Shown here: positions 1-46,192 of the stretch, one piece after another
Layout of the letters: every line of letters starts with the position of its first letter
How positions within the stretch are numbered: the stretch's first letter is position 1
From: Chlorobiaceae bacterium
GTDB lineage: Bacteria; Bacteroidota; Chlorobiia; Chlorobiales; Chlorobiaceae
Reading direction: 5' to 3'
Assembly (NCBI GenBank): GCA_013334335.1
Contig: JAAXXR010000011.1
Coordinates: 1-46,192, forward strand
DNA: 46,192 nt
Notes under the pieces: generated by a model
Databases searched by the model: none
What the model saw: the letters and a program-made list of their open reading frames with translations, nothing else
Told to the model about the DNA's origin: nothing
Translations under genes and position numbers: made by a program

Positions 1-480
1 GTCAGACGGGGCAAGAATAAGTTTGACGGTATGGGTGTTCTCGCTCACCCCGCCTCCTTCAGCGATAATCTGCACCTTTCCCTCCCGGCTGATCCCGATG
101 TTCAGTGCGATGCATGCCTCTTTCAGGGAAAACTCCGGTGGCGTTCCGGCAGCCTCCTCAACCCCTTTACGGACAGCGCTGACCGCTTCGCACAGTTCGT
201 CGGCAACGGATGCCATCAGTACCGGACCCTCCGCCGGCACAAGGGACAACGAGATCGTCTGGACCTCGCTCCTGGCATATTGGAGCGAGAGCTCGACCGG
301 CACCGGCACCCATGAGAACTTGCCATCCAGGCCTGCCGCCTTTTTGAAGGTCGTCCTGAGTTCGAGATCGACCCGCCTGACCGCAAGCAGCTTGTCAGGA
401 TCTCGATCCTCGGCGTTCCTGATCGCCATCTTTATCTGACGGACGAGGTCGACTATCGCCGTTCCCTGATCGCTGGACAT
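1..480 (-). CDS. Trypco2-like (trypsin-co-occurring domain 2) protein, partial
   Basis: The frame is open from the ATG at 480 to the window edge, so the 3' end is missing; 160 codons are visible. I translated it from the minus strand. It holds two similar units, each a short helix followed by a beta-rich stretch: residues 8-75 (RRVDLELR, then FSWVPVPVEL, then VQTISLSLVP) and about 85-160 (ACIALNIGIS, then ENTHTVKLILAP). The ending THTVKL-L-P and the -LEL- strand are what I know from the trypsin-co-occurring domain 2 family, small beta domains coded beside trypsin- or caspase-like proteases in predicted conflict systems. Three ATG codons lie in a row (486, 483, 480); GGAGG six bases upstream favours 480. 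The stop of the protease gene upstream is only 17 bases away, so the two are probably one operon. The family call is by eye; the biochemical role is unknown. Confidence 0.6.
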   Translation of the reverse strand, partial: MSSDQGTAIVDLVRQIKMAIRNAEDRDPDKLLAVRRVDLELRTTFKKAAGLDGKFSWVPVPVELSLQYARSEVQTISLSLVPAEGPVLMASVADELCEAVSAVRKGVEEAAGTPPEFSLKEACIALNIGISREGKVQIIAEGGGVSENTHTVKLILAPSD

Positions 481-497
481 CATCATCCTCCGGTTGA

Positions 498-1499
498 TTA
501 ACAGACCCTGACCGCCGCAATCCGGATGCCATCGTACAAATTCATCCGAAGGGCATCGACTTTGTTGGAACGCCACAACGGTCCCAGTTTGCGGTTCATT
601 TCATCCACCATGGCATCGCCCAACTTCCCGATGGCCTCTGGACAGAACATGGCCAAGAGCAGCCCCGGGGTCAATCGCGACATGAATGCCGATGTTTCCT
701 GCCATGAAACAAGCCCCGCGCCAACCTCGTTGGCGGCATTTCCCTCAAGCTTTCGGGCGATCAACTGCAACGCCCGCCTGACCGTCTCCGGCGAATCAGC
801 CATGGTGCAGGAGGCCCCGGCCCCGGTAAGCACATCGACCACGCTCTTGTACCACTGCTCCTCCTCCTTGCCACGAGCGAACTGGAACTGCGAGTGGCCC
901 CGCTGGTTATTCCATTCGGCGAGCTGAGGCAACGGCGGCAGGCGTGAAGCGTCGACCCCCGTATCAATGACCCCTACGACCGGCAACCGGATGAACTGAC
1001 TGAATACGCTCCATTGCCCGGACTGCTGTGCACCCAGATCGGAGATGATGAGACGGATGCACGCACGAATGAATGCGGCGATACCGGCAACCTTCGGCGC
1101 GGCGAAGCTGGTACCGGGCGAGAACGCAGGCCAGCGGGGATCAGGATTCGGCAGCTTTGCAGGCATGCCGTAGCTCACCACCGTCGGCCCAGGCTGGCCT
1201 TCGAGGCCGGTGCCTGAAATTGGAAGCAGCCTTTCGTCTGCGTCCACGGCCCCGACAGAGATCACCCAGGGGGCCTTCGCGAGCGATTGCATCTTGCCCG
1301 GGCCAAAATTCCCGGCGGCGACCACGACCGGGATATGGTGATCGTATGCAGATTTAGTGGCCTTCTGCAGTGGATGGTCGGGATTGAATTTCGTACTGTC
1401 AGGGCCAAGGGACAACACCATAACGTCAACGCCCTGTTCGATGCACGAATCGATACCCGAACAGATATGTTCGACCCAGTTCCCGTTGTCTGAACCCAT
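498..1499 (-). CDS. Subtilisin-like (S8) serine protease, N-terminally truncated
   Basis: This 333-residue protein matches the second half of a subtilase. It has the strand GVDVMVLSLG (about 24-33), the oxyanion-hole motif VVVAAGNFGPG (about 58-68) and the catalytic serine motif GTSFAAPKVAG (about 128-138). The normal N-terminal Asp (DTG) and His (HGT) motifs are absent before these. A DTG-like motif, VVGVIDTGVD, appears instead after the serine, near residue 173. The same frame continues upstream for 11 codons of plausible subtilase sequence (YVIAQEGV) before a TGA at 1533-1535, and beyond that stop reads ARHGLTGGS. The start at 1499 has a good GGAGG six bases before it. It is either a truncated, probably inactive gene, or an unusual family that works without the standard layout. 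It leads directly into the trypco2-like gene. Confidence 0.7.
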   Translation of the reverse strand: MGSDNGNWVEHICSGIDSCIEQGVDVMVLSLGPDSTKFNPDHPLQKATKSAYDHHIPVVVAAGNFGPGKMQSLAKAPWVISVGAVDADERLLPISGTGLEGQPGPTVVSYGMPAKLPNPDPRWPAFSPGTSFAAPKVAGIAAFIRACIRLIISDLGAQQSGQWSVFSQFIRLPVVGVIDTGVDASRLPPLPQLAEWNNQRGHSQFQFARGKEEEQWYKSVVDVLTGAGASCTMADSPETVRRALQLIARKLEGNAANEVGAGLVSWQETSAFMSRLTPGLLLAMFCPEAIGKLGDAMVDEMNRKLGPLWRSNKVDALRMNLYDGIRIAAVRVC

Positions 1500-1628
1500 T
1501 ACGCCCTCCTGTGCAATGACATATGTTCGCCTTCATGAACCACCCGTAAGGCCATGGCGGGCGGGGGACGCCATTCACTCCTTCAACAAAAACAGATGCA
1601 GCAGAAGCGAACCAACCCCTTGATGTCC

Positions 1629-2279
1629 TCAGTTCTCCGAATCCTTCAGCACCTCTTCGCCGAGCAGGCCGACCTTTGCGTAGGAGGTCCTGTTGGTCGA
1701 GAAGGGTGAGCGGAGGACGCGGATGGGTCTGGCCTTTGCACTGTCCGCCGCAAGCATGTCGGAATCCGCGTCACCGTAGTAGATCGTCACGCCCTTTGAC
1801 ACGATGGCACTTCTTTTCGGCTTGTCGCAAGTGAACAGGACTTCGGGTTTCGGTATGCTGAAGCTCTGCTTGAGGATCTTCGGCACGATGGAGACTTTGG
1901 AGCTGTCGCGGGCGGTAATGAAGACGATCCTGTCTCCCCGCTTCAGGTGCATCTGGATCAAGGCATTGCCTGAGGCTTTCGGCAGGCTGAAGTTGTCAAA
2001 CCAGCTGTTCATGTCGTTCCAGAACACCGGGGATTTCAGCGGGCTTTCGCCGTATTTGTTCGTACCTCCGGGTCCGTCCTGGTTATTCAGGCCATAATTG
2101 AAGCCGGGGCTTGAGAAGAGAACGGTATCGTCGATGTCGAAGCCGGCGACGACCGGCGTTGCGGGAAGTGATGCCTGGATCTCGGCAAGGGTGACATACC
2201 TGACCGATGGCGCGCTCGTACATGCCGATGCCGCCGTAAGAAGCACAAGGACACACGCGGTTCTGAGGTGTATGATCAT
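1629..2279 (-). CDS. aphA: Class B acid phosphatase (AphA family), exported
   Basis: A HAD-superfamily phosphatase that in known members removes phosphate from nucleotides and other organic esters in the periplasm. Visible motifs: the nucleophile FDIDDTVLFS at about residues 47-56, FITARDSS (motif II), a lysine region around KPKRSAIVSKG, and the metal-binding YYGDADSDM. I chose the ATG at 2279 because it puts a signal peptide at the N-terminus: MIIHLRTACVLVLLTAASAC. The cysteine at residue 20 could be a lipobox, which would make this a lipoprotein rather than a free periplasmic enzyme; E. coli AphA is soluble. An upstream in-frame start at 2381 would bury the signal. The secreted adenosine deaminase gene lies 318 bases upstream on the same strand, suggesting joint use of external nucleotides. 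Confidence 0.87.
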   Translation of the reverse strand: MIIHLRTACVLVLLTAASACTSAPSVRYVTLAEIQASLPATPVVAGFDIDDTVLFSSPGFNYGLNNQDGPGGTNKYGESPLKSPVFWNDMNSWFDNFSLPKASGNALIQMHLKRGDRIVFITARDSSKVSIVPKILKQSFSIPKPEVLFTCDKPKRSAIVSKGVTIYYGDADSDMLAADSAKARPIRVLRSPFSTNRTSYAKVGLLGEEVLKDSEN

Positions 2280-2561
2280 GATTTGCCACTCGTTGTTTTT
2301 GGAGCCCCGTTGTTGCGCGAAGCGCAGTTCAGGGAACGGTACATGACCTGATCGCCTGACCGGACGCGGTTGCATATCCAACTACGGTAGGGTATCGGGC
2401 CACTGGCCTTCGCTTACAGGTCGTGTGACGATGCGGTGGAGGACTCCATGTCAAAGAATATGTACAAAGAATACGTCAATGTCACAAGATATTCGTGCTC
2501 ACGCCACCGGTCCGGAAACGCCGTTCCATGGCAGGATGATCGTGACCTGATGAACAGCAAG

Positions 2562-2585
2562 CCGCCCGGTCGGCTGACCGGGCGG
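2562..2585 (-). terminator. Stem-loop after the adenosine deaminase gene
   Basis: A perfect 10-bp stem (CCGCCCGGTC with GACCGGGCGG) around the loop GGCT starts 11 bases past the stop codon of the minus-strand gene at 2597. No long T run follows on the minus strand, so it may be a weak or Rho-aided terminator. Confidence 0.55.
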
Positions 2586-2596
2586 GCAGGCCAACG

Positions 2597-4087
2597 TTAT
2601 CGCATCCTCGTGTTTCGTGCAGCGGCGAACGCTGCTATCCGCGATTCAAACTCGTCGAACTTTCTCTGGAGCAGCCGGCTGTTCCGGACCTTGTCCTGGT
2701 CGCTCATGAACGAATGGCGGATGCTGTTGCCGACCACCTGCTTGATAAAATCGTAGGAGTATCCATACCGGGTCGCCAAAAGCAGGTACTCGTTGGCGAG
2801 GTTGTTGCGCGAAACACCCGGGTCGTCGGTGGCGATGACCAGCGGCACGCCGTTGCGTACGTAGAGATCGATCGGATGCGCAGCCCCCTTGACCCCGAGA
2901 ATGAATTCATTGCTCGTCAGGCAAACCTCGATCGGAACCTGCTTCTGCCGCAGGTAATCAAGCACCATCGGAGCGTTGTTCTCATACGCGATATCGACCC
3001 CATGACCGACCCGTCCGGCCCCGGCAACAAACAGGGCGTCGGTGATATGGTAGGCCAGCTCTTCGGGCCGGACCATGCCCATCGTCAGCTCCCCGGCATG
3101 CATGGTGGTCTTCACGGCAGGGAATTTCTCCTTAAGGTACCTGAACATCTGCATCTGCACCCTGTAGTCGCTCATGGAGACAGGATTGTTCTCGGCGCTG
3201 ACCACGTTGACCCCGACGACCAGCGCACTGTTCGATGCCTCCTGAAAAGCCGCATACAGGCCGGAAAAAAACTCGGACGGGCTCAGGGTTCTCGACACGT
3301 AGCTCTGATATCTCAGGGTGAATGTCTCGTCATCAACCCCCTCGCTGCAGGTATTGACCAGGTCCCGATAACGTTGAACGCTGTCGTTGGCGCCGGGGTC
3401 CTTCTGGATGAGCACCATGAAATTGTCCAGGCATGACCTGAACTTCCGTTCGTCGCCATATGCGGACCTGATCGCGTTGTCGAATGCAGGATCCGTTTTT
3501 TTGTACCCGGAAGAAACGAGCATCGTCTCGAGATACTGGACATTCTCGATCTTTGCCCGCCGCTTCAGGATACCGATGCCCTCTTTGTAGAACGCCGGAT
3601 AATTCCTGGACAGGATTTTCGAGAAGTAGGCAAAGGTGCCGAAAAACTGCGTATCGGGAGGATCGGTGTCATGTGAATGGTTGAAGTAATCCTTGTCGGA
3701 CCAGCGCGAGAAGAAGGCCGCGAGCGCGCGGTTGTCCTTCCTGAGGTTGTCAACCGAAAGCGTGTCCTTCAGGCTGCCGGTATCTTCGGGACAGATGACG
3801 GTGTAATCGTTCCTGTTGACCCAGCACCCCGCCTTTCTGATCATGTCGAGGTAGGTCTCCGCATAGGTCGCCCCGGAAAAGTGATGATGGATGTCTCCAC
3901 CCTTCGGCATGAGCGACATGAACAGCCGCAGTTCGGCTTCGGACGATTTCGATCCTCCGGAGAGTAGCCGGTCGTAATAGGCTTTCGTCACCGTGCACGC
4001 ATTGGTCGCAGGGGCTTTTGCAGACGAATCGAAAGGAAGAACCGAGAACCACAGAAAGAGCATGAGGCACAACGATTTCTGGAGCAT
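2597..4087 (-). CDS. Secreted adenosine deaminase family protein
   Basis: A 496-residue amidohydrolase of the adenosine deaminase / adenosine deaminase growth factor type, which deaminates adenosine to inosine. The metal-binding motif GGDIHHHFSGA is near residue 63. Further on are the catalytic TMHAGE, RVGHGV, the CLTSNEFIL strand and IATDDPGV, so all zinc ligands and the catalytic Glu and Asp appear intact. It is longer than cytosolic Add (about 330-350) because of an N-terminal insert region (about 80-260), as in secreted members. Residues 1-23 form a signal peptide ending in a DSSAKA cleavage region, so it works outside the cytoplasm. It sits upstream of the exported acid phosphatase on the same strand, separated by a 317-base gap with a hairpin. 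Confidence 0.9.
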   Translation of the reverse strand: MLQKSLCLMLFLWFSVLPFDSSAKAPATNACTVTKAYYDRLLSGGSKSSEAELRLFMSLMPKGGDIHHHFSGATYAETYLDMIRKAGCWVNRNDYTVICPEDTGSLKDTLSVDNLRKDNRALAAFFSRWSDKDYFNHSHDTDPPDTQFFGTFAYFSKILSRNYPAFYKEGIGILKRRAKIENVQYLETMLVSSGYKKTDPAFDNAIRSAYGDERKFRSCLDNFMVLIQKDPGANDSVQRYRDLVNTCSEGVDDETFTLRYQSYVSRTLSPSEFFSGLYAAFQEASNSALVVGVNVVSAENNPVSMSDYRVQMQMFRYLKEKFPAVKTTMHAGELTMGMVRPEELAYHITDALFVAGAGRVGHGVDIAYENNAPMVLDYLRQKQVPIEVCLTSNEFILGVKGAAHPIDLYVRNGVPLVIATDDPGVSRNNLANEYLLLATRYGYSYDFIKQVVGNSIRHSFMSDQDKVRNSRLLQRKFDEFESRIAAFAAARNTRMR

Positions 4088-4686
4088 GGCGTCAACGTTT
4101 TGGGGTTACTGTGGGAACATCTCAGATTGTCAGAACAGAATTGAAACCGCAGCACGGATGCTGGAGCCAACGGCAACGGGATCTATTTTTATCCATGGTA
4201 ATATAGGCATGAACAACACGTCATTTTTACAATAAAACGCAATTGAACGACTCACGCAGTCGCTTTCCGACATCCGGCCCGCGCCGTTTCGATTCGCCGA
4301 GAAAGGCGGCACCCTCTGCATGAACACTGAAATAACGGTCTCGTACACCCCCTGATGCCGCAGATCCGGCAGGCTGGGCTTCAGGTTTGACGGGTGCTGG
4401 TGAAGCGGGAGGAAATACGTATGAAACCCGCCAGTTCACCCTGAAGCTTGAAGTCGGCGGGCTTCCGGCAGCGGCCAACAGAAAGAGGCTCCGCATGTGA
4501 GATTGCAAGCCGGAAGCATGGTTGATGCCGCCGTTTGAACAATCAGACGCTCAAACGCGTATTTGGTCGCCGAGATGGAACCGGAGTGTTGATCTTTGCA
4601 TTATCATAAGCATGGGACCGACCCTACACCGGAAAGATCAGGCATCGAACGCGCCTGTGCCGGAACAACCGAACCGACCTGACCCC
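4088..4686. other. Gap without a convincing gene; possible decayed coding stretch
   Basis: No open frame here looks like a known protein. The plus strand at about 4377-4500 reads in one frame as a coding-like peptide ending ANRKRLRM at a TGA (4498-4500), including the segment YETRQFTLKLEVGG, but no start or upstream domain can be found. It may be the tail of a decayed gene. The rest (4100-4240) is AT-rich and probably carries the promoter of the adenosine deaminase gene. Confidence 0.3.
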
Positions 4687-5418
4687 ATGACACCGTCAAA
4701 AGCCCTGTCGTCCCTCTTGCTGCTGATCGTGTTCGCCGGTTCCTGGATCGATCCGATCTGGCCGGCGGAACAGGCGATGCAAAGTTCGTTGACGGTGGTC
4801 GCATGCGTTGCCCTCTGGCTGCTCGATCGGCACTACCCGCTTCCAGAGAAGGAGTTTTTTCTGATCGTACTGTTTCTCGCGACACACACCATCGCAGCCC
4901 GCTGGCTCTATTCGAACATCCCGTACGACCGTTGGGTGCTATCGCTGACGGGCATCTCCCTCGATCGCCTCATGGGATGGCACAGAAACAACTTTGACCG
5001 GTTCGTGCATTTTCTGTATGGTGTCTGCATCACGCCTGCAATTGTTTCAATCTGCACCACCGTCTATCACCGGCGCCTGCAAACCGGATTCTGCGTCGCC
5101 CTGATCGCCGTCATGGTGACCAGCCTCTGGTACGAATGGTTCGAGTGGCTCCTGGCAATGACGCTCTCCGAAAAAGCCGCGGAAGCTTTCAACGGACAGC
5201 AGGGTGACATCTGGGACCCCCACAAGGACATGCTGCTCGCATCGTTTGGCAGCTCGTTGTGGGCCTTGCGCTTTCTTGTACGGCAGCCTGACGGCTCCTC
5301 ACCCTTCGATCAATCCCCTCTTGACAAGGAAGCGGCGTTCGATGGTGACGAAAAGGAAAATCGCCAGAAAGTGAAGGATGCCGACTACAGCAAGCATGAA
5401 CGCGAGCATGAGCGGTGA
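4687..5418 (+). CDS. DUF2238 (YjdF-like) integral membrane protein
   Basis: About 243 residues with five or six hydrophobic segments. The family hallmark is the pattern YDRW, then NNFDRFVHFLYG, then WYEWFEW, then GQQGDIWDPHKDM, all present in order. This matches DUF2238 membrane proteins, whose function is not established. The start is uncertain: ATG at 4687 directly precedes the first hydrophobic segment (SKALSSLLLLIVFAG), but the frame is open back to 4522 and no clear ribosome site marks either. The C-terminal 40 residues are charged (DEKENRQKVKDADYSKHERE), unlike the family, and lie on top of the 3' end of the convergent gene at 5299-5706. They may be an extension gained by loss of an earlier stop. 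Confidence 0.75.
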   Translation: MTPSKALSSLLLLIVFAGSWIDPIWPAEQAMQSSLTVVACVALWLLDRHYPLPEKEFFLIVLFLATHTIAARWLYSNIPYDRWVLSLTGISLDRLMGWHRNNFDRFVHFLYGVCITPAIVSICTTVYHRRLQTGFCVALIAVMVTSLWYEWFEWLLAMTLSEKAAEAFNGQQGDIWDPHKDMLLASFGSSLWALRFLVRQPDGSSPFDQSPLDKEAAFDGDEKENRQKVKDADYSKHEREHER

Positions 5419-5706
5419 CAGCAGGCGTCCTCCCGGCAAGACAGCCGGCAGCACAGAGAGGAGGAGCTGAATGGCGAGGTCGATCGACAGCATGCCCAGG
5501 ATTGCCTTCGTTTTTTCTTCGCTATTGAAGTAACGACCGTTTTTTTTCGCGAATTGCGTGCTGACAATGGTGATGGCCCCGAACAACATCGCCGCATCCA
5601 GACCGATGAAGTTGCTGACCCGAAGCAGGACGAGCACGAACCATGCCGCGATCATCAGACCGGTATAGACCAGGAAAAAACGGAACAGGAAATTCTGCAG
5701 GTTCAT
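5299..5706 (-). CDS. Small membrane protein, ABZJ_00895-like
   Basis: A 135-residue protein with four hydrophobic segments (about 8-27, 35-50, 70-90, 100-122). Its topology, the sequence after the second segment (STQFAKKNGR) and the basic tail (ERRFLVKRGLIEG) recall the ABZJ_00895 family, whose function is unknown. GGGAGG five bases before the ATG at 5706 supports the start. Its last 120 bases overlap the plus-strand DUF2238 gene. The minus-strand bestrophin-like gene ends 29 bases upstream, so the two may be co-transcribed. Confidence 0.68.
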   Translation of the reverse strand: MNLQNFLFRFFLVYTGLMIAAWFVLVLLRVSNFIGLDAAMLFGAITIVSTQFAKKNGRYFNSEEKTKAILGMLSIDLAIQLLLSVLPAVLPGGRLLSPLMLAFMLAVVGILHFLAIFLFVTIERRFLVKRGLIEG

Positions 5707-5734
5707 CGATGCCTCCCGAATGGAGTTGACTGTC

Positions 5735-6514
5735 TCACTTCATACTTTGCCGGAGGTCGACAAGCACCTTGTCCGCCTTGTCCACCCGAACAACTCCCCG
5801 GCGAGGAAACTCGAGGTCAAGGGTCACAAACACCGTCATCGACAGGATCGCGGTATATGCAAGCGTATGGAACCATTGACGAGTCGTGTTGACGGACATG
5901 TTGTATCCGGCAAGCATTGAGCCGGCAAAACTCAATACGGAAAACAGCAGGAATACGACAAGCGGCGGATGATCTCTCGTCGCGGTCGTCCTGGTGGTCA
6001 TGATGTCGAACATCGTGTTCAACGAATTGAGCACGAGCATGCCTGCATGCTTCGCGACTTCCGGGCGGTTGCAGGCTGTCAGCGCCCTCGTCCAGATCTC
6101 GCCCTGCAACTCCACACTCCGGTCCATGGCTGCGTGAGTGGCCACCACATCCTCGACGTTCCGGTACGTCTCGATACGCGCATCCAGATAGCGGCGAAAA
6201 AGATCTCTCATCCCGGGCTGGACATCCCCCGGAATCAGGTCGATGCGAAGCCAGGCCGTACCGATCGCATTGGCCTCCTCGGTGAGCAGGTGGCGACGAT
6301 GTTCGAACCTCGACATGGCTCCGGAAAAAGAGAACGCGATGATCAGCCCCAACAGACCGTAGACGGCTCCCTCAACCGCCCCGACGCCCTTCGCCAGACC
6401 GTCGGGGTTGCGCCGTAGAGCCACCATGCCGATCCGACGGCCAACTTCAGCGGAAAGCAGCATGCCGAGAAAAAGTACACTCACCAGCAGCAGGACCGAG
6501 TTGGTAAAATCCAT
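5735..6514 (-). CDS. Bestrophin-like (DUF4239-type) membrane protein
   Basis: 259 residues. Hydrophobic segments lie near residues 5-25 and 52-70, then comes a long soluble middle with predicted helices (FEHRRHLLTEEANAIGTAWL), and a pair of membrane segments near 185-235. The ending VTLDLEFPRRGVVRVD is typical of this family, which is distantly related to bestrophin channels; the substrate is unknown. The ATG at 6514 is preceded by AAGGGGAAT, so I prefer it to the in-frame ATG at 6568. It is followed closely by the ABZJ-like gene. Confidence 0.75.
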   Translation of the reverse strand: MDFTNSVLLLVSVLFLGMLLSAEVGRRIGMVALRRNPDGLAKGVGAVEGAVYGLLGLIIAFSFSGAMSRFEHRRHLLTEEANAIGTAWLRIDLIPGDVQPGMRDLFRRYLDARIETYRNVEDVVATHAAMDRSVELQGEIWTRALTACNRPEVAKHAGMLVLNSLNTMFDIMTTRTTATRDHPPLVVFLLFSVLSFAGSMLAGYNMSVNTTRQWFHTLAYTAILSMTVFVTLDLEFPRRGVVRVDKADKVLVDLRQSMK

Positions 6515-6827
6515 ATTCCCCTTGGATTTGAAGTGGGTGAACCGGGTGCGCAACGACGCCGGGGGCACATGGCACCATAAATCAAATGTACATGAAAATC
6601 AATGTCAGGCGGTGTTCCGCACGTCACCGTATGGGCAATTTTTTCCGCTCCCGGTCAAGAAACCGGCTCACCGGCGGGCGTCATCCTGAGTCGTGGCCCT
6701 GACCTTGTGATGTACCGGACTCCCGAACAGGAAGCACTGGAGCGACTGCAATTTTTTTCTCAAGCACGTTGTTGGTGAGCTGGATACCGAAGAACATCAA
6801 GACTGAAAACCTGTAATGAGCGCGCTT
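6515..6827. other. Intergenic region between divergent genes
   Basis: No gene is seen here. The stretch separates the minus-strand bestrophin-like gene from the plus-strand yceI-like gene and should hold both promoters. I could not pick out a convincing -35/-10 pair. Confidence 0.4.
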
Positions 6828-7433
6828 ATGAAAAAACTCATCATCAACCTCATGGTCGCCCTCTCGACCATGGTTTCACCAGCCCTCGTGGCAGCAAGCA
6901 CCTGGTCTATCGATGCGAGTCATTCGACGGTGGCATTCAAAATACGACACCTGATGGTCTCGAATGTCACAGGAGGTTTTAATAAATACACCGGGGTGGT
7001 CGAAATCGACGACAGGGATGTCACGAAATCGAAGGTGAACGTCACCATCGACGCCAACTCCATCAACACGAACGAGCCAAAGCGGGACGAACACCTGCGG
7101 AGCGCCGATTTTTTCGACACCGCCAGATACCCGACCATAACCTTTGCATCGAAAAGATGGGCAGTCGGCACCAACGGCGCCATGAAGGTTACCGGAAACC
7201 TGACGATGCATGGCGTCACCAGGGAAGTTGCCCTGAATGTCGAACCGTTCTCGAATGAGGTCAGGGACCCGTGGGGGCATATCCGGCGCGGAACCTCCGC
7301 CAGCGCGGTCATCAACCGCCAGGATTTCGGGATCAACTGGAACAAGTCGCTGGACGCCGGTGGCGTAACGGTAGGCGACGAGGTGAACGTGATGCTCGAG
7401 ATCGAAATGATCAGGAACCTGCCGGGAAAATAA
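6828..7433 (+). CDS. YceI family periplasmic protein
   Basis: 201 residues from the ATG at 6828. Residues 1-24 are a signal peptide (KKLIINLMVALSTMVSP, cleaved after VAAS). The mature protein has the YceI pattern: WSIDASHSTVAFKIRHLMVS, then DEHLRSADFFD, then GNLTMHGVTREV and a final DFGINWN motif. YceI proteins form a lipocalin-like barrel that binds isoprenoid or amide lipids; the ligand here is unknown. An alternative ATG at 6816 would add four residues before the signal peptide. A strong hairpin follows the stop. The gene looks monocistronic. Confidence 0.92.
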   Translation: MKKLIINLMVALSTMVSPALVAASTWSIDASHSTVAFKIRHLMVSNVTGGFNKYTGVVEIDDRDVTKSKVNVTIDANSINTNEPKRDEHLRSADFFDTARYPTITFASKRWAVGTNGAMKVTGNLTMHGVTREVALNVEPFSNEVRDPWGHIRRGTSASAVINRQDFGINWNKSLDAGGVTVGDEVNVMLEIEMIRNLPGK

Positions 7434-7442
7434 GCGGATGGA

Positions 7443-7483
7443 GGAAGACAGGAGGGCGCAGCTTTTATGCCCTCCTGTCTTCC
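7443..7483. terminator. Hairpin between convergent genes
   Basis: A perfect 15-bp stem (GGAAGACAGGAGGGC at 7443-7457 with its complement at 7469-7483) and an 11-base loop. It lies 9 bases past the yceI stop and 28 bases before the stop of the opposing lipoprotein gene. It likely ends transcription from both sides, although no T run follows. Confidence 0.65.
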
Positions 7484-7511
7484 GGTCGCCTGAAAAAAGA
7501 CCGGTGGCCGC

Positions 7512-8243
7512 TTACTCCCTGCCTCCTGCCGCAGAAGCCTTGTCCATCTCCTCCTGCAGGTTGACATCCTTGATGGTATAACCCGAGGGCACTTCAAATT
7601 TCGAGGCCGGAACAGCAACGTTCTCCTCGATTTGTTTTGCCACCGTCGTGATTGCACCCATTTGGCTCTTCATGGAGATGTTTTTGTACAGGACGCCATA
7701 GACCCTTGATTCTGGCTGATTCTTGTCCAGCGCAATGGAAAACTTCGTACCGGTCACCCCGGCGACGGTTTCGGAGCCCTCTTCGCGATAATCCATGTTC
7801 TTTTTCATCTCGGCAGGGTCGAGCGTGCTCCCCAGAGCCAGGGCCATCTGCCTGAACTCGCGGATATTCGTCCTGGTCGCTTCCCGGCTTGTCTCGTCTT
7901 TTCCGTTGACGCTCTTTTCAACTTCGTAGGAGATGACGTAGTCACCGCTGGTGATGGTCATTTTATGTTCCCGGGATTTCATGCCCATGATATTCGACTC
8001 CGTAACGCTCTCCCTGGCCTCCTTTCTGCCATAATCGTCGAAATAGAGGGTTTCGACGATTTTCACACCCATGGTTTCAGCTGTCTCGTAATGCACGACA
8101 CCTGATTGAAGCTCGTAACGCTTCGGCATGTCGCTCGAAGCGCTTCCGGATGCAGCACCGGGTGCTGCGGAATCCGTCTTTCCGGAACATGCGGAAGTCA
8201 AGACCAGTGCCGAGAACAAAAAGATTCTTGCGGTTTTTTTCAT
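7512..8243 (-). CDS. Hypothetical lipoprotein
   Basis: 243 residues with a lipoprotein signal (MKKTARIFLFSALVLTSAC, lipid-modified Cys at 19), then a Ser/Ala-rich linker (20-38) and a soluble domain. The domain has alternating beta-like stretches (YELQSGVVHYE, VKIVETLYFDDYG, YVISYEV) and ends with FEVPSGYTIKDVNLQ. That ending, a threshold-like statement of residual protein, is reminiscent of DUF4412-type secreted proteins, but the match is loose. It should sit on the periplasmic face of a membrane. The function is unknown. Confidence 0.7.
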   Translation of the reverse strand: MKKTARIFLFSALVLTSACSGKTDSAAPGAASGSASSDMPKRYELQSGVVHYETAETMGVKIVETLYFDDYGRKEARESVTESNIMGMKSREHKMTITSGDYVISYEVEKSVNGKDETSREATRTNIREFRQMALALGSTLDPAEMKKNMDYREEGSETVAGVTGTKFSIALDKNQPESRVYGVLYKNISMKSQMGAITTVAKQIEENVAVPASKFEVPSGYTIKDVNLQEEMDKASAAGGRE

Positions 8244-8630
8244 GATGGTCGATTGTGGTTGTTAACACAGGTTTTACAACTGAGCCTCACCGGAAGCCGG
8301 CTTCGGCAAAGCGCCCCAAATCCCGGGTTCCTGAGATTCAAGTCGCTTAATTTAATGAAGTTACCATCACAATCAACATCAAAAAAACCGTGTACACCAG
8401 ACACGTACGAGACACAAACGTAGCCAGCAGCCAGTGACGAGGTTCACCGCCTTTCGGCGCTCGGTTCCCCTATGCACCTGCCCGCCACTGGGGATATCGT
8501 TGCGCTGGTTCTTGGGGACCGGGGAAAAACGGCATGAAGGGAGAGGCTTGCGGTCAGCTGCTTGCCCCCCTGTCTCCATCGTCAGTTACCAAGAAAAACG
8601 TGCCGCCTCACTCAGGATCGATATCCGCAA
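8244..8630. other. Intergenic region, no gene seen
   Basis: Between two minus-strand genes. The part next to 8244 (8330-8390) is AT-rich and probably holds the promoter of the lipoprotein gene. I see no open frame with family features and no strong hairpin. Confidence 0.4.
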
Positions 8631-9263
8631 TCACGGATATCTGACAAGTTGGACAAGCACAAGCGTAGCCGGGCCGTTGTCATTTCCCAGGGGATAGAGG
8701 CCCCAGGGGTTCAGGCCGCCATGAACGGATATTTGTGAAATCTTCCGGTATTCCGATCTGATGGGAACATCGATCACCCTGTTTGCGGGAACGTCAAAGC
8801 CGTCCTTATCCACGATCTCGGCCGGTGTATCCATGGGCATTCCGACAGGCAACAAACGGACGATGACGCGCTTGGCCCTGCCGCCCACGGTGAGCCGAAG
8901 ATGATCACCCGGGGAAAAATTGGATGGCGAGCCAAGGTTGCACCAGGCGGAGCCCCATTCCGGAGAGGCGTTGTAGCTGGTCCTGTCGTCTGGCCGGCCG
9001 AGGGTCGTGATTTTAGGCTCCACGGGTGTAACCCGTTGCGGCTCAACGCTGTTGCCTGGTAGCCTTGTTGTTCCACCGTTGCCCTGTTCGCCGGTTTTCA
9101 CCAGCTCTTTACCTTTCTGCTGTTCGCCTGTTCCAGCAGAATTCCCCAGGGGAATCCTGCCGTTCGCCAGCAGAATGTCCTGGCTTAAGGAGAATCCGAC
9201 GATCGAGCATCCTATCCGGAGGGCGATGCTGCCCATCACCAACACCTGCTTCGCTGATTTCAT
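8631..9263 (-). CDS. Hypothetical exported protein
   Basis: 210 residues from the ATG at 9263, which has AAGGAG six bases upstream; the in-frame ATG at 9287 lacks this. The N-terminus (KSAKQVLVMGSIALRIGCSIVG) is a hydrophobic signal or anchor. A low-complexity Gly/Glu/Lys/Thr stretch follows (about 42-80), then a beta-rich domain (GDHLRLTVGGRAKRVIVRLL, then RVIDVPIRSEYRKISQISVH) that ends near the C-terminus. I do not recognise the family. The nearest minus-strand neighbour upstream is another hypothetical membrane-anchored protein. Confidence 0.6.
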   Translation of the reverse strand: MKSAKQVLVMGSIALRIGCSIVGFSLSQDILLANGRIPLGNSAGTGEQQKGKELVKTGEQGNGGTTRLPGNSVEPQRVTPVEPKITTLGRPDDRTSYNASPEWGSAWCNLGSPSNFSPGDHLRLTVGGRAKRVIVRLLPVGMPMDTPAEIVDKDGFDVPANRVIDVPIRSEYRKISQISVHGGLNPWGLYPLGNDNGPATLVLVQLVRYP

Positions 9264-9356
9264 GTTGATCTCCTTTGGTTTTGACATCTGAAGAACTCCA
9301 CAATAACGATCTGGCCGACCCTGGCGCCAGACGTTCGAGGCACGTAAAGAGCTTAT

Positions 9357-9992
9357 TCAATCCGTATTTTTTTTGGCGAAGGTGTCGCGCCACCGCCTGA
9401 AATTCTCCTGCAAATAGGGCGTACTGCCCTTCCGGTTCGCGGCCTCATGCGACCAGAGTGTCAGCTGGAAACAACTCCTCCCTTTTTGGCCGGACAATCC
9501 GAGCTCCTCCCTTGAAACGGCATAAAACGAGTCATAGAGATCAAACGCAAAAAGCCGGTAGCGCTCCCGATCCGCAGAAGGGACCGTGTCGAGTCCGGAA
9601 AAGATCCATGACTGGGCCTCTGCCTGCCGGTTGAACTTGTCGGATAACAGGGTGCTGTACTGGCTCTGTTTCAGTATGAAATCATCAAGAGCCTTCCTGA
9701 ACTCTTTATGGTAACCGTCCGACGCAATGGCGCTGACGGAAAGCGTATACAGATCGAACTTGTCGAACATGCTGGCATACGATTCACGGATGACATTGAG
9801 CGCCTCGAGTTTTTTCTGCAGGACAAAAGCTTGTGTCTGGGCAAGCTCGCGGTTGTGCTCGATGACCATGTTGCCAAGAAAGGCAAACATCGCAACAAGC
9901 GCCCCGATCAACAGTTTGTCAATGATTATTTTTTTCCTTTCGAGACGGTACTGATAGTCCATCCGCTCCTTTTCCGTTGCATCGACCGCCAT
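9357..9992 (-). CDS. Hypothetical protein with one membrane anchor
   Basis: 211 residues. A charged N-terminus (MAVDATEKERMDYQYRLERK) is followed by one transmembrane helix (about 25-46, LLIGALVAMFAFLGNMVIEH). The remaining 165 residues look helical and end with NFRRWRDTFAKKN. The start is well supported by AGGAGGAG just before the ATG. I do not recognise a family. The topology suggests a single-pass protein with its larger part in the periplasm. Confidence 0.62.
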   Translation of the reverse strand: MAVDATEKERMDYQYRLERKKIIIDKLLIGALVAMFAFLGNMVIEHNRELAQTQAFVLQKKLEALNVIRESYASMFDKFDLYTLSVSAIASDGYHKEFRKALDDFILKQSQYSTLLSDKFNRQAEAQSWIFSGLDTVPSADRERYRLFAFDLYDSFYAVSREELGLSGQKGRSCFQLTLWSHEAANRKGSTPYLQENFRRWRDTFAKKNTD

Positions 9993-10395
9993 GTTCTCCT
10001 CCTCGAATCACCATTTTCGAAAAAACAAGCTTGATCGCAGAACAGGAATAGCAAACCACGTCACGGGCATCCGCCATCGATGTTCGTGGACATTGACGGA
10101 GCTGAACACCGGTTTTGAAAAGATGTACCTCGTTCAGGGGACTGCACGGACCAGGATTACCTGAGGCAAGCAGGAACGGCAGGTTCCTGAAGCAGCCTCC
10201 CTGCCGCAACAGGCAGGATGCGAATGTCTGGATACTGCGTCCCGGATCGTTGCGACAAGCCGATCAATCAACAGTGTCGCTGCCGCCGGGAATGACGTGA
10301 ATGGCGTGGTCTCTGGGGACTCACTCATGATAGGTACGAAAAGTACTTCGGATTTACAACCCGAAGCCATCAACCAACGCGGCCTTGCCTCGGGA
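9993..10395. other. Intergenic region, no gene seen
   Basis: 403 bases between two minus-strand genes. Short frames run through it on both strands, but none has a ribosome site, a family motif or a hydrophobic signal. It may include remnants of older sequence. The segment next to 9993 should hold the promoter of the single-anchor protein gene. Confidence 0.35.
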
Positions 10396-11067
10396 TCACT
10401 GAGTGCGCCACCCTTCGGCGGTCAGCACCAGCATGGCGTTCTTTTCACCACTGAGGGTTTCGTCGAGGTATTTCCGGAGGCTCGACGACCAATCGGGAGA
10501 GTCGACGAGCTTGACCTGGTAGGTCACGCTGGTAATGGTGACGCCGTTCGATTTGCCAGGTTCCGTCCAACCGACGATCTTGCCGACGCCCGGCTTGCCG
10601 CAATAAAACTGATGGATGGTGGCCGCCCCGCTCCTGAAAACTTTCGCTTTCGACAGATGGGCCGCTTTGAAGAGATAAATGTCGTTGGGGATATCGAACG
10701 GCCCCTGACCCGTGAAGTAACCCTTCATCCAGGGAATGAGGATATCGTGGCCCACCAGGTCTTCGATCAGGAGCGTCCGCTTGCGATCGTTAAAAAGCTG
10801 CCTGGGGACCTTCAGGTAGCGGTCTCCCGTCTCGAAACGCTGCTCCGTCCTTGCGAGCCGGCGCCCACCGTAACCACTGTTGAATTCGATGACCGGCATC
10901 TCCTCAAAGCCGATGAAGATGGAATCGGCAATCGCCACGTTGATTGCGTCGGTGAAGTTGCGTCTGTTGGCGTCCGTTGGCTTCGAGCATCCTGAGATGG
11001 CTGAAGCTGCCCCAAACGACAGGAGCAGAAGCAGGAGCAGACGGCTGATCGTCGACCGCATGCTCAT
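10396..11067 (-). CDS. Hypothetical lipoprotein
   Basis: About 223 residues. The N-terminus is a long leucine-rich signal (STISRLLLLLLLSFGAASA) ending in a possible lipobox ISGC. The mature part has the segments FIGFEEMPVIEFNSGYGGRR, then LIEDLVGHDILIPWMKGYF, then ITSVTYQVKLVDSPDW, and looks like a mixed alpha/beta domain. I do not know the family. The start is ambiguous: ATGs lie at 11085, 11067 and 11061 and none has a clear ribosome site; the open frame runs on to 11220 but that part is not signal-like. Confidence 0.62.
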   Translation of the reverse strand: MSMRSTISRLLLLLLLSFGAASAISGCSKPTDANRRNFTDAINVAIADSIFIGFEEMPVIEFNSGYGGRRLARTEQRFETGDRYLKVPRQLFNDRKRTLLIEDLVGHDILIPWMKGYFTGQGPFDIPNDIYLFKAAHLSKAKVFRSGAATIHQFYCGKPGVGKIVGWTEPGKSNGVTITSVTYQVKLVDSPDWSSSLRKYLDETLSGEKNAMLVLTAEGWRTQ

Positions 11068-11364
11068 CGGAGCAGATGCATCCATCGGTTTCGGTGTCTT
11101 AGGATTCGAGGAAATCGTGATCGCTACTTTACTCAGATTATACGACAATCGCCCTGAGGATACAACCAGTACCGAAACCCGCCGGGTCATCACAGGAGAT
11201 CGACACTTGAATAACCGCACGTGAAAAGAACGGGATGGCCGTGCCGAAGTACCGAAAACGGGAAAACGGGACCGATGCGGTATTGTGCCTGTTCATCAAT
11301 TATGACTATCTTCTCGGTCAGAACGACTGACTAACCTATCCACATTGAAGGAGCCTTGCCTGAA

Positions 11365-12627
11365 ATGACCGAACACGAAGTCATCGTCGAACGCCTGAAA
11401 AGCGTCCGGAACGCCAGCCGGGGTATCGTTGCCCTTGACAACGACGCCATCAACGGCATGCTCCGGGAGCTGGCCGACAGCATTCCCGGCGCTACAGCTT
11501 CGATCCTTGCGGCGAACCGGAAGGATCTCGACCGCATGGACCCCGCCGACCCGCGTTACGACCGCCTCCTCCTGAACGAGGCGCGTCTTGAGTCGATCGC
11601 CTCGGACATCAGGAATGTGGCCGACCTTCCCTCACCCCTCGAGCAGGTGCTCGAAGCGCGCACCATGCCGAATGGGCTCGATCTGCAAAAGGTGAGCGTG
11701 CCGCTCGGCGTGGTCGGCATCATCTATGAATCGCGACCGAACGTGACGTTCGACGTCTTTTCGCTCTGCCTGAAGTCCGGAAACGCAACCGTGCTCAAGG
11801 GGGGCAGCGACGCTTCGTTCTCGAACATCGCCATCGTGGAGCTGATCCGGCAGGTGCTGGCAGACTGCGAGCTCGATCCCGACGTCATCTACCTGCTGCC
11901 TGCGGAGCGCGAAGCCGCGCACATTATGCTCAACGCGGTGGGGTTCATCGACGTGATCATCCCGAGGGGGAGCCAGCAGCTGATCGATTTTGCGCGCAAG
12001 CATTCGACCGTGCCGGTGATCGAGACCGGAGCCGGCATCGTGCACACCTATTTCGACAGAAGCGGAGACCTTGAGATGGGTAAAGCGATCGTGTTCAACG
12101 CCAAGACGAGGCGTCCGAGCGTCTGCAACGCGCTCGACACGCTGATCGTACACCGCAACCGGATAGATGATCTCCCGGTGCTGGTCGAGCTGCTGGAGAC
12201 GAAAATGGTGCAGATTTTCGCTGATGAAGTTGCGTTCGACAAGCTGTCGGGACGCTATCCCGACGAGCTCCTGCAAATGGCTTCCCCTGAGCATTTCGGC
12301 ACCGAGTTCCTCTCGCTGAAGATGTCGATAAAAACTGTGGAGAGCCTCGACGAAGCGCTCGAGCATATCGCGCGCTACAGCTCGAAGCACAGCGAAGCCG
12401 TGATCGCCTCGGACAACACGGTCATCGATGCCTTCATGAAGCGCGTCGATGCTGCGGCGGTCTATGCAAACGCCTCGACGGCCTTCACCGACGGAGCGCA
12501 GTTCGGACTCGGCGCGGAGATCGGCATCAGCACACAGAAGCTGCACGCACGCGGGCCGATGGCCCTCAAGGAGCTCTGCAGTTACAAGTGGCTCGTGACG
12601 GGAAACGGACAGGTCAGGCCCGCCTGA
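11365..12627 (+). CDS. proA: Gamma-glutamyl phosphate reductase
   Basis: Reduces gamma-glutamyl phosphate to glutamate-5-semialdehyde with NADPH, the second step of proline synthesis, in the cytoplasm. The 420-residue length fits the family. Seen features: the coenzyme strand [16 protein letters not shown] (about 107-122), [27 protein letters not shown], the nucleophile region [11 protein letters not shown] with the catalytic Cys, and the C-terminal [18 protein letters not shown] prefer the ATG at 11365 with GGAG 11 bases upstream; an in-frame TTG at 11356 sits too close to that GGAG. The lolD-like gene begins one base after its stop, so the two are translationally coupled. Confidence 0.95.
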
Positions 12628-12628
12628 G

Positions 12629-13321
12629 ATGCTCGAAGCCAGAAATCTCGTCAAATCCTACGCGCTGCCGGGTCAGCCGCCCCTGCAGATCCTGAAGGGG
12701 ATCGATCTCTCGGTGGGCGCCGGGGAGATGGTAACCGTCATCGGCGCGTCCGGCAGCGGCAAGACCACCCTCCTGAATCTTCTGGGCACGCTCGATTCGC
12801 CTGACGGTGGGGAACTCTTCTTTGAAAAGAAGCTGCTCTTCAACGGCAGCAAGTGCATGATGTCCAAAAAGGAGCTGGCGCGGTTCAGGAACCGCAAGAT
12901 CGGGTTCGTGTTCCAGTTCCACCACCTGCTGTCGGACTTCACGGCACTGGAAAACGTGGCCATGGCGGAGTTCATCGGCACAGGCAAGCTCAAACCGGCA
13001 AAAGAGAAAGCCGCCGTGCTGCTTGAAACCCTCGGTATGAAGGAGCGGCTCGAGCACCTGCCATCGGAGCTCTCTGGAGGTGAACAGCAGCGTGTGGCTA
13101 TCGCACGAGCGCTCATGAACGATCCGATGCTTGTGCTGGCCGACGAACCCAGCGGCAACCTCGACAGCCGCAACAGCCGCCTCCTGTACGAACTGATGGC
13201 CTCGCTCTGCAAGCAACGGAAAACCTCGTTCATCATCGTCACCCACAACGAGGAGTTCGCCGCCACCGCCGACAGTTGCCTGCACATGCAGGACGGATTG
13301 CTGAACGCCTGCGGAAATTGA
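12629..13321 (+). CDS. lolD: LolD-like ABC transporter ATPase
   Basis: A 230-residue ABC ATPase of the MacB/LolD class, the kind that powers lipoprotein release from the inner membrane. Motifs in order: Walker A GASGSGKTT (about 45-53), the Q-loop VFQFHHLL, the signature LSGGEQQRVAIARAL, Walker B LVLADEPSGNLD and the H-loop IIVTHNEEF. The insert after the Walker A strand is normal for the class. Its permease partner (LolC/E-like) is not in the window, so the substrate rests on family similarity only. The start overlaps the end of proA almost exactly. Confidence 0.85.
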   Translation: MLEARNLVKSYALPGQPPLQILKGIDLSVGAGEMVTVIGASGSGKTTLLNLLGTLDSPDGGELFFEKKLLFNGSKCMMSKKELARFRNRKIGFVFQFHHLLSDFTALENVAMAEFIGTGKLKPAKEKAAVLLETLGMKERLEHLPSELSGGEQQRVAIARALMNDPMLVLADEPSGNLDSRNSRLLYELMASLCKQRKTSFIIVTHNEEFAATADSCLHMQDGLLNACGN

Positions 13322-13358
13322 CCACTCCGGCCTTAACCACAATCCAGACCGTTTTCAT

Positions 13359-14654
13359 ATGCATGATGTGCAAACAACTCACCACAAACTAGGTCCGATC
13401 GAACTCGCCCCCTCGATCGAGCCGGTGCACGGCTGGAGCTTTATGGTGGTGTCGCTCTTCTCGATCAGCATGATCACCTTCGTATCGATCGGGCAGGCAT
13501 ACATCCTGAACCAGCACCTTGGGATCCCGACCAGCCACCAGGGCACCATCAGCGGAGACCTGGTCTTCTGGACCGAGATCGTGACGCTGCTGCTGTTCGG
13601 GCCTGCCGGAGCACTCATGGACCGCATCGGGCGTAAACCGGTTTATGCCGTCGGGTTCCTCGTGCTGGCGCTCGCCTACCTCCTCTATCCTCTGGCCAAA
13701 AGCGTCGCGGAACTGACCGTCTACCGGATGATCTACGCGATCGGCGTGGTTGCCGTCACCAGCGGACTGGCGACCGTGATGGTGGACTACCCCGCCGAGC
13801 GGTCGAGGGGCAAGCTGATTGCCATTGTCGGCTTTCTGAGCGGTCTCGGCATCGTCCTGCTGAACCAGCTCTTCGGCAGCCTTCCCCTCCGTTTTGTCGG
13901 CCAGGGAATGAGCGGCGTTGAGGCCGGGTTCTGGACGCACGCCGCAGTTTCGGCGACCTGCATCATCATCGCCCTGGTCGTGGCCCTCGGACTCAAGGGA
14001 GGCACCCCGGTCCGCCATGAGGAGCGCCCGCCCCTTGGCGAGCTGATGCTGAGCGGCATCCGTCATGCACGCAACCCGAGGATCCTGCTCTCCTACGCAG
14101 CGGCGTTCGTTGCACGGGGCGACCAGTCGATCATCGGCACCTTCGTACCGCTCTGGGGTACGACCGCAGGCATCGCCATGGGCATGGAACCGGCCGAAGC
14201 GGTCAAGCGAGGCACCCTGATGTTCATCATTTCGCAGGCGGCCGCCCTGCTCTGGGCGCCGGTCATCGGCCCGCTGATCGACCGGTGGAACCGGGTAACG
14301 GCCCTGACGGTCAGCATGGGCCTGGCCGCTGCCGGCTACCTTTCGCTGGTGCTGATCGGCAACCCGCTTGACAGCTGGTCGGCCGTGTTCTTCGTACTGC
14401 TCGGGATCGGTCAGATCAGCGCATTTCTCGGCTCGCAGTCGCTGATCGGCCAGGAGGCTCCACGGGAGGCTCGAGGTTCGGTGATCGGGGCGTTCAACAT
14501 CAGCGGGGCGGTCGGCATCCTCCTGATCACGATGACCGGAGGACGCCTGTTCGACGGCATGAGCCCGAAGGCGCCATTCCTGATCGTCGGGGGAATCAAC
14601 CTTCTGGTGATGTTCGCGGGGATCTTCGTGCGGATGCGGGAGCTGAAAAAATGA
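13359..14654 (+). CDS. Major facilitator superfamily transporter
   Basis: 431 residues with about 12 hydrophobic segments. The signature loop between helices 2 and 3 is clear: GALMDRIGRKPVYAVG (about 86-101), and a related one, GPLIDRWNRVTALTVS, sits between helices 8 and 9. The N-terminus is long and cytoplasmic (HDVQTTHHKLGPIEL). This fits a proton-driven solute exporter or importer; the substrate cannot be told from the sequence. The gene follows lolD by 37 bases and could be co-transcribed with proA-lolD. Its stop is one base before a long palindrome. Confidence 0.85.
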   Translation: MHDVQTTHHKLGPIELAPSIEPVHGWSFMVVSLFSISMITFVSIGQAYILNQHLGIPTSHQGTISGDLVFWTEIVTLLLFGPAGALMDRIGRKPVYAVGFLVLALAYLLYPLAKSVAELTVYRMIYAIGVVAVTSGLATVMVDYPAERSRGKLIAIVGFLSGLGIVLLNQLFGSLPLRFVGQGMSGVEAGFWTHAAVSATCIIIALVVALGLKGGTPVRHEERPPLGELMLSGIRHARNPRILLSYAAAFVARGDQSIIGTFVPLWGTTAGIAMGMEPAEAVKRGTLMFIISQAAALLWAPVIGPLIDRWNRVTALTVSMGLAAAGYLSLVLIGNPLDSWSAVFFVLLGIGQISAFLGSQSLIGQEAPREARGSVIGAFNISGAVGILLITMTGGRLFDGMSPKAPFLIVGGINLLVMFAGIFVRMRELKK

Positions 14655-14655
14655 T

Positions 14656-14716
14656 CTGGGGTCAGGCCTTGCAAAGTTGCATTTCAAAAATGCAACTTTG
14701 CAAGGCCTGACCCCAG
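14656..14716. repeat. REP-like palindrome, copy 1
   Basis: A perfect 29-bp inverted repeat (14656-14684 and 14688-14716) around the loop CAA. The outer 16 bases (CTGGGGTCAGGCCTTG) are nearly the same as those of the palindrome at 39685-39754. It fills the gap between two convergent genes, 1 base after the MFS stop and 6 bases before the aminotransferase stop. Such elements resemble the REP sequences moved by IS200-like (RAYT) transposases, and a hairpin this long should also stop transcription from both sides. No transposase gene is in the window. Confidence 0.85.
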
Positions 14717-14722
14717 GGTTGA

Positions 14723-15844
14723 TCACGCGGTGAGGATGACGGAGCAGATGCGGTCGATCTCCGCTTCCTCAAGGTACGGATGCATCGGCAGCGAGAAGAT
14801 CCTTTCGCTGAACCCTTCGGAAAGCGGGAAATCCCCTCTCCGGTAACCAAGTCCTTCGTACGCCTTCTGCAGGTGCAGCGGGATGCGGTAGTAGATCACC
14901 GACGGGATACCGGCCTGCTTCAGGGCCTCCATGATCTGCTCACGCTCGGCGGTCGAGTGCGCGAGCAGCGAGTACTGCGCCCAGCTCGAGCTGTACCCCG
15001 AGGGAACTTCGGGAACCTGGAGCCGATCCTTCAGACGGGACGAGTAGGCGTCGGCAACGCGCTGGCGCTCGACGAGTTCGTCGTCGAAGATCGCGAGCTT
15101 CTCGATCAGGACGGCGGCCTGGATCGTATCGAGCCGGCCGTTGATGCCGACGCGCACGTTCTGGTACTTGTCGTCCCCGTCTCCCTGCCCATGAACCCTG
15201 ACCGAACGGAGCAGCCGGTCGAGCTCGTCGTCGTCGGTGAAGACCGCGCCCCCGTCGCCATAGCAACCGAGCGGCTTGGCCGGAAAGAATGACGTCGCGC
15301 CGACCAGACCGAAGCTTCCTGCCCGTTTGCCGCGGAAGGTGCCTCCGAAGCCCTGCGCAGCGTCCTCGAGTATCCAGAGGCCGAGTTCATCACTTACCTT
15401 TTCAAGGCGGTCGTACTCCGCAGGAAGACCGAACAGGTCGACGGGAATGATCGCCTTCGGGTTCAACCCTTTCGCTCTCGCCGCTTCGACGGCCGGGGCG
15501 ACAAGGTCCGGATCGATATTGAAGGTGCCCGGCATGACATCGACAAACACGGGGGTTGCACCGACCAGGCTGATCACCTCGGCCGTGGCCACGAAGGTGA
15601 AGGGGGTGGTCAGGACGGCATCGCCCACGCCGACACCTTTGGCCATGAGCGGCATCAGGAGTGCGTCGGTGCCGGAGGAGCAGGAGACGCAGTACTTCGT
15701 TCCGACGTAGGCGGCAAGCTGCTTTTCGAGTTCGATCACCTCGGGGCCCATGATGTACTGGCCGTGGTCCACGATGGTTTCGATGCGCTGCATGAGGCTC
15801 GTGCGAATGCGGTTCTTCTGCGTGATCAGGTCTATGAATTGCAT
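14723..15844 (-). CDS. DegT/DnrJ/EryC1/StrS-type sugar aminotransferase
   Basis: A PLP-dependent aminotransferase that puts an amino group on a nucleotide-bound keto sugar. From the ATG at 15844 it has 373 residues, the family length. Features: DLITQKNRIR at the N-terminus, GPEVIELEKQLAAYVGTKY, the SSGTDALLMPL phosphate-binding turn, DAAQGFGGTF, the PLP lysine in FFPAKPLGCYGDGGA, and the substrate loop GINGRLDTIQAAVL. The pattern is closest to WbpE/WlbC-like enzymes that make 3-amino uronic acids, but no partner genes of such a pathway are nearby. An in-frame start at 16027 would add 61 residues that do not resemble the family. The gene is divergent from mpl. Confidence 0.88.
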   Translation of the reverse strand: MQFIDLITQKNRIRTSLMQRIETIVDHGQYIMGPEVIELEKQLAAYVGTKYCVSCSSGTDALLMPLMAKGVGVGDAVLTTPFTFVATAEVISLVGATPVFVDVMPGTFNIDPDLVAPAVEAARAKGLNPKAIIPVDLFGLPAEYDRLEKVSDELGLWILEDAAQGFGGTFRGKRAGSFGLVGATSFFPAKPLGCYGDGGAVFTDDDELDRLLRSVRVHGQGDGDDKYQNVRVGINGRLDTIQAAVLIEKLAIFDDELVERQRVADAYSSRLKDRLQVPEVPSGYSSSWAQYSLLAHSTAEREQIMEALKQAGIPSVIYYRIPLHLQKAYEGLGYRRGDFPLSEGFSERIFSLPMHPYLEEAEIDRICSVILTA

Positions 15845-16042
15845 CGTTTGGTGTGCGGGAATGGTGATTGGTTGCGTCGTTGTGCGATAAAATACATATT
15901 CCGTCCCTGAATACCGCACGACCCCGGAGAGCGGGCTCCACCGCCGGGCGATTTTGCCGCTTCTGCCGATTTTGCTTACTATTAACCCAAAGCATGCCTG
16001 GCGATCCCTGACGGCGCCCTTAACCAATTTCTTCCTCCCTTC

Positions 16043-17473
16043 ATGAGCTCAATCTATTTCATCGGCATCGGCGGCACGGCAATGGCCTCCGTGGCCGTGG
16101 CGCTTTCCCACATGGGTCACGCCGTCACCGGATCGGATACGCAGCTCTATCCTCCGATGAGCACCTTCCTCGAAGAGCACAACCTCCGGTATTTCAAAGG
16201 GTTTTCCGAGGAGAACCTCGACAGCGCTTCGCCCGATATGGTCGTGGTGGGCAACGCCATCAGCCGTGGCAACGTTGAGCTTGAGTACGCGCTTGACCGG
16301 CGGATGGAGCTCGTCTCGATGCCGGAACTGGTCCGAAGGGAGCTGATCGGCAAACACACCTCGATCGTGGTGGCCGGCACGCACGGCAAGACCACGACCA
16401 CGTCGATCACCGCCTGGCTGCTGGAAACCGGCGGTCTTGAACCCGGCTTCCTCATCGGCGGCATACCGGAGAATTTCGGGGAGGGATGCCGCCCCTCCGG
16501 CATGACCGAACAGGGCTTCTTCGTGACCGAAGGCGACGAGTACGACTCGGCCTTCTTCGACAAGCGGAGCAAGTTCCTGCTCTACCGGCCGGACATCGCC
16601 ATCGTGAACAATGTCGAATTCGACCATGCCGACATCTTCAACTCCCTCGACGAGATCAAAAGGAGCTTCCGCCTGCTGGTGAACCTGGTACCGGGAAACG
16701 GCTTGCTCCTGGTCAACGGCGACGACCCGAACGCGCTCGAAGTCTCCGCCAAGGCGTTCTGCCGCGTTGAACGCTTCAGCCTCGCCGAAGATGCCGAGTG
16801 GAGCGCCGCCGGCATAGCCGCCAGCGCTGAGGGCACGACCTTCACCCTCCTCCGGAGCGGCGAAGCCCTCGGCAGGGTATTCGTGCCAATGTTCGGCAAC
16901 CACAACGTCATGAACGCGCTGGCGGCGACAGGCGCTGCCATGCATGCCGGTGTCGGGTTTGAATCGATCGTGCGCGGACTGGCGTCGTTCCGCAGGCCGA
17001 AACGACGCATGGAGCTGCTCGGGGAGTTCCCCGGAGGCATCACGCTCATGGAGGATTTCGCCCACCACCCGACGGCCATCCGGGTAACCCTCGAAGCCGT
17101 CGCCGGCATGTATCCCGGCAGGCGCATCGTGGCCTGCTTCGAGCCCCGTTCGAACACCACCAGCCGGAACATCTTCCAGAAAGAGCTGGCGGAGTGCTTC
17201 GAAGCCGCATCGGTGGTCGTATTCGGCAAGGTCAACCGTCCTGAACGCTACGCGCCCGGGGAACGGCTTGACACGGACCGGCTCTGCGCCGAACTCGCAA
17301 CCAGGGGGAAAACCGTGTATGCGTCGTCCGGCTCCGACGGGAAGTATCCGGAAGACATCGCAGAATTCCTCATGGATGTGGTTCTCCAGGGTGACGTGGT
17401 GATTGTGCTGAGCAATGGAAGTTTTGCCGACCTGAAGGGCGTCCTGGCTGAAAGATTCATAAAAAATACATGA
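16043..17473 (+). CDS. mpl: UDP-N-acetylmuramate:tripeptide ligase (murein recycling)
   Basis: 476 residues of the Mur ligase family. Mpl joins the recycled tripeptide L-Ala-gamma-D-Glu-meso-DAP to UDP-MurNAc in the cytoplasm, saving peptidoglycan fragments. Seen: the N-terminal UDP-binding motif FIGIGGTAMASVA (6-18), the ATP loop VVAGTHGKTTTTS (about 109-121), EGDEYDSAFFDKRSKF and NNVEFDHADIF, typical of Mpl rather than MurC, and EDFAHHPTAI in the C-terminal domain. The start is 198 bases from the divergent aminotransferase start. It is followed by gap on the same strand after 113 bases. Confidence 0.9.
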   Translation: MSSIYFIGIGGTAMASVAVALSHMGHAVTGSDTQLYPPMSTFLEEHNLRYFKGFSEENLDSASPDMVVVGNAISRGNVELEYALDRRMELVSMPELVRRELIGKHTSIVVAGTHGKTTTTSITAWLLETGGLEPGFLIGGIPENFGEGCRPSGMTEQGFFVTEGDEYDSAFFDKRSKFLLYRPDIAIVNNVEFDHADIFNSLDEIKRSFRLLVNLVPGNGLLLVNGDDPNALEVSAKAFCRVERFSLAEDAEWSAAGIAASAEGTTFTLLRSGEALGRVFVPMFGNHNVMNALAATGAAMHAGVGFESIVRGLASFRRPKRRMELLGEFPGGITLMEDFAHHPTAIRVTLEAVAGMYPGRRIVACFEPRSNTTSRNIFQKELAECFEAASVVVFGKVNRPERYAPGERLDTDRLCAELATRGKTVYASSGSDGKYPEDIAEFLMDVVLQGDVVIVLSNGSFADLKGVLAERFIKNT

Positions 17474-17508
17474 ACTTTTCTCTTTCTATATTATATCTTG
17501 TGACATAA

Positions 17509-18591
<1,083 letters not shown>

Positions 18592-18616
18592 GACCTGGAT
18601 CAGTCAGAAAGCTGAA

Positions 18617-18646
18617 AAAGAGGGTGCCCGCAACGGCACCCTCTTT
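18617..18646 (+). terminator. Intrinsic terminator after gap
   Basis: A 12-bp stem (AAAGAGGGTGCC with GGCACCCTCTTT), loop CGCAAC, followed by TTTCGTTT. It starts 26 bases after the gap stop codon. Confidence 0.85.
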
Positions 18647-18760
18647 CGTTTCCAGCCCGCCCCGTAACGCTTCCCCGTTGAGATTTTAGCGTTAATATTG
18701 GTATCTTTTCATTCACGATCCCAGGTTTCCCAGGTTAGGCTCAACCAATGCACGAAGCCC

Positions 18761-19240
18761 ATGACCCAGAACGCCACCGGCCCCATGAAGGCCATCATCC
18801 TCTATGACAGCATATCAGTCGGCGGCTCCACCGACCGGTTCATCGACGCGGTAGGACGCGGAATTGCCGAGTCCGGGGCCTATGTTGAAAAGGCCAGGTG
18901 CCGACAACACGGCGATTACAGCTTCGTCGACGAGTTCGACGTGGTCGTGCTGGGCGCGCCGATCTATTATCTGCTCGTCTCTTCGGAACTGCTTGGAGCT
19001 CTCTCCAAAAGCAACCTCAAACAGCACCTCAGAGGCAAGCGGATCGCGCTCTTCGTGGCTTGCGGCAGCCCGGAACCAATGGCCAACCTGCTGTACATGC
19101 CGCAGCTCAAGATGAACCTTGAACAACCGGTGATCCTCGTCGAGCGGGTGCTCTCGCCGGACCAGCTCAACAACCCGGAGGCGGCCGCCGGTTTCGCCAG
19201 AGAGATCGTCGGATCCTACGAAAGGACACTGAAACCATAA
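18761..19240 (+). CDS. Flavodoxin-like protein
   Basis: About 159 residues forming one flavodoxin-like domain: the FMN phosphate loop AIILYDSISVGGSTDRFIDA near the N-terminus, VVLGAPIYY (about 62-70), and the isoalloxazine-side loop ALFVACGSPEPM. It likely carries FMN and passes electrons. The start at 18761 is chosen because the open frame back to 18698 has no flavodoxin character; an internal ATG at 18785 is also possible. The gene is 8 bases from a close paralogue downstream, clearly a tandem duplication; this copy lacks the C-terminal extra domain of the second. Confidence 0.78.
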   Translation: MTQNATGPMKAIILYDSISVGGSTDRFIDAVGRGIAESGAYVEKARCRQHGDYSFVDEFDVVVLGAPIYYLLVSSELLGALSKSNLKQHLRGKRIALFVACGSPEPMANLLYMPQLKMNLEQPVILVERVLSPDQLNNPEAAAGFAREIVGSYERTLKP

Positions 19241-19248
19241 CCATCACC

Positions 19249-19905
19249 ATGACTGGCAACGAACAACGGCCAATACGGGCCATTATCCTTTACGACAGTA
19301 AAACCAGCGGAGGCTCGACCGACCGCCTGATCGACTCCATCGGCCATGAGCTGGCCGAAACCGGGGCTTACGTGGAAAAGGCAAAGTGCCGCGCGAACGC
19401 CGATTACAGCTTCGTCAAGGAGTTCGATGTGGTCATCCTCGGCGCACCGGTCTATTATCTGGTCGTCTCTTCCCAGCTCCTGGGCGCGCTGGTGCAGAGC
19501 AACCTGAAAAAAAACCTGCGCGGTAAGAAAATCGCCCTCTTCCTCGCCTGTGGCAGCCCCGAGCCCATGGCCATCACCATGTACCTGCCCCAGCTCAAGG
19601 TGCACCTGATGAGAAACCGTATCCTGGCTGAAAAGATCTTCGCGCCCCATCAGATGGACGACCCTGATGCCATTTCGGAATTCGTGGAGGAGATCGAGGT
19701 GGAGTACGCCAGGGCGATCCGCACGCGCAACCGTGCCAGCAAGCTCGAGTGGAGCGACGAAGCCCTTGAAATGCTCAACGCCATGCCCTCGTTCATCAGC
19801 GGAAAGATCAAGTCGAGCCTGGAGATCTATGCTGAACAGAACGGCATCTCCCTGATCACCCCTGAGGTACTGGACATTGCCCGTTCGAGCCCGATGGGGT
19901 TCTAA
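19249..19905 (+). CDS. Flavodoxin-like protein fused to a PCP_red domain
   Basis: 218 residues. Residues 1-160 are a flavodoxin-like domain very similar to the gene just upstream (AIILYDSKTSGGSTDRLIDS, VVILGAPVYYL, ALFLACGSPEPM). Residues about 164-215 are a small helical domain (WSDEALEMLNAMPSFISGKI, then EIYAEQNGISLITPEVL). I recognise it as the PCP_red domain known from the C-terminus of BchB, the light-independent protochlorophyllide reductase subunit; such domains also occur alone or fused in other phototroph and anaerobe proteins. The fusion may link a flavin electron carrier to a redox complex. The role is inference; the domain identification by eye is fairly firm. Confidence 0.8.
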   Translation: MTGNEQRPIRAIILYDSKTSGGSTDRLIDSIGHELAETGAYVEKAKCRANADYSFVKEFDVVILGAPVYYLVVSSQLLGALVQSNLKKNLRGKKIALFLACGSPEPMAITMYLPQLKVHLMRNRILAEKIFAPHQMDDPDAISEFVEEIEVEYARAIRTRNRASKLEWSDEALEMLNAMPSFISGKIKSSLEIYAEQNGISLITPEVLDIARSSPMGF

Positions 19906-20054
19906 TCGCCCTGAATGGTTTTCCGAGGTGCCACCGGCATTGCCGTGGTATCAGAAGACGCGTTGAGTACGCAGTGAAGACGGCGCACCCTCTGGGCTCG
20001 CCACCGCTTCCGCGTGACGCGTCACGACGACCGCCACGCTGAAGTGGCAGCGCT

Positions 20055-21254
20055 TCAGGTGAAGAGGTCCTTGGCTTTCTCGAAGATGCTCTTCTCGTTC
20101 TCGTAATCTCCGGGCACCGGCGTAATGGCCGGAGATTTCCTGAGCTCCTTGAGCTGCTCCTTCTCCTTGCCCGGCAGATCTTTCGGGACATAGACGTTCA
20201 CCCTGACGTACTGGTCGCCGGTACCGCCTCCCTTCAGGTGGCTGATGCCCTTGCCTGCGATGCGCAGCATGGTGTTCGGCTGGGTCCCTGCCGGAATGGT
20301 CAGTTTGAGCGAACCGTCAAGCGTCGGCACGTCGATCTTGGTGCCGAGCACCAGGTCCGGAAAACCGACCGAGAGATCGTAGATCACGTCGTAGCCGTTG
20401 CGCTTGAAGTGCTGATGCGGCTTCTCCTCGAAAATAACGATGAGATCTCCGCTGGCGCCACCACGCGGCCCTGCATTTCCCTGGCCTCTGAGCGTCATGT
20501 AGTTGTCAGCCTGGACGCCGGCAGGAACCGTTATCTTGACGGTCACTTCCCCCTGCTTGATACCTTCGCCGTAGCATGAGGTGCAACGGTCCTTGACCAC
20601 ATGGCCCTCCCCGCCGCAGGTCGGGCAGGCGGCTACGTTCACGAACTGGCCGAACATGGTCTTCGAAACCTGGCGAACTTCGCCGGTACCGTGACAGGTC
20701 TGGCAGGTCTCGCTCTTGCCGCTCTTCGATCCGGTTCCGTTGCACTCCTTGCAGGCGACCTGCTTCTTGATCTTCAGGGTCTTCTCGACCCCTTTGGCGA
20801 TCTCCTCGAGCGTCAGCTTGAGCCGCACCTTGAGGTCGGTACCCTGGATACCGGCGGACCGGCCCCGGCGGCCACCGCCTCCGAACGCATCCTCAAAGCC
20901 GAAAGGAGAGCCTCCGCCCCTGGTTCGTCCGCCACCACCGCTGAACATGTCGTTGAACGCGCTGAAAATATCGCTGAAGTCGCCGTAACCGGCGCCATAC
21001 TGGCCGGCGCCACCCTCCGAGGCCGCGGATGAACCGACCCCCGCATGGCCGAACTGGTCGAAGCGACGACGCTTGTCGTCGTTGCTCAGCACTTCGTACG
21101 CCTCGTTGACCTCCTTGAAATGCTCCTCGGCCTCCGCGTTGTCGGGATTCTTGTCGGGATGATATTTCAGGGCCAGCTTCCTGTATGCCTTTTTGATCTC
21201 GTCTTTGTCGGCCGAACGGCTGACACCGAGAACCTCGTAATAATCTCTCTTCAT
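20055..21254 (-). CDS. dnaJ: Chaperone DnaJ (Hsp40)
   Basis: Co-chaperone that brings unfolded proteins to DnaK and triggers its ATPase. 399 residues. Domains in order: J domain with the HPD motif ([10 protein letters not shown] at about 30-39), a Gly/Phe-rich linker (about 75-135, with [12 protein letters not shown] and [10 protein letters not shown]), four zinc-binding CxxCxGxG repeats ([32 protein letters not shown]) and the C-terminal substrate domain ([17 protein letters not shown]). The start has GAGGAAG before the ATG. It is the last gene of the hrcA-grpE-dnaJ heat-shock operon; dnaK is elsewhere. Confidence 0.97.
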
Positions 21255-21294
21255 GTGCTCTTCCTCTGTATCGAAAACTTTGATTCTGTATAAC

Positions 21295-21873
21295 CTACCT
21301 TGCCACGATGACCTTGGCGTGCCTGATCACCCGCTCGCCGAGCGTATATCCGGTCTGATACTCCTCGACGATGGAGTCGGATTCTGCATCCGGATGGTCG
21401 ATCTGGGTAATGGCCTCGTGGAAATTGACGTCGAGCATCTGTCCCTTCGCTGCGATCTCCCTGACTCCCTTGCTTTCGAGCCATGAGGTGAAATTCTTCC
21501 TGATGAGCTCGACCCCCTCGATGAAGGGTTTCGCTTCGCTCATGGCCTGCATCTCGGCCGGGATGTGGTGCATCAACCGCTTCAGGTCATCGAGCAGCGG
21601 CAGAAGCTCCCTCACGGTGTTCTCGAGACTGCGGGAAGCGGCCTGCGATGCTTCACGCTCCTTCTGCTTCCTGAAGTTCTCGAACTCGGCGGCACGCCTG
21701 ATCACCTCTTCGCGCAATTTTTCAACCTGCTGCTTCTGCAGCTCGAGTTCAGCCTCAAGCCCGGTTACCGGATCCGACGCCAGCGGTTCGGCAGGAACCT
21801 CCTGGGGCAGGTCAACTTCGGCGGAACTCTTCTTCTGTATCTCTTCCTGGTGATGCGTTGCTTTTCTGGTCAT
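21295..21873 (-). CDS. grpE: Nucleotide exchange factor GrpE
   Basis: Releases ADP from DnaK. 192 residues. The N-terminal third is acidic and disordered ([18 protein letters not shown]), followed by a long coiled coil ([20 protein letters not shown]) and the family stretch [19 protein letters not shown] and the C-terminal beta domain ending [17 protein letters not shown]. It lies 19 bases after hrcA and 40 bases before dnaJ, in one operon. Confidence 0.95.
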
Positions 21874-21892
21874 AACAATGCAGACGTTGTAA

Positions 21893-22969
21893 TTAGGATT
21901 GATTGTTGTCAGACAGGGCTGCCGACAGGCAACCTGCCATATAGTTCACCAAACGCACAGCGTGTTCATAGTCCATACGTTTAGGGCCGAGAATACCCAC
22001 CTTACCGACCATGTCTCCCGCATAATAGGGTGAAGAGACGATCGTCAGGTCGGCTGCCCCTGGCCCGTTGTTCTCCCGTCCGATACTGATGATGACTTCG
22101 CGCCCGTCCTTCGTGGAAGATGAGAGACTTCCGACATCTTCGACAAGCTTGGCCATTCCGAACTTGTCGCCGATCATCGTGATGATGTCGCGCACCTTTT
22201 CCGGCTGGCTGAATTCGGGCTGGTCGACAATATACTCAGTGCCTGAAATATAGAGCTGCTCCAGAATGGAGGATTCGTCAAAAAGCGTGTCGGCCGCGCC
22301 AACGATGCTCTGCATCAGGCCGGGTTCAAGCTGGCAGTCCGAAAAGCGAAGGCCGATGGTGCTGCGTATCTCGTCGAGCCGCAACCCCGACAACCGCTCG
22401 TTCAGCATATCCACCACCGCGTCGATCTGGCGCCTCGAAACATTCGCGGTCAGCTCCATCACGATAGTCTTGACGAAGAGTGACTGGATGGCGATCACCA
22501 CCATGATCCTGGTCGAACTCAACAACACGATGTCAAGGCGCTCGAAAACCGCAGTGGACAGACGGGGAGGCAACACCACGCTGAGCTGCCGCGAAATGCT
22601 GCCCAGGACCCGGGCAGCCGTGCCGAGCACTTCGGCGGATGTGCCGGTACGCTCCTGGCCGAGCTGGCCAAAATTGCAGTCGATCACACGCTTTTCGTCA
22701 TCGTCGATCCTGCTCACCTGCATGATCAGATCGACGTAATAGCGGTACCCCTTATCGGTCGGAACGCGACCAGCCGAGGTGTGGGGCTGACTGATATATC
22801 CCGCGACTTCGAGATCCGCCATCACATTGCGGATTGTCGCATCCGACAGGCCAAGGTTGTAGTTCCTCGCAATGGTGCGTGAACCGACCGGTGCGGCCGT
22901 GACGACATACGACTGGATGATGATACCCAGAATCTGCCGTTCGCGAATGGTCAAATCACGGTTGATCAT
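21893..22969 (-). CDS. hrcA: Heat-inducible transcription repressor HrcA
   Basis: Repressor that normally binds the CIRCE element and controls chaperone operons. About 358 residues from the ATG at 22969 (an upstream in-frame ATG at 22990 is possible). The N-terminal winged helix is visible as [19 protein letters not shown] (about 5-23) and [20 protein letters not shown]; the middle has the [25 protein letters not shown] helix-turn pattern (given here in parts), and the C-terminal effector-binding domain contains [17 protein letters not shown] and [18 protein letters not shown]. It heads the operon with grpE and dnaJ. I saw no CIRCE inverted repeat in the 245 bases upstream. Confidence 0.94.
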
Positions 22970-23195
22970 AGAGACTGAACACTGATTCATGAACTGGAAA
23001 CGGCGCGGCGATGAAGCCCCGCAGTACTCCGCCGCGACAAGTTCGCGGGAGGCGCTTGATTTCCCTCAAACAACAACAGGATTTGCCGGATAGTTGCGAT
23101 CCCGCCCGGCTCCGCCTCTTCCGGGCCGGCAGTAAATATAAACAAAAGCGCTCTTTTCAAGGACGGTTTGCCGTATATACAAAATTTTACCTAAC

Positions 23196-23209
23196 TTCGG
23201 ATATCCGAA
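23196..23209. promoter_or_regulatory. Operator-like palindrome before the XRE/S24 regulator gene
   Basis: A perfect 14-bp palindrome, TTCGGATATCCGAA, 26 bases before the ATG at 23236 and next to a possible -10 (TAACTT at 23192-23197). Its place fits an autoregulatory operator of the repressor gene that follows. Confidence 0.5.
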
Positions 23210-23235
23210 ATATCTTAACCATAACCGAACCGACG

Positions 23236-23976
23236 ATGCCCGCACAACCACCACTCCCGATCGGAGCGCGGATCAGACAGGTCAGGCGCCACTTTTCGCT
23301 CAGACAGGACGAATTCGGACGGAAAATCGGCATCTCCGGGAGCCGGATATCTGAACTCGAGCACGACAAGGGCGGGGCTGGAGCCGGTGTGCTCGTGGCG
23401 ATCTGTCAGCAGTTTCCGGTCAGCCACAAGTGGATGCTTACCGGTGAAGGTCCCATGCTGAAAACCGAGCCGCCGGCAGCCCCCACCGAAACCGCTGCCG
23501 GCAACGTCGATCTTTCCCGTCGACTCGGCGATCTCGAGCGCCAAATCCGGCTGATCCTTCTCGATAAAGCGAGGGACGGCGATCGCCTCGTAGAGGTCCC
23601 GCTCTACTCATCGGCAGTTGCGGCCGGGCTTCCCGGACTGGCCTCCTCAGACGTGGAGGAGACCATCGAAATTCCTGCTGCCTGGTCTCATGGCAGGAAG
23701 AACCTGTTCGCCGTCAGGGTCCAGGGCGAAAGCATGCTGGACGCCGGCATCATGCCGGGCGACCGCCTTCTGGTAGAAACAACCCAAACCGCTCGTGACC
23801 TGCAGATCGTGATCGCCAGCATCGACGGCGAGATGACCGTCAAGAAGCTCAACATCGGAAAAGATGGCACGGTGAGGCTCGAACCGCAGAACAACGCCTA
23901 CGAGCCGATCACGATCACCCCCGAAATGGACTTCCGGATCCTCGGTGTCGTCCTCGCCGCCCTACGGACGTATTGA
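23236..23976 (+). CDS. XRE-S24 (LexA-like) repressor
   Basis: 246 residues. Residues about 8-65 form an XRE helix-turn-helix (IRQVRRHFSLRQDEFGRKIG, then ISGSRISELEHDKG). After a linker with a coiled coil (LSRRLGDLERQIRLILL) comes an S24 peptidase domain. It has a LexA-type Ala-Gly cleavage site (SSAVAAGLPG), the catalytic serine in VQGESMLDAGIMPGDRL and the catalytic lysine in GEMTVKKL. A protein like this represses its targets until self-cleavage, usually triggered by DNA damage and RecA. I chose the ATG at 23236 because the frame upstream to 23011 is not protein-like. A palindrome lies just before it. It is divergent from hrcA. Confidence 0.87.
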   Translation: MPAQPPLPIGARIRQVRRHFSLRQDEFGRKIGISGSRISELEHDKGGAGAGVLVAICQQFPVSHKWMLTGEGPMLKTEPPAAPTETAAGNVDLSRRLGDLERQIRLILLDKARDGDRLVEVPLYSSAVAAGLPGLASSDVEETIEIPAAWSHGRKNLFAVRVQGESMLDAGIMPGDRLLVETTQTARDLQIVIASIDGEMTVKKLNIGKDGTVRLEPQNNAYEPITITPEMDFRILGVVLAALRTY

Positions 23977-23996
23977 TTCGTAACGAGATCCCGTAT

Positions 23997-24065
23997 TCCG
24001 GAGGGTTTCAACCCTCCGGATACTTTATATCCTCCATTCACCTTGCCCCGGCTTTCAAGCCGGGG
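23997..24065. repeat. Pair of hairpins with a TTTCAA centre
   Basis: Two short stem-loops sit between the convergent XRE/S24 and prmC genes: one of 11 bp (TCCGGAGGGTT at 23997-24007 with AACCCTCCGGA) and one of 9 bp (CCCCGGCTT at 24046-24054 with AAGCCGGGG). Both have the same centre, TTTCAA. They may act as terminators for both genes. Confidence 0.6.
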
Positions 24066-24098
24066 TTACGGGATCGCCCATTTCCTCCTCGTCACTCG

Positions 24099-24980
24099 TT
24101 ACTTCTTCATGCACGAGAGCGCCCGGTCGAGCCCGGAGTAGTCCTGCATCACCTCGATTGCTCCGAATCCGGGCTCGCAGAGTGCCCGTACCCCATTGGC
24201 GGCATCGGCATGCAGTTCGAAGCAGAGCAGCCCCCCGTTCCTGAGAAGAGACGGTGCGGCAGAAGCGATGCCCCGATAGAATTCGAATCCTTCGGGAGCG
24301 ACCAGTGCCTGGCGCGGCTCGTAGCGCCGCACCTCATCCTGAAGGGCGCTCCATTCAATCCCGGGAATGTAGGGCGGATTGGAAACGACCAGGTCGAACG
24401 GGCCTGCGAGGGCGGCTGGAAACGAAGCATCGAGCATGTCGGCCAGGACGAAACTGACGCGGTCGGCCACGCCGAGGTTCCGGGCATTCTCCTGCGCGAC
24501 CTGCAACGCGCCCTCGGAACTGTCGACGGCGGTAACCATTGCACCGGGAATCCTCAGGGCTATCGTGATGGCGATGCACCCGCTACCGGTGCCGATGTCG
24601 AGTATCGACGGAGCTTCGAGGCCGGGACTTGCGGAAGCCAAGCGCTCAAGGGCGTGTTCGAGGACGAGCTCGGTTTCCGGCCTGGGAATCAGCACCCGCT
24701 CATCGACCATGAAGCGGCTGCCGTAGAAAAACGCCTCTCCGGCGATGTACTGGACAGGCCGCCCCTGCAAGCGCTGCCGGCAGCATTCACGGAAAGCCTC
24801 AAGCTCCCTGTCGGACACCGGTCGCTCATGGTTCAGGTAGAGGTCGAGCCGTTTCAGGCCGAGCACGTGGCCAAGCAACAGCTCCGCTGAAAGCCGTGAT
24901 TCACCGACCTGTTTTTCCGTAAAATATTCGGTCGTGGTCTTCAGGAGTTCGACGACACTCCACGCTCTGCCTGCTGCCAT
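24099..24980 (-). CDS. prmC: Release factor glutamine methyltransferase
   Basis: Methylates the glutamine of the GGQ motif in release factors RF1 and RF2, using S-adenosylmethionine. 293 residues. The N-terminal helical domain (about 1-95, with ESRLSAELLLGHVLG and LQGRPVQYIAGEAFFYG) is followed by the methyltransferase fold: VLIPRPETELVLEHAL, the SAM loop ILDIGTGSGCIAITIA, and the catalytic NPPYIP (in VVSNPPYIPGIEW). The C-terminal ending is normal. It faces the exported DUF4412-like gene across a 179-base gap and converges with the S24 regulator gene. Confidence 0.94.
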   Translation of the reverse strand: MAAGRAWSVVELLKTTTEYFTEKQVGESRLSAELLLGHVLGLKRLDLYLNHERPVSDRELEAFRECCRQRLQGRPVQYIAGEAFFYGSRFMVDERVLIPRPETELVLEHALERLASASPGLEAPSILDIGTGSGCIAITIALRIPGAMVTAVDSSEGALQVAQENARNLGVADRVSFVLADMLDASFPAALAGPFDLVVSNPPYIPGIEWSALQDEVRRYEPRQALVAPEGFEFYRGIASAAPSLLRNGGLLCFELHADAANGVRALCEPGFGAIEVMQDYSGLDRALSCMKK

Positions 24981-25159
24981 GCCTGTGCTTTCCGCTTGCT
25001 GGTGATTGGGTCAGTATACTACCATTTTTTTCATTCTTCTGACGGAGCTCCCATAAAAAAGCGTCATACTTTCCGTGTATCACGACCTCTGTTTTTTTAC
25101 GATATTCCATGACTCGGCAGCCTGGATGCTGCCGCGACACCTTTAACCGGAACCTACCG

Positions 25160-25900
25160 ATGAAACGACCCCTCTGGCATCTGGCCTGCCTCCTCTTCTT
25201 TCTGCTCGCGACACCGTCCAACGCTCCTGCGGCATTCACCGGACAGATGGACATGTCGCTGAAGATGCCGAACGGAACGGCCGACATCACCTATCTGTTC
25301 GGCAGAAGCGCCCAGCGCATGGACATGACCGTCCGGATGGATAAGATCCCCGAGCCGCTTAAAACCACCGTCATCACCGTGACCTCGCGTCCTGACCAGG
25401 CGACCATCGTCAACCACCGCACGAGGAGCTGGAGCGCCATGAGCCTGAGGAGGGCCGCCGAAAGCGCCACCCTGCTCGACTTCGACAGCAACTACCGCCT
25501 CACCCGCCTCGGCACCGAGAACGTCAGGGGCTACCGCTGCGAACACATCCGCCTGACAAGCAGTACCGAAGAGCTCGAACTCTGGATGTCACAGGGACTG
25601 GCCGACTTCTCGACCTTCAGGCTGCTGCAGTCGCAGAACCCCCGCCTTTCGAACACCTCGCTCTCGAGGACCATAGCCCAGGCAGGCATCGAGGGCTTCC
25701 CGGTCAGGATCGTCCAGAAAAACGACAACGGCCTCTACGTGATGGAGCTCAGGCGGGCGGTACCGAAATCCATCCCTGAATCGAGCTTCGCCGTGCCCAA
25801 AGGGTACGTGAAAACGGTTGCCTCCCAGCAGCCGGTAGACCCCCGACAAAAGGAACACCTGCGAAAGCTTATGGAAAAAATGAAGGATTTTGAACAGTAG
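25160..25900 (+). CDS. Exported DUF4412-like protein
   Basis: 246 residues from the ATG at 25160, with a signal peptide ([20 protein letters not shown]) cleaved after APA. The mature part is beta-rich: [28 protein letters not shown], a statement-like pair ([17 protein letters not shown]) and a final [12 protein letters not shown]. This layout, an LolA-like half-barrel with the closing VP-GY motif, is what I know from DUF4412 proteins; their function is not settled. An in-frame ATG at 25109 would spoil the signal. Its closing motif recalls the lipoprotein at 7512-8243. Confidence 0.75.
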
Positions 25901-26018
25901 GAAAATTTTGGGGCCTCACGCATTATATTCATGGTCTTATCCACCGTGCGCATCAAAAATCGTCGTGGGCGATTCGAGTGCACGCCAGACGGAGCACAGG
26001 ACACGGAGTTCTTCAGCA

Positions 26019-26031
26019 GGGGTTTAACCCC
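26019..26031. repeat. Short palindrome in the proS leader
   Basis: GGGGTTTAACCCC lies 105 bases before the proS GTG start. Its centre (GGTTTAACC) is similar in style to the TTTCAA hairpins at 23997-24065. It may be a leftover of the same repeat type. Confidence 0.35.
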
Positions 26032-26136
26032 AGGAACTTGCATCTCCGCAGGCTGGATCCTGAGGAGATGAGGATTTCGGGCAGCGTGACAGTTTATTCA
26101 GGATGCTCTTCAAACATTAACTGCAAGCGTAACAAC

Positions 26137-27582
26137 GTGGCTGATAAAATCACATCGAGAGCGCAGGACTACTCGCAATGGTACATCGACCTGGTCCGGT
26201 CGGCGAAACTGGCCGATTATTCGGACGTACGCGGGTGCATGGTCATCCGTCCGAACGGGTATGCCATATGGGAAAAAATGCAGGCCGCACTCGACGGCAT
26301 GTTCAAGGCGACGGGGCACGTCAACGCGTACTTCCCGCTGTTCATCCCCGAAAGCTTCATCGCCAGGGAGGCTGAGCACATCGAAGGCTTCGCCCCTGAA
26401 TGCGCCGTGGTCACCCATGGCGGCGGAGAGGAACTCACCGAAAAGCTCTATGTACGCCCGACCTCGGAAACCATCATCTGGTCCTCCTACAAAAAGTGGA
26501 TCCAATCCTATCGCGACCTGCCGATCCTGATCAACCAGTGGGCCAACGTCGTCCGCTGGGAGATGCGCACCCGGCTGTTCCTGAGAACCACCGAGTTCCT
26601 CTGGCAGGAGGGCCATACGGCTCATGCCACTCCCGAAGAGGCCCAGGAAGAGGTGATCAGGATGATCAACGTCTACCGGACATTCGCCGAAGAGTACATG
26701 GCCATGCCGGTCATCGTCGGCCGTAAAACCGATAGCGAGAAGTTCGCCGGCGCCGACGCCACCTACTGCATCGAAGCGATGATGCAGGACGGCAAGGCGC
26801 TGCAGGCAGGCACCTCCCACAATCTCGGACAGAACTTCGCGAAGGCCTTCGACTGCCAGTTCCAGACCAGGGAGAGCGTCCTCGAATATGTCTGGGCAAC
26901 CAGCTGGGGCGTCTCGACGCGTCTGATCGGTGCCCTGATCATGGCACATTCGGACGACAAGGGCCTGGTGCTTCCGCCCAAGCTCGCCACTCGCCAGGTG
27001 GTCATCATCCCGATCCTGAAAGGTGACAAGGAGAAGGTGGTCGCACACGCCAGATTCATCTCAAGGGCCCTGAACCAGCAAGGCATTCCGACGTTCGTGG
27101 ACGACAGCGAGCAGAATTCGCCGGGCTGGAAGTTCGCCGAGTACGAGCTGCAGGGCATTCCGGTCAGGATCGAGCTCGGGCCGAGGGACATCGAGAACGG
27201 GAAGTGCATCGCTGCACGCCGGGACACCTTCGAAAAGAGCGAACTCCTGCTCGACGAAACCCTGCCGAAAGCAATCGTCGGAATCCTGAACGACATCCAG
27301 AAGAACCTCTACGACCGCGCATTGCAGTTCCGGACGGAGAGTACCGTGCAGGCCTCAACCTGGGAAGAGTTCAAGACCGCCGTCGAGAATGGCTTCGTGA
27401 TCGCCCACTGGGACGGCACTGCCGAAACCGAGGCGAAGATCAAGGAGGAGACGAAAGCAACCATCAGGGTGATCCCGACCGACGAGGAGTATCGTGCGAG
27501 GTACGGAATGGACGAACCCGGCAACTGTGTCTGCTCCGGCAACCCGTCCACGCAGAAGGTGGTGTTCGCGAAAGCGTATTAA
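26137..27582 (+). CDS. proS: Prolyl-tRNA synthetase, archaeal/eukaryotic-like type
   Basis: Charges tRNA-Pro with proline. I chose the GTG at 26137, giving 481 residues ([19 protein letters not shown]), because the frame upstream back to 25978 reads through the palindrome and is not protein-like. Class II motifs: motif 1 region [15 protein letters not shown], motif 2 RPTSETIIW and [26 protein letters not shown], motif 3 [20 protein letters not shown]. The anticodon-binding domain follows ([14 protein letters not shown], then [14 protein letters not shown]) and a C-terminal zinc-binding-like domain ends [19 protein letters not shown]. There is no inserted editing (INS) domain, so this is the ProRS type also found in archaea and eukaryotes. 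Confidence 0.95.
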
Positions 27583-27637
27583 GGCGGCCTGACACGTGAC
27601 GAACAAGAAGTCAAAACGCCTTGCTTGTCACTTAAAA

Positions 27638-27688
27638 AAAAGAAAGAGCACCCCTACGAAACCACCTTGCAGGGATGCTCTTTCTTTT
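27638..27688. terminator. Bidirectional intrinsic terminator
   Basis: A 13-bp stem (AAAAGAAAGAGCA at 27638-27650 with TGCTCTTTCTTTT at 27676-27688). An A run lies on one side and a T-rich stretch on the other, so it can stop both proS and the opposing peroxiredoxin gene. Confidence 0.85.
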
Positions 27689-27740
27689 CGTTTCTTGCGA
27701 GAGATTTCCTCACTACACGTGACGTGTCACGAATCCGCCA

Positions 27741-28328
27741 TCACTCAGCGAAGTACTCCTTCAGACCCTCTTCGCTGGGTTTCATCGACTTGTCGCCCTT
27801 GTTCCAGTTCGCAGGGCAGACCTCCCCGAACTCCTCGGTGAACTGAAGTGCGTCGATCAACCGGAGCACCTCGTCGACGTTCCTGCCGAGGCCGAGATCA
27901 TTGACCACCTGGTGCCTGACAACGCCTTCCCGGTCGATGAGGAACAGGCCCCTGAGTGCTACACTGCCGTCCTCGGTCAGCACGTCGTAATCCCTGGCGA
28001 TGGTCTTGTTGATGTCGGAAATCAGCGGATAGGTCACGCCCTGGATTCCACCCTTGTTGCGCGGGGTGTTAAGCCACGCGAGGTGGGAAAACTTGGAATC
28101 GACCGAGCAGCCGAGCACCTCGACATTCTTCTTCCTGAACTCCTCGAGCTTGTCCTGGAACGCATGCAGTTCAGTAGGACAGACGAAGGTGAAATCGAGC
28201 GGGTAGAAAAACAGAACCACATATTTGCCCCTGAAAGCAAAAAGCTGACAGGAGTCGATGAACGTATTTCCGTTGACGACTGCCGGTGCATTGAATTCAG
28301 GTGCCTTTCGGCCTACGAGCACGCCCAT
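27741..28328 (-). CDS. 2-Cys peroxiredoxin (AhpC/TSA family)
   Basis: Reduces hydrogen peroxide and organic peroxides in the cytoplasm. 195 residues. The peroxidatic Cys50 is in FTFVCPTEL and the resolving Cys171 in EVCPANW, so it is a typical 2-Cys enzyme. The conserved FFYPLDF and the arginine region (LRGLFLIDREGVVRHQ) are present. The C-terminus ends GLKEYFAE, without the extra sensitive helix YF motif extended. AAGGAG precedes the ATG at 28328. An anaerobic phototroph needs such defence when oxygen enters. A promoter and a palindromic operator lie directly upstream (28363-28414). Confidence 0.95.
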   Translation of the reverse strand: MGVLVGRKAPEFNAPAVVNGNTFIDSCQLFAFRGKYVVLFFYPLDFTFVCPTELHAFQDKLEEFRKKNVEVLGCSVDSKFSHLAWLNTPRNKGGIQGVTYPLISDINKTIARDYDVLTEDGSVALRGLFLIDREGVVRHQVVNDLGLGRNVDEVLRLIDALQFTEEFGEVCPANWNKGDKSMKPSEEGLKEYFAE

Positions 28329-28362
28329 GTGTTAGCTCCTTATCTTTTTGGTTTGTCTACTT

Positions 28363-28385
28363 GATTAAATAGGATCTATTTAGTC
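28363..28385. promoter_or_regulatory. Palindromic operator before the peroxiredoxin gene
   Basis: GATTAAATAG-GAT-CTATTTAGTC, a 23-base palindrome with one mismatch in ten pairs. On the minus strand it begins one base after the -10 box, so a bound protein would block the start of transcription. The sequence, an AT-rich palindrome with GACTAAAT arms, is of the type bound by Rrf2/IscR-like or Fur/PerR-like regulators; which one is inference. Confidence 0.6.
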
Positions 28386-28386
28386 C

Positions 28387-28414
28387 AATATAAACAACCC
28401 GGACAAAAGAGCAA
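28387..28414 (-). promoter_or_regulatory. Sigma-70-type promoter of the peroxiredoxin gene
   Basis: On the minus strand: -35 TTGCTC (28414-28409), a 16-base spacer, -10 TATATT (28392-28387). Transcription would begin within the operator at 28363-28385. Confidence 0.5.
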
Positions 28415-28549
28415 ACAACCAATCCCTTTTTTTCGTTTTTTTGCGTCTTCGGACCTCCGGAGGCCGCGACAACGGCATGCAGATTCCTGAGACTTTATTC
28501 TTATTTTGCAGCAAGAAAACATCTTGTGCCCCAATTGCCAGCGCTGACC

Positions 28550-29851
28550 ATGCGAAATTTCTTTGAATTCGACAGGCACCGGACCAGTTACCGGCAAGAG
28601 GTGATTGCGGGAGTGACCACCTTCTTCACGCTCTCCTACATCATTGTGGTCAATCCGGCGATCCTTGAGGCAGCCGGCATGCCCCGGGGGGCTTCGATGA
28701 CGGCCACCATCCTGACGGCGATTTTCGGAACGATGCTCATGGCCGTCTACGCGAAGCGCCCGTTTGCGGTCGCGCCGTACATGGGCGAAAACGCCTTCAT
28801 CGCATATACGGTGGTCAAAACGCTTGGGTACTCCTGGCAAACGGCGCTCGGAGCCATCCTCGTGAGCGGCGTGCTGTTCACGATTATTACGCTGACCGGG
28901 TTGCGCCGATGGATGGCCGAAGCGATTCCCTCTTCGCTGAAACACAGTTTTTCTACCGGTATTGGTCTCTTCCTTGCGTTTCTGGGTCTGAACAGCATGG
29001 GCGTTATCGCGATGGGGGTGCCTGACGCTCCGCTCAAACTGGCAGATCTCTCCGCTCCGCCGGTGATCTGCGCTCTTGCCGGCCTCCTCCTGACGGCCGC
29101 CCTCCTTGCCCGCCGGATGACCGGAGCCCTGTTTCTGGGTATGGTGCTGACAACCGCGCTGATGATTGCGCTCAAGCTGACGCCCCTTCCCTCCACCGTC
29201 TTCAGCCCACCGCCCTCACTGGCCCCGATCTTCATGAAGGTCGATGTCGGAGGAGCCCTCACCTGGGGATTCATCGGTGTGGTGACGAGCGTGTTGGTGA
29301 TGGATTTCGTGGACACCATGGGCACCCTGATCGGTCTGTCGGCGCGGGCCGGGCTGCTCGATCGCGACGGGAACCTGCCGGAAATAGAGAAACCGATGCT
29401 CGTCGACGCCCTCTCGACCATTGCAGCCGCCCTCGTCGGAACCACGACCGCAGGGGTGTTCATCGAATCGGCTGCCGGTATCGAACAGGGCGGCAGAACC
29501 GGGTTCACCGCTCTGGTCGTGGCCATGCTGTTCGCCGTCGCCCTCTTCTTCGCGCCGCTCCTGACCATGGTACCGCCGCAGGCCTACGGCCCGGTGCTGG
29601 TAGTGGTCGGGATGTTCATGATCGAATCGGCCGGGCGTCTCGATTTCAGCGATTACACCGAACTGATGCCAGCGTTCCTGACCATCGTCATGATGGTGTT
29701 CACCTTCAATATCGGCGTCGGCATCACCATCGGCTTCATCAGCTGGGTGACGCTCAAGCTGCTCTCGGGTAGGTTCCGGGAGATCACCGGCGGCATGGCC
29801 GCACTTGCCGCGCTGTCGCTGACCTTCTACCTTTTCTATCCATACCATTAA
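28550..29851 (+). CDS. NCS2 purine permease (AzgA/PbuG type)
   Basis: 433 residues with about 12-14 hydrophobic segments. Family hallmarks of the COG2252 nucleobase permeases: EVIAGVTTFFTLSYIIVVNP near the start, GMPRGASMTATIL, PYMGENAFIAYTVV, IPSSLKHSFSTGIGLFLAFL and VMDFVDTMGTLIGLS, followed by GTTTAGVFIESAAGIEQGGR. Members take up hypoxanthine, guanine or adenine with protons. The ATG at 28550 is preferred over an in-frame GTG at 28526. The nitrilase-family gene follows after 13 bases, so they form an operon. Confidence 0.88.
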   Translation: MRNFFEFDRHRTSYRQEVIAGVTTFFTLSYIIVVNPAILEAAGMPRGASMTATILTAIFGTMLMAVYAKRPFAVAPYMGENAFIAYTVVKTLGYSWQTALGAILVSGVLFTIITLTGLRRWMAEAIPSSLKHSFSTGIGLFLAFLGLNSMGVIAMGVPDAPLKLADLSAPPVICALAGLLLTAALLARRMTGALFLGMVLTTALMIALKLTPLPSTVFSPPPSLAPIFMKVDVGGALTWGFIGVVTSVLVMDFVDTMGTLIGLSARAGLLDRDGNLPEIEKPMLVDALSTIAAALVGTTTAGVFIESAAGIEQGGRTGFTALVVAMLFAVALFFAPLLTMVPPQAYGPVLVVVGMFMIESAGRLDFSDYTELMPAFLTIVMMVFTFNIGVGITIGFISWVTLKLLSGRFREITGGMAALAALSLTFYLFYPYH

Positions 29852-29864
29852 CGACCGGACAACG

Positions 29865-30722
29865 ATGCTGAAGTCAAACCTCCGAATCGTGCAGACGGAC
29901 TGCACCCTGGCCAATTTCGACGAGAATCTCGCCCGGCACGTCGCGGCAGTGGAAAAAGCCCTGAGGGACGGAGTCGATGCCATCGCGTTCCCCGAACTGT
30001 CGCTGACCGGCTACAACGTACAGGACGCGGCGCAGGACATGGCCATGCACATCGATGATCCGAGGCTCGACCCGCTGCGCGAACTCAGCCGGAACATCTG
30101 CATCATCTGCGGGGGGATCGAACTGAGCGACGATTACGGCGTCTACAATTCAGCGTTCATGTTCGAGGACGGTCTTTCGAGAAGTGTTCACCGCAAGATC
30201 TACCTGCCGACCTACGGCATGTTCGAGGAGTTGCGCTATTTCTCGGCGGGACAGCAGATCGAGGCGTTCGATTCACGCCGACTCGGCAGAATCGGCGTGG
30301 CCATTTGCGAGGATTTCTGGCATGTCTCGGTCCCCTACCTTCTGGCCCACCAGGGGGCCAAGCTGCTTCTGGTGCTCATGTCAAGCCCGTTGCGCCTCTC
30401 TCCCGGCAACGGCACGCCGGACATCATCTCGCAATGGCAGACCATTGCCGGCACCAGCGCATTCCTTTTCAGCTGTTATGTGGCATGCATCAACCGGGTG
30501 GGCAGCGAAGACAGCTTCTCGTACTGGGGCAACTCTTCGGTCACCGGTCCCGACGGATCGTTGGAAGCGGTCGCGCCCATGTTCAGCGAACACACCATGG
30601 ACGTCAGGATCGACGCTACCGCCGTCAAGCGGGCCCGGCTGAACTCATCCCATTTCCTCGACGAGGACCTGAAGCTCTTCTCTTCGGAACTCGAGGCCAT
30701 CGTCTCCCGGCGCCGGAGATAA
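29865..30722 (+). CDS. Nitrilase-superfamily carbon-nitrogen hydrolase
   Basis: 285 residues with the Glu-Lys-Cys triad of the family: Glu in FPELSLTG (about 42-49), Lys in VHRKIYLPTYGMFEE (about 109-123), and Cys in GVAICEDFWH (about 145-154). The HRKIYLPTYGMF sequence and EDFWH resemble the glutaminase domain of NAD synthetases, but no synthetase domain is attached. It should cleave a C-N bond of an amide; the substrate is unknown. It is translated just after the purine permease gene, so a nitrogen-scavenging role is possible. Confidence 0.85.
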   Translation: MLKSNLRIVQTDCTLANFDENLARHVAAVEKALRDGVDAIAFPELSLTGYNVQDAAQDMAMHIDDPRLDPLRELSRNICIICGGIELSDDYGVYNSAFMFEDGLSRSVHRKIYLPTYGMFEELRYFSAGQQIEAFDSRRLGRIGVAICEDFWHVSVPYLLAHQGAKLLLVLMSSPLRLSPGNGTPDIISQWQTIAGTSAFLFSCYVACINRVGSEDSFSYWGNSSVTGPDGSLEAVAPMFSEHTMDVRIDATAVKRARLNSSHFLDEDLKLFSSELEAIVSRRRR

Positions 30723-30730
30723 ACCGGGAG

Positions 30731-31591
30731 TCACTCCATGCGGAAACCTGCCGCGGTGACGTTCACCCGTCCGAAGGCGCTCAACCGTTCGGCAGCATCC
30801 CCGGCGCGGGCCGCCTCCTCAAAGAGGGCGTAGACGGCCGACCCGCTACCCGACAGCGACGCGAACACCGCCCCCGACTCGAGCAGAAGGTCACGCACTT
30901 CGCGCACGACCGGGTAGTGCTCGAAAACCACGGGGGCAAAATCGTTTTCGAACACCCCGAGCACGCTCGTGTCACGCATGTTGCAGAGCCTTGAGGCAAG
31001 CCCTTTGAGGTCCGGCACGGACCGGTCGAACCGGGGGCGGAAATTCCTGTACGCCCACACGGTAGGCACCTGCACCTCAGGAAAGACGGTCACCACATGG
31101 TACGGCAGGGAAAGCGCGAGGTCCTCGAGCTCCTCGCCGATACCTGCGGCGTAGGCGAGACCCTTCATGTCGAGGAAATAGGGCACATCGGCGCCGAGCC
31201 TGACCGCCAACCGGTGCAGTTCGGCAGATGGGGCGTGGATCTCCCAGAGCTCATTGAGCACCCTCAGGGTCGCGGCCGCATCGCTGCTGCCACCGCCAAG
31301 GCCCGCGCCGAAAGGGACCCGCTTGACCAGGTTGATCTCGACACCCGCATCCGTACCGGCAAGTTCACGCAGCGCCTTTGCCGCCCGGATGCATAGGTTC
31401 GAATCATCCGAGGGCAAGGCGAGGTTCGAGCAGCTCATGCCGATACCATCAGCCAGGGTGAAATCCAGGGTATCGAACCAGTCAATCGGGGCGAACACCG
31501 TTTCGAGGGTATGGTAACCATCCGGGCGGCGTCCGGTGATAAGCAGGCCGAGATTGATTTTGGCGCATGCCTTGACTGAAACGTGACGCAT
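30731..31591 (-). CDS. ispE: 4-diphosphocytidyl-2-C-methyl-D-erythritol kinase
   Basis: A GHMP kinase of the MEP pathway that makes isoprenoid precursors, needed for carotenoids, quinones and the bacteriochlorophyll tail. 286 residues. Seen: the start VKACAKINLGLLITGRRPDG, the ATP loop PFGAGLGGGSSDAAATL (about 92-108), GADVPYFLDMKGLAYAAGIGE and the closing SLSGSGSAVYALFE. The gene ends 9 bases after the stop of the convergent nitrilase-family gene, with no room for a terminator between them. Confidence 0.95.
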   Translation of the reverse strand: MRHVSVKACAKINLGLLITGRRPDGYHTLETVFAPIDWFDTLDFTLADGIGMSCSNLALPSDDSNLCIRAAKALRELAGTDAGVEINLVKRVPFGAGLGGGSSDAAATLRVLNELWEIHAPSAELHRLAVRLGADVPYFLDMKGLAYAAGIGEELEDLALSLPYHVVTVFPEVQVPTVWAYRNFRPRFDRSVPDLKGLASRLCNMRDTSVLGVFENDFAPVVFEHYPVVREVRDLLLESGAVFASLSGSGSAVYALFEEAARAGDAAERLSAFGRVNVTAAGFRME

Positions 31592-31700
31592 AGAAAGCGA
31601 TTGATTTTATAGTGATTATTTTCCCATATTCATTGATAGGCCGCTACCTATGATCACGGCGAGAACGGCATCGATCAACCAACAACTGTCCAGCAGCATC

Positions 31701-33143
31701 ATGCAACAGGTTCGCAACTTCCTGCTCTCAATCATCGCCATTTCCAGCAGCCTGTTCTGTTTGCCGCTGAACTGCGGGGCGGCTCCGGCAAACGATTCGT
31801 ATGCCACGGAAATCCTGCAGAACGTCAGGGAAGATAAGGTTTATTTGCTGGAAAATCTCCGCCGCAAGGCGACAAAACCTTCGGAAAAAATGGTGCTCGA
31901 GGCGCTCCTGACCGAGGACGGTCCCAAGGCCGCCAGCCTCTACCGGAAGCAGCTTTCAGAGTACCCCGACCCGCAGCTTGATGCCATCAGCCGCTCAAGG
32001 CTCGCCGCCTACGAGCGGGCCCTGGCATCTACCGCCAGACCGGTCATGAACTCGCCGAAGACCAGTGCGCTGAATGCACCACCCCCCGTGTTGCAGGCTC
32101 CGGCAACAGCGGCAAGAAAAGCCGATACGGTTTCAAGGCCGGTGGCTTCAATCCCGATGGTAAAGAGCGAGCTCCCTTTGGCCAGAAAAGCAGACTCCGT
32201 CGCCCGCCCGACACCGGCCCCCACTGTTGCAAAGGAGCCTGCTCCGGCGCCGAAGCTCGCCACCGTCGCCAAGCCTGAAGCTCCGGCAGCCCCCGCCCCT
32301 GCGCTCTCCAAGGCCCCGGCTCCGGCTCCGAAGCTCGCTACCGCCGCCAAGCCTGAAGCTCCGGCAACCCCGGCTCCTTCGCTCTCCAAGGCTCCGGCCC
32401 CGGCTCCGAAGCTCGCCACCGCCGCCAAGCCCGAAGCTCCGGCAACTCCGGCTCCTTCGCTCTCCAAGGCCCCGGCTCCGGCTCCGAAGGTCGTCACCGC
32501 CGCCAAGCCCGAAGCTCCGGCAACCCCGGCTCCTTCGCTCTCCAAGGCCCCGGCTCCAGCGCCGAAGGTCGTCACCGGCGCCAAGCCTGAAGCTCCGGCA
32601 GCCCCCGCTCCTGCGCTCTCCAAGGCCCCGGCCCCGGCTCCGGCTCCCAAGGTCGTCACCGCCGCCAAGCCCGAAGCTCCGGCAACCCCGGCTCCTGCGC
32701 TCTCCAAGGCCCCGGCTCCGGCTCCCAAGGTCGTCACCGCCGCCAAGCCCGAAGCTCCGGCAACCCCGGCTCCTGCGGCCTCCAAGGCCCCGGCCCCGGC
32801 TCCGAAGGTCGTCACCACCGCCAAGCCTGAAGCTCCGGCAGCCCCGGCTCCGAAGCTCGCCACCGCCGCCAAGCCCGAAGCTCCGGCGACCTCCACCCCC
32901 GCTATCGCGAAGGCGAAAGTTGCCACGTCCAGCATGTACACGTTGCAGTTCGGCAGTTTCGACAATCCGCTCAATGCCGACCTCCTCGCCGCGCTGCTTC
33001 CGAAAAGTGCCCAGACCTCCATCGTTGAAGTCGACGGATACTACAAGGTCCGGCTGAAGAAAAAATTCGCATCGCGGGACAACGCCCTGGCCTATGGGAG
33101 ATCGCTCCCCATCCAATCCTTCGTGGTGACGACTCAGCCATGA
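31701..33143 (+). CDS. SPOR-domain protein with an Ala/Pro/Lys repeat
   Basis: About 480 residues. A signal peptide ([20 protein letters not shown]) is followed by a helical region (about 30-110, with [21 protein letters not shown]). Then comes a low-complexity region of about nine copies of a 24-residue unit of the kind [20 protein letters not shown] + SLSK (about 190-405), and a C-terminal SPOR domain (about 410-480: [20 protein letters not shown], then [12 protein letters not shown]). SPOR domains bind septal or naked peptidoglycan. The repeat could span the periplasm. The start is uncertain: ATGs at 31650 and 31701. The sigma-54 activator gene follows after 34 bases. Confidence 0.8.
32241..32890. 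repeat. 72-bp tandem repeat inside the SPOR gene
   Basis: About nine near-identical 72-base units code for the Ala/Pro/Lys stretch. The copies differ by silent changes and a few residue swaps (KLATAA, KVVTAA, KVVTGA), and one copy carries an extra Ala-Pro. The last unit is shortened. Long false reading frames on the minus strand here are a by-product of the repeat. Confidence 0.9.
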
Positions 33144-33177
33144 CGAGCTTCCCTGCACCAGCTCCCGTCATCGCATC

Positions 33178-34314
33178 ATGAGCCGGCAAGTGGACATTCT
33201 GGGCCGCTCCCCCGGGATCCTGCGGCTCAGGGAACTGGCCCTGCAGGTCTCGGCAACTGATGTCACGGTACTGATAACCGGCGAGACCGGCTCAGGAAAA
33301 GAGGTGCTGGCAAGGTTCATTCACGACCACAGTCGGCGCGCGGCCAAGAGTTTCATCCCGGTAAATTGCGGCGCCATCCCTTCTGGCATCATCGAATCCG
33401 AGCTTTTCGGACATGAAAAAGGTGCCTTCACCGGCGCTATCCTGGCAAGAAAGGGGTACTTCGAAAGTGCTGACAAAGGCACGATTTTCCTTGATGAAAT
33501 CGGTGAAATGCCTCTGGAGACACAGGTCAAGTTCCTTCGCGCGATCGAAACGGGAGTGTTTCAACGCGTTGGCGCCTCTGAAACGATCTCGACCGACCCC
33601 CGAATCGTCGCGGCCACGAACCGGAATCTCCATCAGGCTGTTGTTGATGGCCATTTCCGTGAGGACCTCTATTATCGGCTGCGCAGTGTGGAACTGCAGA
33701 TCCCTCCGCTCCGCGAACGGGGAAGCGACATCCTTCTTCTGGCGGAACACTTCGTGCGGGAGTTTGAAAGCAAACACGGAATCTCTTTCGAGGGATTCAG
33801 CCCGGAGGCAACCGAACTGCTGTTGCGCTACTCCTGGCCAGGTAACGTCCGTGAACTGAGGAACCTGACCGAATCGCTGCTCATCCTCGAACGGGGTAAG
33901 GAGATAACCACCGATATTCTCGAGCGTCACCTTGTCCAGCGCAGTCGCAACAAGAGCCTGGTGCACGATCCGGCCCGAACCGAAAAGAACGAACTGAGCC
34001 TTATTTACGGCAGCATCATCCAGCTCAGGCAGGAGATCGGAGAGATCCGGCAGATGCTCCATCAGCTCCTCCCGGCGCGCATGGCCCCACCCCAACTGCT
34101 GCTGCCCGGCCCTGCCACACCAGCGCCGTCCGGAACGTGCGAGCCCGACACCACCAGTTCATCAGGAGAACAGACCGTACCCCTTGATGAACTCGAGAAG
34201 CGAAGCATTTCGAGCGCTCTGGTGAAATTCGGTGGAAACAAGCGCAAAACCGCTCAGGCCCTCGGCATCAACGAGCGGACGCTGTACCGGAAGATCCGCG
34301 AGTACGGACTTTAG
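33178..34314 (+). CDS. Sigma-54-dependent transcription activator
   Basis: 378 residues with an AAA+ sigma-54 interaction domain and a Fis-type DNA-binding end. Walker [12 protein letters not shown] (about 33-43), [20 protein letters not shown], the sigma-54 contact loop GAFTGAI (about 81-87), Walker [13 protein letters not shown], and the arginine finger region [13 protein letters not shown] and [12 protein letters not shown]. The C-terminal helix-turn-helix is [20 protein letters not shown]. There is no N-terminal receiver or sensor domain: the AAA+ domain starts almost at residue 5, so its activity must be controlled another way. It follows the SPOR gene closely and is probably co-transcribed with it. 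Confidence 0.9.
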
Positions 34315-34356
34315 GGAAACTCGAACTGTGGCGCAATGCGAAACGGCCTGTTCCCG

Positions 34357-35985
34357 TCAGCTCCTTTTTTTCCCGGTAACACCCACCGTTCCGAGCCCCA
34401 TCAACACCGCAATCCCCAGGCAAGCCTTCGGGAACAGATCGGGGTGGGCGGTATAGAACGTCAGTCCTGATTCGAGCGGCACGTCGGCGACAAGCACCGC
34501 AGGTTGCCACCAGGGCGTCTCCGCTATGGTCCGGCCGAATCGGTCATAGAACAGGGTGACCCCGGTATTGGCGCAACGGGCCAGCGATCGCCGGTTTTCA
34601 ATGCAGCGGAACCTGCCGATGGCCGCATGCTGCCACGGTCCGTACGAGGTGCCATACCAGCCGTCGTTGGTTACCAGGGTGAGCAGTTGTGCCCCACCGG
34701 AGACGAACTCCGCGACCAGCCCGGGAAAAATGGACTCGTAACAGATGATGTTGGCTATCCTGAACGGCGCTCCGCGTGAGCCCCGAACCGTCATCACGGT
34801 GGCCTCGCGCCCCTGTTGCCAGCTGGTGATGCCGGAGAGCGAGAAACTGAGGTTTTCCAGCAAGGGGAGATATTCTGAATACGGAACCCGCTCTCCGAAA
34901 GGCACGAGCCGCATTTTCCGGTAGATCTGAATACCCGGGTCACCCGGTTGCAGCAGCATCGACGCGTTGTATGCCGCAAGCGGTCGATCATTGGCACCAG
35001 CTCCGTAAACGGTTCCGGCATCCCTTGACGCTACCGCCCGTGCTGGACGCTCGGCATCCGGGAATCCGGTCAACAGCGGCGTCTGCCAACGATCGACCGA
35101 ACTCATGACGGCGCTCATGAACAATTCGTTGCCGGGATCGCGGATATAGAAGGGTATGGCTGTTTCCGGCCACAGCACCAGATCCACCCGGCCGGTCACC
35201 AGGCTGCGTCCGGTGAGGCGGAAGAGGAGGTTCATCGTCTCTTCCGAACCGATTGCGCCCCACTTTTCATGTGGATCTATGTCGGGTTGCACGAGCGCAA
35301 CCCGGACCCTGCGCCCAGGATCCTGACGCTCCGCTCCGTCAAGCAAACGCCATGCGTACACCAGCGGTGCGGCGAACATGAGCCCCATGACGACAGCGAT
35401 CGCCCCGGCGGTGCGAATCTCCCCCCACGACCTGAGGAGCAGCAAGACGAGCACGTTGCAGGCGACCAGCCAGAAACTCACCCCCCATACCCCGGTGAGA
35501 TCGGCATACTGCACCATCCAGAGCAGGTTGGCCTGCGAGTTCCCCAGGGTGAGCCATCCGAGTGAGAAGTCCTGCTGCATGTAGGCCCACTCCCAGGCTG
35601 TCCAGAGAAACGGGAGCATGATGATCGCATACCGCTGCCCGGTACGTTGTCTGATCAGGAAATACAGGATGAAAGGCACGGTCGAAAAGAGGGACTGGAC
35701 GAAAATGGTCAGGATACCACCGGTGAGCGTGGCCAGACATACCCACCAGAGCGCAATCAGGCAGAAGAGCGAGGTGGCCGCCCATACCTTCCTGAAAAAG
35801 GGTACGAACCGAACGTCGCGTTCGACGGAAACAAGCAGCGGCACGAGCGCGACCCAGGCAAGGGGCTCCAGATGAACGGTCGGCCAGGTGGGAAACGAGA
35901 TACCGAGAAGCAGGCCGCTGAGCAGGGGTAAAACGACTCCGGAAAGAGTTGCCGGCGATGCGGGTGACAGGTTTTTCAGATTCAT
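34357..35985 (-). CDS. lnt: Apolipoprotein N-acyltransferase
   Basis: Adds the third acyl chain to the N-terminal cysteine of lipoproteins, in the inner membrane. About 542 residues from the ATG at 35985. An N-terminal part with six to seven hydrophobic segments (LSGLLLGISFPTW and onward) is followed by the nitrilase-like catalytic domain with the triad: Glu in LWPETAIPFYI, Lys in IYRKMRLVPFGERVPYSEYL and Cys in IANIICYESIFPGL. The final hydrophobic segment (CLGIAVLMGLGTVGVTG) closes the protein. It works with the lolD-like system coded at 12629. An upstream in-frame ATG at 36015 is less likely. Confidence 0.93.
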   Translation of the reverse strand: MNLKNLSPASPATLSGVVLPLLSGLLLGISFPTWPTVHLEPLAWVALVPLLVSVERDVRFVPFFRKVWAATSLFCLIALWWVCLATLTGGILTIFVQSLFSTVPFILYFLIRQRTGQRYAIIMLPFLWTAWEWAYMQQDFSLGWLTLGNSQANLLWMVQYADLTGVWGVSFWLVACNVLVLLLLRSWGEIRTAGAIAVVMGLMFAAPLVYAWRLLDGAERQDPGRRVRVALVQPDIDPHEKWGAIGSEETMNLLFRLTGRSLVTGRVDLVLWPETAIPFYIRDPGNELFMSAVMSSVDRWQTPLLTGFPDAERPARAVASRDAGTVYGAGANDRPLAAYNASMLLQPGDPGIQIYRKMRLVPFGERVPYSEYLPLLENLSFSLSGITSWQQGREATVMTVRGSRGAPFRIANIICYESIFPGLVAEFVSGGAQLLTLVTNDGWYGTSYGPWQHAAIGRFRCIENRRSLARCANTGVTLFYDRFGRTIAETPWWQPAVLVADVPLESGLTFYTAHPDLFPKACLGIAVLMGLGTVGVTGKKRS

Positions 35986-36104
35986 GATTCGGCAGGATTC
36001 CGGCCGGTAATGCACCGGCCTGCACTACCACCTTCCGAAACCCTTCAACCCTTGTCGGCAAAGCCGTACGGAAGAGGATCAGAGTACCGGAAAGAGGCAA
36101 ATTT

Positions 36105-36216
36105 TCTTTATTTATTAATATTTATTCTTTAAATTTGTTACAAGCTGTTATTTAACAGGAAGCAACCCAGTGTTTTTCCTGATAATACCATTTTAAACGC
36201 CACTCAGAAAAAGGAG
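36105..36216 (+). promoter_or_regulatory. AT-rich leader and ribosome site of fmoA
   Basis: The 36105-36145 stretch is strikingly AT-rich (runs such as TTTATTAATATTTATTC) in a GC-rich neighbourhood, and is the likely promoter region. A palindrome CTGTTA-TT-TAACAG lies at 36145-36158. A strong ribosome site AAGGAG (36211-36216) stands seven bases before the ATG. Confidence 0.5.
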
Positions 36217-36223
36217 AATCATT

Positions 36224-37324
36224 ATGGCTCTTTTCGGCTCCACCGACACGACAACCGCCCATTCCGATTACGAAATCGTTCTCGAAGGCGGATCCAGCTC
36301 CTGGGGAAAGGTAAAAGCCCGGGCTAAGGTTAATGTCCCTCCTGCCAGTCCCCTGCTTCCTGCCGACTGCAACGTCAAGATCAATGTCAAACCTCTCGAT
36401 CCGGCAAAAGGTTTCGTCCGCATTTCTGCGGTGATCGAGTCGATCGTCGACAGCACCAAGAACAAGCTGACCATTGAAGCCGACATCGCCAACGAGACCA
36501 AGGAAAGAAGGATCTCCGTAGGTGAAGGCACGGTGTCCGTGGGCGACTTCAGCCATTCGTTCTCCTTCGAAGGCTCGGTTGTCAACATGTTCTATTACCG
36601 GTCCGACGCGGTCCGCAGAAACGTTCCCAACCCGATCTACATGCAGGGCCGTCAGTTCCACGACGTCCTCATGAAGGTTCCGCTCGACAACAACGACCTG
36701 ATCGACACCTGGGAAGGTACCGTGAAGGCTGTCCAGAGCACCGGCGCATTCAACGACTGGATCCGTGACTTCTGGTTCATCGGCCCCGCCTTTACCGCAC
36801 TGAACGAGGGCGGCCAGAGGATCTCCAAGATCGAAGTGAACAGCATCGGCACCCAGAGCGGTGAAAAAGGCCCTATCGGCGTATCCAGGTGGCGTTTCTC
36901 GCACGGCGGTTCGGGTATGGTCGACTCCATCTCCCGCTGGGCAGAGCTCTTCCCTGCCGACAAGCTCAACAGGCCGGCACAGGTCGAAGCCGGGTTCCGT
37001 TCCGACTCACAGGGTATCGAAGTCAAGGTTGACGGCGACTTCCCGGGTGTTTCGGTCGATGCAGGCGGTGGTCTCCGCAGGATCCTCAACCACCCGCTCA
37101 TCCCGCTGGTCCACCACGGTATGGTCGGCAAGTTCAACGATTTCCGCGTTGACGCCCAGCTGAAGCTCGTGCTTCCGAAAGGCTACAAGGTTCGCTATGC
37201 TGCTCCCCAGTTCCGTTCGCAGAACCTGGAAGAGTATCGCTGGAGCGGCGGTGCCTACTCCCGCTGGGTCGAGCATGTCTGCAAGGGCGGCGTTGGCCAG
37301 TTCGAGATCCTGTACGCACAGTAA
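36224..37324 (+). CDS. fmoA: FMO bacteriochlorophyll a antenna protein
   Basis: The Fenna-Matthews-Olson protein, found in green sulfur bacteria and a few relatives. It forms a trimer between the chlorosome baseplate and the reaction centre and passes excitation energy inward through seven to eight bacteriochlorophyll a per subunit. All 366 residues of the usual length are present. Pigment-binding histidines seen (counting Met as 1): H111 (FSHSF), H146 (QFHDV), H290 (LNHPL), H297 and H298 (LVHHGM); the Leu242 carbonyl position (WAELF) is also kept. Cys49 (PADCNV) and Cys353 (EHVCKGG), known as redox-sensitive sites that quench energy transfer under oxygen, are both present. Strong codon bias and a good ribosome site imply high expression. 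A terminator follows 24 bases after the stop, so it is a single-gene unit. Confidence 0.99.
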   Translation: MALFGSTDTTTAHSDYEIVLEGGSSSWGKVKARAKVNVPPASPLLPADCNVKINVKPLDPAKGFVRISAVIESIVDSTKNKLTIEADIANETKERRISVGEGTVSVGDFSHSFSFEGSVVNMFYYRSDAVRRNVPNPIYMQGRQFHDVLMKVPLDNNDLIDTWEGTVKAVQSTGAFNDWIRDFWFIGPAFTALNEGGQRISKIEVNSIGTQSGEKGPIGVSRWRFSHGGSGMVDSISRWAELFPADKLNRPAQVEAGFRSDSQGIEVKVDGDFPGVSVDAGGGLRRILNHPLIPLVHHGMVGKFNDFRVDAQLKLVLPKGYKVRYAAPQFRSQNLEEYRWSGGAYSRWVEHVCKGGVGQFEILYAQ

Positions 37325-37348
37325 TCGGGTAATCGACATGAAAGCAAG

Positions 37349-37372
37349 AAAAACCGGCACACGCCGGTTTTT
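37349..37372 (+). terminator. Intrinsic terminator of fmoA
   Basis: AAAAACCGGC, loop ACAC, GCCGGTTTTT, followed by CTGTTT. A classic hairpin with a T run, 24 bases past the stop codon. Confidence 0.9.
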
Positions 37373-37406
37373 CTGTTTCAAATACGAAGGAAGAAAGAAA
37401 AGATCA

Positions 37407-37436
37407 GCCAGATCGGTCGGATTCGACCGATCTGGC
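37407..37436 (-). terminator. Intrinsic terminator of the MerR gene
   Basis: A 13-bp stem (GCCAGATCGGTCG at 37407-37419 with CGACCGATCTGGC) and a 4-base loop. Read on the minus strand it is followed by TGATCTTTTCTTTCTT. It starts 8 bases after the MerR stop codon. Confidence 0.85.
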
Positions 37437-37443
37437 CAAACCA

Positions 37444-37848
37444 TCACCCCAGCAACTGAAGGACATCCTCAAGCTCATCCCTGATTTCACGCAGCAGCAT
37501 CCGACGACGTTCGTCGGTAATTTCGAACTCTTTCTGCTCGCGGCCAATCTGTTTCTGAAGCTTCAGAATCTCGGTGGTCTTGTGGTCGGCGCCGTCGTCC
37601 ATGACTGCCCCCTTCCTGACCATCTGACTCGCCTTGTTGAGCTTGTATCCCTTTTCGTAAACCAGTTCCTTGATGTTCAGCACCATGGCGATATCGCGGT
37701 TGGTATACCTTCGGTTCCCCCGGGTATCCCGTGCAGGGGCGAGTTCGCTGAAAAAATCCTCCCAGTAACGCAGCAGGTAGGCGGGAATGCCGGAGATCCG
37801 GCTCACCTCCCCTATCGAATAGTAACTCTTGTTTGACTCGAAGGCCAT
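37444..37848 (-). CDS. MerR family transcription regulator
   Basis: 134 residues. The N-terminal winged helix-turn-helix is clear: YYSIGEVSRISGIPAYLLRY (about 9-28) and NRRYTNRDIAMVLNIKELVY (about 45-64). The rest is a dimer helix (KQIGREQKEFEITDERRRML) that is fairly short, with no cysteine cluster of the metal-sensing type. The signal it reads is unknown. Divergent from the ABC exporter gene, with only 68 bases between the two starts, so it may regulate that gene. It sits between fmoA and the exporter. Confidence 0.88.
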   Translation of the reverse strand: MAFESNKSYYSIGEVSRISGIPAYLLRYWEDFFSELAPARDTRGNRRYTNRDIAMVLNIKELVYEKGYKLNKASQMVRKGAVMDDGADHKTTEILKLQKQIGREQKEFEITDERRRMLLREIRDELEDVLQLLG

Positions 37849-37916
37849 TGGCGATACAGGTTTGGTTTTGCTACTTCTTATTATACATTAGGAAACGTTA
37901 CTTCAAAAAAAGACGG

Positions 37917-39683
37917 ATGAAAAATCTGCTTGCCCTCAACCCCTATCTGAAACGCTACAGGAAGACGCTTGCCTGGGGTGTGGTCTGCGTTATCGCCACG
38001 AACTTCTTCGCCGTGGCTGCTCCGCGATTCCTCGGTGACGCGATCGACCTCATGGGCAGCCGCTTCGATGTGGACCAGGTACTCGCGAAAGCCGGTCTGT
38101 ACATACTGTTCGCTGCGCTCAGCGGGGTGACGCTTTATCTGGTCCGGCAGCTCATCATCGTCACGTCGCGACATATCGAATACGACCTGAAGAACGACTA
38201 TTACGCCCATCTCCAGACTCTTTCGACCTCGTTTTACGACCGTACCGGCTCAGGCGAGCTGATTTCGAGAGGCACCAACGACCTGAACGCCGTAAGGGAT
38301 TTCCTCGGCCCCGGTATCATGTACTCGATCAACACCCTGTTCCGGCTCATGTTCGCCTTGGGAGCCATGATCGCCATCTCCCCGTCGCTGACGCTGTATG
38401 CACTGCTTCCCGCCCCCCTGCTCAGCTGGTCGGTCTACCGCACCGGCCTGTCCATTCAGAAGCGCTCAAGACGGATCCAGGAGAACTACGCTTCGATCAC
38501 CAACCTCGTCCAGGAGAATATCTCGGGTATCCGGATCGTGAAGAACTACAACCGGGAACCGTTCGAAATCGCTCGCTTCGAAACCCTGAACCGCGACTAC
38601 TTCAACAACAATCTTGGACTCGCCAGGATCCAGGCCAGATTCATGGCGTTTCTGACCGCACTGACGGCCCTGTCGCTCATCCCGGTCATCTGGGCCGGCG
38701 GCATCAATGTCATGAACGGGTCGATGACCATCGGCGGTATCGCCCAGTTTGTGATCTACGTCTCCATGCTGAGCTGGCCGATGATCTCGATCGGCTGGGT
38801 GACCAATATCGTCCAGAAGGCTTCGGCTGCACAGGCGCGCCTGAAAGAGATTTTCGACAACCGGCCGAACGTGACGGATGAGCTGGCCGAACCGTCGACG
38901 ACCGCAGGAACTGCGCTGAATGCGCTGAATGGCTCGATCGCGTTCGAAAACGTGTATTTCAGCTACCCCTCGCAACCGGACATACCCGTGCTCCGGAACA
39001 TCTCCTTCACGGTTGAGCGAGGAACGAAGGTAGCCATCGTCGGAGCCACCGGTTCGGGCAAGTCGACCCTGGTGAATCTCCTGCCCCGTCTCTACGACCC
39101 GGAAGCGGGGCGCATCACGATCGAAGGCCGCGACCTCAGGAAAATACCGCTTAAGACGCTCCGGCGCACCGTCGGGTTCGTACCTCAGACGAACTTCCTG
39201 TTTTCAGACACCATTCGCCGCAACATCGATTTCGGACGCGGAAAACAGGACGGGCTCGACGTCATCGAAGCCAGCCGCATCGCCATGCTGCATGACGACG
39301 TGATGGACTTTCCGGACGGGTTCGACACGATGCTTGGCGAGAAAGGCATCAACCTCTCGGGAGGCCAGAAGCAGCGGGCCTGCATCGCGAGGGCGCTGTG
39401 CTGGAACCCCTCGCTCCTGGTGCTCGACGATGCCCTGTCTGCCGTGGATACGGACACTGAAGCCCGTATTTTCGACGGGCTGCTCGACAAGCTTCCCGAG
39501 ACCACGGTGGTGCTGATAAGCCATCGCATTTCAACGGTCAGGAACTGCGACCGGATCATCGTGCTTCATGAAGGCAAGATCGCGGAGAGCGGCACCCACG
39601 AAGAGCTTCTGGTGAACGGCAGCTACTATGCCGATCTCTACACCCGCCAACTGCTCGAAGAGGAGATCAGCGCGCTGAACTGA
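37917..39683 (+). CDS. ABC exporter, MsbA-like half-transporter
   Basis: 588 residues from the ATG at 37917, with an N-terminal permease (six hydrophobic helices, about 18-300) fused to an ATPase. ATPase motifs: Walker A GATGSGKSTLVNL (about 377-389), VGFVPQTNFLFSDT (Q-loop), signature LSGGQKQRACIARAL, Walker B LLVLDDALSAVD and the H-loop LISHRIST. In this family, half-transporters dimerise to export lipids, drugs or peptides; this one is closest in form to the MsbA/MdlB group. The substrate is not known. The frame upstream of 37917 is not protein-like. Ends one base before the second REP-like palindrome. Confidence 0.88.
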   Translation: MKNLLALNPYLKRYRKTLAWGVVCVIATNFFAVAAPRFLGDAIDLMGSRFDVDQVLAKAGLYILFAALSGVTLYLVRQLIIVTSRHIEYDLKNDYYAHLQTLSTSFYDRTGSGELISRGTNDLNAVRDFLGPGIMYSINTLFRLMFALGAMIAISPSLTLYALLPAPLLSWSVYRTGLSIQKRSRRIQENYASITNLVQENISGIRIVKNYNREPFEIARFETLNRDYFNNNLGLARIQARFMAFLTALTALSLIPVIWAGGINVMNGSMTIGGIAQFVIYVSMLSWPMISIGWVTNIVQKASAAQARLKEIFDNRPNVTDELAEPSTTAGTALNALNGSIAFENVYFSYPSQPDIPVLRNISFTVERGTKVAIVGATGSGKSTLVNLLPRLYDPEAGRITIEGRDLRKIPLKTLRRTVGFVPQTNFLFSDTIRRNIDFGRGKQDGLDVIEASRIAMLHDDVMDFPDGFDTMLGEKGINLSGGQKQRACIARALCWNPSLLVLDDALSAVDTDTEARIFDGLLDKLPETTVVLISHRISTVRNCDRIIVLHEGKIAESGTHEELLVNGSYYADLYTRQLLEEEISALN

Positions 39684-39684
39684 A

Positions 39685-39754
39685 CGCTGGGGTCAGGCCT
39701 CGCATTTTCGCATTTTGCTTCGCAAACGCTAAAATGCGAGGCCTGACCCCAGCG
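39685..39754. repeat. REP-like palindrome, copy 2
   Basis: Outer arms of 24 bases (39685-39708 and 39731-39754) are perfectly complementary; the inner part forms an imperfect second stem. The arms begin GCTGGGGTCAGGCCT, shared with the palindrome at 14656-14716. It fills the gap between two convergent genes. The stop codon of the minus-strand radical SAM gene (TAG at 39731-39729) and its last six codons lie inside it. Confidence 0.85.
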
Positions 39755-41159
39755 CTGCAAGCTGTTTCCTTAAATCCCTCCTCGACAGGCTGTACATGTG
39801 CACATAGAGCGAGTTGAACATCAGCACGGCCGAGCGGAGCGTCGGCGCGCGGAGCGCTCGCTGCACGGCGTTGCCGATCGTGAACACGCGGGAGGTCAGG
39901 CCGGTGTAGCTCGGGATGAATTCGTCGAGCGGCATCTGCTTCGGCAGATAGAGCATCTCCTGGGCCCAGGAGAAGCGGAAGGCTTCGTGGTCGTCACGGC
40001 CATGCAGGAGCCGCCCCTCGTCGGCAAGGCGGTCGAAAACACCTGTACCGGGAATGGGGCGCAGAAGGTTGATCCCCGGCACGTCGATGCCGGTCTCGGT
40101 GATAAACTCCTCGATCGTCGCAGCCATGGCGGCCGTATCCCCGTCCAGTCCGTAAATGAAGCTGCCGTAAACGCAGATACCTGCCTGGCGGATGGCTTTG
40201 ATACACCGGGCCTGCCGGTCGGCCGGATTGTGGAATTTGTGATGTGCATGGTTGCTCTCGTCGGCGAGGCTTTCAATGCCGACCAGAAGGGCACCGCATC
40301 CGGAGCGGGCGAAGGTATCGAGCAACGCCGGATTTTCACCGAGTGCCGTGGTGGACTGCCCGACCCAGCGGATCTTCAATGGGGCGAGCCGTGAAAACAG
40401 CTCCGCCGCATAGGCATCATCGGCGTTGACCGTGTCGTCGAGAAAAAAGAAGATGCGCCGGTCCTTTTCGAGGGAGCTCTCGACTTCGCGAACCACGGCA
40501 TCGACGGGGCGGTGGCGCAACCGGTGGCCGTTCATGACGTGCACACTGCAGAAATCACAGCTGAAGGGACACCCCCTGGTCGTCTGGACCACGTTGGTCG
40601 TAAAATAGCTGCCAATGTCGAGCATCGACTTGCTGACAGGACGGTCAAGCGAAAGGTCGGGAAAAGCCTTCTGGCGATATTCGGTCTTCAACCGGTCCGC
40701 CGTCAGGTCTTCAAGCAGCTCTTTCCAGAGGTCGTCAGCCTCTCCGATGACCAGCACGTCGGCATGCTCCCTGCACCGTTCGGGAAAGATCGTTGCGTAG
40801 GGTCCGCCGAGCACCACCTTCGTGCCCGCCCTGCGGAAGCGGGCGGCAAGCTCGAAAGCCGGCCGGGCCGCTCCCGTCTGGACGCCGATGCCCACAAGGT
40901 CCCAATGACGGTCAAGCGGCAACCGGTCAAACCGGAGGTCGCAGAACTCCTGGGTCACGCCGGGCACCTCGACCGAGGCGAGGATCATGAGCGAAAGGGG
41001 TGGAATGGCAAACTGGGCTCGCTTGATCACGCCGCTCATGGCCCGGTCCTTCAGCATCGACAACAGCCCCTTCGTGGCACCGGCATCGAGCGATGCCGCT
41101 CCATCAACGCCGCTTGATGCCTGGACGAACACCAGGAGCACCGAACGGTTCCGGTCCAT
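39729..41159 (-). CDS. B12-binding radical SAM protein
   Basis: About 476 residues. An N-terminal cobalamin-binding fold (IPPLSLMILASVEVPGV, then DLVGIGVQTGAARPA, then KVVLGGPYATIFPE) precedes the radical SAM barrel, whose iron-sulfur motif is RGCPFSCDFCSVHVMNGHR (three Cys spaced CxxxCxxC). Later parts are FFFLDDTVNADD, LVGIESLADESN and GSFIYGLDGDT. This is the BchE/HpnJ-like class, which includes ring cyclases and methylases of bacteriochlorophyll synthesis; which reaction this one runs is not clear. I chose the ATG at 41159, which has AAAGGGTGG upstream and follows the mutS stop by 13 bases; an earlier ATG at 41198 would overlap mutS. The final six residues (GSGLAF) come from the REP-like element. 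Confidence 0.85.
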   Translation of the reverse strand: MDRNRSVLLVFVQASSGVDGAASLDAGATKGLLSMLKDRAMSGVIKRAQFAIPPLSLMILASVEVPGVTQEFCDLRFDRLPLDRHWDLVGIGVQTGAARPAFELAARFRRAGTKVVLGGPYATIFPERCREHADVLVIGEADDLWKELLEDLTADRLKTEYRQKAFPDLSLDRPVSKSMLDIGSYFTTNVVQTTRGCPFSCDFCSVHVMNGHRLRHRPVDAVVREVESSLEKDRRIFFFLDDTVNADDAYAAELFSRLAPLKIRWVGQSTTALGENPALLDTFARSGCGALLVGIESLADESNHAHHKFHNPADRQARCIKAIRQAGICVYGSFIYGLDGDTAAMAATIEEFITETGIDVPGINLLRPIPGTGVFDRLADEGRLLHGRDDHEAFRFSWAQEMLYLPKQMPLDEFIPSYTGLTSRVFTIGNAVQRALRAPTLRSAVLMFNSLYVHMYSLSRRDLRKQLAALGSGLAF

Positions 41160-41172
41160 CGAATCCACCCTT

Positions 41173-43812
41173 TCAGCGAGCCGCATGGCCACGGGCAATC
41201 TCCTGAAGCCGTTTCAGTTCGATCAGGGCATCGAGCGGCGTCAGGCTGTTGATGTCGATTCCCGCCACCGCTTTGCGAAGCGTGCTCTCCTGCTCCTCGA
41301 AAAGGGATATCTGACGGGTCTGGATGGGCGGTTCCGATGGCCGCGCACCCGGCACCTGGATCTCGCGCTTCTCCATGCCGGCAAGGATCTCCCTTGCCCT
41401 CGTGATCACCTCGGCGGGCATACCGGCCATCTTGGCGACCTCGATGCCGTAACTGTTGTCAGAAGCTCCCCGAACGATCTTGCGCAGGAAGATGACCGTG
41501 TCGGCCGTCTCCACCACGGTGGCGTTGAAATTGACGACCCGTTCGAGCCGCTCCTCGAGTTCGGCCAGTTCGTGGTAGTGGGTGGCAAAAAGGGTCCGTG
41601 CATGCAGACGGTCGTGGATGTACTCGCTCATCGACCACGCGATGGACATGCCGTCGAAGGTGCTGGTGCCACGCCCGATCTCGTCGAGGAGCAGGAGGCT
41701 CTGCGAAGTGGCGTTGTTCAGGATGCTCGACGCTTCGTTCATCTCGACCAGGAAGGTGCTTTCCCCGGAGGTGAGATTGTCCGATGCGCCGACCCTGGTG
41801 AAGATCCTATCCACAATTCCGATCTCGGCCCCGTCCGCCGGCACAAAACTGCCGACCTGCGCCAGGAGCACGATCAGTCCTGTCTGACGGAGGAACGAGC
41901 TCTTGCCGGCCATGTTGGGGCCGGTAATGATCAGAAGCTGCTGGCGCTCGCCGATCTCGCAGTCGTTTGAAACATAAGGTTCGTCGACACTCATGATCCG
42001 TTCGAGCACCGGATGTCGCCCACCCCTGATGGACAGCTCCGGACGAGGACTCATCACCGGCCGGCAGTACCGGTATTCGATGGCGCACCAGGCGAATGAA
42101 GCCAGGCAATCCAGCTCGGACAGCGCTGCGGCGCTCCTCTGTATCGATGCCGCGCCGGATGCCGCCATGGCGCAAAGGTCATGGAAAAGCTGGTGCTCGA
42201 GGAGGTGGCTCTTCTCCTCGGCGTTCAGGATCTTCTCCTCGTACTCCTTCAGGTCGGGTATGGTATATCGCTCGGCGTTGACAAGGGTCTGCTTCTTCTC
42301 GAAGTAGGGCGGCACCTTGTCGCTGTTGGCCCTGCTGACCTCGATGTAATAGCCGAAAACCTTGTTGTACTGAACCTTCAGTGTGGAGATCGAGGTCTTG
42401 CGCCGCTCCTCCTGCTGGATTTCGAGCAGCCGGTCGCGCGCGCCGGAGGAGATGGCGCGAAGCTCGTCGAGCCCGGCATGGTACCCGGACCGGATGTAGC
42501 CGCCCTCGCGGAGCGCACCGGTGGCTTCCGGGTCGAGGGCCCGCTCGATGGCACCGGAAAGTTCGGGAAGCTCTTCGAGTTCGGCGGCAAGATGCCTGAG
42601 CCTCGGTGAACGCGCCCCGGAGAGCAGCGCCCTGATCCCTGGAATCACCTCGAGCGAACTGCCGAGCATACGCACCTCCCTCGGCATGGCCCGGAATGTG
42701 GCGACCCGCGAAAGCACCCGTTCCAGATCGATCACCCCGGAGAGCATCTGGCGAAGCGCTTCAAGCAGGCGCTGATCGTCGACAAACTCCTCGACCGCAT
42801 CGTGCCGGTGCGTTATCGCCTCAAGCCGCTTCAGGGGTTGCAGGAGCCAGCGTCTGAGCAGCCTTGCACCCATTGGGTTTCTCGTCCGGTCGATCACCTC
42901 GAGCAGGCTGCCGTTGAGTGCCCCGTCCTGCATTGAAGAGATGATTTCGAGATTGCGGCGTGTCTGGATGTCGAGCGTCATGGCTTCCGCGCTTTCGACC
43001 AGGCTGACCCGCGCAAGGTACTGCAGGCTCCCCTGCTTCGTCTCCTCGAGATACTGCAACACGACACCAGCAGCGATCTTGCCGGCCTGGCACCCTTCGA
43101 TACCGAACCCCTTCATCGAGTGGGTCCTGAAATGGGTGGCAAGCACCCGCGAAGCCTGTTCTTCGGTGAACATCCACTCCTCGAGCTCCGAGAACAGCGC
43201 CTCTGCGTGAAGGCTCCGCTTCAGCGACTCCCGGAGCTCCCTCTCCTTTGATGAAAGGAGTACCTCTGCCGGATGAATCGACTGCAAAAAGTCCTTAAGC
43301 CCCTCGGGAGCAAGTTCTGCCATCCTGAATTCGGCCGTCGTGACATCCACGTAAGCCACACCCGCCAGACGTTCGCGGCCACGCTTCAGCATAGCCACGG
43401 CGCAGAGGTAGTTGTTGTGGCGGTCGTCGAGGATCTTGTCGCTGTAGGTGATGCCTGGAGTGACGATGTCGGTGATCTCCCTGCGCACGATCCCTTTGGC
43501 GAGCGCAGGGTCCTCCACCTGATCGCAGACCGCGACTTTGAACCCCTTCCTGACGAGCTTTGCGATGTAGCCTTCACTGGCGTGATGCGGAAAGCCTGCC
43601 ATGGGAACTTCGGCGGAACTGCCGTTGGAGCGCCGGGTCAGGACGATGTTCAGTGCCGAGGAAACCGAGAGTGCGTCGTCGTAGAAGGTCTCGTAGAAAT
43701 CACCGACGCGGAACAGGAGCAGGAAGTCAGGATAGCGATCCTTGACGTCGAGGTACTGACGCATCATCGGGGTCGCCTCTTTTTTCCGGGCTTCGGCGTC
43801 AGAAGTGACCAT
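41173..43812 (-). CDS. mutS: DNA mismatch repair protein MutS
   Basis: Recognises base mismatches and small loops and starts repair, as a dimer. 879 residues. The mismatch-binding motif is [15 protein letters not shown] (near residue 34), with the Phe-X-Glu element in the FYETF stretch. Middle domains: RRWLLQPL and the clamp region. ATPase: Walker [18 protein letters not shown], Walker [24 protein letters not shown], and [14 protein letters not shown]-like [14 protein letters not shown]. The start has AGAGGA just before the ATG. The radical SAM gene follows closely on the same strand and may be co-transcribed. Confidence 0.97.
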
Positions 43813-43985
43813 ATCCTCTTCGTCAGGTTGTGGTTAGGCGGTGTCAGGCAACGGCTGAATGGTCAAGCTAAACCAGTGCGGCCAAAAATGCAAACGTTGC
43901 CGGTTCGACCGGTAATGCTTGACAACCTGGAGGGGAGTGGATATCTTTCCGGGGTACCTCTGCAACCGAACAAGCCCGACCGACC

Positions 43986-44423
43986 ATGACGCTCCACGCC
44001 ATTCTCAGACTGGTGCACATCACCGGTTTCGCCGCCTGGTTCGGCACCATCTTCGCCTCGATGTTCCTGATCAAGACCCTCGAACCCGGCATGACGGACA
44101 CGGAGGATAAGGCGAAAGAGTACAAAGTGCTCCTGATGAGATTCATCGGCCTCGAAACGAAAGTGGCCGACGTCGCGGTCGTCTCGGTAGTGCTCTCGGG
44201 CCTCCTCCTGACCCATTTCTACCACGGTTGGTCCATCTGGGCGATCATGAAAATCGTGCTGCTCGTCGTCCAGGTCGCCTTGACCATGGGCTATATCGTC
44301 AGGAAAATCCAGCCGATCACCTACCCCTGCGACACGACCCGCTTCGCCTCATGGTACCGGCTGTTTGCCATCTCGCTGACCATGTTCTCCCTGGTACTGG
44401 CCGTCACCTTCTTTCTCCTGTAG
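43986..44423 (+). CDS. Small membrane protein, CopD/DUF2269-like
   Basis: 145 residues with four hydrophobic segments (about 5-27, 60-78, 84-104, 125-145). The first carries HAILRLVHITGFAAWFG and the third IMKIVLLVVQVALTMGYI, with a histidine early on as in CopD-type proteins. The family has uncharacterised members near copper or respiratory genes; there is no such context here. The gene starts 173 bases from mutS, divergently. Function unknown. Confidence 0.65.
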   Translation: MTLHAILRLVHITGFAAWFGTIFASMFLIKTLEPGMTDTEDKAKEYKVLLMRFIGLETKVADVAVVSVVLSGLLLTHFYHGWSIWAIMKIVLLVVQVALTMGYIVRKIQPITYPCDTTRFASWYRLFAISLTMFSLVLAVTFFLL

Positions 44424-44451
44424 ATCATGGTTCTTTGATGCCAACTCTTTT

Positions 44452-44479
44452 TTGAAAAATGAAGAAGTTCCATTATATT
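44452..44479 (+). promoter_or_regulatory. Sigma-70-type promoter of rplU-rpmA
   Basis: -35 TTGAAA (44452-44457), a 16-base spacer, -10 TATATT (44474-44479). It lies about 30 bases before the rplU start codon, leaving a short leader. Confidence 0.55.
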
Positions 44480-44510
44480 CAAGCTCTTTATCACTAAACT
44501 ATTGACTATG

Positions 44511-44801
44511 ATGCAGGCGCTGATCGTGATTTCCGACAAACAGTATCTGGTAAAGCAGGGCGACAAGCTTTTCGTACCCAGACAGGATGCCGCCGCTGGC
44601 GATATTATTGAAGTGAAGCCCCTTATGCACGTTGATCAGGCGCAGTCCACGATGCAGCCGGCAGGCACCGTCAAGGTCAAGGTCCTTGAGCACGTCAGGG
44701 ATGAGAAAGTCATCGTGTTCAGGAAAAAACGCCGCAAACGCTTCCAGAAAAGGAACGGGCACAGGCAGCACATGACCCAGGTCGAAGTACTGTCCGTATA
44801 A
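44511..44801 (+). CDS. rplU: 50S ribosomal protein L21
   Basis: 96 residues: [20 protein letters not shown] at the N-terminus, the GDIIEVKPL stretch and the closing [20 protein letters not shown], which binds 23S rRNA. The start could be the ATG at 44508 or 44511; 44511 gives the usual MQALI beginning. In front of rpmA, as in most bacteria. Confidence 0.97.
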
Positions 44802-44835
44802 ACGACGAGATTTTCAACACAAATTTCTATTTCTT

Positions 44836-45090
44836 ATGGCTCATAAAAAAGGTGGCGGTTCTACGAAGAACGGCCGCGACAGCAACCCGAAATACCTTGG
44901 TGTCAAAGCCGCCGGAGGTTCAGTCGTTAACGCCGGAACCATCATCCTCCGCCAGCGTGGCACGGTAATCAAACCGGGTGACAATGCCGGTATCGGAAGG
45001 GATCACACCATCTTCGCACTCGTTGACGGTACAGTCAAATTCAGGAACGGGCGCAACAACAAGAAGCAGATCGACATTATCCCGGACTGA
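44836..45090 (+). CDS. rpmA: 50S ribosomal protein L27
   Basis: 84 residues, starting [20 protein letters not shown], the N-terminus that reaches toward the peptidyl transferase centre, with [20 protein letters not shown] following. The gene is 34 bases after rplU in one operon. A terminator follows. The N-terminal Gly-Gly-Gly is intact with no cleavable extension. Confidence 0.98.
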
Positions 45091-45124
45091 TCCTTGTCCC
45101 GACATGCACTACAGCGTATATTTC

Positions 45125-46180
<1,056 letters not shown>

Positions 46181-46192
46181 CCCGACCGGCGG

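Follow-up and report, generated by a model that had tools for sequence, protein, structure and literature searches.

The window analysed here, 46,192 bases that make up one whole contig of a 2.18-Mb, 130-contig genome, carries at its left end a minus-strand gene pair in which a 333-residue protein with a partial, re-ordered subtilisin (S8) domain (gene A) is followed by a small adaptor-like protein of two units (gene B). The pair is real, and its first adaptor unit was correctly named as a trypsin-co-occurring domain 2 (Trypco2) by the original prediction. Nothing about the pair is more interesting, or more doubtful, than the re-ordering of the S8 domain, which that prediction missed. With moderate confidence, we propose that these genes form a variant co-transcribed peptidase-adaptor pair, part of a predicted NTP-dependent conflict system, in which the subtilase domain is rearranged and its activity putative. 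Either the pair is an unusual new form of a predicted defence module, or it is what remains of a broken one.

Gene layout and neighbourhood

The two minus-strand open reading frames lie 17 bases apart, as originally described, with a GGAGG 6 bases before the gene B ATG at position 480; gene A has an AGGAGG 6 bases before its own ATG. Position 1 is the contig end, so the sequence to the left of gene B cannot be read. The features of the pair are as follows.

1..219, minus strand: gene B unit 2, Trypco2/Pepco-like and truncated at the contig end (PF19631, 22.6 bits; PF24393, 21.7 bits)
220..480, minus strand: gene B unit 1, Trypco2 domain (PF19631, 43.9 bits, profile positions 3-78 of 78)
481..497, minus strand: 17-base spacer with the GGAGG ribosome site (direct reading)
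498..1499, minus strand: gene A, 333-residue protein with a partial, re-ordered subtilisin (S8) domain
699..806, minus strand: gene A residues 232-267, putative C-terminal subtilase helix and GAGLV-like segment (MAFFT alignment with five ordinary S8 domains)
888..902, minus strand: gene A residues 200-204, RGHSQ with candidate His202 (sequence only)
951..980, minus strand: gene A residues 174-183, Asp motif VVGVIDTGVD, after Ser (PDB subtilases, IetS models, local S8 profile)
1062..1496, minus strand: gene A residues 2-146, S8 core, starting beyond the missing third strand and reaching the Ser helix (Pfam and phmmer)

To the right of gene A and on the same strand, an acid phosphatase gene only 129 bases away and an adenosine deaminase gene are followed by DUF2238, bestrophin-like and housekeeping genes. 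The original prediction placed possible further genes of the system to the left, which lies beyond the contig end; the known genes on the right side are ordinary. No NTPase, STAND, vWA or TIR gene occurs among the visible genes, all on the right side, nor is a MoxR AAA ATPase, a vWA protein, a VMAP or a sulfatase-modifying factor seen on that side. Of the 21 genomes of the genus, 11 have the acid phosphatase, counting that of the window itself. Its surroundings are not conserved, and neither gene A nor gene B is found at any of the ten other loci examined. In three host relatives (L071, L072 and L075), small toxin-antitoxin-like genes, RelE/HigA-like and ParD-like by eye, occupy the site of genes A and B downstream of the acid phosphatase.

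Elsewhere in the window, a plus-strand gene at 23011-23976 encodes a 321-residue protein in which a LexA/UmuD-type autoprotease domain comes after a HipB/DicA-like helix-turn-helix, reminiscent of a phage repressor or an SOS-type regulator. An Lnt RNA motif (36122-36181, minus strand, 74.6 bits) lies just upstream of the lnt gene (34357-36015) and suggests that the host is a green sulfur bacterium.

Gene B encodes a probable two-unit adaptor

Gene B had been read as two tandem Trypco2 units. Profile comparison upholds this for unit 1, which scores 43.9 bits against the Trypco2 family PF19631 (cut-off 24.2), but only in part for unit 2, which spans the whole profile (positions 2-78 of 78) and on its own stays below the cut-off at 22.6 bits. 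Unit 2 also scores 21.7 bits against Pepco (PF24393), below the cut-off of 27. Compared with each other by BLAST, the units show weak similarity (E 0.01, 29% over 38 residues). When gene B was compared by tblastn with 72,556 plasmids, a single record matched, a Deinococcus plasmid in which both units align at 31% identity. Because this alignment extends over both units, their pairing in gene B is, judged from sequence, not a product of chance. A duplicated or paired adaptor architecture is thus supported, albeit more weakly than the Trypco2 membership of unit 1. At the contig end gene B reads LAPSD, and the second Deinococcus unit ends in LAPLP followed by a stop. Since the counterpart ends at the same place, two residues past LAP, gene B is probably nearly complete, short of its stop codon or a few residues only.

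Gene A carries an S8 core with the Asp motif after the Ser motif

In an ordinary subtilase, the catalytic Asp, His and Ser follow one another in that order within one domain, the His lying in an HGTxVAG motif or a variant of it. Gene A, originally called a subtilisin-like protease, matches the Pfam Peptidase_S8 family well above the cut-off (69.8 against 21.8 bits over residues 2-145), and its S8 core finds solved subtilisins by phmmer at E 1e-10. The oxyanion Asn64 stands in AAGN (61-64) and the catalytic Ser131 in GTSFAAP (129-135). The domain is nonetheless partial, since the match is limited to profile positions ~88-254 of 288, and it is re-ordered, with the Asp motif placed after Ser131.

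This Asp motif, VVGVIDTGVD, is aligned by phmmer to that of solved subtilases. Among 200,000 shuffles of the C-terminal half of gene A, a strict form of the motif never arose and a looser form arose 183 times. The only His candidate after Asp179 is His202, in GHSQF (201-205), 23 residues on and without profile support; Asp-His spacing in the sampled compact S8 proteins is ~26-28. In a MAFFT alignment with five ordinary S8 domains, gene A residues from ~236 onward fall on the C-terminal subtilase helix, so that the Asp segment looks like an insertion, with the Ser helix on one side and this C-terminal helix on the other. Residues 232-267 alone have no Pfam match, and no Pfam family matched the C-terminal 187 residues as a whole. 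By profile comparison, an ordinary S8 domain does not begin in the part that follows the Asp motif. The two AlphaFold models, computed from single sequences, reached pLDDT values of 37 and 43.

A hidden upstream Asp/His part or a frameshift was considered and rejected, as no Asp strand or His motif precedes residue 2 in any of the three minus frames. Extending the gene A frame by 11 codons to the upstream stop raised the S8 score from 69.8 to 70.9 bits, and this gain of ~1 bit leaves no clear S8 remnant upstream. All three segments of gene A, the Asp segment included, have a coding-like composition by codon position, and both genes resemble host genes in this respect over their whole length.

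Relatives of gene A and of the pair

No sampled genome of the family or the phylum yielded a close copy of gene A, and matches to it among 394 genomes of the phylum never extended beyond residue 159. Its C-terminal half has no match in plasmids, and no second subtilase piece resembling gene A was found in the same genome. Phage matches to gene A proved to be ordinary S8 cores only. Peptide patterns, which needed near-identical octamers, found neither a close relative of gene A nor a protein with the Ser-then-Asp order in genome and viral contigs. A DNA pattern with the Ser motif followed by the Asp motif matched eight times across 84,980 species, always out of frame or outside any subtilase, and its Met version had no match in viral contigs, the only set scanned with it. 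The DNA pattern covers only the TTC-GC start (fixed Phe-Ala codons) and a limited gap, so that scan leaves room for relatives of gene A. Given these limits of the octamer and DNA-pattern searches, the absence of Ser-then-Asp relatives is suggestive, short of proof.

Trypco2 and Pepco loci in other genomes

According to published work (Kaur et al. 2020, PMC7159879), Trypco2 genes occur together with those for trypsin-like peptidases in predicted NTP-dependent conflict systems; the same work also names a subtilisin domain, as part of another system that includes a NucA endonuclease and a trypsin. We found no literature joining Trypco2 to S8. In a comparison sample of twelve Trypco2 loci from other genomes of other phyla, four have a Trypsin_2 neighbour, above the cut-off in L091 and below it in L089, L090 and L095, and five (L088, L089, L092, L093 and L094) have a gene with an AAA domain close by. 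Large FGE-sulfatase proteins are encoded at two of the twelve. Among the open reading frames of 90 residues or more that lie up to 4.5 kb from these Trypco2 genes, none contains an S8 Ser motif. The neighbours in this sample are thus trypsin-like or AAA proteins, or none recognised, and never a subtilase, in agreement with the ternary systems described in PMC7159879. The association of Trypco2 with trypsin-like proteases on which the original prediction drew is borne out by that work and by the sampled loci with AAA ATPases.

In Streptomyces, a Pepco gene directly precedes a caspase-iHD-CE protein (L051:6856-9716), and a weak Pepco gene at another locus (L102) lies beside a protein with a stretch that appears trypsin-like by eye. 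Other weak Pepco matches (L050, L054 and L100) were judged to be due to chance. A single Trypco2 gene of the Bacteroidota (L013:9720-10088) resides in a prophage-like region, with tail, holin- and lysozyme-like frames by eye and no adjacent peptidase.

Discussion

In the peptidase-adaptor pair that we propose, gene B would act as a two-unit adaptor of Trypco2/Pepco type, and the subtilisin-derived domain of gene A would replace the usual trypsin or caspase. The adaptor may keep its protease-like partner inactive or dock it on an NTPase sensor, whose gene would lie leftward of position 1; sensing of an invader would then release proteolysis that harms the infected cell. Control of gene A by the adaptor is inferred from adjacency, following the published prediction (PMC7159879). 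The Trypco2 domain of gene B, the 17-base spacing with its ribosome site and the host-like codon-position composition of both genes argue for such a pair, as do the trypsin-like and AAA neighbours of the sampled Trypco2 loci and the Pepco gene beside a caspase-iHD-CE protein. The lack of a close copy of gene A in the family and phylum sample fits a mobile accessory module. Weighing against the pair are the abnormal S8 order with its unproven His, the low pLDDT values, and the ordinary right-hand neighbours with no visible sensor gene among them. The searches returned no relative of the pair, and hence no sign that it is kept by selection. The stronger claim that gene A is a working, naturally permuted subtilase, with its Asp strand C-terminal of Ser, and is controlled within a conflict system by a two-unit Trypco2/Pepco adaptor is unlikely in our judgement.

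The greatest uncertainty concerns the state of the active site in gene A, which would fit a re-assembled triad, a dead scaffold or a gene in decay. Decay is a serious rival to the peptidase-adaptor pair, and we consider it possible, if somewhat improbable, that gene A is an inactive remnant of a subtilase that lost its 5' part with the Asp and His strands and was rearranged internally, leaving the adaptor behind. The missing Asp/His part before Ser, with the acid phosphatase so close, would be accounted for in this way, and the failure to find a relative with the Ser-then-Asp order, the stop between the units of the Deinococcus gene and the variability among congeners of the site downstream of the acid phosphatase all point in the same direction. 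However, a 333-codon frame with a strong ribosome site and coding-like composition in all its segments, followed by an adaptor gene open to the contig end, is not what decay would readily leave. Nor is an Asp motif after Ser expected from simple truncation, and extension past the ATG recovers no clear remnant.

We see little likelihood in a catalytically dead, subtilase-derived scaffold or pseudoenzyme that the adaptor would use for binding rather than cutting. The want of a proven His motif and of a Pfam match in the C-terminal 187 residues would suit such a protein, yet gene A retains an Asp motif of textbook form as well as the GTSFAAP Ser motif and the oxyanion Asn, none of which a pseudoenzyme need keep. 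Similarly improbable is an assembly artefact that joined two subtilase pieces at the contig end. The feature does lie less than 1.5 kb from that end in a 130-contig assembly, and no relative confirms the join, but frame and codon pattern run continuously through it, no similar second subtilase piece was found in the genome, and the part after the Asp motif does not begin like an ordinary S8 domain.

If the peptidase-adaptor pair is true, an S8-derived partner and a doubled adaptor would widen the effector set under Trypco2 adaptors, and an Asp strand placed after Ser would mean that nature has re-ordered a very well-studied fold in an unusual way. If the pair has decayed, it would be an ordinary matter.

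Comparison with known systems

The locus resembles the MoxR-vWA/VMAP ternary systems (Kaur et al. 2020, PMC7159879) in the Trypco2 domain of gene B unit 1 and in the small adaptor gene adjoining a peptidase-like gene on the same strand. It differs in that the partner, trypsin-like in those systems, is S8-like on the visible side here, and in that gene B has two units and comes after rather than before the peptidase. The Pepco family (PF24393) is similar to unit 2 in its C-terminal half (positions 54-108 of 112), at a score below the curated threshold and with Trypco2 equally similar. Models of IetS, the S8 peptidase of the IetAS anti-phage system, give weak matches to the Asp and Ser motifs of gene A, but at 10.7 bits against a cut-off of 900, and gene A is half as long with the motifs in the opposite order. 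The nearest counterpart of gene B is the plasmid gene of Deinococcus sp. NW-56 (NZ_CP026517.1, 338417-338890), 31% identical over 94% of gene B, which has both units in the same order and the same C-terminal end, its first unit being annotated as trypco2 family and its second as hypothetical. Unlike gene B, the Deinococcus gene (L012:10001-10474) has an in-frame stop between the units and no adjacent subtilase or other peptidase, its neighbours being the plasmid partition genes ParA/ParB and a replication initiator.
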